Part shown: in pieces, positions 1 through 64,000 of the stretch | Layout: every line of letters starts with the position of its first letter | Position numbering within the stretch: position 1 is the stretch's first letter | From: Bacteroidia bacterium | Lineage (GTDB): Bacteria > Bacteroidota > Bacteroidia > 2-12-FULL-35-15 | Length of the DNA stretch: 64,000 bases | Assembly: GCA_030654175.1 (NCBI GenBank) | Contig: JAURXZ010000016.1 | Location: forward strand, 124,001-188,000 | Direction: 5' to 3' | Position numbers and translations under genes: made by a program | Notes under the pieces: model-generated | The model's database searches: none | Told to the model about the DNA's origin: nothing | What the model saw: the letters and a program-made list of their open reading frames with translations, nothing else

Positions 1-255
1 CACATGATAGAAGCCGGAAAAGAAATGGGATTTGATGAAGCTACTTCCGCAATGTTTGTAAAACAAACCATGTTGGGTTCTTTCCATTTAATCAATAACG
101 CCAATAAATCACTGGATGAATTAATAAAAGCGGTGGCTTCAAAAGGAGGAACTACGGAAGCTGCACTTACTATTTTTAATGAGGCTCAAGTTGGAGAAAA
201 TATTCAGAAAGGTATTGTTAAGGCGAGAGATAGGAGTGTTGAGTTATCGCGGTAA
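1..255 (+). CDS. proC: Pyrroline-5-carboxylate reductase, C-terminal part
   Basis: The reading frame is open from the first base (the first in-window ATG is at 4, but codon 1 is CAC), so the gene begins outside the window. The visible 84 codons match the helical dimerisation domain of ProC, which makes proline from pyrroline-5-carboxylate with NAD(P)H. The best marker is the KGGTTEAAL segment, equivalent to the conserved PGGTT stretch of this family, followed by a helix ending in RDRSVELSR at the usual distance from the stop. The Rossmann domain is not in view. A weak AT-rich hairpin with a T run (355-376) lies downstream and may end transcription. Confidence 0.85.
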   Translation, partial: HMIEAGKEMGFDEATSAMFVKQTMLGSFHLINNANKSLDELIKAVASKGGTTEAALTIFNEAQVGENIQKGIVKARDRSVELSR

Positions 256-271
256 TAATCTTGGTATTTCT

Positions 272-441
272 GGGCCTAACGGTTTGCGAAGCGATGTGGC
301 CAATTTCTTAAACAAAATTATAAAATTACAGGTGGCAAAAAACGAATAAAAAATAAATTCATTCCTCCGTGAATTTTTTTTGTCCTGATAGATTTTCATT
401 GCGAATGTCACTAAGCCCCCACACACTTCCATCGCTTCAGC
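272..441. repeat. Imperfect long palindrome (attC-like look)
   Basis: In the 253-bp spacer after proC, GAAGCGATG (288-296) is complementary to CATCGCTTC (430-438), with further weaker pairing outward towards GGGCCTAACGG on the left and AGCGCCTAAGG on the right. Inside is a small AAATTCA/TGAATTT hairpin (355-376). The layout (short TAACG-type edge, about 130 nt of unpaired AT-rich DNA, complementary edge) resembles the element at 22657-22824. No open frame inside looks coding. Confidence 0.4.
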
Positions 442-508
442 TTAGCGCCTAAGGGGTATCAATTAACAGTCAACCTCCATTAAGCACAATCAAATAAATA
501 TATCATTT

Positions 509-1147
509 TCATTTGATGATCTCAAAATAATTTGGGTAAAGTCTTGTCAACTTTTTGGTTTGATAAGTTAAAATTATGATTTGAGAACCATTGACTTCTA
601 TCTTCATAGGCTGGGGGGGCAATTGTCCAGATATAATTTCAACTATTTGCTCCTTTTTATTTTTTTCCTTAATAAGGAATTTATTTTTTGTGAACGAACT
701 GGTACTTGGGGCTCCGTCAATAGACTCTCCGCCTTTGTAAGTAACTGAAAAACCATGAAAAGGTAATTCCAGATCCTCTACTTTTAAAGTAATCTTATTA
801 AAATCAGGAAAAAGCAGCGCATCGATATCTTGGTACAAACCTGATTCAAGTTCACTATTTCCAATATTGAAACCAGTTGATGGTGTTTTGAACCTTTTTT
901 GATAAATCTCTATTTTTTGAATCCTTTTTTCACAGGTAAACGAAAGATTAATTTGTTCAGCCTTGGCACCAAAAGAAATCATCATCTCACCATTTGTTGG
1001 GATTTTCTCAATACGCTCCATCAAACTCTTGATCATATTGATATCATCTATCAAAACTGACTTTACAATTTTATTATCTGAAATGCTGACAAATTTTTTT
1101 ATTTCAAGGGAGGTGCAATTTTTATATAAAAACCAATGTCTTTCCAT
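509..1147 (-). CDS. Uncharacterised 212-aa protein
   Basis: I do not recognise this protein. It starts at ATG 1147 and has no signal peptide, membrane segment or obvious catalytic motif, so it is probably cytoplasmic. The composition is rich in lysine, isoleucine and serine with alternating hydrophobic residues, suggesting a mainly beta fold. It contains one PPQP turn near residue 178. It is separated from ispG (upstream on the same strand) by about 100 bp of AT-rich DNA and so may be transcribed alone. Its continuous 212-codon frame and ordinary amino acid composition support a real gene; the overlapping plus-strand frame at 963-1175 is its shadow. Confidence 0.65.
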   Translation of the reverse strand: MERHWFLYKNCTSLEIKKFVSISDNKIVKSVLIDDINMIKSLMERIEKIPTNGEMMISFGAKAEQINLSFTCEKRIQKIEIYQKRFKTPSTGFNIGNSELESGLYQDIDALLFPDFNKITLKVEDLELPFHGFSVTYKGGESIDGAPSTSSFTKNKFLIKEKNKKEQIVEIISGQLPPQPMKIEVNGSQIIILTYQTKKLTRLYPNYFEIIK

Positions 1148-1250
1148 AGTAGTTTGTGAAATTAAATTTTTATAATCAATAAAATCAAATTATGTTCATT
1201 ATAAACATTTTAATGTTTTAAAAAAATTATTTTCAATCGAACACATAACC

Positions 1251-3251
1251 TTACACCTTCTCCACCCAATCCCCATATTTCTTAATTAAATCAACCAAAG
1301 CATCCACAGCCTTTTCAGAACCAATATTACGTTCTACCACTTCTCTGCCCTTGTATAAAGTAATTTTCCCAACACCTGTACCAACATACCCATAATCGGC
1401 ATCAGCCATTTCGCCCGGGCCATTTACAATACAACCCATAATACCAATTTTAACACCTTTTAGGTGGTCGGTGCGGTTACGGATCTTTGCGGTTGTTTCC
1501 TGCAGATCAAAAAGTGTTCTTCCACATGATGGACATGAAATATACTCTGTTTTGGAGATGCGGGTACGAGTGGCTTGTAATATGCCAAAAGAAGTGGCAT
1601 TTACATTTTTGGGAGAGGTGCAATTATTTTGATTAATCCATATTCCATCACCAAATCCGTCTAAAAACAATGCGCCTATATCAGTGGAAGAATGTAATTG
1701 AAATTTCTCTTCTGAAAGGTTACTATAATTACGTTTTATAATAACCGGAACACTAGAATTGTTATTCATCAATTCAATGAACATTCTGCGTTGCTCTGCC
1801 ATTCCGTGTTCATTGGACGTTTCAAAAACAAATACAACCGTATTGTCGAATGGTTGAAATGTTGAACTGTTGAAATATTGGATCAAAAAATCGATGTCAA
1901 CACTTACAAAATTCAATTCAGTTGACTTTTTAACTGTGGTAAAAAACTCATTATCAGAAAATAATGGATAACACCTTGTTGTATCCTCCAAATCTTGCCA
2001 AAACGCTGAATTGTATATCAATCCTAATGTACCGGGTATCTGAAAATCTATTTTATTATCACCGGCAAAAATATAATCACAAGCCTGATCCGTTAAATTC
2101 CATTTATCCAATGGTACAGAATAATTATAGCCAACGGCAAAAAATGAGGCAGGAGTAATGGCTTGTTTTCCACTAAAATCAGTTATTACCCGAGGGACAT
2201 TGTGTCCGCCCATATTTATAACTTCGTGGGTTTCTCTGCGTTTGTAATCATAAGGGGAATAGGGTAGTTCGAAAGTTGGAAGTTGAGAGTTATTAGTTGC
2301 TGGTTGTTTGTTGCTAGTTGATAGTTCTATGTTGGGAATTTCTAAGATAGGTCTATGCGAAGCCCTGTTCGAATAACGTTCAACCAATGCTTTTGCAACC
2401 GGAATTTCAAATTCGGGATCTTCGGTTAATGAAACACGGACCGTATCCCCTATTCCATCTTCCAATAATGTACCAATACCAACCGCGGATTTAATACGGC
2501 CATCTTCACCTTCACCTGCTTCGGTAACACCAAGGTGTAAAGGATAATTCATCTCATATTGTTGCATTTTTTGAATCAACAAGCGATAGGCCTGAACCAT
2601 CACCTGTGTGTTACTTGCCTTCATTGAAAGCACAATGTTGTAATAATTATTGTCTTCACAGATACGTAAAAACTCCAGGGCGCTCTCTACCATACCAAGT
2701 GGAGTATCACCATACCTGCTCAAAATACGGTCGCTCAGAGAGCCATGATTGGTGCCAATACGCATGGCAGTTCCGTATTCCTTACAAATTTTAACTAGTG
2801 GTGTAAACCGTTCGCGGATCCGCTCTAATTCAATTTCATAAGCGTTATCGGTATAATCAATGGATTCAAACTTTTTCTTGTCGGCATAATTGCCGGGGTT
2901 TACTCTTACCTTTTCTACAATGCGGGCAGCCAGTTCAGCGGCATTAGGGGTGAAATGGATATCGGCAATTAATGGGGTAGTATAACCTCTTGCACGTAAT
3001 TCTTTTTTTATGTTCTCTAAATTTTTCGCCTCTTTAATACTGGGTGCTGTGATACGTACATATTCACAACCTGCATCGATCATCCGGATACTTTGCTCCA
3101 CAGTGGCAATAGTATCCATTGTATCGGTTGTAGTCATCGATTGGATTCGAATAGGATTATCGCCACCCAAAGGGACATCACCAATGGTTACAACACGCGT
3201 TTTATATCTTGAAAATTGCGTAAGGCTATTGCAGTATAATTGAGTTATCAT
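1251..3251 (-). CDS. ispG: 4-hydroxy-3-methylbut-2-enyl-diphosphate synthase, long form
   Basis: IspG (GcpE) reduces 2-C-methyl-erythritol 2,4-cyclodiphosphate to HMBPP, the penultimate step of the MEP isoprenoid pathway, using a [4Fe-4S] cluster. The N-terminal TIM barrel starts around GGDNPIRIQSMTTTDT (residues 29-44). The C-terminal cluster domain carries CPSC at about 571-574 and the third Cys in MGCIVNGPGE at about 606. At 666 aa it is far longer than the E. coli enzyme because of a central inserted domain (about 300-550), as in the plant and Bacteroidota form. Residues about 308-327 are encoded by a short-word repeat (separate entry). Fe-S dependence fits the nearby suf operon, although the two are separated by a transporter gene. 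Confidence 0.95.
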   Translation of the reverse strand: MITQLYCNSLTQFSRYKTRVVTIGDVPLGGDNPIRIQSMTTTDTMDTIATVEQSIRMIDAGCEYVRITAPSIKEAKNLENIKKELRARGYTTPLIADIHFTPNAAELAARIVEKVRVNPGNYADKKKFESIDYTDNAYEIELERIRERFTPLVKICKEYGTAMRIGTNHGSLSDRILSRYGDTPLGMVESALEFLRICEDNNYYNIVLSMKASNTQVMVQAYRLLIQKMQQYEMNYPLHLGVTEAGEGEDGRIKSAVGIGTLLEDGIGDTVRVSLTEDPEFEIPVAKALVERYSNRASHRPILEIPNIELSTSNKQPATNNSQLPTFELPYSPYDYKRRETHEVINMGGHNVPRVITDFSGKQAITPASFFAVGYNYSVPLDKWNLTDQACDYIFAGDNKIDFQIPGTLGLIYNSAFWQDLEDTTRCYPLFSDNEFFTTVKKSTELNFVSVDIDFLIQYFNSSTFQPFDNTVVFVFETSNEHGMAEQRRMFIELMNNNSSVPVIIKRNYSNLSEEKFQLHSSTDIGALFLDGFGDGIWINQNNCTSPKNVNATSFGILQATRTRISKTEYISCPSCGRTLFDLQETTAKIRNRTDHLKGVKIGIMGCIVNGPGEMADADYGYVGTGVGKITLYKGREVVERNIGSEKAVDALVDLIKKYGDWVEKV
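2271..2330 (-). repeat. Short-word repeat inside the ispG coding sequence
   Basis: On the coding strand this stretch reads as degenerate AACTA/CAACTA words (CAACTAGCAAC, CAGCAACTAATAAC and CAACTTCCAAC are visible), the same style as the intergenic word repeats at 18858-18922 and 43351-43380. It is in frame and encodes a low-complexity N/S/T/Q linker containing QPATNNSQLP, at the join between the TIM barrel and the inserted domain, where extra residues would be tolerated. Confidence 0.55.
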
Positions 3252-3388
3252 CGTATAAAATTGAATTGTAAAGTTAAGATAAATGCTAAGGAAATGTTGA
3301 ATGTTGAATGTTAAATTGTGAATTATGCAATAAATAATCTTATTCCTAAGATTACGGGAAATGCGCTAAGGCAAATGATAAGGGATTT

Positions 3389-4267
3389 TTATTGCTTTTT
3401 TAAATAGTTCTTTAATATACCATTTCCAAAAATAGTGGCGAGAATAATTAAGGTGCCGAGGTAAAAACCGGGTGTCATCGCCTCATCTTTTTCCCAGATG
3501 AAATAAGCGATAATGATACCGTAAATCGTTTCCAGGTTTATAGTAAGCGTCATCGTATATGGACTAATTTTTTTCATTACATGAATACTTGCAATAAATG
3601 GAAATGCAGTTCCTACAACCGAAAACAATAGTAACCACAGCCAATCGGCAGTGCTTATTTCAAAAAAATTGTGATCTAACTGCCCCGTGAACAGCAAATA
3701 AAGGGAAAGAGACAGGAATCCTCCACCCAATTCGTATATAGTGATCACCGGCACAGGAATACGTTTTACAAGCAAACTATTTATGACCGTAAAAAAAGAA
3801 GCGGTCAATGCAGCTATAATACCAAAAATGATCCCTGTTGCATATTGAGTTTCTACTTTAAATATAATTGCAATGGCCCCAATGATAATCATTCCGAAAA
3901 CTAATTCGTAACGGATTATTTTACGCTCATAAAAATAGGGTTCAATGATGGAGGTGAATAAAGTACCGGTTGCAAAAGCAACAAGGGTTACCGATACATT
4001 GGAAATTTTGATTGCATGGTAAAAACAAAACCAATGAAAAGCAATGACTGTGCCTATTCCAACGAGTTTAAAAACATCGTTACGGGCAATTTTTACATTT
4101 TGTTTTATGATAAACAGATAAACAGAAACTGCCATAACCGTCAGTAACATCCGAAACCATACTAATTGAAAAGCCTGAACGGATATGAGTTTGCCGAGTA
4201 TCGGGGACCAGCCCCAAATAAAAACAATGAAATGAAGTAAAAGGAGATTTTTATTTTTGAAAAACAT
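3389..4267 (-). CDS. EamA/DMT-family transporter
   Basis: A 292-aa integral membrane protein with about ten hydrophobic segments arranged as two similar halves of five, the plan of the drug/metabolite transporter superfamily (EamA domains). Features include the N-terminal FIVFIWGWSPILGKL segment, a WFRM motif at the end of helix 2, and a C-terminal TINLETIYGIIIAYFIWEKD segment typical of the second EamA repeat. The substrate cannot be inferred; relatives export amino acids, metabolites or drugs. It starts at ATG 4267, lies downstream of sufD on the same strand, and is separated from it by a strong inverted repeat, so it is probably outside the suf transcript. Confidence 0.85.
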   Translation of the reverse strand: MFFKNKNLLLLHFIVFIWGWSPILGKLISVQAFQLVWFRMLLTVMAVSVYLFIIKQNVKIARNDVFKLVGIGTVIAFHWFCFYHAIKISNVSVTLVAFATGTLFTSIIEPYFYERKIIRYELVFGMIIIGAIAIIFKVETQYATGIIFGIIAALTASFFTVINSLLVKRIPVPVITIYELGGGFLSLSLYLLFTGQLDHNFFEISTADWLWLLLFSVVGTAFPFIASIHVMKKISPYTMTLTINLETIYGIIIAYFIWEKDEAMTPGFYLGTLIILATIFGNGILKNYLKKQ

Positions 4268-4290
4268 AAAATCAATCTGAAAATAAATAA

Positions 4291-4349
4291 GCCACGAATT
4301 TCACGAATTTACTCAAATTTTTATCAAGTAAATTCGTGAAATTCGTGGC
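4291..4349. repeat. Perfect 23-bp inverted repeat between sufD and eamA
   Basis: The arm at 4291-4313 (beginning GCCACGAATTTCACG) is perfectly complementary to 4327-4349, with a 13-nt loop. On the minus strand the stem is followed by a T-rich tract, so it could end or slow transcription after sufD. The words resemble the arms at 36549-36562/36657-36670 and a half-copy at about 24883, suggesting a dispersed family rather than a gene-specific terminator. Confidence 0.85.
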
Positions 4350-4364
4350 AACAAAAGCAACTCA

Positions 4365-5666
4365 CTACTCAAATCGTTTCGATATCTTTTCTTCAACGTA
4401 ATCCCGAAGCGCATCTATCTTAATAGTATCAACTACTTCAGAAGCAAATGCGTGCATCAGTAATTTCTTAGCACTTGTTTCACTCAAGCCACGGGCACGA
4501 AGGTAAAATACTTTTTCCTCATCCAATTTACCGGTTGATGTGCCGTGCGAACATTTTACATCATCGGCATAAATTTCCAATTGAGGTTTTGTGTTGATGG
4601 TTCCATCATCACTCAACAAAATATTTTTGTTTGATTGAAAAGCATTTGTTTTTTGAGCGTCTTTTCGCACAAATATTTTACCATTAAAAGTAGCAGTTGA
4701 TTTCCCATCAATGATACCTTTGTAGAGCTCATTGCTATTGCATTTTGGCTTACGATGATCTACCAAAGTATGATTATCTACAACCTGATTCTCATTGGTC
4801 AAATACAAGCCATTCAGGTTTGATTCTATGCCTTCGTCATCCAAAACAATGTTCAAATTGTTTCTTACCAACGAGCCACTTAAAGTAAAAGTATGCGTAG
4901 TAAATACACTTTTCCCCTTTTGAATTATTTGTGTGGTATTAAGCAAATAACCAAAATTATTTTCATCCTGAATTTTATAATGATCCACAACGGCACTTTC
5001 TTCTACCACAATTTCTGTCAATGCATTGTTAAATACTTTAGCAGTGGAATCAACTGTTTCATACGATTCAATAATTTTCACTTGTGCATTTGATTCCACA
5101 ACAATTAAATTACGTGGATTAATAATTGAATTTTGAATTGCAGATGAAACGTGAATAATATAAATAGGTTTTTCAATTAATGTATTTCTTTGCACGTGAA
5201 CAAACACCCCATCTTTGGCCATTGCAGTATTCAATGCAATAAAAGCATCGGCATTTACATCAGCACTTTGGGCATACTGTTTTTCAAAAACAGATGAATG
5301 ATCTTTTGAGGCTTTGGCTAAACTACAAATGATCAACCCTTTTGGCAGATCCTGTAATTTTGATAATTCTTCAATAAAAACACCGTTCTCAATAGTGATA
5401 ACATAAGCATCATTTAAAATCTCCAAATGAGCAATTTGTTTGCGATCAAGTGTTTTATTTAATGCTAAAGAGAAATCCCCTTTAAGTATCAGATCAATAT
5501 TCAGATACTTATATTCTTCATGCTTACGACTTGGAATCCCTTGCTTGTAGAAGCTTTCCATAGCCTGTTCGCGAAGTAAAGTGTTTCCGAACAAGGAATT
5601 TTTTGAGGATTCGAATTCAGAAATTACCTTGTCTTTTAGTGTATTTTTTTGTGTAATGGTTTCCAT
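4365..5666 (-). CDS. sufD: Fe-S cluster assembly scaffold subunit SufD
   Basis: SufD partners SufB in the SufBC2D scaffold that assembles [Fe-S] clusters. The 433-aa protein has the expected central right-handed beta-helix (about 130-380) and the C-terminal helical signature DDVKCSHGTSTGKLDEEK followed by FYLRARGLSETSAKKLLMHAF, the most conserved part of the SufB/SufD family. The N-terminus SFYKQGIPSRKHEEYKYLN is also typical of SufD. ATG 5666 is the chosen start. It is the last gene of the suf operon; a 106-bp spacer from sufC carries a dispersed repeat. No sufS or sufE follows in this window. Confidence 0.95.
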   Translation of the reverse strand: METITQKNTLKDKVISEFESSKNSLFGNTLLREQAMESFYKQGIPSRKHEEYKYLNIDLILKGDFSLALNKTLDRKQIAHLEILNDAYVITIENGVFIEELSKLQDLPKGLIICSLAKASKDHSSVFEKQYAQSADVNADAFIALNTAMAKDGVFVHVQRNTLIEKPIYIIHVSSAIQNSIINPRNLIVVESNAQVKIIESYETVDSTAKVFNNALTEIVVEESAVVDHYKIQDENNFGYLLNTTQIIQKGKSVFTTHTFTLSGSLVRNNLNIVLDDEGIESNLNGLYLTNENQVVDNHTLVDHRKPKCNSNELYKGIIDGKSTATFNGKIFVRKDAQKTNAFQSNKNILLSDDGTINTKPQLEIYADDVKCSHGTSTGKLDEEKVFYLRARGLSETSAKKLLMHAFASEVVDTIKIDALRDYVEEKISKRFE

Positions 5667-5689
5667 ATTTAATTTTGCATCAAATGCTT

Positions 5690-5763
5690 TCGCACATATT
5701 CCTACAGGCTCAATGTGGTGATCCGCGCTTGGTCAGTCATGGCCTGTAGAACACTGTGCGCGG
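5690..5763. repeat. Dispersed repeat copy in the sufC-sufD spacer
   Basis: The first 28 nt (from TCGCACATATTCC) match 27567-27594 with three substitutions, and similarity continues with gaps for about 25 nt more (CCG, GCT, GGT, AGTC, TGG blocks in the same order). This copy also folds on itself: CGCACA...TACAGGC (5691-5709) against its imperfect complement at 5742-5761. It is transcribed within the suf operon, so the hairpin could affect the sufC/sufD expression ratio. Confidence 0.7.
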
Positions 5764-5773
5764 TAAAAAAAAT

Positions 5774-6526
5774 CTATAATTGAGCTTCCGCTTTAATAAA
5801 ATCGTATCCTCTTTCTTCCAATTCCAGGGCTAATTCTTTAGGTCCGGATTTTACAATTTTGCCATTGTACAGAATGTGAACCACATCAGGAATAATATAA
5901 TCCAACAAACGCTGATAATGCGTAATTACAATTGTTGCATTCTCTTTTGATTTCAATTTATTCACTCCGTTTGCAACAACGCGTAAGGCATCAATATCAA
6001 GCCCGCTGTCGGTTTCATCAAGTATTGCAAGTTTTGGTTCAAGCATTGCCATTTGAAATATTTCGTTGCGTTTTTTCTCTCCACCACTAAAACCTTCATT
6101 AACAGAACGGTTTGCAAGTTTCACATCCAGCTCTACTAATTTTTGCTTTTCTTTCAGCATCGCTAAAAAATCTTTCGCTTCCATCGGACCTAAGCCTTTG
6201 TATGCGCGAATTTCATTTATTGCAGTTTTTAAAAAATTAACATTGCTTACACCCGGAATTTCAATAGGGTACTGAAAAGCAAGAAACACTCCTTCTCTTG
6301 CTCTATCTTCAGGAGATAATTCAAGTAAATTTTTACCGTTGAAAGTCACTTCACCTTCGGTAACTTCATAATCAGATCTGCCTGCAAGTACGGCCGACAA
6401 GGTACTTTTACCCGAGCCATTGGGTCCCATAATGGCGTGTACTTCTCCCGCTTTAACTTCTAAATTAATTCCTTTCAGAATTTCTTTTCCGTCAATTGAA
6501 GCATGTAAATTTTTTATTGATAACAT
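5774..6526 (-). CDS. sufC: Fe-S assembly ATPase SufC
   Basis: SufC is the ABC-type ATPase of the SufBCD complex; its ATP-driven dimerisation opens the SufB-SufD interface for cluster assembly. Visible motifs: Walker A GPNGSGKS (34-41), Q-loop FQYP (84-87), ABC signature FSGGEKKR (146-153), Walker B LAILDE (166-171) followed by TDSGLDIDAL, and the H-switch in VITHY. At 250 aa it has the normal family length and no membrane segment. It lies between the inserted hydrolase gene (53 bp upstream) and sufD. Confidence 0.96.
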   Translation of the reverse strand: MLSIKNLHASIDGKEILKGINLEVKAGEVHAIMGPNGSGKSTLSAVLAGRSDYEVTEGEVTFNGKNLLELSPEDRAREGVFLAFQYPIEIPGVSNVNFLKTAINEIRAYKGLGPMEAKDFLAMLKEKQKLVELDVKLANRSVNEGFSGGEKKRNEIFQMAMLEPKLAILDETDSGLDIDALRVVANGVNKLKSKENATIVITHYQRLLDYIIPDVVHILYNGKIVKSGPKELALELEERGYDFIKAEAQL

Positions 6527-6579
6527 AGTTTATTTTTTTTATTGTTGTAGTAAGAACTTAAAAAATTGTAACATTTCAA

Positions 6580-7815
6580 TTACTTCTTCACTTTCATTTT
6601 AGCCAATGACAAGGCCATTCTGTTTATTAATGGACCTTTCCGGCCCTTCTTGCTTCCCTTAACAAAACTATCGAAATACATTTTTGCATAAACAGAAGAA
6701 AATACTGCACAACTCTTATGCCCCATTTTACGGCTGGTATGACGCAGTTTAATATTTTCAGCACCTTTTAATTTCATAGCATCAGATGCTATAAGAGCAT
6801 TTTTGTAATTTACCTGCTCATCAGCTTTACAGTAACAAAAAAGTACAGGTGTTTCCGGTTTCCAATTGTGCACGCTATTCTCAGCAATTGCTAACTTAAA
6901 TGGAAGCTTTTCATCATTAGCATAGCCCAGTAAAAAATCATCCGTCAATATATCTTTAGGTACTTCGGGCATTACTTTATTGATATCACTCATGGTGTGT
7001 TTACCATCATAATATGCCGGTAACATAGCCGCATAAGGGGCTTTGAAAGAACAGTTCTCATCTTTAAAACATTTATATACCTCCTGGTATGAATACATTA
7101 AATAAGGTAAATAACCGGGATGAGAATAGGGTTTAAACATCACTTCACTTTGCACACCTCCCAGATCATAAGCACCGCTCATAGGTGCTGATGCCGTTAC
7201 ATTAAATTCAGTTGGATATTTTTCCTGCATCACTTTAAGGGTAGCTAAAGTTGCATGACCACCTTGAGAATAGCCTGCCAAAAATAAATACTTACTCTGC
7301 TTAGCATCCTCCTTCACGATCAGTTCTTTTACAGCGCGTAATAGATCTATTGCTGCTGCGGCCTCCGTTTCAACATGCAGATAAAGATGAGTTTTTTGGC
7401 CGCTTCCTATACCAATATAATCAGGGAAAGCAACCATATAGCCACTAGTAGAAAATGCCGTACAAATAGCCTGTTCTCCTTCAAACTTGATCTTCCGGTC
7501 TTTTATTGTCTGCGTTCCATGATGATAGCATATCATCGGGAACTCTTTACCTTTTTCCCTGGGCAGAAAAAATATTCCGGAAGCTTCCACCGATGTCCCA
7601 TCATGCCAGGAGGTTTCATAGATCACCTCAAATACATCAATGGGATAACTGATCTTTGCCATGAATTTGTTGATCTTTTTGTTTTTCCAAATGGAATCCA
7701 ACTCAGATATGGAATAGGAGTGAATTAGTTTATAACCATTCAATTTTCCAGGGCTTGCCTGGCTAGGTGTTAAAATAACCAAGAGAAAAAAGAAGAAAAA
7801 AGTATGTTTCATCAT
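6580..7815 (-). CDS. Secreted alpha/beta-hydrolase (lipase/esterase-like) inside the suf operon
   Basis: A 411-aa protein with a signal peptide (MMKHTFFFFFLLVILTPSQA, cleavage probably near residue 20), so it is exported. The alpha/beta-hydrolase fold is indicated by an oxyanion-type HHG (98-100), the nucleophile elbow GYSQGG with Ser183, and a late His region (GHKSC). It resembles secretory lipase or prolyl-oligopeptidase-like esterases; the substrate is unknown. Its position between sufB and sufC, all on one strand, is odd because its predicted location is periplasmic. The 130-bp gap from sufB may hold its own promoter, but I see no clear TAnnTTTG box there. A triad search by structure prediction would settle the class. 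Confidence 0.8.
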   Translation of the reverse strand: MMKHTFFFFFLLVILTPSQASPGKLNGYKLIHSYSISELDSIWKNKKINKFMAKISYPIDVFEVIYETSWHDGTSVEASGIFFLPREKGKEFPMICYHHGTQTIKDRKIKFEGEQAICTAFSTSGYMVAFPDYIGIGSGQKTHLYLHVETEAAAAIDLLRAVKELIVKEDAKQSKYLFLAGYSQGGHATLATLKVMQEKYPTEFNVTASAPMSGAYDLGGVQSEVMFKPYSHPGYLPYLMYSYQEVYKCFKDENCSFKAPYAAMLPAYYDGKHTMSDINKVMPEVPKDILTDDFLLGYANDEKLPFKLAIAENSVHNWKPETPVLFCYCKADEQVNYKNALIASDAMKLKGAENIKLRHTSRKMGHKSCAVFSSVYAKMYFDSFVKGSKKGRKGPLINRMALSLAKMKVKK

Positions 7816-7945
7816 GGGTATTAATTATAGGATTGATATATATTTTAAAGAAAATTTTGAAAACTTATTGGTTCAATAATTATTTTTTAGATAATAGGAA
7901 TTCGTATCTATTCTTTAAACAAGTACGACTCCGGAAAATTCAAAA

Positions 7946-9397
7946 TTAACCTACACTTCCTTCCAAACTCACAGCCAATAGCTTCTGCGCTTCCACAGCA
8001 AATTCCATTGGCAATTTATTTAATACTTCTTTACAATATCCGTTCACGATCAATCCGATCGCTTTTTCATTGTCGATGCCACGTTGTTTGCAATAAAATA
8101 ATTGATCTTCACCAATTTTTGAAGTGGTTGCTTCATGCTCTACCACTGCGGTTTTATCTTTAATTTCGATGTACGGAAAGGTATGTGCACCGCACTTATC
8201 GCCCATTAATAAACTATCGCATTGGGAAAAATTACGGGCATTGGTAGCGCCTTTTGCAATACGAACCAAGCCTCTGTAACTATTATTACTAAAGCCTGCT
8301 GAAATACCTTTTGAAATAATAGTGCTTCTTGTATTTTTTCCAAGATGCATCATTTTAGTGCCCGTATCAGCCTGTTGATAATTATTTGTAACGGCAACTG
8401 AATAAAATTCACCAACAGAATTATCACCTTTTAAAATTACAGAAGGGTATTTCCAGGTAACGGCAGAGCCTGTTTCTACTTGTGTCCAGGAGATCTTAGA
8501 ATTATCTTCTAAACAAACTCCCCGCTTCGTTACAAAATTAAAAATACCACCTTTACCATTTTTATCACCCGGGTACCAATTCTGAACAGTACTGTATTTT
8601 ATCTCTGCATTTTTATGAGCGATGAGTTCTACTACTGCTGCATGCAATTGGTTTTCGTCACGCATAGGCGCAGTACAACCTTCGAGATAACTCACATAAG
8701 AATCTTCGTCAGCAATAATTAAAGTACGTTCAAACTGACCTGTACCAGCCGAGTTGATCCGGAAATAAGTGGAAAGTTCCATCGGGCAGCGAACTCCTTT
8801 TGGAATATAACAGAAGGAACCATCTGTAAAAACCGCTGAATTTAATGCGGCATAAAAATTATCAGTATAAGGAACAACCGTACTCATGTATTTTTTTACC
8901 AATTCAGGATGCTCCTGAACTGCCTCACCAAAAGAACAAAAGATAATTCCTTTTTCAGATAAAACTTCCTTGAAAGTGGTTTTCACAGAAACGCTGTCCA
9001 TAATAATATCAACAGCAATTCTACTTTCAACACCTGAAAGTCGTTTTTGCTCTTCAATAGAAATACCAAGTTTTTCAAATGTTTTTAATAATTCGGGATC
9101 TACTTCATCCAAACTATTCAAAACTTTTTTGGGTTTTGGTGCAGAATAATAGATAATATCCTGAAAGTTAGGTTTTATATAAGACACATGTGCCCAATGA
9201 GGCTCTTCCAATGTTAACCAATAACGAAAAGCTTTTAAACGATATTCCAGCATCCAATCGGGTTCGTTTTTCTTTTTAGATATAAAACGAATGATATCCT
9301 CATTTAAACCTTTCGGTGCATTGTCAGCTTCAATATCGGTAACAAAACCGTACTTATATTCCTCGTTGATTTTCTCTTCTAAAATTTCGTTTGCCAT
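7946..9397 (-). CDS. sufB: Fe-S cluster assembly scaffold SufB
   Basis: SufB is the cluster-building subunit of SufBC2D. The 483-aa sequence is close to the usual length and shows the family hallmarks in order: [14 protein letters not shown] near the N-terminus, [65 protein letters not shown], then the C-terminal [19 protein letters not shown] and [20 protein letters not shown]. The conserved Cys in GDKCGAH and the Cys in FYCKQRG are present. It follows the A-type carrier gene by 86 bp; that gap contains AAGTCAAAAGT-type word repeats. Confidence 0.96.
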
Positions 9398-9483
9398 TTC
9401 TTTAAGTTATAAGTCAAAAGTAAAAAGTCAAAAGTTAATTCTATCTTTTGAATTTTGACTTAATTCTCTTTATAATTTACTTT

Positions 9484-9810
9484 CTATACTCCAAATGATT
9501 CTCCGCAACCACAAGTTCTGCTTGCATTTGGATTATTAAATACAAATCCTTTTCCGTTCAAGCCCCCTGCATAATCCAACTCTGTGCCTATTAAGTATAA
9601 AAAGCTTTTTTTGTCTACGGCAATCTTTATTCCTTTATCCTCAAAGATCTGATCGCCATCTTTTACGATACTATCGAATTCTAATTTGTAGGAAAGTCCT
9701 GAACACCCACCACCATCCACTCCAACACGAATGAAAGTTCCTTCCGGATGATTTTCATTTTTTATTAGATCCAAGGCATGTTGTTTTGCGTTTTCTGAAA
9801 CTGTTATCAT
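9484..9810 (-). CDS. sufA: A-type Fe-S carrier (HesB/IscA/SufA family)
   Basis: A-type proteins carry or transfer nascent Fe-S clusters. The 108-aa protein has the three conserved cysteines: Cys36 in GGGCSGLSY and Cys100/Cys102 in the C-terminal RTCGCGESF. The KGFVFNNPNA stretch before the last pair is diagnostic. As the first gene of the suf operon it would be best called SufA-like, though sequence alone does not separate SufA, IscA and ErpA. It is preceded by a good promoter and a palindromic operator (9851-9906). Confidence 0.92.
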   Translation of the reverse strand: MITVSENAKQHALDLIKNENHPEGTFIRVGVDGGGCSGLSYKLEFDSIVKDGDQIFEDKGIKIAVDKKSFLYLIGTELDYAGGLNGKGFVFNNPNASRTCGCGESFGV

Positions 9811-9850
9811 TTTTATCCTTATTATTATACTTGTTGTATTTTTATCCTTA

Positions 9851-9906
9851 TTTAGATTAAATCTAAAGTGAGTACAAAAATACCAAAAAAATGGTATTTT
9901 AGCAAA
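9851..9906 (-). promoter_or_regulatory. suf operon promoter with palindromic operator
   Basis: Read on the minus strand, TTTG (9903-9906) is followed after exactly 20 nt by TATTTTTG (9875-9882), matching the Bacteroidota -33/-7 consensus. Seven nt downstream lies the palindrome TTTAGATTTAATCTAAA (9851-9867; 8-bp arms, one central base), covering the expected transcription start. A second perfect 9-bp inverted repeat, AAAATACCA/TGGTATTTT (9877-9885/9892-9900), falls between the two promoter boxes. The 17-bp palindrome looks like the site of a dimeric repressor; by shape it recalls DtxR/IdeR-type metal boxes, which would suit an Fe-S operon, but that assignment is inference. Confidence 0.7.
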
Positions 9907-9974
9907 TATTATTGACGATTTCCATGAGGTTTTTTATCGATTATAGTCGATTTGATGGCGGAATTACAAAAGAA

Positions 9975-10006
9975 TTGGCGCTATTTTAATAATTACTATA
10001 CTTTTG
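9975..10006 (+). promoter_or_regulatory. Promoter of the glycan cassette
   Basis: A TTG-type -33 element (9975-9977) is followed by 21 nt and then TACTTTTG (9999-10006), a full TAnnTTTG match. The first gene of the plus-strand cassette starts at 10039, giving a leader of roughly 25 nt. Confidence 0.6.
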
Positions 10007-10038
10007 CCTAATAATTTCCAAAAATCAGAATTGACTTT

Positions 10039-11292
10039 ATGACAGATCTTAATAAGCAAAACGCCACTTACTTTCCTAATTTAGATGGCCTAAGATTTAT
10101 TGCTTTTTTACTCGTTTTCGTTAATCACGTTGTTGCCTGTTTAGGACACAAAACGGTTAATCCGCTAATAAATAAAATCAAAACTGATTATTTATTGAAT
10201 GGGGATCTGGGTGTAAATTTCTTTTTTGTTTTAAGCGGATTCCTAATTACCTATTTATTATTAAAAGAAAAGGAAAAGCATGCCACTATTAATGTTCGCT
10301 CTTTTTATCTGAGACGTGTTTTACGAATCTGGCCCTTGTATTTCTTGGTCCTCTTTATTGGATTAGCAATAATTCCTCTCTTTACAACTGCTTTACCAGC
10401 AGGATTTCCAATTTCGAACTCCACCACCATAATGAATAAGAACTTATACATGTTCTTTCTTGGAAATTTCGATTATGTAAAAAATGGAATTAGTAATGCT
10501 ATAGTTGGAGTTCTTTGGTCTGTTTCTATTGAAGAGCAATTTTACTTATTCTGGCCATTACTGTTGTTAATTATTCCTCGCAAACATTTAACAAAATTAT
10601 TTATTGCCCTCATTGCTTTTTCAATTTATTACCGTTTGTTTGGTATGGCCGGAAAAACTCAAAACCTGATGCAACATTACCATACTTTTTCATGTTTATC
10701 CGATCTGGCAATGGGTGCTTTGTTTGCAAAACTATGTGGTTCAGAAAAGTTTATAGATTTTTTTAGGAAATTAAATCCGATTGTAATAATCCTTGTTTAC
10801 CTGACCGGTTTTACGCTGATTGCTTTGCGGATGGACTTTTTTCATTTAGAACTTACTCAAAACGAGTATTTGAAACAAATTAATTTCCATAGTAATGGTA
10901 TTAAACCTCGTCCGCAACAATATTGGCGATCCTTTATGCCTGTAGTGTATTCATTGTTTTTTGCTTTTGTAATGATGGAACAGATTTTTGCAGAACGCTC
11001 CATTTTTAAAATTGGAAAAATTAAGTTGTTTACTTACTTAGGAAAAATTAGCTATGGATTGTATTGCTTTCACATGATCGCGTTATTTATTGTTGTTTAT
11101 GTGATGATGAAACTTGGTTATAGTGTCACGGTCCCTGATAAAAAATTGATATTTATAGAAGCGATCACAGCCTTCGGCTTAACAATTTTAATTTCTATAG
11201 TAAGTTACAATTATTTTGAAAAAAAATTCTTGTTGTTGAAAACGAAAATCGCAGCAAACCTGGTTCCAAAAGGTTCGAAGAAAAAAAATTAA
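10039..11292 (+). CDS. Acyltransferase family 3 membrane protein (OafA/YrhL type)
   Basis: A 417-aa integral membrane protein with about ten hydrophobic segments. The N-terminal FPNLDGLRFIAFLLVFVNHV segment contains the catalytic-type His of AT3 enzymes; FFFVLSGFLITYLLL and RSFYLRRVLRIWPLYFL follow, and WSVSIEEQFYLFWPLLLL is the second diagnostic block. Family members O-acetylate cell-surface sugars, moving the acyl group across the inner membrane. As first gene of the cassette at 10039-16258 it probably decorates the glycan that the downstream enzymes build or modify. Confidence 0.93.
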   Translation: MTDLNKQNATYFPNLDGLRFIAFLLVFVNHVVACLGHKTVNPLINKIKTDYLLNGDLGVNFFFVLSGFLITYLLLKEKEKHATINVRSFYLRRVLRIWPLYFLVLFIGLAIIPLFTTALPAGFPISNSTTIMNKNLYMFFLGNFDYVKNGISNAIVGVLWSVSIEEQFYLFWPLLLLIIPRKHLTKLFIALIAFSIYYRLFGMAGKTQNLMQHYHTFSCLSDLAMGALFAKLCGSEKFIDFFRKLNPIVIILVYLTGFTLIALRMDFFHLELTQNEYLKQINFHSNGIKPRPQQYWRSFMPVVYSLFFAFVMMEQIFAERSIFKIGKIKLFTYLGKISYGLYCFHMIALFIVVYVMMKLGYSVTVPDKKLIFIEAITAFGLTILISIVSYNYFEKKFLLLKTKIAANLVPKGSKKKN

Positions 11293-11308
11293 TTTGAAAA
11301 TATAACAA

Positions 11309-12043
11309 ATGTTTTACTACAAAAACTGGGCGATAGTTGTGCCGATGGCAAATGAAGAGGATGATTTCAGGCCATTTATTGAAATGCTCAATTTTGTGAT
11401 CAATGAGTTGAATCCGGGGAATGTTTACTTTGTAATTGATAAAGCATCAACAGACAGGACATTGGAATTGTGCCAGGCCCTATCAGCTGCGGATAGCCGA
11501 TATGTGACTATTTGGGCACCTGAAAATAAAAATGTTGTGGATGCTTATGTAAGAGGATTGCGCGCAGCCTATGAGGCAGGACATGATATTGTTGTGGAAA
11601 TGGATGCTGGGCTTTCTCATGATCCACGTGCAATACCAATGTTCCTTCGTGTATTAAACGAAGGGAATGAGTGTGCTTTTGGAAGCCGCTTTATCAATGG
11701 TGGCTCGATGGGAGACTCTCCGTTTAAAAGAAGGATGCTCTCTAAGGTTGGAACTATTTTAGCAAATGTATTATTAGGAACTAAATTGCATGACATGACC
11801 TCGGGATACCAAGGGTTTCATCGTGATGTAGTTGGTAAGATCATTAATCATGATTTTAAATCAAAAGCTCACTTTTATCAAACCGAATTGAGATACCTGT
11901 TGCGCAAAAGAAGGATCTTTGAAGTGCCAATACATTACCAGGCACCATCACCACGAGTTTCAAAAAATGCAATAAAAAATGCCTATCAAACTTTATTTTA
12001 TTATTTCTTTTTGAGATTAGCAGGAAAGAGGCCAACACTATAA
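11309..12043 (+). CDS. Glycosyltransferase family 2 (DPM1-like)
   Basis: A 244-aa soluble GT-A enzyme with no C-terminal membrane helices. Motifs in order: AIVVPMANEEDDF (donor-binding strand 1), DKASTDRTLEL, VVEMDAGLSHDPRAIPMFL with the DxD-like metal site, FGSRFINGGSMGD, and DMTSGYQGFHRDV, which places it near dolichol-phosphate-mannose or polyprenyl-phosphate sugar transferases. It probably loads a sugar onto a lipid carrier or glycan. It starts 16 bp after the acyltransferase and is almost certainly co-transcribed with it. Confidence 0.85.
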   Translation: MFYYKNWAIVVPMANEEDDFRPFIEMLNFVINELNPGNVYFVIDKASTDRTLELCQALSAADSRYVTIWAPENKNVVDAYVRGLRAAYEAGHDIVVEMDAGLSHDPRAIPMFLRVLNEGNECAFGSRFINGGSMGDSPFKRRMLSKVGTILANVLLGTKLHDMTSGYQGFHRDVVGKIINHDFKSKAHFYQTELRYLLRKRRIFEVPIHYQAPSPRVSKNAIKNAYQTLFYYFFLRLAGKRPTL

Positions 12044-12157
12044 TGAATGTGCTGATTTGCTAATTAGCTGATGTGCTGATGTCCCAATCAGCTGATTGAT
12101 TATCATACAGGTTCATTTTCAAATTTTCAAATTAACAAATTTTTTAATTAATAAAAT
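12044..12157. repeat. Short-word tandem repeats
   Basis: This spacer in the glycan cassette is built from two degenerate words: GTGCTGAT/AGCTGAT (GTGCTGATTTGCTAATTAGC and following, with AATCAGCTGATT as a palindrome) and TTTTCAAA/TTAACAAA (12116-12141). Neither encodes protein. Such word repeats recur in many spacers of the window. Confidence 0.55.
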
Positions 12158-13165
12158 ATGTCCAAATCACTTATCATCACTTCCATTGCTAATGATAAAC
12201 ACCCTATTTTAAATTCGTTTGCGGTAGAATGTAAAAAGCGGAATCTTGAATTTATTGTGATCGGTGATACTAAATCTCCAACTGATTTTCAATTGGAAGG
12301 TTGTGATTTTTGGGGCATTGATCGCCAATCAACATTACCATTTGACCTGGCAAAAATTACACCTACAAAACATTATTCACGAAAAAATTTGGGTTATCTT
12401 TTGGCCATTCAAAATGGTGCAACTGAATTAGTTGAAACAGATGATGATAATATCCCACGCGATGAATTCTGGACTGATAAACAACGTGAAGTAAAAAGCC
12501 ACGCCTTTGAAAATGCGGGCTGGGTGAATGTGTATCATTATTTTACCAAACACAAAATATGGCCACGTGGTTTTCCATTAGAAGAATTACAAAATAAACA
12601 AATTGAACTTAGTTCTTTAAAATACGATTCTGTGAATTGCCCTATTCAGCAAGGCTTAGCAGATGAAAATCCGGATGTGGATGCGGTTTACCGTTTAACC
12701 TATCCACTCCCCATCGACTTTGAAATAAAAGCGAGATTAGCTTTGGGCAAAAACGCCTGGAGCCCTTTCAATAGTCAAAATACACATTGGTTCAAAGAGG
12801 CATTTGCATTAATGTATCTGCCATCTTATTGCAGTTTCAGAATGACCGATATCTGGCGCAGCTATGTTGCGCAGCGTATTTCCTGGGAATGCGGATGGAG
12901 CATTTTATATCACGAACCAACAGTTTGGCAACAACGTAATGAGCATAATCTGATGAAGGATTTTGAGGATGAGATCCCAGGCTATACCAACAATTTTAAT
13001 ATTTGTAAAGAGTTGCAAAGCCTTGAATTAAAGGCCGGACAAACAAATATTTATGAAAATCTAATTGTCTGTTATCAAAAATTAATTGATATTAATGTGA
13101 TTGGTAAAGAAGAAATGACCCTGTTGCAAGCCTGGATAAGCGATATTAAGAAGTTGATATCATAG
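12158..13165 (+). CDS. DUF288/STELLO-like glycosyltransferase-related protein
   Basis: A 335-aa protein resembling the DUF288 family, named for the plant Golgi STELLO proteins and also found in bacteria and nematodes. The clearest signature is NLGYLLAIQNGATELVETDD with the acidic DDDN cluster just after it (about residues 86-108), resembling a GT-A metal/nucleotide-sugar site; SFRMTDIWRSYVAQRI (about 222-237) is a second conserved-looking block. No membrane segment or signal is visible. The activity of bacterial members is, as far as I know, unsettled; here it sits between a GT2 and an FkbM methyltransferase, supporting a role in glycan synthesis. The family assignment is from memory of the motif. 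Confidence 0.7.
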   Translation: MSKSLIITSIANDKHPILNSFAVECKKRNLEFIVIGDTKSPTDFQLEGCDFWGIDRQSTLPFDLAKITPTKHYSRKNLGYLLAIQNGATELVETDDDNIPRDEFWTDKQREVKSHAFENAGWVNVYHYFTKHKIWPRGFPLEELQNKQIELSSLKYDSVNCPIQQGLADENPDVDAVYRLTYPLPIDFEIKARLALGKNAWSPFNSQNTHWFKEAFALMYLPSYCSFRMTDIWRSYVAQRISWECGWSILYHEPTVWQQRNEHNLMKDFEDEIPGYTNNFNICKELQSLELKAGQTNIYENLIVCYQKLIDINVIGKEEMTLLQAWISDIKKLIS

Positions 13166-13253
13166 CCCCGAAAGCATCAACAAAAATCATATATTTGCTA
13201 TTTACTGTATCGGTGTAATCTTTTGAAAGTCTGTGTAATCAAATTATAGTAAA

Positions 13254-14012
13254 ATGTCGCAATCATTCTCCATTCAGGTTGGAAAGTTTCTTTATAAAAA
13301 TGCTTTTCCGCTGTATAACCTGATATATCCCGTATTCAAGAGGAAACAGGATGCCAGGGAAATAAAACTTATCAGTTCTATTGTAAAGCCTGGTTTTAAT
13401 ATATTGGATATTGGTGCCAACATCGGTTTTTACACTCAAATTTTCTCCAGTTTAGTTGGCCCTAATGGCACTGTCCATGCTTTTGAGCCGGAAGCAACCA
13501 ACTTCAACTATTTACAACAAAATTTAGGAACCAATAAAAATGTAAAACTGGTTAACAAAGCTGTTTCTGATAAAACAGGGCCTATAAAAATTTACCTTTC
13601 TAAAATGTTAAATGTGGATCATCGTACTTATCCGGTTGATGATTATGCAGAAGTTATTGAGATCAATGCAACAACAATTGATGATTATCTCTTGTCAAAT
13701 AATACTACGCAGGTAGATTTTATAAAAATGGATATTCAAGGTTTTGAAATGGCTGCTTTAAAAGGCATGGAAAAAACCTTAAAAAATAACCCACACGTAA
13801 AAATAATCACAGAACTATGGCCTTATGGATTAAAAAAAGCCGGTAGTTCTGCCCTTGAAATCGTTGATTTCGCAACTTCCGAAAAATTTAATATTTATTT
13901 GGTAACACCAAACCAATTGGAACTTCTCACCAAAGAAATGGTTTTAAAATTAAAGGAAGATGAAAAAAATTATTACAATGTTGTTTTAAGCAAAGAAAGT
14001 TTCGAATACTAA
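13254..14012 (+). CDS. FkbM-family methyltransferase
   Basis: A 252-aa S-adenosylmethionine-dependent methyltransferase. Motif I is ILDIGANIGFYTQIF (about 54-68), followed by GTVHAFEPEATNFNYL, where the acidic residue of EPE binds the SAM ribose, and DFIKMDIQGFEMAALKGM, the FkbM signature. Family members O-methylate sugars or polyketides. A short N-terminal hydrophobic stretch precedes the domain. In this cassette the likely acceptor is a sugar of the surface glycan. Confidence 0.88.
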   Translation: MSQSFSIQVGKFLYKNAFPLYNLIYPVFKRKQDAREIKLISSIVKPGFNILDIGANIGFYTQIFSSLVGPNGTVHAFEPEATNFNYLQQNLGTNKNVKLVNKAVSDKTGPIKIYLSKMLNVDHRTYPVDDYAEVIEINATTIDDYLLSNNTTQVDFIKMDIQGFEMAALKGMEKTLKNNPHVKIITELWPYGLKKAGSSALEIVDFATSEKFNIYLVTPNQLELLTKEMVLKLKEDEKNYYNVVLSKESFEY

Positions 14013-14070
14013 TTCGCTATTCAGAACATTACACTATTTCTACTATCTACGAAATTAATTTTTAAAGTAA

Positions 14071-14823
14071 TTGGCAATAAAATACGACATAGCAACTCAT
14101 TTGGACGATCCGGAAACCACGCTTAAACACCGTGAGATAATCGTGTCGAAAGCGTTTTTAAAAAAAATATATGAAAAGTGGTATGCTGATTTTATTGATA
14201 TTTCTAAAAACTTACCATCAGGCAAACTTTTAGAAATTGGTTCCGGTGGAGGCTTTTTAAAAGAACTGATGCCCGAACTTATTACTTCGGATATTATGCC
14301 TCTTGAGCATTGCGACATGGTATTTTCAGCTGAAGAAATGCCTTTTTCAAAAGATGAATTGAGTGGTATTTTTATGCTTAATGTTTTTCACCACATCCCT
14401 AAACCTCATTTATTTTTAAAGGAAGCTGAACGAGTACTAAAACCGGGAGGAAAAATTGTTATGATCGAACCTGCCAATAGTTGGTTTGGAAAATGGATCT
14501 ACAAAACCTTTCATCACGAACCTTTTGATATAAAAGGCGATTGGGAAATACAGTCGAGCGGTCCACTTTCAGGATCTAATCAGGCGTTGCCCTATATTTA
14601 TTTTGAACGCGATAAAAAAAGATTCGAAAAAGAATTTCCGAATTTAAAAATAGAATCCATCAAATACCATACACCATTTATGTATCTCTTAAGTGGTGGT
14701 GTATCCCGAAAAGCATTTGTACCGATAGGAACATTTACTTTTTGGAATTTTATGGAACGGATATTAAACCCGGTGTCAAGGCAATTAGGCATGTTTCAAA
14801 CCATTGAAATAGTTAAAATTTAA
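14071..14823 (+). CDS. Class I SAM methyltransferase with TTG start
   Basis: A 250-aa methyltransferase: LLEIGSGGGFLKEL (SAM motif I, about 51-64), an acidic turn at MPLEHCDMVF, motif GIFMLNVFHHIPKPHLFL, and RVLKPGGKIVMIEPANSWFG (type 11 family layout). The start is TTG 14071, immediately after an in-frame TAA; no in-frame ATG exists before the conserved region, and the N-terminal KYDIATHLDDPETTLKHREI looks family-conserved, so a non-ATG start is needed. It is followed after 7 bp by the next gene. The substrate is presumably a glycan sugar or lipid-linked intermediate. Confidence 0.82.
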   Translation: MAIKYDIATHLDDPETTLKHREIIVSKAFLKKIYEKWYADFIDISKNLPSGKLLEIGSGGGFLKELMPELITSDIMPLEHCDMVFSAEEMPFSKDELSGIFMLNVFHHIPKPHLFLKEAERVLKPGGKIVMIEPANSWFGKWIYKTFHHEPFDIKGDWEIQSSGPLSGSNQALPYIYFERDKKRFEKEFPNLKIESIKYHTPFMYLLSGGVSRKAFVPIGTFTFWNFMERILNPVSRQLGMFQTIEIVKI

Positions 14824-14830
14824 ATTAACA

Positions 14831-16258
14831 ATGAGTTATCAAATAGAAGACAGAAAAGCATATTTCGAAAAATTAGCTCAAAGCCGTAAAAAGCCAAGAG
14901 GTTTTAGTGCATACTACTGGAACGAAATCACCAATTATTGCGATTATTTTTCTCATGAAGATATCTCCATACTTGAAGTAGGATGCGGCACTGGTGAGCT
15001 GCTGAATGGCATGCGGGCGAAGCGAAAAGTGGGGGTCGATTTCAGTCCGGCTATGATAACTATTGCCAAAGAAAAATTTCAAAACATTGATTTTCATGTG
15101 ATGGAAGCGGAGAACATTCAGCTGGATGAGAAGTTTGATCTGATCATACTTTCCAATTTAATTGGTTTTGTTGGTGATGTGCAGGAAGTGTTTAAACAAC
15201 TTCATAAAGTATGTCATCCGCAAACAAAAATAATTGTTACTTACTACAATTATTTGTGGGAACCATTTTTGAAATTTGCTGAAAAAATCGGATTAAAAAC
15301 CCCTACCCCATTACAAAACTGGCTATCATTAACGGATATTAATAACCTGCTTTACATTGCAGGCTTTGATGTTTATAGAAATACAAAGCGAATGATATTT
15401 CCATTTAATATTCCTTTGCTCAAAAGTTTCCTGAACAGTTTTTTAGCTAAACTTCCTTTCTTCCGCTTTTTCTCATTAAACATATACACCTTTGCCAAAC
15501 CTCTTTCTACACTGTCGAAAGAAGAGTACGAAGACAAACATTCTGTTTCAGTTGTTATCCCTGCACGTAATGAAAGTGGTAATATTGAAAATGCAATTCT
15601 TCGCATGCCGAAACTCGGCAAGCACACCGAAATAATTTTTATTGAAGGAAATTCTACTGATGATACGTGGACCAAAATACAGGAAATTGCTCAAAAATAT
15701 TCAAGCTCTTACGACATAAAAATTGGTCAGCAAAATGGTAAAGGAAAGGCTGATGCGGTGCGTAAAGGATTTGGAATGGCAACAGGAGACATTTTAATGA
15801 TATTGGATGCTGATTTAACAGTTCCTCCTGAAGATCTGCCAAAGTTTTATGATGCCATTGCCTCGGGTAAAGGGGATTTTATAAATGGTTCCCGATTAGT
15901 TTATCCGATGGAAAAAGATGCGATGCGTTTTTTAAATCTATTGGGGAACAAATTTTTTAGTATTGCGTTTACCTGGTTATTGGAACAGAAATTTAAAGAC
16001 ACACTTTGTGGAACAAAAGTAATTTTCAGGGAAGATTATTATCGTTTAGTAAAAAATCAAAGCTACTTTGGCGATTTTGATCCTTTTGGTGATTATGATC
16101 TGATTTTTGGAGCTCACAAACTGAATCACAAAATAGTAGAAATACCTATACGATATAAAGAGCGTACTTATGGCAGCACCAATATTTCACGCTTCAGACA
16201 TGGAGTAGTTTTATTGCGAATGTGTTTCTTTGCTGCACGGAAGATCAAATTTATTTAA
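14831..16258 (+). CDS. Methyltransferase-glycosyltransferase 2 fusion protein
   Basis: A 475-aa two-domain protein. Residues about 45-200 form a SAM methyltransferase (ILEVGCGTGELLNGM, VGVDFSPAMI, FDLIILSNLIGF). Residues about 238-460 are a GT2 enzyme: SVVIPARNESGNIENAI, FIEGNSTDDTW, LMILDADLTVPPEDLPKF with the DAD metal motif, and GDYDLIFGAHKLNHKIVEIPIRYKERTYGSTNI. The second half resembles polyprenyl-phosphate sugar transferases. One continuous frame with no internal stop supports a genuine fusion, coupling methylation and sugar transfer. It is the last gene of the cassette. Confidence 0.88.
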   Translation: MSYQIEDRKAYFEKLAQSRKKPRGFSAYYWNEITNYCDYFSHEDISILEVGCGTGELLNGMRAKRKVGVDFSPAMITIAKEKFQNIDFHVMEAENIQLDEKFDLIILSNLIGFVGDVQEVFKQLHKVCHPQTKIIVTYYNYLWEPFLKFAEKIGLKTPTPLQNWLSLTDINNLLYIAGFDVYRNTKRMIFPFNIPLLKSFLNSFLAKLPFFRFFSLNIYTFAKPLSTLSKEEYEDKHSVSVVIPARNESGNIENAILRMPKLGKHTEIIFIEGNSTDDTWTKIQEIAQKYSSSYDIKIGQQNGKGKADAVRKGFGMATGDILMILDADLTVPPEDLPKFYDAIASGKGDFINGSRLVYPMEKDAMRFLNLLGNKFFSIAFTWLLEQKFKDTLCGTKVIFREDYYRLVKNQSYFGDFDPFGDYDLIFGAHKLNHKIVEIPIRYKERTYGSTNISRFRHGVVLLRMCFFAARKIKFI

Positions 16259-16370
16259 TTTTAAGTTTCTCGCAAAGACGAAAATGCTATAAGTTGAGGC
16301 GAAAATAAAAAACAGTATAAAAACAACAAGCCTCTCCTATTTGGGGAGAGATCAAAAGAGGGATTATCAA

Positions 16371-17411
16371 ATGTTAGAAAACACAGGACGTACCGAGTTA
16401 AGTAGTTTAGGTGAATTTGGGTTAATAAAACACCTTACACAATTCATCGAATTAAAAAATGAAAGCTCAATCAAAGGTATTGGAGATGATGCTGCTATTA
16501 TTGATTATAAGGGCAAACAAATGGTTGTTTCAACCGATATGCTTGTTGAAGGTGTACACTTTGACCTGGCATATGTACCTCTTAAACATTTGGGCTTTAA
16601 ATGCGTTTCGGTAAACGTTTCAGATATATATGCAATGAATGCTATACCAAAACAAATTACAGTTTCATTTGCAGTTTCAAATCGCTTTTCGGTTGAAGCT
16701 CTGGAAGAGCTTTATTCCGGTATAATGACAGCTTGCCATAAATATAAAGTGGATGTTGTTGGAGGTGATACCACCACCGCAAAATCAGGATTAGTGATAA
16801 GTATAACAGCTATTGGTGAAGCAAATGCAGACGAACTGATTTACCGTGATGGCGCAAAAGAGGGTGACTTACTTTGTGTTACAGGCGATCTGGGTGCTGC
16901 TTACGTTGGTTTACAATTATTAGAACGTGAAAAAAAGATCTTCATGGAAAGTCCTGGGGTTCAACCTGATTTGGGAGGTTATGATTATATTTTGGAGCGT
17001 CAGCTAAAACCGGAAGCACGCAAGGACATTCCGCCTTTGTTAAAAATGCTTAAAGTTAAACCTACTTCTATGATAGATATTTCCGATGGCTTAGCATCTG
17101 AAATATTACATTTATGCACACAATCAGAAACAGGTTGCAACTTATTTGAAGATAAGATCCCTATCGATCCATCTACTTATACATTAGCGCGCGAATTTAA
17201 TCTTGATCCTACTGTTTGTGCATTAAGCGGTGGCGAAGATTACGAATTACTTTTTACTATTGACCAATCTGATTTCCCTAAAATAAAAGCCAATCCTGAT
17301 ATTACTGTTATTGGCCATATGACAAGCAAAAAAGAAGGTATAAATTTAATTACCAAAGGCGGAACATCTCACCCACTTACTGCACAAGGCTGGGATTCAT
17401 TACTGCAATAA
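16371..17411 (+). CDS. thiL: Thiamine-monophosphate kinase
   Basis: ThiL phosphorylates thiamine monophosphate to the active cofactor thiamine diphosphate. The 346-aa protein has the ATP/Mg motifs IKGIGDDAAII, VVSTDMLVEGVHF, VSVNVSDIYAMNA, VDVVGGDTTTAKSG, TGDLGAAYVGLQLL, MIDISDGLASE and ALSGGEDYELLFT. I take ATG 16371 rather than the upstream TTG 16341, because the extension would encode the CTCTCC/GGAGAG hairpin region, which looks like spacer DNA. It is a single gene, convergent with the OsmC gene. Confidence 0.93.
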   Translation: MLENTGRTELSSLGEFGLIKHLTQFIELKNESSIKGIGDDAAIIDYKGKQMVVSTDMLVEGVHFDLAYVPLKHLGFKCVSVNVSDIYAMNAIPKQITVSFAVSNRFSVEALEELYSGIMTACHKYKVDVVGGDTTTAKSGLVISITAIGEANADELIYRDGAKEGDLLCVTGDLGAAYVGLQLLEREKKIFMESPGVQPDLGGYDYILERQLKPEARKDIPPLLKMLKVKPTSMIDISDGLASEILHLCTQSETGCNLFEDKIPIDPSTYTLAREFNLDPTVCALSGGEDYELLFTIDQSDFPKIKANPDITVIGHMTSKKEGINLITKGGTSHPLTAQGWDSLLQ

Positions 17412-17498
17412 CCAAAGCCATTTGTAAAAAACAGTAGTGGTTGTGGCTGATTTGGTTTGAAAGAAAAGACAAAAAAAATATAAATCGTCTTTTATGAT

Positions 17499-17918
17499 TT
17501 ATCCGTTTACACTCACTTTGTAAGCGATACTGGCTCCGGCTATTTCCAAGGTTTTAGAAACGGAGCAATATTTATCCATTGAAAGTTGAACTGCACGTTC
17601 TGCTTTTTCTACATCAATTTCACCCTTCAATTTGAAGTGTATTTGTATCGTTTTCCATAAGGAAGGTTCTTTATCTTCTTCGCGTTCTCCATCTATTGTA
17701 ATTTGAAAATCGCTGATTATTTGCCTTTGTTTTTTCAAGATCATTACAATGTCAATTGCACTACAACCTCCCAAACCCATCAAAAGCATTTGCATTGGGC
17801 GTACTCCTTTATTACTTCCACCAATGTTCTCTCCGGCATCCATTAAAGCAATATTCCCGGTTTCACTGATAGCTTCAAAGTGAAATGCATCATCCAATTG
17901 TTTTAATTCTATTCGCAT
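17499..17918 (-). CDS. OsmC family peroxidase-like protein
   Basis: A 139-aa OsmC/Ohr-fold protein. Both redox cysteines are present: Cys52 in LGGCSAIDIV and Cys118 in DKYCSVSKTL. These dimeric thiol peroxidases reduce organic hydroperoxides. It belongs to the OsmC-like rather than classical Ohr branch by its PMQMLLMGLGGCSAID pattern. Its start codon directly abuts the folA stop, so it is the last gene of a folA-osmC transcript. Confidence 0.88.
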   Translation of the reverse strand: MRIELKQLDDAFHFEAISETGNIALMDAGENIGGSNKGVRPMQMLLMGLGGCSAIDIVMILKKQRQIISDFQITIDGEREEDKEPSLWKTIQIHFKLKGEIDVEKAERAVQLSMDKYCSVSKTLEIAGASIAYKVSVNG

Positions 17919-18422
17919 TTAATGAACTTTTTCATAAATAATAAAATCATGCTCATACTTGTTCTTTTCATCAACAATACCTTTTCTACGCTCGGTTTCT
18001 TTCCATTCAGCAGGATCTATTGCAGGAAAGAACACATCCCCCTCAAATGAATGATAAATTTTAGTGACATATAATTTATCAACGGAATACAAACATTGAT
18101 TAAAAATTTCAGCACCTCCAATTATAAAAATTTCTTCGTCACTTTTTTGTTTTGCTATTTCAACTGCCTCGTCAATCGAGCCAACAACAATTGCTCCGGG
18201 TGCATGATAATCTTTTTGACGGGTAATAATAATATTAGTTCTGTTCGGTAATGGACGAAATTTTTCAGGAATAGACTCGTAATTTTTCCTTCCGGTGATC
18301 ACACAATGCCCTGTGGTTTTCTCTTTGAAAAATTTCATATCAGCAGGTAAATGCCAAATGAGTGCATTATCTTTCCCAATCACATTGTTTTCATCAACAG
18401 CTACTATAATTGAAATGGTCAT
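17919..18422 (-). CDS. folA: Dihydrofolate reductase
   Basis: DHFR regenerates tetrahydrofolate with NADPH, mainly repairing the dihydrofolate produced by ThyA. The 167-aa protein has IIVAVDENNVIGKDNALIWHLPADMKFFK (Trp/Pro substrate loop and acidic Asp27-equivalent), TGHCVITGRKNYESIP, the NADPH-binding EIFIIGGAEIFNQ, and a C-terminal KNKYEHDFIIYEK. Length and motifs are normal. It is separated from thyA by a small four-helix-bundle gene and flanking repeats. Confidence 0.95.
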   Translation of the reverse strand: MTISIIVAVDENNVIGKDNALIWHLPADMKFFKEKTTGHCVITGRKNYESIPEKFRPLPNRTNIIITRQKDYHAPGAIVVGSIDEAVEIAKQKSDEEIFIIGGAEIFNQCLYSVDKLYVTKIYHSFEGDVFFPAIDPAEWKETERRKGIVDEKNKYEHDFIIYEKVH

Positions 18423-18426
18423 TTGT

Positions 18427-18467
18427 TAATTGTCATTAGTGATTAGTCATTAGTCATTAGTCATTAT
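18427..18467. repeat. GTCATTA word repeat, left flank of IVP gene
   Basis: Tandem GTCATTA words (GTCATTAGTGATTAGTCATT and following) lie between folA and the four-helix-bundle gene. They are complementary to the AATGACTAA/AATGACCAA words at 18858-18922 on the other side, so the small gene sits in an inverted-repeat frame. Confidence 0.7.
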
Positions 18468-18838
18468 GGAACCAAACTCTGTTTGCCAATAGATTTAATA
18501 TAAGCATTTAGCTTGATATGAATTGTTTCAAGTTTTGTTATAAATAATGAATGCTGATCTTCTGTTATAAGTTTTCTGCTATTTGCTTTTCGCAGCCAGG
18601 TTTTAGTTTCTAAAACTGAACCTCTGCTGTAGTAACAAAATTGTTTGTTTTCTTTGTAATGAAATCTTCCATACCCTTCAGCAATATTTGCAGCAATTGA
18701 ATCAGAAGAACGGATCATTTGTTTACCAATAGTATCTTGTGCTAAAAAACTCCAATTTATTGCAATATCCCAAATGTTTTCGCCAAATTCCATAGATAAT
18801 TGATAAACCTCTAATTCTTCAAGTCTATATTGCTTCAT
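18464..18838 (-). CDS. Four-helix-bundle protein (23S rRNA IVP family)
   Basis: A 124-aa protein of the small four-helix-bundle family first seen inside 23S rRNA intervening sequences. Signatures: LEVYQLSMEFGENIWD, the central QMIRSSDSIAANIAEGYGR, and SRGSVLETKTWLRKA. These proteins form pentameric bundles, bind nucleic acid in some systems (related to the Avd protein of diversity-generating retroelements), and have no settled cellular role. No reverse transcriptase or variable repeat is nearby. Inverted short-word repeats flank it on both sides between folA and thyA, suggesting it arrived as a unit. Confidence 0.88.
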   Translation of the reverse strand: MKQYRLEELEVYQLSMEFGENIWDIAINWSFLAQDTIGKQMIRSSDSIAANIAEGYGRFHYKENKQFCYYSRGSVLETKTWLRKANSRKLITEDQHSLFITKLETIHIKLNAYIKSIGKQSLVP

Positions 18839-18857
18839 TTTGTTAATATTTTTTTTA

Positions 18858-18922
18858 ACATAACGACTAACAACTAATACCTAATCCCAAATGACCAATG
18901 ACCAATGACTAATACCCAATGA
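18858..18922. repeat. AATGACTAA word repeat, right flank of IVP gene
   Basis: Degenerate tandem words (AACGACTAACAACTAATACC, then AATGACCAATGACCAATGAC) fill the thyA-IVP spacer. They are the inverted counterpart of the repeat at 18427-18467. Confidence 0.7.
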
Positions 18923-19717
18923 CTACACAGCAACAGCCGCCTTTATATGTGGATGAGGATCATAACCTTCCAATGTAAAATCTTCAAATTTAAATTCGAA
19001 AATGCTTTTTACTTCAGGATTGATTTTTAATGTTGGTAATTTACGAAGATCCCTGGTCAATTGAAGTTTAGCTTGTTCAAGGTGATTGGAATACAAATGT
19101 GCATCACCCAATGTGTGAATAAATTCACCCGGTTTTAAATTACAAACTTGAGCAATCATTAAAGTTAATATAGCATACGATGCAATGTTAAAGGGGACTC
19201 CTAAAAATATATCGGCACTGCGCTGATATAGTTGGCAACTTAATTTCCCATCGGCCACGTAAAACTGAAAAAAAGCATGACAAGGAGGCAATTTCATTTT
19301 ATCAATTTCGCCAACATTCCAGGCGCTCACGATCATTCTGCGGCTGTCAGGATTATTTTTTATTTGTTCAACAACCTGCGTGATCTGATCAATATGCCGA
19401 CCATCGGCAGTAGGCCAACTGCGCCATTGAGATCCGTATACAGGTCCAAGGTTTCCATTTTCATCTGCCCATTCATCCCAAATGTGAACACCGTTTTCAG
19501 TTAAATATTTGATGTTAGTATCCCCCTTTAAAAACCATAACAATTCATGTAAAATGGATTTTAAATGAAGTTTTTTTGTGGTCAGCATCGGAAAGCCATC
19601 CTGCAGATCGAACCGCATCTGATAACCAAAAACACTAATGGTTCCGGTCCCTGTTCTATCTGTTTTGGTTGCTCCTTTATCCAAAACATGTTGCATTAAA
19701 TCGTGGTATTGTTTCAT
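18923..19717 (-). CDS. thyA: Thymidylate synthase
   Basis: ThyA methylates dUMP to dTMP with methylene-tetrahydrofolate, yielding dihydrofolate. The 264-aa protein has the E. coli-type length and the catalytic Cys146 in [11 protein letters not shown]. Other motifs: [40 protein letters not shown] (folate binding), [22 protein letters not shown] (dUMP phosphate and base contacts) and [12 protein letters not shown]. It is upstream of folA on the same strand, so production and recycling of dihydrofolate are genetically linked. Confidence 0.97.
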
Positions 19718-19749
19718 TTATAATTTAAGTATTTTATTTTTAATTTTTT

Positions 19750-19838
19750 TTAACACAGAGAGCACGGAGATAAAAGAGTTTCACAGAGTTTTTACTTTCT
19801 CTGCGAAACTCAAAAGCCTTTGTGAGCTCTGCGTTTAA
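19750..19838. repeat. Nested inverted repeat between thyA and the SPFH gene
   Basis: Outer arms TTAACACAGAG (19750-19760) and CTCTGCGTTTAA (19827-19838) enclose inner arms GAGTTTCACAGAG (19776-19788) and CTCTGCGAAACTC (19799-19811). The words are of the CACAGAG kind that recurs as dispersed intergenic repeats in many bacterial genomes. It may act as a terminator for the upstream SPFH gene. Confidence 0.7.
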
Positions 19839-19841
19839 CAA

Positions 19842-21755
19842 TTATTTTTTTGCATTCCCACCATCATCCTTTTTAGTAGCATCGATCATCTCCATTAATT
19901 TCAATCCCAACAATCCATTCATTGGATTTGCTTCACCACCGCTACCATTGATAAGTACTTCAGGAATAATTTTAATTTTCCCTTTACCTATTTCTTCAGT
20001 GATCTTGTACTTGGTGAAATTATCGCCACCCATTGCACCCACAGCTAATTGGTAAGCTTCGGCAGTTGATTTTCCGATCGCTAATATCTTTCCGGCTTCG
20101 GCATTACCTGTAACTACAATTTTTTCAGCGTCAGCATTTGCGTTTAATTTTGTTGCCTCGGAATCGGCTTGCGCTTTGTATCTTGTTGCTTCTGCAGATG
20201 CATTTGCACGCATCTTTATTGTCTCCGCTTCAGCCTGAACAGCAAGCTTTATGCTTGTTGCATCACCTTCGGCTTTCTTTACTGTAGCATTTGCAGTACG
20301 TTCAGCAATTTCCACACTTTGCTGGGCTTTTACAATTTCTTTTTGCATGTCAGCAATTGCAGTTTCTTTTTCCACACCCTGACGTTTCTCTTGCGCTTTC
20401 TTCTGAGTCTCAAATGTCAACTCTTCCTCTTGTGCAATTTTACGATCGGTTAATGTTTTCATTAATGATGCCGGTGGAACAATGTCTCCGATCAAAGTAT
20501 CCACGGCATTTACATTATATTGCTCCAATACTTTTGAGATGTGTTCTTTTGCTGATTGCTGACGTTCCTTCCGTGTACCAAGGAAAGAAATCACATCGCT
20601 ATCCTGTGCCGAGTTACGGAAATAGTTTCCGATAGTGGGTTCCAGAACTTGTGATACAAGGTTGTTCATATTACCGAAACGCGCAATTACTTTTGGCGCA
20701 TCTGCCGAAGGAATGTGAATGATCTGAGCTACATCTAAATTAAAAGGGAAACCATCTTTTGATCGAACAGTAATGGTGGATAAATTTTTATCCAGATCAT
20801 GTGATTCAGAACGGGCACTAGCCCAATTAAGTACCAAATTAGTAGTTGGCACTAATTCCACTTTCATAATGTATTTATTTATCGGATATTTACCAGGCCC
20901 ATAAGGTATATTCCATACGCCTTTGAAGCCTTTCTCCATAATATTACCATGCTTGAACGAATCACCACTCAGATCCTTTCCCTCTTGCCCTATATATGAA
21001 ATCACAACTCCAACATTACCAATTGGAATTTCGGTCATTGGGATCTCTTCAATGTTTAGAGCCCATGGATTAATATTGTATGAACCTGCCAAAACAATTT
21101 GTGGCTGCAAACCTCTGTTTCCGCCATTTTTAAGAAAAGCATCAATGTCTTGAAAATTATTATGACCCTCTACTATTTTACCTGCAATTTGATCATCTTC
21201 AATTGGATGCCCGTCAAGGGTAGTTACAACCCCTACCATACTTTCTCGGATACTGATCATATCAGCTTCAATACCTGAAAACAAATGAGTATTGATACGA
21301 TAGGATCCCGCAGTTATATAAGCAGCCTGGCGCCCTTTTTGTCCACCGGAATTTAAAAATTTTTCTGCATCCTGAAAATTATCACAATCAACTTTGCGGC
21401 CTAAGATAGCACCTGTTGGAATTTCAGCACCATCTTTCGCTAATATCAAAACAATTTTCCCTTGTGGAACAATGACGAAAGGTTGTAATATAATTTCATA
21501 TTGCCAAACCCATTTCCCAAAATAGAGTCCGGGAGCTAATGTTTTTGCCTGAAACCCGGCTTCGCCATTGGTAGCGATAATGCGATTATCGGGCATTTCT
21601 TTGAATTCACCAAACAGCACGAATTTTTTAGTAACTAATCCAATTCTATCTTCAGGGATTATAACCATTCCAAATAAAATGCGGAGAATAATTTTGTAAA
21701 GCAAAATCATTAAGATGGGCACAGCAATCCACCAATAGTTAATCAGGTAATTCAT
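19842..21755 (-). CDS. SPFH/band-7 membrane protein with internal tandem repeats
   Basis: A 637-aa flotillin-like protein. I start at ATG 21755; a longer frame from TTG 21785 is less likely. An N-terminal membrane segment (about 5-35) is followed by two units of about 75 residues, each with the pattern G-KIV-G-x-NFQD-xx-FL-xx-GG-xx-G (KFLNSGGQKGRQAAYITAGSY, then AFLKNGGNRGLQPQIVLAGSY). Next comes the SPFH domain (about 270-440) and a long Ala/Glu/Lys coiled coil (about 440-580) of the flotillin kind. The repeat-SPFH-helix order recalls eukaryotic major vault protein. Probable role: membrane scaffold oligomer. No NfeD partner is adjacent. Residue numbers here are approximate. Confidence 0.85.
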   Translation of the reverse strand: MNYLINYWWIAVPILMILLYKIILRILFGMVIIPEDRIGLVTKKFVLFGEFKEMPDNRIIATNGEAGFQAKTLAPGLYFGKWVWQYEIILQPFVIVPQGKIVLILAKDGAEIPTGAILGRKVDCDNFQDAEKFLNSGGQKGRQAAYITAGSYRINTHLFSGIEADMISIRESMVGVVTTLDGHPIEDDQIAGKIVEGHNNFQDIDAFLKNGGNRGLQPQIVLAGSYNINPWALNIEEIPMTEIPIGNVGVVISYIGQEGKDLSGDSFKHGNIMEKGFKGVWNIPYGPGKYPINKYIMKVELVPTTNLVLNWASARSESHDLDKNLSTITVRSKDGFPFNLDVAQIIHIPSADAPKVIARFGNMNNLVSQVLEPTIGNYFRNSAQDSDVISFLGTRKERQQSAKEHISKVLEQYNVNAVDTLIGDIVPPASLMKTLTDRKIAQEEELTFETQKKAQEKRQGVEKETAIADMQKEIVKAQQSVEIAERTANATVKKAEGDATSIKLAVQAEAETIKMRANASAEATRYKAQADSEATKLNANADAEKIVVTGNAEAGKILAIGKSTAEAYQLAVGAMGGDNFTKYKITEEIGKGKIKIIPEVLINGSGGEANPMNGLLGLKLMEMIDATKKDDGGNAKK

Positions 21756-22128
21756 GAAAGATATATTTAGAGATGTGAAATACAATTACAGCATGTAAAT
21801 GCAATGTAAAAGTACTTTGATTTTTACTCGGGGTATATGTAAAACGGGCTAATAATATTAACAAACTATTAACCGATAATTTTAGATTAAAACTCAAGTA
21901 ATGATAGCTGATAGGAAGCAAGAGTGACGAGCAATAAGATGCTAACGGCTAAATATGCGCCTTTTAGCGCATATTTTTTGTTGTGTGCCGTTGTTGATTT
22001 TTTGTCTTTTCGTTACATTAAAGTCCAAACACACAATGGGCCTAACGCATCAGCCGTAATATTTTTTCAATAACTTAACGGTCGAAACACACTCTGGTCG
22101 TGACACTGCTCCGCTTAACAAAGTCCGC
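21756..22128. other. Intergenic region with hairpins, no gene seen
   Basis: This 373-bp spacer has no credible gene. It holds a perfect hairpin AAATATGCGC/GCGCATATTT (21951-21976) followed by TTTTTG, terminator-like on the plus strand although no plus-strand gene precedes it; complementary pieces ACGGCT (21945-21950) and AGCCGT (22052-22057); TTGTGTG (21981-21987) with CACACAA (22030-22036); and a GGGCCTAACGCATCAGCC segment like the edge at 272. It is the left boundary of the orphan-gene islet. Confidence 0.55.
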
Positions 22129-22557
22129 TTACAAGTTTGTTTTGACACGCTTATCTGGAAAATTTATGGCTATAAAAAAAGCTAAAATTCCAGAAAAAGT
22201 AAGAATGATTTCTGCGTACAGGCTAAAAGTCCGTTCTCCATGAGTTATAAGATTAATCAACTTGATAATAGAACTCTGATCAACAATAGCCGCAGATAAA
22301 TCAAACGTAAATATAAAGAGTACAAAAAGTATTAAACTTGAAATTAGATTATTTTCTATTCTCAATTTTTCTAGAACTAAAACAATAATTAAATTCATAA
22401 TGCCAGCAAGTCCATTAAACATTAATGAACCAATCAAAGCATAGCCAAAAGAACTTGAGAAACCAGAAGCAATGTTATAAAGCAAATTAAATATTAAAAT
22501 ATTAAACAAATGATACCGACTAACCAACAGTAATCTGTTTTTTAATTCCATGCTCAT
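22129..22557 (-). CDS. Small orphan membrane protein
   Basis: A 142-aa protein with four hydrophobic segments (about 15-38, 42-65, 75-97 and 115-135) and basic ends (KNRLLLVSRYH at the N-terminus, PDKRVKTNL at the C-terminus). I do not recognise the family. It starts at ATG 22557; a second Met lies two codons later. Both flanks are palindrome-rich spacers, and the neighbour downstream is another short protein of unknown role. The lack of recognisable relatives, the AT-rich composition and the surroundings suggest a recently acquired accessory gene. Confidence 0.6.
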   Translation of the reverse strand: MSMELKNRLLLVSRYHLFNILIFNLLYNIASGFSSSFGYALIGSLMFNGLAGIMNLIIVLVLEKLRIENNLISSLILFVLFIFTFDLSAAIVDQSSIIKLINLITHGERTFSLYAEIILTFSGILAFFIAINFPDKRVKTNL

Positions 22558-22593
22558 TATTTTCTCTTTTATTTAAAATGTTATTATAACTGT

Positions 22594-22835
22594 TAGTTTC
22601 GACTTGCAAAGTCAGTCGAAACTGTATTTGTCATTGGACAATGGCACACAACGTTTGGCAGCCTTGCGATGTGCTGGTTTAGAAAGCACAAAACTGTCTG
22701 CTACCACAAATATAAATTAAAAGCACAACTGGTTATAGCAAATGTTTAGAAATAAATTTATACCGATTTAATAAACATTTGCAACTTGCACAAAGCCCAG
22801 CATATTGCAAGGGTGCTGTTATGCCTTCGTTGTTT
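22594..22835. repeat. Long imperfect palindrome with attC-like arrangement
   Basis: The left arm GGCAGCCTTGCGATGTGCTGG (22657-22677; 21 nt counted, key blocks CTTGC and TGCTGG) pairs imperfectly with 22798-22820 (CCAGCATATTGCAAGGGTGC). Nested inside is a perfect 11-bp pair, GCAAATGTTTA (22738-22748) with TAAACATTTGC (22772-22782). Just outside is a separate hairpin AGTTTCGACT/AGTCGAAACT (22595-22604/22613-22622). The edges ACAACGTTTGGC and GTGCTGTTATGCC resemble the AAC/GTT boxes of integron attC sites, but no integrase is in the window. Confidence 0.6.
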
Positions 22836-22845
22836 TTATGTCTAC

Positions 22846-23388
22846 CTATTGTTTGTCAATTATTGGCAAGGAGTCAAGTTTTTCAAGGTTTTTGTAATCT
22901 ATTTCCTCTCTGATATTACCTTCTTCATCCCATGTTTTCCAAGTTCCAATGTCTTGCCCATTGAATCGAATTTCTTGACAGCTTAATTGTCCATTGCAAT
23001 GATAGGAGCTCGATGGTCCAAATGCATTTCCTTTATAAAAAATCCCCTCAAATCTAAATTTCCCGTCTTTACATATTTCTCGTCTTAGTTCAAAATTGTG
23101 GTCTGCGCTAAAAAAAAATTCTAAGCGCATTATATTGGAATTATTTTCATAACCTTTTGTTGAAAATTCTATTCCTTGGTAAAATAAATGTTCGCGTCTA
23201 AATGTACTGTCTTTGTTAAATCCAATTGTTGTGCTGTCTGGTTTTAATTTGGATGATTGACTTAGAATTTCGGTTTTCGTGTCGGTATACCACTTGTCTG
23301 CTAGTAATAACCTCTTGTCGTCACTTGAGCAACGAACGAAAAAAATTCCAATTGCAATAAGAAATAATGTTTTTTTGATTTGTTTCAT
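22846..23388 (-). CDS. Orphan lipoprotein with a MORN-like repeat
   Basis: A 180-aa protein with a lipoprotein signal: MKQIKKTLFLIAIGIFFVRC, lipidated Cys at residue 20, followed by SSDDK, so it is likely anchored in the outer membrane or exported. The C-terminal GTWKTWDEEGNIREEIDY resembles the antitoxin/MORN_2-type repeat (GxWxxYxxxGxxxxxxxY). The rest (residues 40-140) is unrecognised and contains four further cysteines (DGKFRFEG region and SYHCNGQLSCQE). Role unknown; it sits with the small membrane protein in a palindrome-bounded islet. Confidence 0.7.
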   Translation of the reverse strand: MKQIKKTLFLIAIGIFFVRCSSDDKRLLLADKWYTDTKTEILSQSSKLKPDSTTIGFNKDSTFRREHLFYQGIEFSTKGYENNSNIMRLEFFFSADHNFELRREICKDGKFRFEGIFYKGNAFGPSSSYHCNGQLSCQEIRFNGQDIGTWKTWDEEGNIREEIDYKNLEKLDSLPIIDKQ

Positions 23389-23524
23389 AATACTAAGTGT
23401 CTTTTAACAATGAGGCATAACATATCGCTAAACGCATGTTTATCTAATTACAAATAATTGTAAATGATTGTAATTGCCTATTGTAAGTGGGGGCAATACG
23501 TTTGCTGAACTTTATTCAACAATA

Positions 23525-24778
23525 CTAATGACTTACAGTTTTCAATTCGTCAGGATTGTGCTTGTGTTTGAAGAAAATTGCAAATGCAATGGCAATTATC
23601 AAAGCATAAAATGCAAAGGAAAGCCAGATCGATTGCCAGTCTTTCACCGCACCTGTAGTGAAATATTTATCAATTGCAAAGCCACTTATGGAACTACCAA
23701 GAACAGCCCCAATACCATTGGTCATCATCATAAATAAGCCTTGGGCGCTGGAACGAATTGTTGAATCCGTTGAAGTTTCTATAAATAAGGATCCTGAAAT
23801 ATTAAAGAAATCGAATGCCATTCCGTAAACAATACAGGACATAATGATCATCCATAAACCTGCCGAAGGATCACCGTAAGCGAACAATCCAAAGCGTAGC
23901 ACCCAGGCAATCATTGAAAATAGCATCACTTGTTTGATTCCAAAACGTTTTAAGAAAAACGGGATTGCCAATATAAATAAGGTTTCAGAAATTTGAGAGA
24001 TCGACATTATTATGGTTGAATATTTCACAACAAATGAATTTTCATATTCCGGAACATTTGCAAAATCGGAAAGAAAAGTGTCTCCGTACATGTTTGTTAA
24101 TTGCAGGGCAGCACCCAAAAACATGGAGAACACAAAAAATAAAGCAATTTTATAAGTACCAAAAAGTTTAAAAGCATTTAAACCTAATTTGTGTATAAAA
24201 GTTGAATTTTCAGAAATTAGTTTTTGCGGTGGGCATTTAGGCAAGAAAAAAGAGTACACCCCTAAAGCGATTGCTGCAACCGCGGATATGTAAAACATAT
24301 TTGCAGATGCTTTATTCCCGGAAAGATTGGTTATCCACATTGCTGCAATGAATCCGATAGTACCCCAAACACGAATGGGTGGAAATACTTTTATTACATC
24401 AAAATCATTGTTTTTTAATATCGTGTAGGCTATAGAATTAGATAAGGAAATGGTTGGCATATAACAAAGCATGGCCATAAATATTACCCAGAAAAACGAA
24501 GTTGGATTATCCACCTGAGGAATGTAACAGAGTATTAAACCGCCCAAAATATGGAGAATCCCGTATAATTTCTCAGCATTGATCCATTTGTCGGCAATGA
24601 TTCCTGTTAAAGCAGGCATTATAATTGAAGAAAGTCCCAATGTTGAGAATATGGCACCAAATTCAGCACCACTCCACTGTTTGGTTGCAAACCAATAATT
24701 TCCAACGGTAATTAACCAGGCCCCCCAAATAAAAAACTGAAGAAAACTCATTAAAGTAAGACGAAACTTAATACTCAT
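23525..24778 (-). CDS. MFS nucleoside permease-like transporter
   Basis: A 417-aa protein with about twelve membrane segments, resembling the nucleoside:H+ symporter (NupG/XapB) branch of the major facilitator superfamily. Signatures: LTLMSFLQFFIWGAWLITVGNYW at the N-terminus, GLSSIIMPALTGIIADKWINAEKL (the loop 2-3 MFS motif), FPPIRVWGTIGFIAAMW, and a C-terminal MSCIVYGMAFDFFNISGSLFIE. Probable function is uptake of nucleosides across the inner membrane. It starts at ATG 24778. The spacer upstream (24779-24900) holds half of a GCCACGAATT-type repeat. Confidence 0.85.
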   Translation of the reverse strand: MSIKFRLTLMSFLQFFIWGAWLITVGNYWFATKQWSGAEFGAIFSTLGLSSIIMPALTGIIADKWINAEKLYGILHILGGLILCYIPQVDNPTSFFWVIFMAMLCYMPTISLSNSIAYTILKNNDFDVIKVFPPIRVWGTIGFIAAMWITNLSGNKASANMFYISAVAAIALGVYSFFLPKCPPQKLISENSTFIHKLGLNAFKLFGTYKIALFFVFSMFLGAALQLTNMYGDTFLSDFANVPEYENSFVVKYSTIIMSISQISETLFILAIPFFLKRFGIKQVMLFSMIAWVLRFGLFAYGDPSAGLWMIIMSCIVYGMAFDFFNISGSLFIETSTDSTIRSSAQGLFMMMTNGIGAVLGSSISGFAIDKYFTTGAVKDWQSIWLSFAFYALIIAIAFAIFFKHKHNPDELKTVSH

Positions 24779-24900
24779 AGCGTTCTAATTTTAAGATATT
24801 TATTTCCGGAAAGGATGGCAGCAATTCCACAAAGTATTATTCAAAGAAAATTAAAAATACAGATCTTAAATTTGAGTAATTCGTGGCAAGTTAACTCCGA

Positions 24901-25494
24901 TTATGATTTCTTGCGATTATTTAACTCATCACGTATTTTTGATGCCTTCTCGTAATCCTCATCATGCAAAGCAGTTTCCAACATTTGCTTTAGTTCTTCA
25001 CTTGATTTTTTCAAGAAATCGGTCTCTTCAACTTCCACCATTTCACCCGGTGATATATTGTCGTTTGCTGCAGCTAAAGCATCTTCATCTAAAATAATTC
25101 CTGCTTGTGATAATATAAACTCATAGGTATTAATAGGGCAGTTGAAACGAACAGCAAGTGCAATGGCATCAGAAGTACGCGCATCGATCTCTACTTCTTT
25201 ACCATTATTGTCACAAATTAGTTTGGCAAAAAATATCCCTTCCACCAAATTATATATGATCACTTCACTTACGTTGATATCAAATCCTTTCGCAAAACTT
25301 CTGAACAGATCATGAGTGAGCGGACGACTTGGCGTCATTTTTTCCAATTCAATTGCAATCGCCTGCGCCTCGAAACCACCAATTATAATAGGTAATCTGC
25401 GTTTACCTTTGGCTTCACCCAAAACAAGTGCATAAGCGCCAGTTTGCGTTTGGCTGTATGATAGTCCTACAATTTCTAATTTAACTTTTTTCAC
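24901..25494 (-). CDS. Bifunctional nuclease (DUF151) with UVR motif
   Basis: A 197-aa protein: the DUF151/BFN domain (about 1-135) with LPIIIGGFEAQAIAIELE, RPLTHDLF and DARTSDAIALAVRFNCPI, then a C-terminal UvrB/UvrC-type motif ALHDEDYEKASKIRDELNNRK. Plant BFN proteins cut RNA and DNA, and bacterial relatives are conserved but poorly defined. The start is GTG 25494; no in-frame ATG precedes the conserved KKVKLEIVGLSYSQ segment. It lies between the transporter and etfA, and the following spacer contains AATCCGAAAT word repeats. Confidence 0.88.
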   Translation of the reverse strand: MKKVKLEIVGLSYSQTQTGAYALVLGEAKGKRRLPIIIGGFEAQAIAIELEKMTPSRPLTHDLFRSFAKGFDINVSEVIIYNLVEGIFFAKLICDNNGKEVEIDARTSDAIALAVRFNCPINTYEFILSQAGIILDEDALAAANDNISPGEMVEVEETDFLKKSSEELKQMLETALHDEDYEKASKIRDELNNRKKS

Positions 25495-25604
25495 AATGAT
25501 CTTTTTTTAAATCCCCTTAATACTAATTATTGCGGACTGCGAATTGCCAAAATTGCGGAGTTAATGGTTATCAATCCGAAATCAAAAATCCGAAATCCGA
25601 AATT

Positions 25605-26579
25605 TTAATTCTGGTTCGCTTTGAAATCTTTTATTGCCTGAATTAATTTAGGTACAACTTCAAATGCATCACCAACAATACCATAATCGGCAGATTTGAA
25701 AAATGGTGCATCTTTATCGGAATTAATTACAACAATTGTTTTGCTTCCATTAACGCCTGCTAAATGTTGAATAGCGCCAGAAATACCAATAGCAAAATAT
25801 AAATTAGGACGGATAGCAACTCCTGTTTGTCCCACATGCTCATGGTGTGGACGCCAGTGCATATCAGCAACCGGGCGGGAGCAAGCTGTTGCTGCACCAA
25901 GTGATTTCGCTAGCTCTTCTATCATTCCCCAATTTTCCGGTCCTTTCATTCCACGACCTGCAGACACAACTAACTCAGCATCCGGCAAATTTAATTCGGA
26001 AGTATCTTTTTTAACTTCCTTAACTTTTACAGGAGAAGTAACGTTATCCAAATTAACAGCAAAATCAACTACTTCAGCTGTCTCATCCATTAATATTACC
26101 GGGAAAGAATTTGGCAATAATGAAATGATCTTTTTTGCTGAATTGATACTATAAACTGCTGTTGCTTTTCCAGAAAATACATTTTTCATTACAGAAAAAG
26201 AATCACCTGAAATAACAGGATTATCAACCGCACCTGCCACAATTCCGGCTTTAAATTTGGCTGCGATACGTGGTGCCACTTCTTTTCCGGTAAAATCGTG
26301 AGAGAAAATAATAATGGTAGCGTTTTCCGCATTAGCAGCTTGCTCAATAGCTTCAGCTAAATATTTCCCATCAAAATTTGACAGTTTATCATTCTTTAAT
26401 TTTAAAACTTTTTTAGCACCTGCTCTTCCAAGATCAGATATATCGGCATCACCGCCAACAATAATGGCAGTTACCGAAGTGTTCAGTTGAGCTGCAATTC
26501 GTCTGCCATAATTTACGGCTTCTAAAGAAGCTTTTTTTATCTTGCCTTTTCCTATTTCTGTATATACTAATACTGACAT
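25605..26579 (-). CDS. etfA: Electron transfer flavoprotein alpha subunit
   Basis: ETF carries electrons from acyl-CoA dehydrogenases to the quinone pool. The 324-aa alpha subunit has the C-terminal FAD-binding domain: VVSAGRGMKGPENWGMIEELA, GAATACSRPVADMHWRPHHEHVGQTG, YFAIGISGAIQHLAGVNGSKTIVVIN and KDAPFFKSADYGIVGDA. Length is normal. It is downstream of etfB with a spacer of about 100 bp that contains an inverted repeat. Confidence 0.95.
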   Translation of the reverse strand: MSVLVYTEIGKGKIKKASLEAVNYGRRIAAQLNTSVTAIIVGGDADISDLGRAGAKKVLKLKNDKLSNFDGKYLAEAIEQAANAENATIIIFSHDFTGKEVAPRIAAKFKAGIVAGAVDNPVISGDSFSVMKNVFSGKATAVYSINSAKKIISLLPNSFPVILMDETAEVVDFAVNLDNVTSPVKVKEVKKDTSELNLPDAELVVSAGRGMKGPENWGMIEELAKSLGAATACSRPVADMHWRPHHEHVGQTGVAIRPNLYFAIGISGAIQHLAGVNGSKTIVVINSDKDAPFFKSADYGIVGDAFEVVPKLIQAIKDFKANQN

Positions 26580-26632
26580 GTTTTTTAATTTTAGAGTTTT
26601 TTAATTTTTTAGTTGTACGTTGAATGTTAAAC

Positions 26633-26676
26633 ATTGGATGTTAGATGTTGAAACATCTAATATCTAAATATCCAAT
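26633..26676. repeat. Inverted repeat between etfB and etfA
   Basis: Inner arms TTAGATGTT (26641-26649) and AACATCTAA (26652-26660) are enclosed by ATTGGAT (26633-26639) and ATCCAAT (26670-26676). The words (GTTGAATGTT, GGATGTTAGATGTT) match the style of the 3295-3320 spacer. Being inside the etf transcript, it could form a hairpin that tunes etfA expression. Confidence 0.65.
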
Positions 26677-26680
26677 AATC

Positions 26681-27421
26681 CTAAATAGCTTTCGCTTCGG
26701 TATGCAATAACTCAACAAGTTTTTCAGGAGTGCTTGCATCAATATATTTACAATCAGTACGCCCTGCAGTTAATTTGTAGGAAACAATGTTTGTTAGTTT
26801 ATCTGAAGCAATTGGAGCTACCACTGTAAGTGGCTTTGAGCGGGCTGCCATAATACCACGCATATTTGGGATACGCGCTTCAGACATTCCTTTGTTTGCT
26901 GACAAGATCAATGGTAACGGACATTCAACAACTTCAGTTCCTCCATCAATATCATGTTCAATAGTTGCTACTGAACCGGCAATATCTAATTTTGTTGCTA
27001 AAGAAATATAAGGTAAATTCAATAATTCAGCCAGCATACCACCAACCATTGCGCTATTGTAGCTAATGGTTTCTTTACCGGCCATGATCAGATCAAAACC
27101 TTTGTCTTTAGCATAAGCAGCAATTTGTTCTGCCACAGCAAAAGCATCACTTGGCTCAGCATCAATACGTACTGCATCATCAGCACCTATTGCCAGGCCT
27201 TTACGTATTGTAGGCTCGCTATCAGCACCACCCACGTGAATGATGGTTACATTGCCACCTAATGTCTCTTTTAATTCCAATGCACGAACAAGCGCATACC
27301 ATTCATCAAAAGGATTAATTACAAACTGAACTCCAGCCGTATTAAAGGTTGTATCATTGTTTGTAAAACTTATTTTAGTAGTTGTGTCAGGTACATTACT
27401 TATGCAAACTAGTATTTTCAT
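26681..27421 (-). CDS. etfB: Electron transfer flavoprotein beta subunit
   Basis: The 246-aa beta subunit holds AMP and is the docking face for dehydrogenases. Evidence: MKILVCISNVPDTT start, FVINPFDEWYALVRALELKE, AMP-binding DLIMAGKETISYNSAMVGGMLAELLNLP, and PLPLILSANKGMSEARIPNMRGIMAA, the recognition-loop region. I use ATG 27421 rather than TTG 27427. A TAAATTTG -7 box on the minus strand (27456-27463) lies about 35 bp upstream, without a clear -33 partner. Confidence 0.95.
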   Translation of the reverse strand: MKILVCISNVPDTTTKISFTNNDTTFNTAGVQFVINPFDEWYALVRALELKETLGGNVTIIHVGGADSEPTIRKGLAIGADDAVRIDAEPSDAFAVAEQIAAYAKDKGFDLIMAGKETISYNSAMVGGMLAELLNLPYISLATKLDIAGSVATIEHDIDGGTEVVECPLPLILSANKGMSEARIPNMRGIMAARSKPLTVVAPIASDKLTNIVSYKLTAGRTDCKYIDASTPEKLVELLHTEAKAI

Positions 27422-27427
27422 GATCAA

Positions 27428-27960
27428 TATTTTTTATCGTTTTTTTTAGAAGATGCAAATTTAACAATATATGGCATATAAAAAAATGATTTTAATTTTG
27501 CATTTAGCCCATGGTTTTACTCCCGATTCAATCCCGTTAGCCCACACGTCATTATGTTAAAAGCCATCGCACATATTTCCACAGGCTCAATATGACCGGA
27601 GCTGGGTAAGTCTATGGTTCTCGAAGCCCCTGGGCAGGTGTTCCTGTCAGAAAAGTCCTTAAATTATGACATTGCCACTGCCCCGCGCCACTAATGGAAT
27701 TACTTTAAAGAGCCTTGCAATATGTAAACCTTCCCGAGCACATTTACGAAAGGTTTTCGCCTTTACATTTTCCGGTCAGTATTCTTTCGTTAAGTTTAAG
27801 CGTTTTACCCATACAAACCTCAACTATTAAGTATAAAACGACCTTTGCAGGCTTCATTAAGCCTTCATATACTATCTTTTATCCGGGATCAATCATAAAA
27901 GTATCAAATGGAAACACTAAATTTGTACCTAAATTCGTTATTTAATCAAAAATCCATTTC
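27428..27960. other. Divergent promoter region of etfB and the S46 peptidase
   Basis: The 533-bp spacer between divergent genes has a minus-strand TAAATTTG box for etfB (27456-27463) and a plus-strand TAAATTTG box for the peptidase (27918-27925). A dispersed repeat copy occupies 27567-27617. The open frame at 27715-27945 has no homology that I recognise and contains the peptidase -7 box at its end, so I do not call it a gene. Confidence 0.6.
27567..27617. repeat. Second copy of the 53-bp dispersed repeat
   Basis: TCGCACATATTTCCACAGGC and the next eight bases match 5690-5717 at 25 of 28 positions. After that both copies keep the blocks CCG, GCT, GGT, AGTC and ATGG in order. Unlike the sufC-sufD copy, the complementary right arm is poorly preserved here. 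Confidence 0.7.
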
Positions 27961-30111
27961 ATGAAAAAGATAATAATTGCACTTCTCGTTTCAATTCTAA
28001 CAATAGGAACAACCATTGCGGATGAAGGCATGTGGCTACCAATGCTGCTGAAAAATAATTATGCCCAGATGCAAAAAATGGGATTAAAACTTACTCCGGA
28101 GCAATTGTATGATCTTAATCACTCCAGCCTGAAAGATGCCATTGTTTGGTTTAATGGAGGATGTACCTCCGAAATTATTTCAGAACAAGGCCTGCTTCTC
28201 ACAAATCACCATTGCGGGTATGACGCCATAGCAAAACACAGTACCACCGCGGATAATATTCTGGATAATGGCTTTTGGGCGAAATCATTTGCAGAAGAAA
28301 AAGAGAATGCAGGAATGTGGGCTTCTGTTTTAGTGCGTATGGAAGATGTTTCAGACAAGGTAAATAAGGCACTTGAAGGCGTTGACGCTAAGAATATTGA
28401 TTCTAAAAAAGCTGAAATATTTAAATCAATAGAGAAAGATGCGAAAAAAGACACACATTATGAGGCATCTGTTAAATCATTTTTTAAAGACAACGCCTAC
28501 TATTTATTTGTTTTTGAAAAGTTCACCGACATCCGTTTGGTAGCGGCTCCACCACAAAATATTGGCAAATTTGGTGGCGATACTGATAATTGGATGTGGC
28601 CACGCCATACAGCTGATTTTTCGATGTTTCGTATTTATGCCAATAAAGATAATGCTCCGGCTGCATACTCGAAAGACAATGTGCCTTACAAACCAAAACA
28701 GTTTTTGAATATCTCTAATAAAGGTATCAAGGAAGGTGATTTTACGATGGTTTATGGTTTCCCCGGACGAACCAATCGTTACGAAAATTCATTTGGCATC
28801 AAATTGGCTACTGATAAGGTGAGCCCAGCTATAGTTGCCTTACGTGACGTTCGTTTAACGGAATGGAAAAATGAAATGGATAAAAGTGATAGTGTACGTT
28901 TATTACTTTCATCAAACTATGCGCGTGTTGCAAATTATTGGAAATATTATATCGGACAAACTGAACAGCTTAAACGTTTAAAAGTATATGAAGAGAAGCT
29001 GGATATCGAGAAACAATTTAAGGAATGGGCAAAAAACAAACAAGAATATGCATCCATACTTCCAAATTTCGAACAAGCCTATGCTAATTATGATAAATAT
29101 GCCTTGCATTCAACATACATTCGTGAAGGCATTATGGGTTCAGCATTAATTACAAAGGCAATGAAATTTATGTCGCTTGAAAAAGCATTAAGTGCCGACA
29201 AACCGGATCCCGAACAAATCAAAAAAGCAGTCGATGCCCTTAAAATTGAAGGTGAAGAATTTTATAAATCGTTTAACCCCATATCTGAGGAAAAAATTTT
29301 AGCAAAAATCACCCAAATGTATTTCGAAAACATTGCTGTGGACCAGCAGCCGGGGTATATGGCTGTATTAATGAAAAAATATAAAGGGAAAACAAATAAA
29401 GAAACATTTGAGAAATTTGCTAAAGCCGCCTTTGAAAATAGTGTGATGGTTTCTAAACAGGAATCACTTAAATTTCTTGAAAAACCAAATTTAAAAAAAT
29501 TAAAAAATGACCCTGCTTTTGCTTATGCTAAAGCATGTTATACGAATTATATCGAGCGTATTCTGCCGCATGTAGAGGAATTTGATAAGATCAATAATGC
29601 TGAGGGAAACAAATACATAAAAGCATTAATGGAAATGCAACCGAATAAAAATTTCTATCCGGATGCAAACAGCACCATCCGCTTAACATACGGAAGTGTA
29701 AAAGCGTATGCTCCAAAAGATGGAGTTGATTTTAAATATTATACCACCCTGGATGGAGTGATGGAAAAAGAAAATCCAAAAGAATTTGAATTCCAGGTGC
29801 CGGCAAAATTAAAAGATCTGTATGCTAAAAAAGATTTCGGAAGATATGCTGATACCAATGGTGAAATGCGTGTAGGATTTATCAGTAATAACGACATTAC
29901 AGGCGGTAATTCGGGCAGCCCTGTGATCAATGGAGACGGAGAATTAGTAGGTCTTGCTTTTGATGGTAACTGGGAAGCAATGAGTGGTGATATTTATTTC
30001 GATAGCAAATATAAACGTACTATTTCTTGTGATATTCGTTATGTATTATTCCTTATCGATAAATTTGGCGGTGCATCAAATTTGATCAAAGAGATGAATA
30101 TTAAAAATTAG
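27961..30111 (+). CDS. S46 dipeptidyl-peptidase, DPP7-like
   Basis: A 716-aa exported serine peptidase of family S46, with a signal peptide at 1-20. The catalytic His is in TNHHCGYD (about 84) and the nucleophile is Ser651 in TGGNSGSPVIN. S46 enzymes remove dipeptides from peptide N-termini in the periplasm and feed amino acid use. The S1 pocket region reads GLAFDGNWEAMSGDI: Gly at the position where DPP11 has Arg (FDRNWE), so the predicted preference is hydrophobic P1 (DPP7) rather than Asp/Glu. The substrate N-terminus anchor region KDAIVWFNGGCTSE is intact. It ends in a bidirectional hairpin facing the next gene. Confidence 0.93.
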   Translation: MKKIIIALLVSILTIGTTIADEGMWLPMLLKNNYAQMQKMGLKLTPEQLYDLNHSSLKDAIVWFNGGCTSEIISEQGLLLTNHHCGYDAIAKHSTTADNILDNGFWAKSFAEEKENAGMWASVLVRMEDVSDKVNKALEGVDAKNIDSKKAEIFKSIEKDAKKDTHYEASVKSFFKDNAYYLFVFEKFTDIRLVAAPPQNIGKFGGDTDNWMWPRHTADFSMFRIYANKDNAPAAYSKDNVPYKPKQFLNISNKGIKEGDFTMVYGFPGRTNRYENSFGIKLATDKVSPAIVALRDVRLTEWKNEMDKSDSVRLLLSSNYARVANYWKYYIGQTEQLKRLKVYEEKLDIEKQFKEWAKNKQEYASILPNFEQAYANYDKYALHSTYIREGIMGSALITKAMKFMSLEKALSADKPDPEQIKKAVDALKIEGEEFYKSFNPISEEKILAKITQMYFENIAVDQQPGYMAVLMKKYKGKTNKETFEKFAKAAFENSVMVSKQESLKFLEKPNLKKLKNDPAFAYAKACYTNYIERILPHVEEFDKINNAEGNKYIKALMEMQPNKNFYPDANSTIRLTYGSVKAYAPKDGVDFKYYTTLDGVMEKENPKEFEFQVPAKLKDLYAKKDFGRYADTNGEMRVGFISNNDITGGNSGSPVINGDGELVGLAFDGNWEAMSGDIYFDSKYKRTISCDIRYVLFLIDKFGGASNLIKEMNIKN

Positions 30112-30115
30112 GTAT

Positions 30116-30179
30116 CAACGAATAACGAATCGACCCGAATAACGAATCTTAACGCCTATTCGTTATTCGTTATTCGTTG
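30116..30179. terminator. Inverted repeat between convergent genes, probable bidirectional terminator
   Basis: CAACGAATAACGAAT (30116-30130) is perfectly complementary to ATTCGTTATTCGTTG (30165-30179), and a T run follows on the plus strand. The loop contains another AATAACGAAT word. It is made of the TAACGAAT tandem word, which also appears at 33945-33955 and 36487, so it may be a repeat recruited as a terminator. Confidence 0.65.
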
Positions 30180-30183
30180 TTTT

Positions 30184-30996
30184 TTATTTTATCTGTCCTA
30201 ATATTTTTTTGATATTATTCTTTATTTCAGCATTAATGATTTGTTTGCCTTGTGCAGGTGTATCTATAGACGTTTTTAAAATTTCAATTTCATCATAGTA
30301 ATCGAATTTTTTATCATTATTAGAATCAAACCTAACTTTCATTAATATATTATTTGTTGACATATCAATATACCAATCTTCCAGCTGGGTATGATCAGGA
30401 GTAATTTGTGTCATATTTTCACCCGACAAATCGGCAATATAAACTTTCTCTGCATCTTCATTATTGATATATCCATCCGCGTTTGTATCATCTTCGCCTA
30501 TTCCTAACAATATGAACCAATACTTTTTACCGGTATATTCTTTTTCATAATGCGGGAAATAAAACTTTGAAATAACAGTTGGTTTTTGCAAAAGCAAATG
30601 AGTCTCATCTGATTTTTTGTTGTAAAAAATAATGTTGTTGCAATTACCAAAGTCCAATGAATAGAAATTATATTTATAACTACGATAGCTGCCAATATTA
30701 TTTTCAGCCGAATAATCTTCGGATGATTTGATCTTTAAAAGCCGGTCATCGCGATCTTCTATTGTTTTCATACCCAGTGGGATCAATAAATAATCAGTGT
30801 TATCCAGGTCCATATAATCGCCATACACAAGCACCTGCTCTTTTTTTGACTCATTGATCTTTGACGAATCATTCACCGCCAGGCGTAAACCATCTTGAAC
30901 GGGACTTTTTTTACCGTCAAATAATACGATAATAACAAGTATTAAAACCGCTCCCACGATACCACCTATAACAACTCCCAGAATTAACCTTTTCAT
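30184..30996 (-). CDS. Membrane-anchored protein of unknown function with EF-hand-like loops
   Basis: A 270-aa protein with one N-terminal transmembrane helix (about 3-27) and the rest predicted outside the cytoplasm. I do not recognise a family. Two acidic loops look like calcium-binding EF-hand/dockerin segments: DTNADGYINNEDAEKVY (about 172-188) and FDSNNDKKFDYYDE (about 221-234). The protein is rich in Asp, Asn and Tyr. It is downstream of the EEP-family gene on the same strand by about 20 bp and probably co-transcribed with it. Confidence 0.65.
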   Translation of the reverse strand: MKRLILGVVIGGIVGAVLILVIIVLFDGKKSPVQDGLRLAVNDSSKINESKKEQVLVYGDYMDLDNTDYLLIPLGMKTIEDRDDRLLKIKSSEDYSAENNIGSYRSYKYNFYSLDFGNCNNIIFYNKKSDETHLLLQKPTVISKFYFPHYEKEYTGKKYWFILLGIGEDDTNADGYINNEDAEKVYIADLSGENMTQITPDHTQLEDWYIDMSTNNILMKVRFDSNNDKKFDYYDEIEILKTSIDTPAQGKQIINAEIKNNIKKILGQIK

Positions 30997-31017
30997 TTTG
31001 TTTTTAATTAAATAATT

Positions 31018-32166
31018 TTATTGTCTTTCTAAATAACAGCACACCGGAAAATGATCTGATAATTCTTCACGAATAGTGCGGAAATCATACGCTTTATAAA
31101 TGTCACTATGCAATATATAATCTATCCTGAAGGATGGAAATTTGCCGGCATACGTCCTCCCAAAACCATTTCCACTTTCAACAAACGCATCCTCAAGATT
31201 TTCAGATATGGTATGATAGGTATATGATGCGGGAGGATCATTAAAATCACCACAAACTATAACAGGATAAGGTGATTTCGCAACATGTTCAGCAACGAGT
31301 TCTGTTTGGATCGAACGTTTTATAAATGCACGCTTTATTCGTTTTAATATATTTTTCGATTTCTCCAACTCTTCTGTTTCCTTGTTGTTCATTACATCAT
31401 CCACAAATTTATAATCTTCATACCCTAAATGTATTGATTGCAGATGCACATTATAAACCCGCACAGTATCCTTATTGATTTTGATATCAGAGTAAATACA
31501 AACGTTATTACTATTCTTATCAAAAATTATTTTCCCATTCCCGATAATAGGAAAGGCACTAAAAATCGCCACTCCATAATGATTTTTTTTTCGGACCGTA
31601 CTCGTATATTCAATATATGAATTTTTCGCTTTCTGGATCTTTTTTATAGTATCCAGATTATTAAATTGAACACTACCACTGTCCCCCGAGGAGAACTCCT
31701 GCAAACACATAATATCAGGACTTTCATCACTGATCAGTTCAAGCATTTTATTACGTGTGCCTGCTTTATTACTCCAGTTATATAAGTCAAAAAGTCTGAC
31801 ATTATACGACATTATTTTTATTGCTTTTTTTGATTTATCAGGTGCGGTATTAAAATTTATCTGACCATACTCCCGCATATGTGACCACCCGCAAACAAGG
31901 ATGATGAGGGAATAAAACATTCGCTTTTTTAATTGCCCTCCCCAATAAAATACAAATAATAAATTAAGTATAACAAAAACCGGGTAGGCTAAACCAAAGA
32001 AGGCAAGAAACCAAAAATTTTCGGGGCTTACATGCGGAGCAAAATAGGATATGAGTAAGCCTATAGCAACAATGTGATTAAAAAACATAGCAATACCATT
32101 GAAGAAATTGCGCCCGGCTTTTTTTTTCTTCGATTCGGATTGTATATTATTTTCTTCGGTTGTCAA
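31018..32166 (-). CDS. Membrane-tethered endonuclease/exonuclease/phosphatase family protein
   Basis: A 382-aa protein with three N-terminal membrane segments (about 20-105) followed by an EEP (DNase I-like) domain: IKIMSYNVRLFDLYNW, IMCLQEF (metal Glu), GVAIFSAFPI, VYNVHLQS, PVIVCGDFNDPPAS (catalytic Asp/Asn) and RIDYILHS ... LSDHFPVCCYL (Asp-His pair). The active domain probably faces the periplasm and may be a nuclease or phosphodiesterase; the substrate is unknown. The start appears to be TTG 32166; the upstream frame is closed by a TAA and no ATG precedes the family-typical GRNFFNGIAMFFNHIVA. Confidence 0.85.
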   Translation of the reverse strand: MTTEENNIQSESKKKKAGRNFFNGIAMFFNHIVAIGLLISYFAPHVSPENFWFLAFFGLAYPVFVILNLLFVFYWGGQLKKRMFYSLIILVCGWSHMREYGQINFNTAPDKSKKAIKIMSYNVRLFDLYNWSNKAGTRNKMLELISDESPDIMCLQEFSSGDSGSVQFNNLDTIKKIQKAKNSYIEYTSTVRKKNHYGVAIFSAFPIIGNGKIIFDKNSNNVCIYSDIKINKDTVRVYNVHLQSIHLGYEDYKFVDDVMNNKETEELEKSKNILKRIKRAFIKRSIQTELVAEHVAKSPYPVIVCGDFNDPPASYTYHTISENLEDAFVESGNGFGRTYAGKFPSFRIDYILHSDIYKAYDFRTIREELSDHFPVCCYLERQ

Positions 32167-32285
32167 AAAATTAGTTGAAAGTTATAAAGTTGTAAATGTA
32201 TCGTATTGGAAAAAATAAAAATGCAAAAAAGAAGCAAAAAAATTGTTAGAAAAAACTTTGCACTTTCCAACTTTAAACTTCCTGA

Positions 32286-33185
32286 CTATTTGTTACTTGC
32301 TTTAAACAAGATTTCTTTTTCAGCTTTGCTCAGACTTTCATATCCCGATCTCGAAATTTTATCTAAAATGATATCGATTTGTTCCTGGGTTACTTTTTTA
32401 TTGTAATTGTATGCTTCATCCGAAACGCCTCGCTTATAAGCAACTTTCATTTTGCTTTTAGGTGACTTTTTTAATGAATTTTTGATCCAGTCCAAAAAAC
32501 GATTGATCCATAAAGTCCAATCTCTTCCCTTTTTGTACTGAAGTATAAACACATACCCCATCAATGCTCCGCCAAGATGGGCGATATTTCCACCAATATT
32601 ATTATAAGAAGCAACACTCAAAATATCTATAAACAATACGAATAGGGCAACATAAATTAATTTAATGGCACCAACGAACATCAGATTTATTCTGTAATTA
32701 GGCACTAAAGTGGCGGCAGCAATAATAATGGCGGTTATCCCTGCTGATGCACCCACCATTGGTGAATCAAGATATGGTTGAAAAACCGGAACAACAGAAA
32801 ATAATAAAATGGTGATCAAAGCTCCGGCAACACCTCCCATCAGGTAAAGAGGAATAATTTTTTTGGGGGAAGTATAATCAGATAATATTTGTCCGAACCA
32901 ATACAAGGTAATTAAATTCCATAAAATATGGAATATCTCAATATGTGTAAACATATAAGTGATGAGCGTCCAGGGCTTATGAATAATACCTTGTAAGCTC
33001 AATGGAAGAGATATATTGTCAATAATAAAATTAACAAACGTTGAAATTGACCCTCCGGTCAAAAAAAGCAAAATACGAAGTATACTTATGATCAAAAATA
33101 CAGCTACGTTTATGATAATTAAACGAGTAATGGGATTGCCACTTTTAATTTTTAATTTTATATCTTCTATAATTGGATTAGCCAT
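32286..33185 (-). CDS. Rhomboid intramembrane serine protease with cytosolic tail
   Basis: A 299-aa six-TM rhomboid. The catalytic pair is Ser147 in GASAGI and His203 in NIAHLGGALMGY. The HIEIFHILWN helix 2 region and the WFGQILSDY segment are typical. A basic C-terminal tail of about 80 residues (KKGRDWTLWINRFLDW onward) contains a conserved-looking EQIDIILDKISRSGYESLSK motif, found in many Bacteroidota rhomboids. The gene starts 3 bp after the next rhomboid's stop, so the two are translated from one mRNA. Confidence 0.92.
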   Translation of the reverse strand: MANPIIEDIKLKIKSGNPITRLIIINVAVFLIISILRILLFLTGGSISTFVNFIIDNISLPLSLQGIIHKPWTLITYMFTHIEIFHILWNLITLYWFGQILSDYTSPKKIIPLYLMGGVAGALITILLFSVVPVFQPYLDSPMVGASAGITAIIIAAATLVPNYRINLMFVGAIKLIYVALFVLFIDILSVASYNNIGGNIAHLGGALMGYVFILQYKKGRDWTLWINRFLDWIKNSLKKSPKSKMKVAYKRGVSDEAYNYNKKVTQEQIDIILDKISRSGYESLSKAEKEILFKASNK

Positions 33186-33188
33186 AAT

Positions 33189-33935
33189 TTAATAGGTATT
33201 ATTTCTCCTTTTTTGCCAGAATTTAATTAAGATAAAACCAAAGAGCATTCCTCCTAAATGGGCAAAATGGGCAACATTATCTCCGGAACTATTTGCTATT
33301 CCGGAATATAATTCAACTGCGCCATACAAAACTACAAACCACTTTGCTTTTATTGGAATTGCAAAATAAATATAGAGCAGTGTATTAGGAAACAACATTC
33401 CAAAGGCTAACAAAATTCCAAACACAGCTCCGGATGCACCTATGGTTACGCTGTTCATCAATAAATTAATTTTCCCTGCTATTGGATCAGAAAAATTCTG
33501 GCCTGATTGATAAATTTCCGAGCCCTTTGTAATTACAAAATTTAATCCTTCTTCCGAAATTTGAGAATAAAGAGACATCAACCTAAAATGAGTAACAAGG
33601 ATCTGTATAATCCCTGCCCCTATCCCTGTTGCCATATAATAAATTAAAAATCGTTTTGGGCCCCAATAGTTTTCAAGGGTATTGCCAAACATCCAAAGGG
33701 CAAACATATTAAAAAACAAATGCATAAAATTTCCATGCATAAACATATAGGAAACCAATTGCCATGGCCGAAAGCTTTCTGCTAAAGGGTAATGTAATCC
33801 TAAATAATCTGCGAGATCAAAATTAAGCTGGGTTTCAAAAACAAGAGTAGTAAGGAAAAACAAACCATTTATGATCAGTAAATTCTTCACTACTAAAGGT
33901 AGCATGCTAAAGCTATTTGGGCGGTATTGTTGCAT
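33189..33935 (-). CDS. Rhomboid intramembrane serine protease
   Basis: A 248-aa rhomboid: MLPLVVKNLLIINGLFFL N-terminal helix, FMHGNFMHLFFNMFALWMFG (helix 2 with the HxxxN oxyanion motif), catalytic Ser168 in GASGAVFG, and His226 in VAHFAHLGGMLFG. Unlike its neighbour it has almost no C-terminal tail. Two adjacent rhomboids next to mutL are, from memory, a common arrangement in this phylum. Substrates are unknown. Confidence 0.92.
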   Translation of the reverse strand: MQQYRPNSFSMLPLVVKNLLIINGLFFLTTLVFETQLNFDLADYLGLHYPLAESFRPWQLVSYMFMHGNFMHLFFNMFALWMFGNTLENYWGPKRFLIYYMATGIGAGIIQILVTHFRLMSLYSQISEEGLNFVITKGSEIYQSGQNFSDPIAGKINLLMNSVTIGASGAVFGILLAFGMLFPNTLLYIYFAIPIKAKWFVVLYGAVELYSGIANSSGDNVAHFAHLGGMLFGFILIKFWQKRRNNTY

Positions 33936-34081
33936 AAGTTACAAATAACGAATTATTGAGGATTTACTTAGTTACGAAAAAAAATTGTTATGAATTTACT
34001 TTTCTATGAATTTATGAATCTTGCTTATTAAATTGCTTACTTCAAAATTTTAAAATTGGCACATTGCCCACTGATATTTAA

Positions 34082-35926
34082 TTACTTTCTAAATCTTTTA
34101 TCTAACTCATCAATAGAAAAAGTAGAGATAGTTGGTTTACCACCTGGTGTACTGTATGGCATTTTACACGCAAACAGCTCATCAATCAGGTTATTCATTT
34201 CTTCCTGCGTTAGCGCTTTGCCCGATTTTATAGACATATTTCGTGCCATAGACCGGGCAAGATTTTCGCGTTTATTGGATTTTAGTTCTTGTAAATTTTG
34301 CTTGTAATTTTCAATTAACCCTTCCAATAATTCGGAAGAATCATAGTTAACGGTATCGGCTGGTACACCATGAATTACGTAAGTGTTTTTACCAAACTCC
34401 CGAATATCAAATCCTATTTCCTTTATTTCAGTTTGTAATTCTTTCACTAAAGCAAAATCTGTTGCATTCAATTCTATTGTCTTCGGGAATAATTCCTGCT
34501 GTGTTGATGATTTATGCTTTTCAAATTTCTCTAAAACACGCTCATACAAAATACGCTCATGAGCCCCCTGCTGGTCAATAACCATAAAACCCGTTTTTAT
34601 ATGAGATAAAACGTATTTATTATGTAACTGATAGGTTAATTTTTTATTGCTTTCATGAAATTGATTATCCCAATCAGGGTTAACGGTCTGTTGAGTGTCA
34701 TCGTCTTTTTTTATTTCAAATTCCAACTGATTATCCACATGCCGACTGTACATTTTCTCCCAGTTCGAACGTTTGGAAAGTTCACGATCCGAATCCGTAA
34801 AATTTGATGTATCAGTTTTAAAAGGATTAAAAGTGGGATCCACTTTAATTGTTGGTTGTCTGATTATGCCATCTATTGGTTTTAATGGCATATTATAAAG
34901 ATGTGTTTCCTGGTTAAAATCAATGCTGGGAGCGATGTTGAACTGGCCCAATGATTTTTTTATTGCCGAACGTAAAAAAGCATAAACGGTTTTTTCATCC
35001 TCGAATTTAACTTCGGTTTTAGTTGGATGTATATTGATATCAATTGTTTTGGGATCAACATCTAAAAGCAAAAAATAAGAAGCAAAACTATCCTTAGGCA
35101 GCAACTCTTCAAACGCTGATTGAACCGCATGATGCAGGTAAGCGTTTTTAATAAAGCGTTTGTTCAAAAAGAAAAATTGCTCACCACGGGTCTTTTTGGC
35201 AAATTCAGGCTTTATTACAAAACCCTTTATTTTTACAATGCTTGTATCTTCCTCTACAGGCACCAAACGTGTATTATAAGAGCTTCCAAAAATGGCCATT
35301 AACCGCTGTTTTAACGAACCTGACTCTAAATGGAAAACTTCGGTGGTATTGTGGTGAAGACTAAACGCTATATGGGGATTGGGAATAGAAACACGTTGAA
35401 ATTCATCAATAATATGGCGTAATTCCACAGAATCATTCTTCAAAAAATTTCTGCGTGCCGGAATATTATAAAATAAATTTTTAATTGAAAGAGAGCTCCC
35501 TTCAGGGCAAAGGCAAGCTTCCTGGCTTTTTACCTCACTGCCTTCAATGTTGATCTGAACACCCAATTCATCACCGATCCGTTTTGTTTTTAATTCCACT
35601 TGAGCGATAGCGGCAATAGATGCTAAGGCTTCGCCTCTGAATCCCATTGTCCGGATGGCAAACAGATCATCTGCTTTTTTGATCTTTGAAGTGGCATGGC
35701 GCTCAAAACTCATGCGGGCATCAGTTTCGCTCATTCCACAGCCATTATCAATCACCTGGATAAGCGTTTTCCCGGCATCTTTCACAATTAGCTTAATACT
35801 GGTAGCTCCGGCATCCAATGCGTTTTCCATCAATTCCTTAACAGCAGAAGCAGGTCGTTGAACCACTTCACCGGCAGCAATCTGATTGGCAACAGAATCG
35901 GGTAAAAGATGAATAATATCTGACAT
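34082..35926 (-). CDS. mutL: DNA mismatch repair protein MutL
   Basis: MutL links MutS mismatch recognition to strand incision and excision. The N-terminal GHKL ATPase has IAAGEVVQRPASAVKELMENALDAGATSI, IDNGCGMS and TMGFRGEALASIAAI. The C-terminal domain has DQQGAHERILYE, a variant of the DQHA(x)2E(x)4E endonuclease motif, and CKMPYSTPGGKPTI near the end, so it is probably of the nicking type used by organisms without MutH. I choose ATG 35926 (MSDIIHLLPDSVANQI), not the GTG 18 bp upstream. Length 614 aa is normal. Confidence 0.95.
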   Translation of the reverse strand: MSDIIHLLPDSVANQIAAGEVVQRPASAVKELMENALDAGATSIKLIVKDAGKTLIQVIDNGCGMSETDARMSFERHATSKIKKADDLFAIRTMGFRGEALASIAAIAQVELKTKRIGDELGVQINIEGSEVKSQEACLCPEGSSLSIKNLFYNIPARRNFLKNDSVELRHIIDEFQRVSIPNPHIAFSLHHNTTEVFHLESGSLKQRLMAIFGSSYNTRLVPVEEDTSIVKIKGFVIKPEFAKKTRGEQFFFLNKRFIKNAYLHHAVQSAFEELLPKDSFASYFLLLDVDPKTIDINIHPTKTEVKFEDEKTVYAFLRSAIKKSLGQFNIAPSIDFNQETHLYNMPLKPIDGIIRQPTIKVDPTFNPFKTDTSNFTDSDRELSKRSNWEKMYSRHVDNQLEFEIKKDDDTQQTVNPDWDNQFHESNKKLTYQLHNKYVLSHIKTGFMVIDQQGAHERILYERVLEKFEKHKSSTQQELFPKTIELNATDFALVKELQTEIKEIGFDIREFGKNTYVIHGVPADTVNYDSSELLEGLIENYKQNLQELKSNKRENLARSMARNMSIKSGKALTQEEMNNLIDELFACKMPYSTPGGKPTISTFSIDELDKRFRK

Positions 35927-36045
35927 AATGTTTTTCTTCCTCACAAAAATAATACTAATAATGGAATCAGGACGATTTGGCAGGATTGTTTTGCCCTCTT
36001 TGGCTGGAAATTGCAGAAGCCAACACTCATTGTGGAAGAAAAGAT

Positions 36046-36402
36046 TTAAAAAAGCGCGTTTTTTATCTCTACTATCAAATTAATATGAAACCATTGATGT
36101 AAATAAATGGCAAACAAAATTCCAAAAATGATTGCAAAAGAGACTAACAATCCAATTGTTTTACCAAAAGAATTACTGCCCTTAATTAAAACACGAGCAA
36201 CTAAAATTTCTATGCGCGAGCCCATAAAACTGTATGCCGGCACCAATATAAACACCAAAGTGAGCATGGCAATAGCCGTAAATTTAAAAGGGTTTAAGTC
36301 TAATTTATAATGTACAATATAATTGGTTATATAACCGGTAAGTATATCAATAAGCAGTACGCTGATCATCAATACCATGATATTAAAGAGTTTTTTATAC
36401 AT
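36046..36402 (-). CDS. Small membrane protein of unknown function
   Basis: A 118-aa protein with three hydrophobic segments (about 6-28, 42-66 and 83-105). I recognise no family. A Gly-Ser-rich turn (VLIKGSNSFGKTIG) joins helices 2 and 3. It starts at ATG 36402 and stands between mutL (140 bp upstream on the other side, same strand) and a long spacer. A co-transcript with mutL is unlikely because it lies upstream of mutL's start and reads towards it with about 120 bp of AT-rich DNA between. Confidence 0.55.
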   Translation of the reverse strand: MYKKLFNIMVLMISVLLIDILTGYITNYIVHYKLDLNPFKFTAIAMLTLVFILVPAYSFMGSRIEILVARVLIKGSNSFGKTIGLLVSFAIIFGILFAIYLHQWFHINLIVEIKNALF

Positions 36403-36874
36403 ATAATTTCAAATGTCGAATTTTTTAATGATTTTACCGTTACAGATAATAAATTGGTGACGAATTTACGAATCTGTGCAGTTACAAATAACGAATCGTT
36501 GCAAATTTACGAATTCAGTTTTTACAACTTCTCGTCCGCTGTATTTTTGCCACAGATTTCACAATTTCCAAAGAATTATTAACCCGCCAAAGGCGGTTTT
36601 CTTTTTGAAAATTTATAAAAATTATCCCGCAAGCAGGGATTAATCTGCGAAAATCCGTGAAATCTGTGGCATAAATTTGTTTTTTAATGTTTTTAACCTA
36701 CTGAGCAGTTGCAAGCTTTAATTCTATTCAATTACCAAATTGTAGAATTAGTGTTTTTTTTCAATAAACTCATCAACATTCTTTCGTTAATAATTAAAGC
36801 CGGCAAATATTAATCAAAGCCAATTTGGACTTAATTTTAACCTGAAATTCTTTTGTTTAAATTTTGTTTAATTA
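36403..36874. other. Repeat-rich spacer, no gene seen
   Basis: The 472-bp region contains a perfect 14-bp inverted repeat, GCCACAGATTTCAC (36549-36562) with GTGAAATCTGTGGC (36657-36670). Inside it is a CCGCC/GGCGG mini-hairpin followed by TTTTCTTTTT (36584-36606). TACAAATAACGAAT-type words lie at 36480-36515. The plus-strand gene at 36875 has a near-match -7 region (TTTAAATTTTG) just before it, one base longer than consensus. Confidence 0.6.
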
Positions 36875-39800
36875 ATGCTATTGATGAAAAAAAATATATT
36901 TCTTGTACTATTTGTTTCCGTTGCTATTTCTCTAAGCTTTATTCAGTTCGTACCAAATATTTCGGCTATGGTACTAAAAGCAGCCAATGTTTCACATTCC
37001 ATTCCAACAACTTTAGCTTTTAAAAACAAGACAACTAATAGTCCGGCTGTTTGGTGGGATATTCCAAAAACAGAAAAACAAGCCCCTCCGTTTTATGTAA
37101 CCGACACACGTTGGGCTGACTCAGTTTTTAAAACTTTAAGCCCCGAAGAGCGCATTGCACAGCTTTTTATGGTTGCCGCCTATTCCAATAAAGATAAAAT
37201 ACATGTAAAAGAAATAAAAAAATTAGTAGATCAATATAAAATTGGTGGATTGATATTTTTTCAAGGCGGACCATTACGGCAGGCAAGACTGACAAACAGC
37301 TATCAGTTTTGTGCCAAAGTGCCTTTATTTATAGCTATTGATGCAGAGTGGGGCCTGGCAATGCGCCTGGACAGCACCACTAAATTCCCACGTCAAATGA
37401 CTTTGGGTGCGATTCAAAACGATACACTAATTTATGAGATGGGTGCCGAAATTGCCCGTCAATGCACACGTTTGGGTATGCAAATAAATTTTGCTCCTGT
37501 GGTGGATGTCAATAACAATCCCTTAAATCCTGTTATCAGCAATCGTTCGTTTGGAGAAAACAAATACAACGTTACGCGCAAAGCAGCCATGTATATGAAA
37601 GGAATGCAGGATAACAAAGTGCTGGCCAACGCCAAACACTTCCCCGGACATGGTGATACCGACAGTGATTCTCATAAAACGTTACCAACTGTAAACTCCT
37701 CCCGTGAGCGATTGGATACTCTGGAATTATACCCATTCAAAGAACTCATCGCGCAGGGCTTAGGAAGTATGATGGTAGCGCATTTATTTATCCCTTCATT
37801 GGATACTACATTAAATCAGGCTTCAACGCTTTCAAAAAAAGTAGTGACAGGATTACTGAAAGATACGCTGGGCTTTAAAGGCCTTATCTTCACAGATGCT
37901 TTAAATATGAGAGGCGTTAGTAAATTTTATAAACCGGGCGAAGTGGATGTTAAAGCGCTTATTGCCGGGAATGATGTTTTGTTGTTCCCTGAAGATGTAC
38001 CAACGGCTATAAAACAAATAAAAACTGCTATCGACAGCGGTGATATTTCTCAGGAAGAAATTGATAAACGTTGTATGAAAATATTGTTGGCAAAACAATG
38101 GGCCGGCTTAAATCATTACAAAGCGATCAAAACAAAAAATCTTTATAACGATTTGAATACCCCCAATGCAGAGCTGATCAATCGTAAATTAACAGAAGCA
38201 TCCTTAACATTATTAAAAAATAAAAACAATATTATTCCTATTCAAAATCTCGATACCATGCGCATTGCATCACTATCACTGGGCTACAAGGAAATAAATA
38301 TATTCCAGCAAACACTTGCTAATTATGCTCCAATAAAACATTTTGGAATTGATAAAGAGGCAAAAAAGGAAGCGTTTGATACTGTATTGAACGCTTTGAA
38401 AAAATATAACCTGGTATTGGTTCACATCAATAATACTAACAATAAACCTAACAAAGATTTTGGTTTAACTCCGCAAGTGATAAAAATGCTACAAGCGCTG
38501 ATGAAACAATCAAAGGTAATTGTAAATGTGGCCGCCAACCCCTATATACTAGCAAAAATGGATAGTCTGCACCTCGCAGATGGTGTAATAATGAGCTATG
38601 AAGATAATGATTACAGCCAAAGTTATTCTGCACAATTGATCTTTGGTGGTATTGCTGCAACAGGAAAATTGCCAATTACTCCAAGTCCGCATTTTTTAGC
38701 AGGCACAGGAATTGAAACAAAAGCCATTCGTTTCAAATATACAATTCCCGAAGAGATCGGAGCCGATTCAAAAGCATTGGCTCGTATTGACAGCATTGCA
38801 CTTAATGGAGTAAAAGATAAAGTTTATCCGGGCTGCCAGATCCTTGTTGCTAAAAATGGGAAAGTGATCTACCAAAAATCTTTTGGGTATCATACCTATG
38901 AAAATAAAATAAAAGTAAAGAACGATGATATCTATGATCTAGCTTCCATAACTAAGGTAGCAGCGACAACTGCATCAATTATGAAACTAATGGATGAGAA
39001 AAAAATAAACCTGGATGAACGTTTGGTTACTTATTTGCCCGAATTAGCCGGGACTAACAAACAAAACATCATATTGCGTGAAATGCTAACGCATCAGGCT
39101 GGCCTAAAGGATTGGATCCCGTTTTGGATGAAAACAATGGATAAAGATGAATACAAAGCGGGAATTTATAATAAAATAAGAAATGATGAATTCCCAAAAC
39201 GTGTTGCAGATAATTTATACATTAATAAAAATTATGAAGACACCATTTATAAAAGAATTATAGAATCTCCTTTAAAAGAAACCGGTAAATATCTTTATAG
39301 CGACCTTGGATATTATTTCTTGAAAAAAATCATAGAAAAACAAACTTTTGTACCTGAAGAACGATATGTATTAAAATATTTTTATATGCCACTTGGCTTA
39401 TCCACAATGGGGTATAAGCCACGCGACCGATTTGATCTTGACAGGATCGTTCCAACTGAATTTGATAAAAAATTTCGTAAACAATTAGTGCATGGTGATG
39501 TTCACGATCAGGGAGCGGCTATGCTTGGAGGAGTTGGCGGCCATGCCGGTTTATTCTCCAATGCAAATGACCTGGCCATAATGATGCAGCTATTTATGAA
39601 TAAAGGTGAATATGGAGGAAGGCGCTACATTGATTCCACTACTTTAAGTGAATGTACTAATTGTCAATACTGCGTTGATAATCGCAGAGCGATCGGTTTT
39701 GACAAACCGGAAACAAATCATGATAAGGTCAGTCCCGTATGTAGCTGCGTTTCCTATTTAAGCTTTGGCCACTCTGGTTTTACAGGTACTTTAGCCTGGG

Positions 39801-39931
39801 CGGATCCTTCTAATCAATTGGTTTATATTTTCCTTTCAAACCGGGTATATCCGGATGCCGGTGAAAATAAACTTTCAAAATTGGGAATTCGAAATAAAAT
39901 TCAGGAGATCATTTATGAAGTTGTGAAATAG
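36875..39931 (+). CDS. GH3 beta-N-acetylhexosaminidase fused to a beta-lactamase-fold serine hydrolase
   Basis: A 1018-aa exported or membrane-anchored protein (signal/anchor about 5-25). The N-terminal half is a NagZ-like GH3 domain: NRSFGENKYNVTRKA, KHFPGHGDTDSDSHKTLP (catalytic His loop, about 252-270) and nucleophile Asp in LIFTDALNMRGVSK (about 341), then a GH3 C-terminal domain (about 430-620). The rest is a class C beta-lactamase/PBP-fold enzyme with SITK (Ser690, Lys693), YSD (about 807) and GHSGFTGT (about 965, in place of KTG). Joint action on peptidoglycan fragments is likely: removing GlcNAc and cutting an ester or peptide. The fusion is, from memory, common in this phylum. Confidence 0.92.
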   Translation: MLLMKKNIFLVLFVSVAISLSFIQFVPNISAMVLKAANVSHSIPTTLAFKNKTTNSPAVWWDIPKTEKQAPPFYVTDTRWADSVFKTLSPEERIAQLFMVAAYSNKDKIHVKEIKKLVDQYKIGGLIFFQGGPLRQARLTNSYQFCAKVPLFIAIDAEWGLAMRLDSTTKFPRQMTLGAIQNDTLIYEMGAEIARQCTRLGMQINFAPVVDVNNNPLNPVISNRSFGENKYNVTRKAAMYMKGMQDNKVLANAKHFPGHGDTDSDSHKTLPTVNSSRERLDTLELYPFKELIAQGLGSMMVAHLFIPSLDTTLNQASTLSKKVVTGLLKDTLGFKGLIFTDALNMRGVSKFYKPGEVDVKALIAGNDVLLFPEDVPTAIKQIKTAIDSGDISQEEIDKRCMKILLAKQWAGLNHYKAIKTKNLYNDLNTPNAELINRKLTEASLTLLKNKNNIIPIQNLDTMRIASLSLGYKEINIFQQTLANYAPIKHFGIDKEAKKEAFDTVLNALKKYNLVLVHINNTNNKPNKDFGLTPQVIKMLQALMKQSKVIVNVAANPYILAKMDSLHLADGVIMSYEDNDYSQSYSAQLIFGGIAATGKLPITPSPHFLAGTGIETKAIRFKYTIPEEIGADSKALARIDSIALNGVKDKVYPGCQILVAKNGKVIYQKSFGYHTYENKIKVKNDDIYDLASITKVAATTASIMKLMDEKKINLDERLVTYLPELAGTNKQNIILREMLTHQAGLKDWIPFWMKTMDKDEYKAGIYNKIRNDEFPKRVADNLYINKNYEDTIYKRIIESPLKETGKYLYSDLGYYFLKKIIEKQTFVPEERYVLKYFYMPLGLSTMGYKPRDRFDLDRIVPTEFDKKFRKQLVHGDVHDQGAAMLGGVGGHAGLFSNANDLAIMMQLFMNKGEYGGRRYIDSTTLSECTNCQYCVDNRRAIGFDKPETNHDKVSPVCSCVSYLSFGHSGFTGTLAWADPSNQLVYIFLSNRVYPDAGENKLSKLGIRNKIQEIIYEVVK

Positions 39932-40013
39932 CATTTGGGTGTCTTGGTGTTTATGTTCGATAGCTCCAAACACCTAAACACTAAAACACAAAAACACAAA
40001 AACACAAAAAACA

Positions 40014-41159
40014 ATGAAAATTGGAATAGTATGTTATCCAACATTTGGAGGTAGTGGTGTAGTAGCTACGGAACTAGGTAAAGCGCTTGCTGAGAAAGGG
40101 CATCAGGTACATTTTATAACTTATAGTCCACCGGTTCGTTTGAATTTTTTGTCCGGAAATTTATTTTATCATGAAGTGTCCGTTTCAGATTATCCTTTGT
40201 TTGAATACCCTCCTTATGAATTAGTATTAGCAAGCAAACTAGTGGATGTTGTGAAGTACGAAAAACTGGATCTGCTCCATGTTCATTACGCTATTCCTCA
40301 TGCTTCGGCTGCCTACATGGCAAAACAAATATTGGCCTCACAGGGTATCCATGTTCCATTTATCACCACACTGCATGGCACTGATATTACATTGGTAGGT
40401 AAGGATCCATCTTTTGAACCCGTTATTACATTCGCAATAAATCAGAGTGATGCTGTAACGGCAGTTTCAGAGAGTTTGAAAGAAGATACGTATAAAAATT
40501 TTCCAAGCGTTAAAAAAGAGATACAAGTGATCCCTAATTTTATTTGTCTGGACGATTATAAATTTGAAAGCAGTAAATGTCAGAAAAAAATGTATGCCCC
40601 CAATGGTGAGCGTTTGCTGATCCATGTTTCTAATTTCCGAAAGGTAAAACGTGTGGAAGATGTACTTCGGATTTTTGATAAAGTAAGAAAAGTGATCCCG
40701 GCAAAATTAGTCTTAATCGGGGATGGCCCTGAAAGAGGGAATATTGAAAAATTGTGTAGAGAACTGGATACGTGCAGCGACATCAGGTCATTAGGGAAAA
40801 TTGTGAATCCCGAACAGATATTACCAATTGCTGATCTGTTCCTGTTACCCTCTGAAACTGAAAGCTTCGGTTTAGCAGCCCTGGAAGCAATGGCAAGCAA
40901 AGTACCTGTAATATCAACTAATTCGGGGGGCCTGCCGGAAGTAAATGTAAATGGGTTTTCAGGTTTTATGAGTAATGTAGGTGATATCGATGAAATGGCT
41001 AATAATGCGATCAGCATTTTACAAGATGAAGTAATTTTGGACCAGTTTAGAGCAAATGCCTATCGTCAGGCTGAGAAATTTGACATTACCAAAATATTAC
41101 CAATGTACGAGGAATTGTATAAGGCGGTTTTGAAGAAAAGTAAAATAATGATGAAATAA
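40014..41159 (+). CDS. bshA: N-acetyl-alpha-D-glucosaminyl L-malate synthase BshA
   Basis: BshA couples UDP-GlcNAc to L-malate, the first step of bacillithiol synthesis. The 381-aa GT4 enzyme begins KIGIVCYPTFGGSGVVATELG, continues with GHQVHFITYSPPVRL, LDLLHVHYAIPHASAAYMA, PFITTLHGTDITLVG and VTAVSESLKEDT, and has the donor-site ETESFGLAALEAMASKVPVI with Glu pair. These blocks distinguish BshA from general GT4 enzymes. bshB and bshC are not in view. The spacer before it holds ACACAAAAAC tandem words. It is convergent with the NUDIX gene after 24 bp. Confidence 0.93.
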   Translation: MKIGIVCYPTFGGSGVVATELGKALAEKGHQVHFITYSPPVRLNFLSGNLFYHEVSVSDYPLFEYPPYELVLASKLVDVVKYEKLDLLHVHYAIPHASAAYMAKQILASQGIHVPFITTLHGTDITLVGKDPSFEPVITFAINQSDAVTAVSESLKEDTYKNFPSVKKEIQVIPNFICLDDYKFESSKCQKKMYAPNGERLLIHVSNFRKVKRVEDVLRIFDKVRKVIPAKLVLIGDGPERGNIEKLCRELDTCSDIRSLGKIVNPEQILPIADLFLLPSETESFGLAALEAMASKVPVISTNSGGLPEVNVNGFSGFMSNVGDIDEMANNAISILQDEVILDQFRANAYRQAEKFDITKILPMYEELYKAVLKKSKIMMK

Positions 41160-41183
41160 TATTTTCATCCCAATCAAATTTTA

Positions 41184-41657
41184 TTAATCTTTTTCCGAAC
41201 TCAATTTTTCTTTAAGTTCATCTAATAAGGGCACTTGCCTTTCATTGATCTTTTCTTTTGCGGTGGCAATAGTAAACCATTCACCTTTATCAATTTCCGG
41301 AAATGATCTCATCTTGCCGGATTTAGGTGGCCACTCTAATTCAAATAAATTGCTTTTAATTGTTGATGTATCAATATCGCCTTGAAAAGCCCAGGAATAA
41401 ACAGTTTTATTGTTCTTTTGTTCAATGGGAGATAATTCAATAAAATCGGTGTCTGGAACATCCACTCCAATCTCTTCTTTAAATTCTCGTTTTGCTGCTT
41501 CCAACGAATTTTCATCCTCCAAAAATTCTCCTTTGGGAATGGACCATACACCACTGTCTTTTCTTGTATAAAATGGTCCGCCAGGATGAACCAAAAGTAC
41601 TTCCAATGAAGTATTATTAAAGCGATATAAAAGTATGCCGGCACTATTTTTATGCAT
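41184..41657 (-). CDS. NUDIX hydrolase
   Basis: A 157-aa NUDIX protein with a complete box, GEFLEDENSLEAAKREFKEEIGV, and the KNSAGILLYRF / LEVLLVHPGGPFY strands of the MutT/Ap4A branch. NUDIX enzymes split nucleoside diphosphates linked to other groups; the actual substrate is unknown. The frame stays open upstream to 41717, but that 20-residue extension is encoded by a dispersed repeat (41671-41784), so I choose ATG 41657 (MHKNSAGILLY). Confidence 0.88.
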   Translation of the reverse strand: MHKNSAGILLYRFNNTSLEVLLVHPGGPFYTRKDSGVWSIPKGEFLEDENSLEAAKREFKEEIGVDVPDTDFIELSPIEQKNNKTVYSWAFQGDIDTSTIKSNLFELEWPPKSGKMRSFPEIDKGEWFTIATAKEKINERQVPLLDELKEKLSSEKD

Positions 41658-41670
41658 TTCTAATTTATTT

Positions 41671-41784
41671 GGGCGTTCACTTTCTTGAAAAAGAAAGGGC
41701 CGGGCTTTCCACTGCAACCTATTCTAAAAAGAAAAGGATTTACGCGGAATTTATCCTGAGCTTGTCGAAGGAATCCCTAACGCA
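41671..41784. repeat. Dispersed repeat family, copy 1 (long subtype)
   Basis: Begins GGGCGTTCACTTTCTTG, has an internal CTTTC/GAAAG hairpin, then GGGCTTTCC, an AAGGATTTACGCGG block, the insert TTATCCTGAGCTTGTCGAAG and the end AATCCCTAACGC. It matches copies at 49581, 56392 and (inverted) 58714. It lies upstream of the NUDIX gene. Confidence 0.85.
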
Positions 41785-41896
41785 GCATTACCAATGAAAC
41801 AACCCTATATAGATTTTTATATTTTAAGGCAAAGTCTCAACTGATGCATAATTATATAAAGTAAAGTTATCTTCTAAAAAAAGATGCCCGTTTTAT

Positions 41897-42235
41897 TTAA
41901 CCACCGGCCTTCTTAACCTTATAATTAGCCTCAGTAAGCAGCTTCAACACTTTATCACGATGATCACCTTGTATCAATATCTCATCATTTTTAACACTCC
42001 CTCCAACACCACATTTTTGTTTTAAGGTTTTACCCAAGGCCTCCAGATCATCAGTACTTCCAATAAAACCATTCACACGGGTTATCAATTTTCCACCTCC
42101 TATTCGATCAAGAAATAGTTTTAGATTTTGTTGCTGAGTAGGTAAGGTTTCCTGAGTTTCTTCCTTTTCAAATTCAAAACTAAAATCTTTATTGGTTGAA
42201 TAAACAACACCATTCTTTTTATCTTTTTTCGACAT
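41897..42235 (-). CDS. SUI1/eIF1-like translation factor (YciH family)
   Basis: A 112-aa protein: a variable acidic N-terminus ([20 protein letters not shown], about 1-45) followed by the SUI1 domain, with [41 protein letters not shown] and [25 protein letters not shown]. YciH-type proteins bind the 30S subunit and can check start-codon choice. It is a single gene; ATG 42235 follows an AT-rich leader. Confidence 0.9.
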
Positions 42236-42361
42236 TTTTTATCAATGTATTAAGGATGCAAATTAAGGTTTTAAAACAAAAAAGAAAAATGGATTTACTC
42301 TGATTTTTATCCGAAAATATCGTATAATTCTTGTTATCAATGTTCTATTGAATTATGATAT

Positions 42362-43234
42362 TTATGGAATGATCACCTTCAAAGATAATGGATTTACTTT
42401 TATTGAGATCGAATGACCAACTTCAATAGGCTCTCCATCAATGTGTGCAATGGTATTCGTTTGTTTTACAAGTACTTCTTTGGCTTTTATTGTTTCTAAG
42501 TATGGTGATAAATGTATGGTTTTACGCAATAATTTATAAGCGATTGAAAATACATTCCAAAAAGAAATATTTTTCAGAATTGCAATATCCATTAGGCCAT
42601 CGGAAACATCCGCTAATGGCGCTATATATGCATTATTACCCCACTGAGAGCCGTTTGCGAAACTAATAAGAAACGCTTTTTTATGAAGTGGTATTCCATT
42701 AATTATCAATTCATAATCCTGTACTTTGAATTTCGGAAATTCACGAATAATTACTTTGATATAAGAAGAAAAACCACGCTTCCCGAACTTAGCAAACTCC
42801 CAGCCAATATGGGCATCAAAACCAACTCCGGCAACATTAATAAATGTTTCATTATTGAGTTGTATTGTATCTATTGAAGCTTCTTTAGCATCATTTATAA
42901 TATTCATTGCTTTTTTCAGGTCCAATGGAATTTTCATGTGCCTGGCGAACCCATTACCTGAACCGGCCGGCATAATTGCCATTGCGGTAGTTGACCCGAT
43001 CAAGCCCCGGGCTACTTCATTAACAGATCCATCTCCGCCAACGGCTACTACAATATTAAAATCATTAGCAACAGCCTGTTTGGCAAGTTCAGTAGCATGT
43101 TTAGCAGCTTTGGTGTATACTATTTCATAATCAAACAGCGTTCGGTTCAAGTGCTGGTCAATTAGCTTTTCAACCACCTTATGCCTTCCGACTCCTGAAA
43201 TTGGATTAACAATAAAACAGATCTTTTTTTTCAA
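42362..43234 (-). CDS. YegS/diacylglycerol kinase-family lipid kinase
   Basis: A 290-aa lipid kinase with the DAGK catalytic domain: CFIVNPISGVGRHK, VVAVGGDGSVNEVARGLIG (nucleotide and Mg site), AIMPAGSGNGFARHMKIP and GVGFDAHIGWEFAKFGKRGF. Relatives phosphorylate diacylglycerol, phosphatidylglycerol or undecaprenol-type lipids. The start is TTG 43234; a TAA stands two codons upstream and no ATG precedes the first motif. The spacer upstream is an inverted short-word repeat. Confidence 0.88.
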   Translation of the reverse strand: MKKKICFIVNPISGVGRHKVVEKLIDQHLNRTLFDYEIVYTKAAKHATELAKQAVANDFNIVVAVGGDGSVNEVARGLIGSTTAMAIMPAGSGNGFARHMKIPLDLKKAMNIINDAKEASIDTIQLNNETFINVAGVGFDAHIGWEFAKFGKRGFSSYIKVIIREFPKFKVQDYELIINGIPLHKKAFLISFANGSQWGNNAYIAPLADVSDGLMDIAILKNISFWNVFSIAYKLLRKTIHLSPYLETIKAKEVLVKQTNTIAHIDGEPIEVGHSISIKVNPLSLKVIIP

Positions 43235-43255
43235 ATTTTAAAAATTAAAAATTAA

Positions 43256-43380
43256 AGTTGGAAAGTTTAAAGTTAGAAAGTTTAAAATTAGAAGTTGTGG
43301 ATTTGTAAAGACTACAAGGCTGTTTCTCAGCTAAAATAAACCGCAAAACTTTCAACTTTCCAACTTTAAACTTTCCAACT
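43256..43380. repeat. Inverted short-word repeat (AACTTTCC type)
   Basis: AGTTGGAAAGTTTAAAGTT (43256-43274) is perfectly complementary to 43362-43380. Each arm is part of a longer tandem of GGAAAGTTTAAAGT words. A related single arm (CTTTCCAACTTTAAACTTCC) is at about 32262-32281. Confidence 0.8.
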
Positions 43381-43400
43381 AATTATCTTTCAACTAATTA

Positions 43401-45302
43401 TCAATGCATTTTATTGTTTATTAAACTTTGCTGATAGGTTTGGATAATCGCTTTGGCTTTATTTTCCATTCCTGCACTAATTGCCGGTTCTTTGCTGAAC
43501 AGATCATTTCTCATTAAACTATCAGTAGTAAAATGATACAGATCATTTGCCTGCTCACCATCAAACTGAAGTATATAGTTATTCTCAATCAATTGGAACA
43601 GTTCCGTTCTGAAAATAAGGGCAAAGTGTGATGCTGTTGTATCAAAAACACTGGTTCCAAATGCAAAATAGGGTGAAGGGTAGTTTAAAAAATCAAGTAC
43701 CGATGGCATAATATCTATTTGCTGAGTGATGGTGGAATCAAGTCCTTTTAACTGACCATCAGGCATATAGTAAATAATTGGAATGGAATAATTACCTATT
43801 TTATTGGTATAATAAGCATCAGCTGAAACACCGGTGTGGTCGGCAGCTAAAACAAAAAGAGTATTCTTGAACCAGGGCATTTTTTTAGCGGATTCAAAAA
43901 ACTTTTTTAGCGCGAAGTCGCTGTAACCAATACTTTTTTCGATAGGAAGGGCCCCTTCTTTAAATTGGCTTTTATACCTGTCGGGCACAGGATAAGGATG
44001 ATGAGAGGTTAAAGTAAACAGTGTTGCAAAGAATGGCTGCTGCTTTTTATTAATAGTATTGGCACTAAATTGCAAAAATTCTTCATCCCAAATGCCCCAG
44101 CTGCCATCATAGTCCTTTTCGTTATTGTATTCCGTTCGCCCGAAATAATCATCATATCCTGCAAGGTTTGCAAAGGCATCAAATCCCATAGTACCATTGG
44201 TCCCGCCATGAAAAAATGCAGTATAATAGCCCTGTTGTTTGAGCATATTGGCCAAACTGTTCATTTGATTACTTCCATAGGGCGATGTAATGAAAGGCTC
44301 ATTCATCCAGGTTGGAATGCTTGAAACAATAGCCGGAATGCCTTCGATAGAAGTTTTTCCATTGGAAAAAGCATTGCTGAAAGTTAGACTTTCCGATATA
44401 AGAGAATCTAAAAAAGGAGTGTAACCGAATGACTTACCGTTGAGCGCACCAACATATTCTTTTGAAAAACTTTCAAGAGCAATTACAACTACATTTAACT
44501 TTTTAAATTCTCCTCTTTTGGGAATATGAACCGGATTGTATAACCCTTTAAGTGCTTCCAGGTCGTTGATCTTCCAGCTCATAGAGGGTTCAATAGCTGA
44601 TACATCCAATGTTTTTAGTATGCTGAAAGGCGTGTTCACCACCAACGGCACATACTGTACTGCTGCATATTCCCCTGCACTCACAATACTGATTGGTTTG
44701 AGCTGAAATCCTCCCCGATAAACAACAATTGAAAATGCACTAAAACCGATCAAGCTCAACATTTGTGCAACATATTGCTTGGTTGTCCATGTTAATGGGG
44801 TAGTTTTTTCAACTTTTTTATACAGATAATAAACTGCCCATGATAATAGTATCCAGATAGCAAATACGTACCAATACTCCTTTAAAAACAGAGGGAGCAA
44901 TCTCCCCAGGTCATTACCGATTTCACCTCCAAAAAAATTGAATACCGTAGCATTGGTGCGTTTTAATGTAAATTGAAAGTATGCCAGATCAACGCAGTTG
45001 GCCAACATAGCGATGCTGTTAACACTCAAAAACAGTCCTTTTAACAAGGCACGATACCAATTTTTCTCCCTGAACGCAAAGGGCAAAAGGTATAATAAAA
45101 TAAAAAGAAAATTAGACAGAATAATAACAGACAGATCGAACTTAAGGCCAAAGAACAATATTGAAAAAAGCGGCCCAATGCTTAGATCTGAAAAATAAGA
45201 ATAGTTAAAAAAGTAGAAAAGCAATCTGTAAATGGCATAAACCAGGAGTAAAAAAGCCAGATGTTTTACTAATCGGGAAAGGTTGTCGAGGTACTTTAGC
45301 AT
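43401..45302 (-). CDS. LTA synthase-like membrane sulfatase-fold protein
   Basis: A 633-aa protein with five N-terminal membrane segments (about 10-200) and an extracytoplasmic sulfatase/alkaline phosphatase fold. Motifs: VVVIALESFSKEYVGAL (metal Glu), NGKTSIEGIPAIVSSIP with the nucleophile Thr (about 316), FFHGGTNGTMGFDAF, LFTLTSHHPYPVP and LAADHTG (Asp-His metal pair). The family transfers glycerol-phosphate or phosphoethanolamine to envelope polymers. Gram-negative Bacteroidota lack lipoteichoic acid, so the acceptor is unknown. It is downstream of a strong terminator belonging to the DUF5011 gene. Confidence 0.88.
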   Translation of the reverse strand: MLKYLDNLSRLVKHLAFLLLVYAIYRLLFYFFNYSYFSDLSIGPLFSILFFGLKFDLSVIILSNFLFILLYLLPFAFREKNWYRALLKGLFLSVNSIAMLANCVDLAYFQFTLKRTNATVFNFFGGEIGNDLGRLLPLFLKEYWYVFAIWILLSWAVYYLYKKVEKTTPLTWTTKQYVAQMLSLIGFSAFSIVVYRGGFQLKPISIVSAGEYAAVQYVPLVVNTPFSILKTLDVSAIEPSMSWKINDLEALKGLYNPVHIPKRGEFKKLNVVVIALESFSKEYVGALNGKSFGYTPFLDSLISESLTFSNAFSNGKTSIEGIPAIVSSIPTWMNEPFITSPYGSNQMNSLANMLKQQGYYTAFFHGGTNGTMGFDAFANLAGYDDYFGRTEYNNEKDYDGSWGIWDEEFLQFSANTINKKQQPFFATLFTLTSHHPYPVPDRYKSQFKEGALPIEKSIGYSDFALKKFFESAKKMPWFKNTLFVLAADHTGVSADAYYTNKIGNYSIPIIYYMPDGQLKGLDSTITQQIDIMPSVLDFLNYPSPYFAFGTSVFDTTASHFALIFRTELFQLIENNYILQFDGEQANDLYHFTTDSLMRNDLFSKEPAISAGMENKAKAIIQTYQQSLINNKMH

Positions 45303-45378
45303 TCAGATTTTAACGTTTATTCAATTGAAGTCAATCATACAAAGTTAATAAAATTGCTTGAAAGAAACGTAATAACAA

Positions 45379-45414
45379 AAAAAGCGCCCTTCCATAATTG
45401 GAAGGGCGCTTTTT
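45379..45414 (-). terminator. Strong intrinsic terminator
   Basis: AAAAAGCGCCCTTCCA (45379-45394) pairs perfectly with TGGAAGGGCGCTTTTT (45399-45414) around a 4-nt loop, with T-rich DNA on both sides, so it can work in both directions. It follows the stop of the minus-strand lipoprotein gene at 45432. Confidence 0.9.
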
Positions 45415-45431
45415 GTTATTTTAACAGCAAA

Positions 45432-46079
45432 TTATTGTTTTACAAAAGTCTCAACTGTATTGATAGTAGAACCACCAGTTACTTCAGTGTAAGTAATGTT
45501 AAAAGTAGTAGAAGAAACTACAGAACCAGAACCAGCAAAAGTTCTATCAGCAGCTGGAGTTCCAACCTGGATAGCTGTTTGGCTTGGTAAAGTAATAGTT
45601 GTACCTACAATATCAGCATAGATACCAGTGTTTCCTGAATAATCACCAAATTTACCGAAACCAATTCTCTTGTTTAGAGTTGTTGAAGCAGTAATTGTTT
45701 GTGTGTAAGTGTATGGAGGAGAACCTGCAATTGAACAATTGTAAGTTCCGGTCATTGCACCTACTTCATTTTCAACGATAACAGTTCTTGTAGCAGTACC
45801 AACATTACCAGCAGCATCAGTAGCTGTATAAGTAATAGTATAAGTACCTGTTAAGTTTACGTTTACTGTTCCAGAAATTGTAGGAGTGATAGCTCCATCA
45901 TTTTCGTCAGTTGCAGTAGCATTCAATTCAGTGTAAGTACCTTGTAAGAAAATAGTTTGGCTTGCAGCACCATTTAAAGAAACAACAGGAGCAGCAATAT
46001 CATCTTTGTTACAACCGGTAAATACTGATGCCATTGCAATTAATGCAACCGCGGATAAATTAAAAATGTTTTTTTTCAT
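45432..46079 (-). CDS. DUF5011 Ig-fold lipoprotein
   Basis: A 215-aa lipoprotein: signal MKKNIFNLSAVALIAMASVF and lipobox FTGC with Cys at 23. Residues about 32-102 form an HYR/DUF5011-type beta-sandwich (LNGAASQTIFLQGTYTELNATATDENDG, then YTITYTATDAAGNVGTATRTVIV). The C-terminal half is a separate Thr/Gly-rich beta domain, common in small Bacteroidota lipoproteins of unknown role. A TACATTTG box on the minus strand (46125-46132) is about 45 bp upstream; a strong terminator follows. Confidence 0.85.
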   Translation of the reverse strand: MKKNIFNLSAVALIAMASVFTGCNKDDIAAPVVSLNGAASQTIFLQGTYTELNATATDENDGAITPTISGTVNVNLTGTYTITYTATDAAGNVGTATRTVIVENEVGAMTGTYNCSIAGSPPYTYTQTITASTTLNKRIGFGKFGDYSGNTGIYADIVGTTITLPSQTAIQVGTPAADRTFAGSGSVVSSTTFNITYTEVTGGSTINTVETFVKQ

Positions 46080-46152
46080 TTTGGTTATTTTGGTTTTGTT
46101 AGTAATTATTAATTTTTACGGATGCAAATGTACGATAGTTTTTTCCAAAATA

Positions 46153-46185
46153 TTTGTTTTTTGTATAAAAAAAATATTACTTTTG
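46153..46185 (+). promoter_or_regulatory. Promoter of the first alanine-rich lipoprotein
   Basis: TTTG (46153-46156), 21 nt, TACTTTTG (46178-46185): a full Bacteroidota-type promoter, about 33 bp before the ATG. The second lipoprotein gene has the same boxes at the same spacing. It lies back to back with the TACATTTG box of the divergent DUF5011 gene. Confidence 0.8.
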
Positions 46186-46217
46186 CTTCCGGTTAACCAA
46201 AAAACAAACAAAACAAT

Positions 46218-46547
46218 ATGAAAAAAGTACTTACATTAGTTGCAGTAGCTGGAATGTTCACATTCGTTGCTTGCGGACCAAGCGCTGAAGAAATAGCTGC
46301 TAAAGAAAAAATGAAACAAGATTCAATTGCTGCTGTTGAAGCAACTGCTGCTGCTGAAGCTGCTGCTGCTGCTGCTGCTGCTGAAGAAGCTGCGAAAGTT
46401 GCTGCTGCTGAAGCTGAAAAAGCTGCTGCTGAAGCTGCTGCTGCTGCTGAAGAAGCTGCAAAAGCTGCAAAAAAAGGTGGAAAATCTACTAAGCCTGCTA
46501 AACCAGCAGAGCCAGCTCCAGTTAAAGCTGGACAAGGAAGAGGTTAA
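46218..46547 (+). CDS. Alanine-rich small lipoprotein 1
   Basis: A 109-aa protein: signal and lipobox MKKVLTLVAVAGMFTFVAC (Cys19), then PSAEEIAAKEKMKQDSIAAV, a long Ala/Glu/Lys helix of EAAAAE units (about 40-83), and a basic tail with KKGGKSTKPAKP. Almost all Ala codons are GCT, giving a (GCTGCTGAA)n-like DNA repeat that could change length by slippage. The first 40 residues are nearly identical to the next gene. Outer-membrane lipoprotein of coiled-coil character, recalling Braun lipoprotein in design only. Strong promoter and terminator suggest high expression. Confidence 0.82.
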   Translation: MKKVLTLVAVAGMFTFVACGPSAEEIAAKEKMKQDSIAAVEATAAAEAAAAAAAAEEAAKVAAAEAEKAAAEAAAAAEEAAKAAKKGGKSTKPAKPAEPAPVKAGQGRG

Positions 46548-46566
46548 TACCTGATTCTAAATTAAT

Positions 46567-46602
46567 AAAAAAGGAGTACAGGATTGCTGTACTCCTTTTT
46601 TT
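46567..46602 (+). terminator. Intrinsic terminator of lipoprotein 1
   Basis: AAAAAAGGAGTACA (46567-46580) pairs with TGTACTCCTTTTTT (46588-46601), loop GGATTGC, T run after. The GGAGTAC stem is shared with the terminator of the second copy at 46984. Confidence 0.92.
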
Positions 46603-46629
46603 GTGCCTTGATTTTTTTTTTTTGCAATT

Positions 46630-46662
46630 TTTGTTTCAAATACAAAAATAAATGTAGCTTTG
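46630..46662 (+). promoter_or_regulatory. Promoter of the second alanine-rich lipoprotein
   Basis: TTTG (46630-46633), 21 nt, TAGCTTTG (46655-46662), about 35 bp before the ATG at 46697. Boxes and spacing equal those of the upstream paralogue. Confidence 0.8.
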
Positions 46663-46696
46663 CGCAAATTTTAATTAAAATCACAAACAAAACAAA

Positions 46697-46966
46697 ATGA
46701 AAAAATTATTTACATTAGTTGCCGTAGCAGGTATGTTTACATTCGTTGCTTGCGGACCAAGCGCTGAAGAAATTGCTGCGAAAGAAAAAATGACTCAAGA
46801 TTCAATTGCTGCTGTTGAAGCTGCTGCTGCTGAAGCTGCTGCTGCTGAAGCTGCTGCTGTTGAAGCTGCTGCTGCTGAAGCTGCTGCTAAAGTTGCTGCT
46901 GAGGCTGCTGCTGCTGAAGCTGCTGCTGCTGAAGAAGCTGCTAAAAAAGGCGGTAAAAAGAAATAA
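46697..46966 (+). CDS. Alanine-rich small lipoprotein 2
   Basis: An 89-aa paralogue of the previous gene: MKKLFTLVAVAGMFTFVAC lipobox (Cys19), PSAEEIAAKEKMTQDSIAAV, then EAAAAEAAAAEAAAVEAAAA-type helix and a short basic tail KKGGKKK. It lacks the Lys/Pro/Ala extension of copy 1. Five-residue periodicity (EAAAA) is seen rather than a strict heptad, so a single helix or loose bundle is likely. The C-terminal lysines are suitable for contact with peptidoglycan or other acidic polymers; that is inference. Confidence 0.82.
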   Translation: MKKLFTLVAVAGMFTFVACGPSAEEIAAKEKMTQDSIAAVEAAAAEAAAAEAAAVEAAAAEAAAKVAAEAAAAEAAAAEEAAKKGGKKK

Positions 46967-46983
46967 TATTCTTTTTGCAAGAC

Positions 46984-47020
46984 AAAAAAAAGGAGTACCA
47001 AATTGGTACTCCTTTTTTTT
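46984..47020 (+). terminator. Intrinsic terminator of lipoprotein 2
   Basis: A-tract plus GGAGTACCAA pairs with TTGGTACTCC plus T-tract (46984-47001 with 47003-47020). Stem core GGAGTACC is shared with the first terminator; the changes are compensatory-looking (CA/TG versus CC/GG). Confidence 0.92.
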
Positions 47021-47150
47021 TGTTCCTAATCTCGATTGTTTGCCCTATGATCAGATGGAGATGAGGATTAAGAATTCGAAATGACGATTTTTTCGTGACA
47101 CCTTAGTGCTTACAAGGGACCTTTTGATTATATCCTGAACTCAATCTTAG

Positions 47151-49484
47151 TTATATTTTTTCATCCGCCTCTTTTTTTTCCTGAGAAGCGGCAAGGTAAG
47201 ATGCTAAAGCTAATTTAATATCGCCATAGCTATATTCATCTCCCAGGGCTTGTTTTATTGTTCCGAATAAAAAAGTATCTAATTTTTTTGAAACACTTAT
47301 AATGTTTTCTGTTTTTTCGGCAGGCAAAAATTCTTTGATATCCAATTTCCCCTTGGTAATAAAATAAGCCAGATGCCCTTCTATTGTTCCTGTTGCCATA
47401 GATCGCAACCTTGCAATGGTTTCTATATCATTGCCCTGTTTGTGAAGTTTAAAAGATTCTTCCTTCGAATCCTTTTTTTCAACCTTCTCTGCATCAGCAC
47501 CGTCCTTTTTTTTCTTTTTTTCTTTAACAGTTTTGACCTTTTCAGCAGCTGTGCTGTTTTTCACCTCAACTGTGAATATAGAGTTCAGTTGTTCCATCCG
47601 GGTTGAATCAAAACAGACTTTTGCAACTTCTTCTTTTGTAACCTCTTTATTGGTAATAGTAGCATTTATTAAAAGTGCGGCTTTACTTATGAGTTTGTAC
47701 TGCTCATTAATAATAACTTCCAATGATAACAACTCGTTCAAATATGTTTTTGTTTTTTTTTCGGATTTAAGGATCAGAATATGCCTGAATATTTTGTTTG
47801 ACAGGTCCTTAAAAACCGGAGAAAAATAAGCGGAAGCTGCAAGTACCCTTTTATAAAGAAATTCAATGTGCCCGGCCTCTTTTTTATCAATGATAGAAAC
47901 TATCTGATGCCTGAAATTATCAGCGTGTGGCTTTATCGCTTTTACTTCCTTTTCCAAGTCCTGAGCCCATTTGTGATGCCTTTGTTTGATGGATTTTTTT
48001 CCATCTTTTACATAACTGTCGCTATGCTCTTCGCAATTTTTAATGAGACCATTAAAATCAAAACTTTTTAATACATACTCTTTTAAAAATTGATACGTTT
48101 CACTTGTTAAAAGTTCGTTTAGGTTTTGCTGCTCCGTTTGTGCCCTGGAATAGTTAGTAATTTTACTATCCTGATTAATATTATTGAAATTGATGACTGA
48201 TGTCAGCACCAATCCATCCAAAGACCTCAAACGGGATAAGGCAACATATACCTGCCCTGGCGCAAAAGCATCACTGGCATCAATAATGGCTTTATCGAAG
48301 GTAAGCCCCTGGCTTTTATGAACAGTAATGGCCCAGGCTAGTTTTATAGGATAATGTGTAAAAGTACCGGCCACCGATTCCTCTATTTCATTGCTGGTTT
48401 CATTAAGTTTATATTTTAAATTTTTCCAAACATAAGGCTCTACCTTAATAGTATCTGATGTATCGCTGAATTTCACTTCAATATCAATACCATCAATAGA
48501 AGAAACGATCCCTATTTTACCGTTAAAAAAGCGCTGTGCCCCCGTAGGATCATTTTTCACAAACATGATTTGTGCACCTATCTTCAATTCGAGTGTTTTT
48601 TCAATAGGGTAAGCATTCTCATTAAAATCATCTTCTGTTTTCGCCTCAAAGAAAAATGATTTTCCATCCAACCTGTTCAGGAAATTTTTATTTAATTCAA
48701 TTGCCTTATAATTGTGTGTGGTAAGTGTTATGTAATTATCTGCGGGGCCTGGTTCAAAATTTGGTTTATAATAGGTATTCAATAATGTGTTATCCTCAAC
48801 TGTTACCATATTATTTCTGAGATTATTCAATAGATCCACAAAACGATGGTCGGTTTGCCGGTAAATCTTGTCTAACTCAATGTATACAGGCTTATTCTCC
48901 TGAAGCACTTGTGCATCAAAAAAATAAATGCTTTTGTAAAATGGTTTTAACAATTGCCATTCCTCATTTTTCACAACCGGTGGCAGTTGCAATAGATCGC
49001 CAATAAATAATACCTGTACCCCTCCAAACGGCTGGTTATTCCTTCTTCTTATATATCGGAGTATAAAATCCATTGCATCCAGTATATCGGCACGCAACAT
49101 ACTTACTTCATCAATAATTAATAACTCCAATTCCCTGATCAGTTTACGCTTGGAATCATACATTTGAACATGTTTGATCAACGAAACGGGGTCATTGATT
49201 TTCACATTCCCCTGGAAATCCTCTTGAGCTTGTTTAACAGGAATAAAGGTGCCAAAAGGCAGTTGAAATAAGGAATGAATTGTAACACCACCGGCATTCA
49301 ATGCTGCAATCCCGGTAGGTGCAACAATTAAACATTTTTTGTAAGTATTTTTTACGATCTGATGTAAGAACGTGGTTTTACCGGTTCCTGCTTTACCGGT
49401 TAGAAATACATTTTTATTGGTATTATTTATAAACCTGGAAGCAAATAAAGCTTGATCAATTGTTTTGGGTATATTACCTTCCAT
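47151..49484 (-). CDS. PIF1-like helicase with C-terminal HTH
   Basis: A 777-aa SF1B helicase. Motifs: VFLTGKAGTGKTTFL (Walker A, 30-44), CLIVAPTGIAALNAGGVTIHSLF, LLIIDEVSMLRADILD (Walker B), FIGDLLQLPPVV, and AWAITVHKSQGLTFDKAIID and VYVALSRLRSLDGL near residue 400. The C-terminal third is unusual: a helical region, a Lys-rich linker (EKKKKKDGADAEKVEKK, about 660) and a helix-turn-helix-like segment (FKLHKQGNDIETIARLRSMA and ITKGKLDIKEFLP) similar to the HTH_40/RQC-tail domain. Likely acts on G-quadruplex or stalled-fork DNA. Confidence 0.9.
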   Translation of the reverse strand: MEGNIPKTIDQALFASRFINNTNKNVFLTGKAGTGKTTFLHQIVKNTYKKCLIVAPTGIAALNAGGVTIHSLFQLPFGTFIPVKQAQEDFQGNVKINDPVSLIKHVQMYDSKRKLIRELELLIIDEVSMLRADILDAMDFILRYIRRRNNQPFGGVQVLFIGDLLQLPPVVKNEEWQLLKPFYKSIYFFDAQVLQENKPVYIELDKIYRQTDHRFVDLLNNLRNNMVTVEDNTLLNTYYKPNFEPGPADNYITLTTHNYKAIELNKNFLNRLDGKSFFFEAKTEDDFNENAYPIEKTLELKIGAQIMFVKNDPTGAQRFFNGKIGIVSSIDGIDIEVKFSDTSDTIKVEPYVWKNLKYKLNETSNEIEESVAGTFTHYPIKLAWAITVHKSQGLTFDKAIIDASDAFAPGQVYVALSRLRSLDGLVLTSVINFNNINQDSKITNYSRAQTEQQNLNELLTSETYQFLKEYVLKSFDFNGLIKNCEEHSDSYVKDGKKSIKQRHHKWAQDLEKEVKAIKPHADNFRHQIVSIIDKKEAGHIEFLYKRVLAASAYFSPVFKDLSNKIFRHILILKSEKKTKTYLNELLSLEVIINEQYKLISKAALLINATITNKEVTKEEVAKVCFDSTRMEQLNSIFTVEVKNSTAAEKVKTVKEKKKKKDGADAEKVEKKDSKEESFKLHKQGNDIETIARLRSMATGTIEGHLAYFITKGKLDIKEFLPAEKTENIISVSKKLDTFLFGTIKQALGDEYSYGDIKLALASYLAASQEKKEADEKI

Positions 49485-49580
49485 TTTTAAATTACGATTG
49501 ATGCGGGATACTGGGAAGTTTCGAAATAATTTATCTTGTTAAGCATTATTCTTTTGCGAATTTCAATCTGTTTTTTATTT

Positions 49581-49673
49581 GGGCGTTCCCCTTTCGAAAG
49601 AAAGGGGCGGGCTTTGCGCTTCAATCTTCTCCGATAAAAATCGGAGAAGGATTTCCGCTGCAATCCCTAACGC
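49581..49673. repeat. Dispersed repeat family, copy 2 (short subtype)
   Basis: Starts GGGCGTTCCCCTTTCG with hairpin CCCCTTTC/GAAAGGGG, then GGGCTTTGCGCTTCAATC, an inner hairpin TTCTCCGAT/ATCGGAGAA and GGATTTCCGCTGCAATCCC before TAACGC. It lacks the TTATCCTGAGC insert of copies 1 and 3. It lies between the helicase start and the DUF1456 gene. Confidence 0.85.
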
Positions 49674-49775
49674 GGCTTCAGCAATGAAAGAGCCTCAAAG
49701 TAACAACATTACACTATGCTTTGGATAAATTTCAAATAAACCCGTTTATTAATTGCCTATTGTCGAATTGTAAAA

Positions 49776-50027
49776 TTATTGACCTGTTGTTTGTTGTTTT
49801 TTCTCCGGCATAGGACCTCGCTTAAAAATAATTAATCCATTCAGAAAATTCCTCAATAGTTGATCCCCACATTCCTTATAGTTGGCATGATCCGGTTTGC
49901 GGTATAGCGCATTAAGTTCACTTTTAGTGATCTCAAAATCAGCCAACTTAAGAATTTTGACTACGTCTTCATCTTTAAGTTCTAAGGCTACACGTATTTT
50001 TTTTAGTATGTCGTTGTTGGTTAGCAT
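49776..50027 (-). CDS. DUF1456 (YehS-like) small protein
   Basis: An 83-aa protein with one DUF1456 unit: LTNNDILKKIRVALELKDED, VVKILKLADFEITKSELNALYRKPDH, YKECGDQLLRNFLNGLI. E. coli YehS carries two such units in about 156 aa, so this is a single-unit form. The family is cytosolic and its function is unknown. The C-terminal KRGPMPEKKQQTTGQ is a disordered tail. ATG 50027. Confidence 0.85.
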   Translation of the reverse strand: MLTNNDILKKIRVALELKDEDVVKILKLADFEITKSELNALYRKPDHANYKECGDQLLRNFLNGLIIFKRGPMPEKKQQTTGQ

Positions 50028-50121
50028 TTGTTCGTTTTTTGTCCCCCTTGGATAATTGCCTATGCTTTAGGGAAGAGGGCTTGGGATGAAATCATTTTTT
50101 TTTGTAAATTTATAAATAATT

Positions 50122-50138
50122 TTGGAACGGTTTATGAT
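50122..50138 (+). promoter_or_regulatory. Shared upstream box of paralogue 1
   Basis: TTGGAACGGTTTATGAT, 53 bp before the ATG, matches the box at 51426-51442 in front of the second paralogue with one change. No TAnnTTTG box is present in either leader, so a different sigma factor (GGAAC is an ECF-type -35 core) or a regulator is possible. Confidence 0.5.
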
Positions 50139-50191
50139 TATGTGTAAATGTAGTACCCAATTTTTAGTGTTTTAATATAAAATTAAACAAA

Positions 50192-51391
50192 ATGAAAAAA
50201 GCGCTGTTCATCACCACAATCATAGGAGGTAGTTTTTTATATTCTCCTGTTTTTTCTCAGGAAAAAGTTGCCCCGGACTCCTTAGGTTTACCGGGCGACA
50301 ATCTTAACCTTTATGGTGTTTTAGATCTTTTTCAAAAATCTGAAACATTAGAAGAATTTGAGAAAAAATTAAATGCCGAAGATTCCAAGGTCAATAATCT
50401 TGATTTGAATGGCAATGATAAGATCGACTACATCAGTGTGGTGGATAATGTGAAAGGAAGCGCTCATGCGATAGTACTTCAGGTTGCGGTAAATGAAAAA
50501 GAGACCCAGGATGTTGCCGTTATTGAAGTAGAAAAAGACAAGGATGATAAAGTTCAGATACAGGTAGTGGGTGATGAGCAACTATACGGAAAAAATTATA
50601 TAATTGAACCCAAAGAAGATGCTTCAAAAACCACAACAGGCGGAACACCAAATCCTGGTTACTCTGATGGTAAATCCGGTATTTCAGGAACCGGTGATGA
50701 AAAAAAATCAACGGTAACTAATACTACCAATAATTATTATAATTCAAATAATAACGCGAATAACTATTCGTATCCTGCAGGTAGCTGGACCATTGTCCGA
50801 TATATGTATTACCCAACATATACAGTATATGTTTCTCCATGGAGATGGGGTTATTATCCCGGATACTGGAATCCATGGGCTCCTCTATACTGGCATTCGT
50901 ATTATTATGGTTATCATCATAATCATTACCATGATCATTATGGTTATTATCACAGATCTTATAGCTATCGCAATAATACTGCCCATGATTTTTACGGACA
51001 AAGAAGATCTACAGCTGCTTCTGTAGATCAAAGAAGAGTTAGCGGAGATTACAGAAAAACATACAGCAGACCTGACCTGGCACCTAAACAAAGCAATGAT
51101 AGACGTTTGGGCGGGGATGACAGAAAATCGAATTCAAATAATGATGGTAGAAAATCCAATTCAACTATTGATAACAACAGGCAAACTAAAGAAGGACAGA
51201 ACAGGAGTAATGTAAATGAAAACAAGGAGCCTTCAAGAAACAATAATAGAGTAAATAAAACACAGGACAATAAGAGGCCATCGAAATCTGTAAAACCACA
51301 ACGCTCTCAAAGCCCTAAGTCAAGTCCGGCTCCGCGCAGTACCCCGCGCTCCGGATCAAAATCCGGCAATAAAGGAAGCGGAGGGAGATAG
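50192..51391 (+). CDS. Secreted W/Y-rich protein, paralogue 1
   Basis: A 399-aa exported protein, signal about 1-22. Residues 26-155 are a conserved domain (DSLGLPGDNLNLYGVLDLFQ, then DLNGNDKIDYISVVDNVKG with an EF-hand-like loop, and IVLQVAVNEKETQDVAVIEV). A central Trp/Tyr/Pro-rich block follows (YYPTYTVYVSPWRWGYYPGY and WNPWAPLYWHSYYYGYHHNH) with a His/Tyr run, then a basic Asn/Ser/Arg tail. I recognise the type as common in Bacteroidota but with no known function; binding to the cell surface or a polymer is inference. A tandem paralogue follows after 100 bp. Confidence 0.75.
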   Translation: MKKALFITTIIGGSFLYSPVFSQEKVAPDSLGLPGDNLNLYGVLDLFQKSETLEEFEKKLNAEDSKVNNLDLNGNDKIDYISVVDNVKGSAHAIVLQVAVNEKETQDVAVIEVEKDKDDKVQIQVVGDEQLYGKNYIIEPKEDASKTTTGGTPNPGYSDGKSGISGTGDEKKSTVTNTTNNYYNSNNNANNYSYPAGSWTIVRYMYYPTYTVYVSPWRWGYYPGYWNPWAPLYWHSYYYGYHHNHYHDHYGYYHRSYSYRNNTAHDFYGQRRSTAASVDQRRVSGDYRKTYSRPDLAPKQSNDRRLGGDDRKSNSNNDGRKSNSTIDNNRQTKEGQNRSNVNENKEPSRNNNRVNKTQDNKRPSKSVKPQRSQSPKSSPAPRSTPRSGSKSGNKGSGGR

Positions 51392-51425
51392 TAAAAAGTT
51401 TTAACGTACACCGTTCCATGTTTAT

Positions 51426-51442
51426 TTGGAACAGTTTATGAT
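51426..51442 (+). promoter_or_regulatory. Shared upstream box of paralogue 2
   Basis: TTGGAACAGTTTATGAT, 49 bp before the ATG. Here the GGAAC core is also the right half of an inverted repeat with GTTCCA (51413-51418), and CGTATAAT follows 16 nt after GGAAC, an ECF-like -10 candidate. Confidence 0.5.
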
Positions 51443-51491
51443 ATTGCTCGTATAATATGAAAAATCAGTATTAATATAAAAATTCACCCAC

Positions 51492-52922
51492 ATGAAAAAA
51501 ACATTTTTCTTCATATTTACTATTGGATGTAGTTTGATATGGTCGCCTATTTTTTCACAGGAAAATGACACCCCGGACTCTTTAGGTTTGCCGGGCGATA
51601 ACCTTAATCTTTATGGTGTTTTAGACCTTTTTCAAAAATCTGAAACACTCGAAGAGTTTGAGAAAAAATTAAATTCTGAAGATTCTAAGATCAATAACCT
51701 TGATTTGAACGGCAATAATAAGATCGACTATATCAGTGTGAAGGATCATATGAAAGGAACTGCTCATGCGATAGTTCTTCAGGTTGCGGTAAATGAAAAA
51801 GAAAGCCAGGACATTGCTGTTATTGAAGTTGAAAAAGATAAAGATGATAATGTTCAGGTTCAAATAATCGGTGATGAATCGTTATATGGTAAAAATTATA
51901 TAATTGAACCCAAAGAAGCCTCCTCAAAGGAATTAACAAAAAGAGGCACTCCAAATCCCGGTTATAATGGAGGAGGGAAAACAACCAACATAACTAATAA
52001 TTATTATAATTCTAATAATGCACCGGTTTATGAAGGGTATGCATATTATCCGGTGAGATCCTGGAACATTATTAATTATTTATTTTTTCCATCATACATT
52101 GCTTATGTTTCTCCATGGAGCTGGGGTTATTATCCCGGATATTGGAATCCGTGGACCCCATTATTCTGGCATTCGTACTATAGTTTTAATTGCTACCATC
52201 GCCCTTATTTTTATGGTAATTTTTGCAGATCAGGTTTTTATCGTAATAATTATGCTCACAATTATTATGGCCAAAGGAGATCAACTTCTGCTACAGTAAA
52301 TCAAAGAAATGATAGAGGGGCATATAGCAATACCTATAGCAGACGTGATTTAGTCTCTAAAGAAGGACGCTCTCCAAAAGCAAACAGGATATCCAATTCT
52401 ACCTATCAGAATACAAGGATAAGCAGAGAAACTTCACAGAACCATGTTGCCGGCAGGGAACGAAATCCTTCATCAGGAAACAGAGAAATTTCCAGATCAA
52501 CCTTTCAAAATACCAGAGTAAATAACGAAACTGCTGAGGCACGTAATTCCGGAAAGGAAAGAAATCCTTCATCAGGAAACAGGGAAGCAGACAGATCAAA
52601 CTATCAAAATAACAGAACAAACAGTAGATATTCTCAAAACCGTGATGCAAATGAAAGAACTGCTTCTGCCAGAAATAATAATAACCAGAATCGTGTAGCA
52701 GAAAATTATAATAATTCCGGAAGGAAAAATAATTCAGTTCGTCAAAATGGGAATTCATCAACTCGTTCAGGATCTTATTCTGCTCCAAGTTCCAGATCTT
52801 ATTCGGCTCCAAGTCATTCGGGTGGAGGAGGAGGCAGAAGTTTTGGCGGTGGCAGTGGCGGTGGTGGTAGAAGTAGCGGTGGCGGTGGATTTAGCGGAGG
52901 TGGCGGAGGAAGAGGCCGATAA
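51492..52922 (+). CDS. Secreted W/Y-rich protein, paralogue 2
   Basis: A 476-aa paralogue of the upstream gene: nearly identical 110-residue N-terminal domain (same DSLGLPGDNLNLYGVLDLFQ), EF-hand-like DLNGNNKIDYISVKD, and VSPWSWGYYPGYWNPWTPLF. The tail differs: two to three copies of an ERNPSSGNRE-xxRS-xxQNxR unit (about 320-375), then an Asn/Ser region and a Gly-rich end (GGGGGRSFGGGSGGGGRSSG). The His/Tyr run of paralogue 1 is lost. Duplication followed by tail exchange is likely. A strong terminator follows. Confidence 0.75.
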   Translation: MKKTFFFIFTIGCSLIWSPIFSQENDTPDSLGLPGDNLNLYGVLDLFQKSETLEEFEKKLNSEDSKINNLDLNGNNKIDYISVKDHMKGTAHAIVLQVAVNEKESQDIAVIEVEKDKDDNVQVQIIGDESLYGKNYIIEPKEASSKELTKRGTPNPGYNGGGKTTNITNNYYNSNNAPVYEGYAYYPVRSWNIINYLFFPSYIAYVSPWSWGYYPGYWNPWTPLFWHSYYSFNCYHRPYFYGNFCRSGFYRNNYAHNYYGQRRSTSATVNQRNDRGAYSNTYSRRDLVSKEGRSPKANRISNSTYQNTRISRETSQNHVAGRERNPSSGNREISRSTFQNTRVNNETAEARNSGKERNPSSGNREADRSNYQNNRTNSRYSQNRDANERTASARNNNNQNRVAENYNNSGRKNNSVRQNGNSSTRSGSYSAPSSRSYSAPSHSGGGGGRSFGGGSGGGGRSSGGGGFSGGGGGRGR

Positions 52923-52951
52923 ATTTATACCTGCATACTATTATTAAATAA

Positions 52952-52984
52952 AAAAACGTCTCGCATGATTGGAGACGTTTTTTT
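52952..52984 (+). terminator. Intrinsic terminator
   Basis: AAAAACGTCTC (52952-52962) pairs with GAGACGTTTTT (52972-52982), followed by more T. It ends the paralogue pair and, in the other direction, may also serve the large minus-strand gene ending at 53050. Confidence 0.9.
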
Positions 52985-53049
52985 TGTTTTGTTATTCGGG
53001 ATCGGAAACCTCCGCAATTGATCTATCATTGCCGCAATTTAAATCCTTT

Positions 53050-56000
53050 TTAATTCTCTTTCGACAATTGAAGGAAACCTTTTTCATTCAGTATCTTCCC
53101 ATCATTTGCGGTCGCTTTTACTACATAAAAATAAACTCCATCATTTGCCATTTTGCCGCTTTTTGTTCGTCCGTCCCAGCTTCCATCCGTAGTTTTCCAT
53201 TCCTTTATCTTCAAGCCCCATCTGTCGTATATAGTACATTCTAACTCTTTTACAGCAATTATGGTAATGTAAAACAGATCATTTTTACCATCCCCATTGG
53301 GCGTAAAAACATTTGGAATGGCAATTGAGCCATCGTTTGTAACAGTAATACATTCATTTGTAGAATCCAAACATCCTGCAGTATTCTGAACGATCAGATC
53401 AATGCAATAGATACCTGCCGATGCATAAGTATGCGATGGGGATGCTAATGAAGATGTATCATTTATTCCTGATGCAGGATCTCCAAAATCCCAACCGGTA
53501 GAATTATTATTAACTGACGCATCCGTAAATGAAACGGCTGTATTTGCAGTAATAACGCCCAAAGGTGAAACCGAGAAATCAGCCACAGGTTTATCTACAA
53601 CAGTGATCATATTACTGATAAGAGTTGAACCGATACAATTGTTTGTATCAGTTCCGGAAATAGTTACAGAATACGTCCCTGTTTGTGTATAACAATGCAG
53701 TGGTGATAATACAGTAGCTGAATCACCATCACCAAAATGATAGACCACCGGAGCATAATTTGCTCCGCTTGTTTCCGTAAACTGGACACATAAAGGAGAA
53801 CAGCCCGTGTTGATATCAGAAGTAAAAACCGGAATTGGTGGCAAATTTACTGCTACTATAATAGAATTAGATGTTACCATTGATGACATTATACAAACTG
53901 CATTTGAAATTAAAATACAATTTACAGAATCGCCATCTGTTAATACTGAACTCGTAAATACTGACGAATTGCTTCCAACATTTATTCCATTCAGCTGCCA
54001 TTGATAAACAGGGGTTAGTCCTCCATTTACAGGCGTTGCAGTGAAGGTCACCGGTGTTCCGGCACATATTGGACCTGCGGGCAGAGATGTTATACTCACT
54101 GATGAATTTAAATTGGGCGTAATTGTTATGCCTATTGAATTGGATGTTGCTATACTACCTGCCGCACAAACCGAATTAGATGTCATGATACAAATCACGG
54201 TATCGTTATTCGCCAATGCAGAACTTGTAAATGTTGAGGCATTGCTTCCTGCACTAAGCCCATTAACATACCATTCATAATAAGGAGCAGTTCCTCCGTT
54301 TGAAGGCTGAGCAGTAAATACAACAGGCACACCGGGACATATTACCCCTGTTGGGTTATGGGTAATACTAACCGATACCGAACTAGGCAAAACCGTTACA
54401 AATACCGGAATCCTATATGTTCCGGGGCAGGAGCCAACATAAAAGGTGGTGTCGCTTAAAAGAACAGGAATGGTCAGTGAATCGCCACCAATGGTAGAAC
54501 CTCCTGTTTGTGAGGAATACCAGGCAGGTACTCCCCCATTTATTGTGGCAATGAGCAGTGCAGAATCTCCAGAGCAAATGGTTATATTGGCAGCGGAAAT
54601 GGTATCAATTGCAGAAATTGTTTGGTTGACCAATCCTGCATCACCTTTAGTAGCGCCATTAGGAGGGAATTCAGTTAAGCCATCAGAATTAGTTGTTCCA
54701 TTCAGGCCGCCATCTGCTATTTGTGTTGCTGCCCCCGAAGTAAGCGCTACATATCCTCCTCCTCCTCCACCACCAGGCCCTTCTCCTTCATTCATGGCTC
54801 CAAAATAAAATGGTCCTCTTGTCAGCACCTGATTGCCACCATTGCCTCCTTTAGCAGTAAGTACTATCCCGTTAGCGCCTTGTGTATAAAACAGTATGGC
54901 CCCACCGCCACCACCTCCTCCTGATCCATCTTTGCCGCTATAGCTTGTGGCTGGAGGTGTAACAAAAGAATCTCCTCCCTTATTACCATCCGACATGATA
55001 GAATCGTTGCCGGTTCCGGTAATTGCTCCATACGAAGTAAAGTAAATAATGCCTCCTCCTGCGCCTCCCACACCGCCCTGGTTATTATCCTGTTCGCCCC
55101 CACCGCCACCGCCACCCATAAAAATCCTTCCGGTGGTGTAGTCAAGCGGTCTGCCACCTAACCCGCCTACATTTACGCGAGCATAACCTCCCCAAATAAG
55201 ATCATCGGGCGGGTCAACTAAAGCATTTTGGTCGGAACCGGAAAACGAATATCCTCCTCTTCCTCCGCCTGATGATGTGGAAGTAGCAAATCCGGGTGAT
55301 TCAAGGTTCCAGGCCATACTCCAACCTGCTGTACTTGTATCGGGCTTGCCTTGTCCGGTCCATGCAGCAATTGATCCTGCATTTGCTCCCCCACCTCCCC
55401 CGCTATTCCAAACATTCCCACCGCCTCCTGCATTTGCGGCAGCTCCACGACAATATTTCCCTCCATAAATAGTATAATCATTGTCGTATCCGGCAATACC
55501 TTCACCCTTATTTGCAGAAAATTCAACACTGGTGGAGGCATACCAAAGATTTTGCGTGCGCGGTGGTGTTGGTGTGAATAATGTTGCGCCCCGGAAGCCC
55601 TTGCCTGTTGCGCTTATTTTTCCGCCTGTATTTATTGCTGTACCTCCATAAACCTCAAGGGCTAATACACCACCTGTGGTTCCATTCCACGCCTGGCAGG
55701 TTAATACACCCGGCACCGTTATTGTTAAAGTGTTCAGCCTGGGAACGCGTACTATCTGCACCTTTCCTAAGGCAGTATAATCATTTATTAATCCGCAGTC
55801 GATCGTTATTGAAGTTCCATTTGGAACAGCTGCCACCTGGCATAATTCATGTTTTCCGCAATTATTATAATTTGTTACACTTCCCCATGTAGCATCATTT
55901 GGTGTGCTGTAAAGCGGATGCGCATTATCGTTTTGGCCAAGTATGGTTGCTCCCTGCATTTGAATGATCATGATCATATCACCGGGAGCCAGATTTCCGG

Positions 56001-56205
56001 AAAAACGATTGTTTACATTTAAGCCGCTTCCTGAAACACTTATAGAAGTGCTCCCTGCAGACGCGTCAGCAGTTAAAGAAGTATATTCATTTACAATTGC
56101 ATTGGCTGTATTAATACTTCTGTTGCCATCCTTTCCGCGCTGTGCGTAGGAAAAGGAAAACAGGAAGGCAAAAAGAAAGAGCAAATAAATTTTACTTTTT
56201 TTCAT
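53050..56205 (-). CDS. Giant secreted protein with PKD domains and type IX (gliding type B) C-terminal domain
   Basis: A 1051-aa protein: signal 1-21 (FSYAQ); an adhesin-like N-terminal region (about 30-215); a long Gly-rich part (about 215-510) with GGGGN, GGGGGAN and GGGGGGE runs; two matching Ig-like repeats of about 85 aa (VSITHNPTGVICPGVPVVFT and VSITSLPAGPICAGTPVTFT) with paired Cys; two PKD domains (VVYHFGDGDS; TGWDFGDPAS); and the CHU_C sorting domain IPNVFTPNGDGKNDLFYITI ... YDRWGLKIKEW ... GVYFYVVKA. This predicts export by the type IX system and surface anchoring or release. Probable adhesin or matrix protein. Residue numbers are approximate. Confidence 0.9.
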   Translation of the reverse strand: MKKSKIYLLFLFAFLFSFSYAQRGKDGNRSINTANAIVNEYTSLTADASAGSTSISVSGSGLNVNNRFSGNLAPGDMIMIIQMQGATILGQNDNAHPLYSTPNDATWGSVTNYNNCGKHELCQVAAVPNGTSITIDCGLINDYTALGKVQIVRVPRLNTLTITVPGVLTCQAWNGTTGGVLALEVYGGTAINTGGKISATGKGFRGATLFTPTPPRTQNLWYASTSVEFSANKGEGIAGYDNDYTIYGGKYCRGAAANAGGGGNVWNSGGGGGANAGSIAAWTGQGKPDTSTAGWSMAWNLESPGFATSTSSGGGRGGYSFSGSDQNALVDPPDDLIWGGYARVNVGGLGGRPLDYTTGRIFMGGGGGGGEQDNNQGGVGGAGGGIIYFTSYGAITGTGNDSIMSDGNKGGDSFVTPPATSYSGKDGSGGGGGGGAILFYTQGANGIVLTAKGGNGGNQVLTRGPFYFGAMNEGEGPGGGGGGGYVALTSGAATQIADGGLNGTTNSDGLTEFPPNGATKGDAGLVNQTISAIDTISAANITICSGDSALLIATINGGVPAWYSSQTGGSTIGGDSLTIPVLLSDTTFYVGSCPGTYRIPVFVTVLPSSVSVSITHNPTGVICPGVPVVFTAQPSNGGTAPYYEWYVNGLSAGSNASTFTSSALANNDTVICIMTSNSVCAAGSIATSNSIGITITPNLNSSVSITSLPAGPICAGTPVTFTATPVNGGLTPVYQWQLNGINVGSNSSVFTSSVLTDGDSVNCILISNAVCIMSSMVTSNSIIVAVNLPPIPVFTSDINTGCSPLCVQFTETSGANYAPVVYHFGDGDSATVLSPLHCYTQTGTYSVTISGTDTNNCIGSTLISNMITVVDKPVADFSVSPLGVITANTAVSFTDASVNNNSTGWDFGDPASGINDTSSLASPSHTYASAGIYCIDLIVQNTAGCLDSTNECITVTNDGSIAIPNVFTPNGDGKNDLFYITIIAVKELECTIYDRWGLKIKEWKTTDGSWDGRTKSGKMANDGVYFYVVKATANDGKILNEKGFLQLSKEN

Positions 56206-56391
56206 TTGAACATTAGTAAATAGTTTTCCTTAAAAAAGGAACGACAATGTATTGTTTAATATTGGTTTTTACAATTTCAATTAAAAATTAAGGATTTTTT
56301 TTACTGTAGTATAAAGACTTATTGGTTTTTAAATATTTATAACCAGAGTTCGGTCAATAAAATAAATACAAACGTCTGAAACAAATTTATT

Positions 56392-56512
56392 GGGGCGTTC
56401 CCCTTTCCTGAAAAGGAAAGGGGCGGGCTTTCCGCTTCAATCTTTTTGTAAAGAACAAAAAGGATTTACGCGGAATTTATCCTGAGCTCTTGTCGAAGGA
56501 ATCCCTAACGCA
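56392..56512. repeat. Dispersed repeat family, copy 3 (long subtype)
   Basis: GGGGCGTTCCCCTTTCCTG, hairpin CCTTTCC/GGAAAGG, GGGCGGGCTTTCCGCTTCAA, an inner CTTTTTGT/ACAAAAAG hairpin, GGATTTACGCGG, insert TTATCCTGAGCTCTTGTCG (two bases longer than copy 1) and AATCCCTAACGC. Confidence 0.85.
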
Positions 56513-56743
56513 AAACAGTTCACAATCAAATTCCTCTTTTACAACCAGCAAAGTTAATCACTTGGTTTTTTATTTCATTGAATTTACTTGGTTTACAATA
56601 CCATTCTAATTAAAGTTTGATCTATCCACAATAAATAAAAAAATCTTTAGTTAATACACAACACATACAAATCAGCATTCCCCAATTGTATGTTTAATTA
56701 AAAAAAACACAATAACAATATTGCTTATTGATGCTAACGCATC

Positions 56744-56801
56744 TTTCTCGACTCCGCTCGAAATAACCCTGTGCGCTGTCCTTTCGAGCGGAGTCGAGAA
56801 A
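56744..56801. repeat. 20-bp perfect inverted repeat
   Basis: TTTCTCGACTCCGCTCGAAA (56744-56763) and its exact complement at 56782-56801 enclose 18 nt. The CTCGACTCCGCTCG word is higher in G+C than its surroundings and looks like a mobile palindromic element of the REP kind. Confidence 0.85.
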
Positions 56802-56957
56802 TCGCGAAAAGGCAAGAAACTGTTTTGAGTAAAATTTAAGCAGGCTCTTTGTAAAATTTTAAAAACCTATCACAAATTATTTCATTTCGATTATGGAATT
56901 TCTTATTTAAAAGCATCCCCTATTCAAAACAGTTAAACTTTTAAAAAACCAAACGCC

Positions 56958-57737
56958 ATGGAAACAAATCACACATCATCCGAAAGCTTTAACGACCTGA
57001 TTTTTGAGAACAGAAACAAAGAGTACGGTGCGTATGCGATCCGTAAATCGTATAATGATAATTTATCGAAGGCTCTTTTTTCATCCGCATCCTTATTCGG
57101 GATAATTGTTTTCGCTGCTCTTTTGTTTACAAAAAACAATGACAATGAGCCCGATATGCAAGGCCAGCTTCCCTTACCGGATTCTATTTCCATATTTGTG
57201 GATATGACACCGATTGAAAAACCGGAGGTGAAAAGTAAAAAGATTGAGGTGCCTAAAGAATTTGTTCCCAAATCGGATAATTTGAATCTGGTTGCTTCTG
57301 ATGATAAGAAAGATGTTTTAGAAAAAGGGAATGAAGATGTAGTTATCGTTAAAGATGGTAAATCAGATGGGGTGGATAGTATTCCTGCTGAAATTGGTGT
57401 AAAGACCGAGAACCCTACTCCTGCTTTGCCGGCAGCACCTATTGCATTTGCTGATCAGATGCCGGAGTTTAGCGGCTTGTTTAAATATTTAAGAGATAAT
57501 TTAAAATACCCGAGGGAAGCAGTAGAAAATTATACTTCGGGCACCGTGGTATTGCAATTTGTAGTGGAAAAAGATGGCTCCATTGATAATATAAAAATTC
57601 TAAATCCTGTACCGGATGGCTGTACCGAAGAAGCTATGCGTGTTGTAAAGTCGATGCCCAAATGGAAACCGGGTAAGAACCATGGCGAACCGGTACGAGT
57701 GCTGTTTAATTTGCCGGTAAAATTTACCATTAAATAA
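56958..57737 (+). CDS. tonB: Energy transducer TonB
   Basis: A 259-aa TonB. The cytoplasmic start NDLIFENRNKEYGAYAIRKSYNDNLSKAL is characteristic of Bacteroidota TonB, followed by one membrane helix (about 40-60), a Pro/Lys/Glu/Asp spacer, and the C-terminal domain LKYPREAVENYTSGTVVLQFVVEKDGSIDNIKILNPVPDGCTEEAMRV (shown in part: YPREAVENYTSGTVVLQF) ending MPKWKPGKNHGEPVRVLFNL. It transmits the ExbBD proton motive force to outer-membrane receptors. First gene of the tonB-exbB-exbD-tonB2 set, though 180 bp separates it from exbB. Confidence 0.92.
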   Translation: METNHTSSESFNDLIFENRNKEYGAYAIRKSYNDNLSKALFSSASLFGIIVFAALLFTKNNDNEPDMQGQLPLPDSISIFVDMTPIEKPEVKSKKIEVPKEFVPKSDNLNLVASDDKKDVLEKGNEDVVIVKDGKSDGVDSIPAEIGVKTENPTPALPAAPIAFADQMPEFSGLFKYLRDNLKYPREAVENYTSGTVVLQFVVEKDGSIDNIKILNPVPDGCTEEAMRVVKSMPKWKPGKNHGEPVRVLFNLPVKFTIK

Positions 57738-57916
57738 ACAATTCGCTGTTTATAACTTGATTGGTCCGAAAAAAAATCAGCCTTTACATACATGTAATTT
57801 AGCGTTCGAAAAAAAAATCGTCTTTCATTTGTGGAAGAAGGGAATTGATATCGCAGACCTGTTTAAAAATAAAATCACTTTATTAACGTTGTATAATCAT
57901 CTAAATTCAAAAAAAT

Positions 57917-58657
57917 ATGTTTAATTCTGTTCTATTGCAAATTGTAAGTAACGGGGCTGCTGCTGCAACTCAGGTAGTTGATACTGCAATGAATGCAGCT
58001 ACGCAAATGCCCTTAGGAACTGAACTTCCAAAACAGGATTCGCTTTCTTTGCTTGATCTGATCCTGAAAGGTGGCTTTATTATGATCCCTTTGGGAATAC
58101 TTTCTATTCTTACTATTTATTTCTTTTTCGAACGTTTTATGACACTCAGTAAAGCTTCGAAATTAGATGCCAACTTTATGAATAATATTAAGGATTACAT
58201 TCATAATGGAAACAGGGATGCTGCAAAAGCATTGTGCCGTAATTCAACCAGTCCTGCTGCACGTATGGTCGAAAAAGGAGTTGCACGTATGGGCAAACCA
58301 CTTAAAGAAGTGGAAGAAGCAATGGAAAGTATTGGAAAATTAGAAATAAACCGATTAGAGAAAAACTTAAGTGTGTTAAGTTTGATAGGACGTATTGGCC
58401 CTATCTTAGGCTTTGTTGGGACCATTGCAGGGGTTATTAAAATTTTCTACGACATTTCATTAACAGATAATATCAGTATTGGTGTTATATCCACTGGCTT
58501 GTATCAAAAAATGATCACAAGTGCTTCCGGTTTAACCATTGGTTTAATTGCATTTATCGGCTATTATATTCTGAATGCAATGCTTGATAAAACAATTAAT
58601 AAAATGGAAGCAGTTTCATCAGAATTTGTTGATATGTTGCAGGAACAAGCGTTATAA
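57917..58657 (+). CDS. exbB: MotA/TolQ/ExbB proton channel protein
   Basis: A 246-aa protein with three membrane segments (about 47-70, 155-178, 195-217). The domain has ARMVEKGVARMGKPLKEVEEAME, then the conserved LSVLSLIGRIGPILGFVGTIAGVIKIFYDI and SGLTIGLIAFIGYYILNAML. It forms the ring around the ExbD dimer that conducts protons. A low-complexity N-terminal segment (NGAAAATQVVDTAMNAATQM) precedes the first helix; whether it is cleaved is unclear. Confidence 0.92.
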   Translation: MFNSVLLQIVSNGAAAATQVVDTAMNAATQMPLGTELPKQDSLSLLDLILKGGFIMIPLGILSILTIYFFFERFMTLSKASKLDANFMNNIKDYIHNGNRDAAKALCRNSTSPAARMVEKGVARMGKPLKEVEEAMESIGKLEINRLEKNLSVLSLIGRIGPILGFVGTIAGVIKIFYDISLTDNISIGVISTGLYQKMITSASGLTIGLIAFIGYYILNAMLDKTINKMEAVSSEFVDMLQEQAL

Positions 58658-58713
58658 AACAAATCCTCCAAAGCACAAGAGGAGATGCTGGTTGGACTAA
58701 ATTTTTCTTTTTT

Positions 58714-58807
58714 TGCGTTAGGGATTGCAACGTAAATCCTTTTCTGTTTAGAAAAGATTGAAGTGAAAAGCCCGGTCCTTTTCCATTTGAGGAAAAGGAA
58801 ACGCCCA
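58714..58807. repeat. Dispersed repeat family, copy 4 (inverted, short subtype)
   Basis: Reads on the minus strand as TGGGCGTTTCCTTTTCC ... GGGCTTTTCACTTCAATC ... AAGGATTTACGTTGCAATCC ... CTAACGC. It separates exbB from exbD, so it is transcribed as part of the operon; its hairpins may uncouple exbB and exbD expression. Confidence 0.85.
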
Positions 58808-58846
58808 AAAGATCTAAATTTTACAAATACTATTTACTGAAAAAAA

Positions 58847-59251
58847 ATGAAATTAAAACGCAGGCATAAAGAAGCAGCAGAAGTAAGCACAGAGTCATTA
58901 AACGACATTATGTTTTTCTTACTCTTGTTTTTTCTTATCATATCCACCTTAGCAAACCCAAGTGTAATAAAGCTTACACTGCCCAGCTCAAAATCGGCTG
59001 AGCAGTTGCAAAAACAACAGGTTACTGTTACTGTTGGGGCCGACCATCAGTATTTTGTAAATAAAACACCTATTGCATTTGGTGATCTTGAAAATGCGTT
59101 GAGAATAGAATTAGCGCGCACACAATCACCAACTGTAATATTAAAACTGGACAATACTTTGTCGATCCAGGATCTGGCGGATGTAATGCAGATAGGTTAC
59201 GGCCTGGGAGTAAAAATGGTTTTAGCAACCAAAGCCACCAATAAAAAATAA
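58847..59251 (+). CDS. exbD: ExbD/TolR biopolymer transport protein
   Basis: A 134-aa ExbD/TolR: cytoplasmic KLKRRHKEAAEVSTESLNDI, one membrane helix IMFFLLLFFLIISTLA (about 21-37; the family's proton-carrying Asp corresponds to the Asp at the helix start, LNDIMFF), and a periplasmic domain with VIKLTLPSS, KQQVTVTVGADHQYFVN and VILKLDNTLSIQDLADVMQIG. Stop and next start overlap in TAATG, so translation is coupled to the following gene. Confidence 0.9.
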   Translation: MKLKRRHKEAAEVSTESLNDIMFFLLLFFLIISTLANPSVIKLTLPSSKSAEQLQKQQVTVTVGADHQYFVNKTPIAFGDLENALRIELARTQSPTVILKLDNTLSIQDLADVMQIGYGLGVKMVLATKATNKK

Positions 59252-60060
59252 TGGATACTTCAGCAGAAAATAAAAATAAATATGCGGCTTTAGCTTTTAC
59301 AATAGGCTTTCATGTTTTATTGTTTTTATTATTTCTATTCATTGTATTCATCACTCCTATACCACCATTTGAAATTAAAGAAATACCGGAAGTAACACTG
59401 GATCTGGGTATGGAAGGGCTTGGAAGGGCTGATGCCGGTGGTTCCGGACAAAATGATAAAGATATTGCAACAAGCCAGGAAGCTGCTAAAGCTTCTGTTG
59501 TTAGTAATGAAGCGCCATCCATTGTTACAGATGAAACAGAGAAAGTGGTTAGTGTTAAAAACACTCCGAAAATCAAAGAGGTATCGGAAACCGTTCCGGT
59601 AAAAGTGGAAGAACCAAAGCCCAGTTCAGAATTATCGAAAGCGTTGGCTGCGTTAAAAAACAAAAAGAAACATGTTGGAAAAGGTGAAGGAACGGACAAT
59701 ACAGGTGGTTCCGGAACGGGCTCAAAACAAGGTGTTGGTGATGGAGATGATACCGGCCATGGCAATAACAATCCGGGTTATAATGGCAAAGGCGGTTATG
59801 ATCTGAAAGGGCGTATGTTAATAAAAAAGCCGACCCCTATGACTGATTCTCAGGAAGAAGGTGTTGTGGTGGTTGAAATACTTGTGGATGAAACCGGTAA
59901 AGTAATTAAAGCATCACCTGGTCAGAGAGGATCTACAACTACCAGTTCTAATTTATATGCAAAGGCCCGACAGGCTGCTTTTTCAGCTAAATTTAATTCC
60001 AGTGCTGAAGGTAAACAGGAGCAGCGTGGTACGTATACTTTTGTGTTTCTGCTTGAATAA
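59251..60060 (+). CDS. Second TonB/TolA-like energy transducer
   Basis: A 269-aa protein: cytoplasmic start, one membrane helix FTIGFHVLLFLLFLFIVFIT (about 13-33), a long disordered periplasmic spacer (Ser/Glu/Lys/Pro, then GKGEGTDNTGGSGTGSKQGV and more Gly/Asp), and a C-terminal TonB-like domain (EEGVVVVEILVDETGKVIKA, SNLYAKARQAAFSAKFNSS, GTYTFVFLLE). It is shorter in the C-terminal domain than the first TonB and may act like TolA in envelope constriction or as a dedicated partner for some receptors. Translationally coupled to exbD. Confidence 0.85.
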   Translation: MDTSAENKNKYAALAFTIGFHVLLFLLFLFIVFITPIPPFEIKEIPEVTLDLGMEGLGRADAGGSGQNDKDIATSQEAAKASVVSNEAPSIVTDETEKVVSVKNTPKIKEVSETVPVKVEEPKPSSELSKALAALKNKKKHVGKGEGTDNTGGSGTGSKQGVGDGDDTGHGNNNPGYNGKGGYDLKGRMLIKKPTPMTDSQEEGVVVVEILVDETGKVIKASPGQRGSTTTSSNLYAKARQAAFSAKFNSSAEGKQEQRGTYTFVFLLE

Positions 60061-60492
60061 ATTTATTTTTATTTTTTGATCTCCAACCCTTTAAATTTGA
60101 ACGCAGATGACGCGGATCGATCATGATCAAATATGATTTTTTTTTGTTGGGTCTTTCCCAATTTATGAGTGAAAAATGGTTCTCTTTAAATACGTAATGC
60201 TTAAATTAAAACCATCCCTCCTTTGTCGGGATAAACTCCGATACATAGTAAAGAGGGTAAAGAGGTAAACAAGAAATAGAAAAAGATAGTTTTTTCTCCG
60301 CCAAAGGCGAAGAAAACTATGAGGAGCTATTATTTCCTTCAAGAATTTTATTTCTATGTTCCTATGTGGTTAATTTGGTTGCCTTGATTATTTCCTCTGC
60401 TGTGTTTTTTACTAAAATCCATTTCCAAATAAAAATTCTTTTACTTTTGTGTTGTATCAATTTCTTTTTTTCACAGGATTTATAGGCATTTA
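60061..60492. other. Spacer before folC, repeats only
   Basis: The 432-bp gap has an inverted repeat TAGTTTTTTCTCCGCC/GGCGAAGAAAACTA (60287-60302/60306-60319, one mismatch and one gap), and a partial dispersed motif GAACGCAGATGACGCGGAT (60099-60117) followed by the palindrome GATCATGATC (60118-60129). No promoter with both boxes is seen; an isolated TAAATTTG lies at 60092-60099. The minus-strand frame at 60362-60589 overlaps folC and is a shadow. Confidence 0.55.
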
Positions 60493-61821
60493 ATGGACTA
60501 CCAACAAACACTCGATTATCTTTACACGCAATTACCCATGTTTCAACGCATTGGTGCTGCTGCTTATAAAAACAACCTGGATAATACAATTGCCATTTGT
60601 AAACTCCTTGACAATCCGGAAAACAAATTCAAGTCAATACATGTTGCAGGGACTAATGGTAAAGGCTCCACTTCTCACCTGCTAGCGTCCATTCTGCAAA
60701 GCGCTGGTTATAAAGTTGGACTATATACCTCACCACATTTAAAAGATTTCAGAGAACGCATAAAAGTCAATGGTGAAATGATCCCTCAACAGGATGTTGT
60801 GGATTTTGTTGAAACGTATAAAACTGATTTTGAAAAGATACAACCTTCATTCTTTGAAATGACGGTTGGCCTGGCCTTTGATTATTTTGTTTCTCAGCAA
60901 ATTGATATTGCAATAATAGAAGTTGGTTTGGGCGGAAGACTTGATTCTACTAATGTGATACATCCTGAAGTATCTATGATAACTAATATTAGTTTTGATC
61001 ATACCGCTTTACTTGGTAATACCTTAGAAAAAATTGCGGCAGAAAAGGCCGGGATCATTAAACCGAAAATACCTGTTATTATTGGCGAAACACAAGTTGA
61101 AATAAAAAATGTTTTTATTGAAAAAGCAAAACAAAATAATGCTTCACTATTTTTTGCAGATGAAATTTACAAAGCTGTAAATGTTCAGCATATTACTAAG
61201 GGAAGGTTATTGTTGTCGATGGATATTGAAAAGCAATCTGACGCGCCTACCTTTTCAGAAAAAGAGAATGGAGAAACAGTATATCTAAATTTGGAAACCG
61301 AATTATTAGGATTGTATCAGCAAAAAAATATTCCAACTGTTTTATGTGCCATAGAAGTTATAAATAAAAGAGGTTTCGATATATCTATAACTGCTATTCG
61401 TGATGGAATAAAAAATGTTACCCAACAAACCGGATTATTGGGCCGCTGGCAAATTCTTTCACAACAACCCTTAGTAATTGCCGATACGGGACATAATGAG
61501 GCCGGGATAAAAGAAGTATTGAGCCAAATTGATAAAACACCACATGATCAATTGCATTTTGTACTTGGAATGGTGAATGATAAGGATATTTCCACTATTC
61601 TTTCACTACTTCCTAAAAATGCAAAATATTATTTTTGCCAAGCCAATATTCCCAGAGCGCTAGAAGTCAACGACTTGGCAAAACAGGCAAAAATGGCAGG
61701 ATTAAATGGTGAAATTTGTGGCTCAGTTTCAAATGCTCTTTTTTTCGCCAAAAAAAATGCTCAAATTGCTGATTTAGTGTTTGTTGGAGGTAGTACCTTT
61801 ACTGTGGCCGAAGTTGTTTGA
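60493..61821 (+). CDS. folC: Folylpolyglutamate synthase/dihydrofolate synthase
   Basis: FolC adds glutamate to dihydropteroate and/or folates in an ATP-dependent ligation. The 442-aa Mur-ligase-fold protein has the P-loop VAGTNGKGSTSHLLASIL (about 51-68), GLYTSPHLKDFRERI, FFEMTVGLAFDYF, IIEVGLGGRLDSTNVI, ITNISFDHTALLGNTLEKIAAEKAGIIK and the C-terminal GRWQILSQQPLVIADTGHNEAG with conserved Asp/His. Complementary to folA/thyA at 17.9-19.7 kb. The tRNA-Val gene follows 80 bp downstream. Confidence 0.94.
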   Translation: MDYQQTLDYLYTQLPMFQRIGAAAYKNNLDNTIAICKLLDNPENKFKSIHVAGTNGKGSTSHLLASILQSAGYKVGLYTSPHLKDFRERIKVNGEMIPQQDVVDFVETYKTDFEKIQPSFFEMTVGLAFDYFVSQQIDIAIIEVGLGGRLDSTNVIHPEVSMITNISFDHTALLGNTLEKIAAEKAGIIKPKIPVIIGETQVEIKNVFIEKAKQNNASLFFADEIYKAVNVQHITKGRLLLSMDIEKQSDAPTFSEKENGETVYLNLETELLGLYQQKNIPTVLCAIEVINKRGFDISITAIRDGIKNVTQQTGLLGRWQILSQQPLVIADTGHNEAGIKEVLSQIDKTPHDQLHFVLGMVNDKDISTILSLLPKNAKYYFCQANIPRALEVNDLAKQAKMAGLNGEICGSVSNALFFAKKNAQIADLVFVGGSTFTVAEVV

Positions 61822-61864
61822 TAAAAAAAATAAAAAAAATCAGCAACAGATTATAAAATATATA

Positions 61865-61872
61865 TATATTTG
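61865..61872 (+). promoter_or_regulatory. Probable -7 box of the tRNA-Val gene
   Basis: TATATTTG is a full TAnnTTTG match 30 bp before the mature tRNA start. No TTTG is seen at the -33 distance, so the promoter is half-supported. Confidence 0.45.
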
Positions 61873-61901
61873 CACCCCGATTAGCAATAAACGGAATTTT
61901 T

Positions 61902-61976
61902 GGGAGCTTAGCTCAGCTGGTTCAGAGCATCGCCCTTACAAGGCGAGGGTCACTGGTTCGAACCCAGTAGCTCCCA
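61902..61976 (+). tRNA. tRNA-Val (anticodon TAC)
   Basis: A complete cloverleaf of 75 nt: acceptor GGGAGCT/AGCTCCC (7 bp), D stem GCTC/GAGC, anticodon stem TCGCC/GGCGA with loop CTTACAA (anticodon TAC, reading GUA and GUG-type Val codons), T arm ACTGG-TTCGAAC-CCAGT, discriminator A at 61976. CCA is not encoded. It is overlapped on the other strand by the end of a serine recombinase gene, making this the attachment target of the mobile element on the right. Confidence 0.96.
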
Positions 61977-63498
61977 CTCTACAGGGCAACAATTCGTAAA
62001 ACGATTGTTGCCCTTTTTTATTCCCTGCAAATTCATTGATTTTACAGCATATCCGGTCAATCAGTTCATTTACTTTTGTGGTTCGAACTTGATTATTTAC
62101 AAACTGGAACTTTTCAGGGAAGATCGAACCAATAATACGCTGTTTGGTTGGAGAATCAGCTTTATCATAAGCAATATCAAGGTTTTGGACAACTTTATTA
62201 CAAGTATCTATTAATTTTTCATGGGACGTTGTATTGGAGCGTAATTTATTCTCTTCATTTGTTAAAATAATTAATTCCTCTTCCAGTTTAACTTTCATTT
62301 TTCTGTATTCTGTTGGATTAAGCTCACCATCTAACATTAAAATTTGGGCATTTTTAAGCCGTGTTTTATTCTTTTCTATCTCCTTGCCTATCTTATCAAT
62401 TTCAATCTTATTTACTCCACTATTTGACTTTAATTTATTTTTAAGAGTTTTCATAAATAGTTCAATTATCACAAGATGGAATTTTAGCATTTTGAGCTTT
62501 TTTGCAAATTCCTGATTTGTATCAAAGGCTTTTATCCTCTCTTTACACCCCTTTCTACAGTGGTAATAATAAAATTTTTCACCCGATCTTCCCGTAGAAG
62601 CTGAACCAGTTAAAGCCATACCACATCTCGGGCATTGTAAATATCCTCTTAACGGCAACTCATCACGCACGGTTTGTACTTTATTAGGACAATTTCTTTT
62701 TCTACCAGATAAAATATCCTGGACTTCATAAAATGTGAATTCATCAATAATTGGCTTGTGAATACCTTCTACCCACTGTGCTGGTTCATCTTTATAAGCA
62801 TGAACAAATATCCTCCCAATATATGTTTTGTTCTTTAATACGGCAGCAAAAGCATTTTTAGTGAGTTTAAGTCCTTCTTTATATAACTTCCTCCTTAACT
62901 CTTCGATATTAAATAATCCTGTTGCAAATTCAGCAAATGCCTTTTTTATAATTGCTTCCTGAAATCCGCCTTCGGGTACAATTATAGGTTTGTCTTTTTC
63001 ATCTCTTGTATTTTTATATCCTTTTGGAAAGTGCCCTAACCAACGTCCCTCTTTTTTAGCTCTTCGCATTCCGTGAAAAACATTTAATGCTCTTCTATCA
63101 TTATCGACTTCTGGGGCTGCTAAGTAAATAGCCAACATTATTTTTTGTTCAGGGATTTCAAAATTGAGCGGTTGCTCTATGGCTTGAGGTTCAACTCCGA
63201 ATTTTTGCAGTGCTTTGATGGTAATATATGCTTCTGCAATATTACGAGAGAACCTGTCCCACTTTATGAATATTAACAAATCTACCGAACTGCTGTTCTT
63301 TTTAAGGTAGTTCATTATATTTAACCATTGTGGACGATTAAACGTTTTACCACTTTCATCATCATGGTAAAACGCAACCACCTCAATATTGTTTTGGTTA
63401 CAGTATTTTAAGAGCCTTTCTTTTTGGTCAGCAGGGCTATACCCGTTATTTTGTTCATCTGTAGATACACGAGTGTATAGTATTGCTCTTTGGTTCAT
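61936..63498 (-). CDS. Large serine recombinase, 3' end antisense to tRNA-Val
   Basis: A 520-aa serine integrase. N-terminal resolvase domain: AILYTRVSTDEQ with nucleophile Ser12, DDESGKTFNRPQW, LLIFIKWDRFSRN (catalytic Arg pair region). Then the recombinase domain (about 165-280), a zinc ribbon with CPRC (about 287) and HCRKGC (about 313), and a coiled coil (about 345-430). The final 13 residues, VGATGFEPVTLAL, are the antisense reading of tRNA-Val, and the TAA stop comes from the tRNA anticodon loop (61936-61938). The tRNA terminator hairpin is also within this frame. Element integration at the tRNA therefore probably supplied the last codons. ATG 63498 is 9 bp after the stop of a small upstream gene. 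Confidence 0.92.
   Translation of the reverse strand: MNQRAILYTRVSTDEQNNGYSPADQKERLLKYCNQNNIEVVAFYHDDESGKTFNRPQWLNIMNYLKKNSSSVDLLIFIKWDRFSRNIAEAYITIKALQKFGVEPQAIEQPLNFEIPEQKIMLAIYLAAPEVDNDRRALNVFHGMRRAKKEGRWLGHFPKGYKNTRDEKDKPIIVPEGGFQEAIIKKAFAEFATGLFNIEELRRKLYKEGLKLTKNAFAAVLKNKTYIGRIFVHAYKDEPAQWVEGIHKPIIDEFTFYEVQDILSGRKRNCPNKVQTVRDELPLRGYLQCPRCGMALTGSASTGRSGEKFYYYHCRKGCKERIKAFDTNQEFAKKLKMLKFHLVIIELFMKTLKNKLKSNSGVNKIEIDKIGKEIEKNKTRLKNAQILMLDGELNPTEYRKMKVKLEEELIILTNEENKLRSNTTSHEKLIDTCNKVVQNLDIAYDKADSPTKQRIIGSIFPEKFQFVNNQVRTTKVNELIDRICCKINEFAGNKKGQQSFYELLPCRVGATGFEPVTLAL
61983..62020 (+). terminator. Terminator of the tRNA-Val transcript
   Basis: AGGGCAACAATTCGT and ACGATTGTTGCCCT pair with a single bulged T around an AAA loop, and TTTTTT follows. 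It lies 7 nt after the tRNA and inside the antisense recombinase frame. Confidence 0.9.
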
Positions 63499-63507
63499 AG
63501 TAATTGG

Positions 63508-63726
63508 TTAACTTGATTCGTCTTCGTTACGATTTGCTCTGTCAATAATTTCGTTCATCTTATCTGTTCCGTTTTTCTCTACGATCGTTAAAACTATATC
63601 AGCCATATTATTTAACCAATCACGAATTTTGATAAGTTCTTCATCAGTATAATTAATTTCACCTTTAGCAACTGTCTTTCGACATTCCGCCAACGACAAT
63701 TTTGTATTTTCTACACTCGAATTCAT
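63508..63726 (-). CDS. Small protein upstream of the recombinase
   Basis: A 72-aa soluble protein, mostly helical (ENTKLSLAECRKTVAKGEIN, TDEELIKIRDWLNNMADIV). Acidic C-terminus RANRNEDESS. Its stop is 9 bp before the recombinase ATG and it has a full promoter upstream, so the two form an operon. I recognise this type as a frequent companion of serine recombinases in Bacteroidota elements; the role (regulator or recombination directionality factor) is not established. Confidence 0.75.
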   Translation of the reverse strand: MNSSVENTKLSLAECRKTVAKGEINYTDEELIKIRDWLNNMADIVLTIVEKNGTDKMNEIIDRANRNEDESS

Positions 63727-63771
63727 AAGTGGATTTCGGGTAGAGAGTCGTTAAACACGTCAGAAAAAAAC

Positions 63772-63838
63772 GAACATTTGTTCTTAAAAAAATCAACAAG
63801 AAACGACACAAATGTAATGATAATCAACGAGTTACAAA
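63772..63838 (-). promoter_or_regulatory. Promoter of the recombinase operon
   Basis: On the minus strand TTTG (63835-63838), 18 nt, then TACATTTG (63809-63816). The leader of about 75 nt contains the small inverted repeat GAACA-AA-TGTTC (63772-63783), a candidate operator. A further 8-bp inverted repeat, TTTGCTTT/AAAGCAAA (63932-63952), lies farther upstream. Confidence 0.65.
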
Positions 63839-64000
63839 ATAAAAAAGCAAAAAAAGTATTAATACATAACTGTTTGGGATTCAGAATTTGCGTTGGTTTA
63901 GAGAGATAATATTTTAATTGATTGCTCATTATTTGCTTTATCGAAAAGCAAAGATGAATCAGGTAGTAAAAACTATTTTTATAAAACTGGAAATATCAAG

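Follow-up and report, generated by a model that had tools for sequence, protein, structure and literature searches.

A Bacteroidota serine recombinase gene that very probably exchanges its 3' end when its element integrates at a tRNA gene

The window, which is the whole stretch of 64,000 nucleotides analysed here (C21:124001-188000 of a 5.1 Mb Bacteroidota genome), very probably holds the left end of an integrated element of about 37 kb whose attP site lies inside the 3' end of its own recombinase gene, and whose integration swaps the tail of the encoded enzyme. The features concerned are the following:

61902-61977, plus strand: tRNA-Val(TAC), the integration target (ARAGORN, Rfam)
61936-63498, minus strand: large serine recombinase in its integrated form, 520 aa, antisense to and overlapping tRNA-Val (open reading frame with domain and profile matches)
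61957-61961, plus strand: T-loop TTCGA, at a distance of 21 nt from where the shared 6 bp end (26 nt for this motif in the element right end)
61972-61977, plus strand: TCCCAC, tRNA positions 69-74, the 6 bp common to both element ends, with the crossover inside (comparison of right ends)
61978-62020, plus strand: element-borne replacement terminator of tRNA-Val, whose antisense strand codes for recombinase residues
63508-63726, minus strand: conserved 72-aa open reading frame directly upstream of the recombinase, kept in the copies
61978-64000, plus strand: left part of the element, which runs on to C21:197113 and, across a 96-bp contig overlap, in contig C44 to a right end near C44:178934-179014 (about 37.4 kb)

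The recombinase frame reads antisense through the terminator, acceptor strand and T arm of tRNA-Val and ends in the anticodon loop, its TAA stop being the complement of 61936-61938. The C-terminal end of the integrated protein is ...LLPCRVGATGFEPVTLAL, and its last 13 residues, V508 to L520, are encoded by 61939-61977. The codon of V508 is the complement of tRNA C72-A73-C74 (61975-61977) and is shared by element and tRNA; residues 1-508 are element-coded and residues 509-520 (GATGFEPVTLAL) are tRNA-coded, as the antisense of the acceptor strand, T arm, variable loop and anticodon stem. The terminator hairpin, whose stem starts at 61983 and whose U-run reaches 62020, lies inside the recombinase frame and has a folding energy of -18.8 kcal/mol (z -7.2). 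A sequence-only reading of the window had described the antisense entry into the tRNA gene, the 13 borrowed residues, the stop in the anticodon loop and the hairpin at 61983-62020 within the frame, and all of this holds, the tail additionally covering the 3' strand of the acceptor.

By its domains, the enzyme is a large serine recombinase, with a Resolvase N-terminal domain carrying the catalytic serine, a Recombinase domain and a zinc ribbon (PF00239, 1e-24; PF07508, 2e-9; PF13408, 1e-4, the last slightly below its cut-off), like the A118/LI, Bxb1 and phiC31 large serine integrases. Its recombinase domains are of the serine type only, and it is not a tyrosine recombinase. The catalytic S12, in YTRVST, is invariant among the recombinases, the phrog_95 integrase profile matches at 7e-66, and the structure of the A118 integrase C-terminal domain matches residues 198-432. 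An AlphaFold model of the integrated form was poor (mean pLDDT 57, lowest in the tail) and was not used for conclusions. The 72-aa open reading frame upstream is a candidate accessory or directionality factor; at another locus (L043, 14700-14860) it is duplicated.

Far from being a chance feature of this locus, read-through of the tRNA is shared by the family. The genome holds a second copy, on contig C31, which sits at tRNA-Met with the same layout; its protein is 86% identical and its DNA 81% identical over 2.1 kb, and outside the tRNA the likeness of the two copies begins right after the tRNA 3' end. Among 45 related loci examined, the T arm is read through in all 39 that have a recognisable one, 38 of them in one frame; this shared frame results from the crossover point being fixed and does not add to the case for a function of the tRNA-coded tail. 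The targets comprise tRNA-Val, Met, Lys, Arg, Leu, Pro, Glu, Asn, Phe, Ser and Ala, and also the 3' end of tmRNA, and the tRNA-coded tails measure from a few to over 60 residues depending on the target. Inspected by eye, 26 further loci in the class gave 23 antisense tRNA or tmRNA ends, two native tails (described below) and one early stop. The use of tRNA genes, which the sequence-only reading had called less usual for serine integrases, is the rule in this family, whose strong matches occur in 40 of the 247 genomes of the class. Overlap of recombinase and tRNA is nevertheless not indispensable, since one branch (G055) has its own stop about 480 bp before the tRNA and another recombinase (L322) stops early. 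In the G055 genome, two 95%-identical recombinase modules lie in tandem, 30 kb apart (G055:C4:103500-134500; L224, L225), with cargo that by eye includes Wadjet-like genes, together with copper-handling genes.

Could the arrangement simply be a fixed part of the chromosome? The same tRNA-Val is occupied in five related genomes of one clade, as would be expected of an immobile locus, but the same module is found at different tRNAs within one genome, relatives have empty sites in which the tRNA is followed by a different, host terminator, and cargo is varied. Moreover, between genomes G000 and G029 the recombinase DNA is 84% identical and the adjacent folC 71%; the recombinase being closer than its neighbour, this indicates horizontal movement. 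Similarity to the element-free tRNA-Arg and tRNA-Leu loci of the nearest relative (G017) ends at the tRNA 3' end. A fixed arrangement is therefore extremely improbable. The C68 seen in tRNA-Val of the occupied genomes, which we considered as an element-borne base, follows the host phylogeny instead.

The cargo of the window element comprises MerC, ThiF/JAB and an endolysin-like glucosaminidase; the element also encodes a 1745-aa helicase/methylase-like protein and several small proteins. Other copies carry a type III restriction-modification system with the candidate systems PDC-S19 and PDC-M30 (L043), or type I restriction-modification, Septu-like genes and AbiEi (L038). The 2.1-2.2 kb block common to the copies was considered as a minimal element and rejected, as it is the recombinase module only and the cargo differs. 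The elements of 36-37 kb (C44:180000-198500, that is L246; L227 on C31; L041) have genes in common, for example a 494-aa ATPase, and are possibly a non-tailed phage or another undescribed mobile element. Between cargo genes of L043, blocks of phased 11-bp A/T repeats (AATTAAGAACTATATAAGAAGCAATTGAAAAAC...) recur (12592-15079 and 18907-19002); similar stretches occur in L038, L039 and L066, and one 147-bp block is duplicated at 98%.

We sought right ends by scanning for a T-arm-like motif followed by CAC and then by a terminator hairpin. The right end of the C31 element was found on the same contig, 36.4 kb from tRNA-Met, and reads ...CTAACAATTGTTTCGATATTTCGTCAGTAGTGCCCAC / CAAAAACCTCGACTTTTGTCGAGGTTTTTTT, the slash marking the junction; when the sequence past this junction is placed directly after the tRNA, a normal empty site results (GGGCCCACCAAAAACC), complete with encoded CCA and terminator. 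In another genome (G027:C8) this right end recurs at a distance of 36.8 kb, again with the native tail and a host terminator. For the window element, the right end is that in contig C44 (...CGTCAGTAGTTCCCAC / CAAAAGCCACCTAAACAGGTGGCTTTTTTT, then tRNA-Val(GAC)), which is tied to the window by 96 identical bases shared by C21 and C44 within one giant repeat-rich gene. Searching with the native tail yielded some 20 additional right ends, spread over 12 of 36 congeneric genomes and mostly followed by a terminator. A distant member at tRNA-Leu in the same genome (C32, about 26% identity) has its right end at 189110, and the DNA beyond it matches what directly follows tRNA-Leu in G017. The right end of a copy at tRNA-Arg (C6) was not found within 70 kb.

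Right ends stop at the 6 bp they have in common with the tRNA 3' end, (T/G)CCCAC, tRNA positions 69-74, and the displaced host terminator comes next. A second long copy of the tRNA 3' sequence, proposed as a check for the downstream side, was not found at element ends (within 20 kb, and up to 95 kb), because only these 6 bp are common. The sequence-only reading had considered a crossover in the 3' part of the tRNA; the crossover is at its very 3' end and no deeper. Were the crossover in the T loop or the anticodon stem, the tRNA would receive its entire 3' half from the element, as with tyrosine integrases, and this might account for the displaced 3' fragments of tRNAs that lie close to some loci (L062, C32:190155). 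We nonetheless find it very unlikely: right ends have only 6 bp in common with the tRNA, the true C32 right end at 189110 precedes the 190155 fragment, and the tRNAs used by related elements are not alike in T stem or acceptor. As candidate right ends, the fragments at L062, C32:190155, L095 and L187 were rejected, the real C32 right end lying elsewhere, and those at L062, L095 and L187 could stem from tyrosine-integrase elements.

Several neighbouring observations concern tRNA-Met. In G027:C8 (102970-123300), right ends stand in a row behind one tRNA-Met (103050, 104260, 105999 and about 123250), pointing to repeated accretion of elements. The broken tRNA-Met genes of G017 and G007 were considered as targets of the same element and rejected, since a different, unrelated element type is involved: at L114 (G017:C594) and L117/L160 (G007:C36), the tRNA is broken after position ~51 and joined to a common sequence (CATAATACTCAATATTCATAAGCCTTTCAT...). 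At L140 (G016:C4) and L152, tRNA-Met is followed by an insert of about 390 bp, its open reading frame GIY-YIG-like by eye, and then by a second tRNA 3' part that has a hairpin-like CCCCTATGGCTATCGGGG in place of the anticodon loop.

Read antisense, the right ends encode the native C-terminus of the recombinase, VGTTDEISKQLLDDIEVLANLEPYLNI-stop. From the same GTG codon, three of them (C31, G027:C8 and C44) continue the frame as V-GTTDEISKQLLDDIEVLANLEPYLNI-stop. The DNA of these three identical native tails differs by 5, 7 and 8 nt, and all differences are synonymous (simulated P <= 2.5e-4, 1e-4 and 5e-5); by this pattern of substitution, the DNA of the native tail is under purifying selection as protein. 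The tail of the distant tRNA-Leu element is different (V-PYGLKLSNFIDDFGRIRKLKAFMEIKQFA), and native tails end in YLNI, SSH, SID, QNE or ITG. The native tail is an amphipathic stretch beyond the part matching the A118 structure.

Uninterrupted genes occur naturally. In the closed chromosome of G142 the gene is complete (532 aa) and has both the catalytic domain and a native tail; G014 has an uninterrupted gene with native tail that is truncated N-terminally, and tandem junctions of a right end with a left end in G065 and G027:C4 also restore an uninterrupted gene. The G142 and G014 junctions sit in chromosomes, and no circle of the element was found in viral contigs, phages or plasmids. From these natural junctions it follows that a circle would carry the whole gene, and that integration would exchange its last 26 codons. 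The sequence-only reading had proposed that the frame is complete only after integration into a tRNA gene. In the integrated state the stop and last codons do come from the tRNA, but right ends hold a conserved, in-frame native tail with its own stop, and G142 holds the whole gene; the reverse of that proposal is what we see, and completion by integration can hardly be correct. Its broader claim, of a mobile element at a tRNA gene whose integration changes the recombinase C-terminus, is borne out.

The attachment sites can be delimited by the same comparison. Of 25 right ends, 24 have the hexamer GTTCGA at one fixed place, its TTCGA lying exactly 26 nt from the junction, and the remaining one has TTTGA there; the T-loop TTCGA of tRNAs starts 21 nt from the same junction point, a shift of 5 bp. 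In A118-type integrases, the zinc-domain motif of attB lies 5 bp closer to the centre than that of attP (PMC3783163), a rule with which the present shift agrees, GTTCGA being the putative bound motif. The T loop thus probably serves as the zinc-domain motif of attB, an arrangement that would open any tRNA or tmRNA to the element as a target. No shared motif was seen in the left half-site of attP or on the host side of attB. The crossover is confined to the 6 bp (T/G)CCCAC, within which sequence comparison does not single out the crossover dinucleotide.

The tail exchange that we favour would then proceed as follows. In the circular element, the recombinase gene would run through the crossover, V508 being followed by GTTDEISKQLLDDIEVLANLEPYLNI-stop, for a protein of about 534 aa; the predicted circle junction is ...GTTTCGATATTTCGTCAGTAGTTCCCAC / TCTACAGGGC..., with the recombinase open to its native stop. 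The enzyme would recombine attP with a tRNA (or tmRNA) 3' end within (T/G)CCCAC, recognising the T-loop GTTCGA. The outcome is seen in the integrated sequences: the tRNA is intact and has gained the terminator of the element, the host's own terminator has moved to the right end of the element, and the native tail is stranded there. The integrated gene has a tail and stop read antisense from the tRNA, its last 26 residues being replaced.

What might such a swap do? We infer that it changes the activity of the enzyme, most likely favouring persistence by altering excision; the native tail may be needed for integration in the circular state, and its loss may alter excision. More tentatively, the swap could act as a switch akin to a directionality factor, the circular form with its native C-terminal helix being integration-competent and integration rewriting the enzyme to an altered activity, such that the element stays locked in place until either a related circle arrives or an accessory protein intervenes. 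It is also possible, though we would not bet on it, that the swap is real but functionless, the gene end merely overlapping attP and both enzyme forms working equally. Two points would fit with this: tRNA-coded tails have no conserved sequence and differ with the target, some being a few residues long and others over 60, and G055 and L322 do without the overlap. The purifying selection that acts on the native tail, the conservation of this tail at right ends of 12 genomes, and the lack of any stop before the T arm in the 39 integrated relatives with a recognisable T arm argue against it.

Two known systems come close. In archaeal suicidal integrases (SSV1, pTN3 and pT26-2 type), as here, attP lies in the integrase gene, which integration alters (PMC8371274), and these integrases are described as exclusive to archaea (PMC8371274). 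They are, however, tyrosine recombinases whose gene is cut into two large pieces, whereas the bacterial serine recombinase described here retains every catalytic domain and exchanges no more than its last 26 residues. In the integration-dependent immunity of the mycobacteriophages BPs and Brujita, attP is likewise in a coding gene and attB in a tRNA, and a new stop from the host side changes the C-terminus upon integration (PMC9262239). There, however, it is the repressor gene that is altered, integration is by a tyrosine integrase and the tail that is lost is a degradation tag of the ssrA kind (PMC9262239), whereas here attP is in the recombinase gene and native tails have no LAA-type tag. 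With a serine enzyme and attP in the recombinase gene, the present element belongs to neither group. The literature we searched, most subscription journals being outside its reach, gave no description of a serine integrase swapping its own tail.

The tail swap would explain the GFEP-type tRNA-antisense tails on many Bacteroidota recombinases. A widespread family of bacterial serine integrases alters its own gene at tRNA genes, sparing the catalytic part, and offers a natural experiment on one-way integration by serine integrases, which is also of practical interest for genome engineering. With attB at the 3' end of a tRNA or tmRNA and attP visible from the right end, sequence is sufficient to predict attB/attP pairs for many of the elements, and phage-defence systems are carried by several of these.
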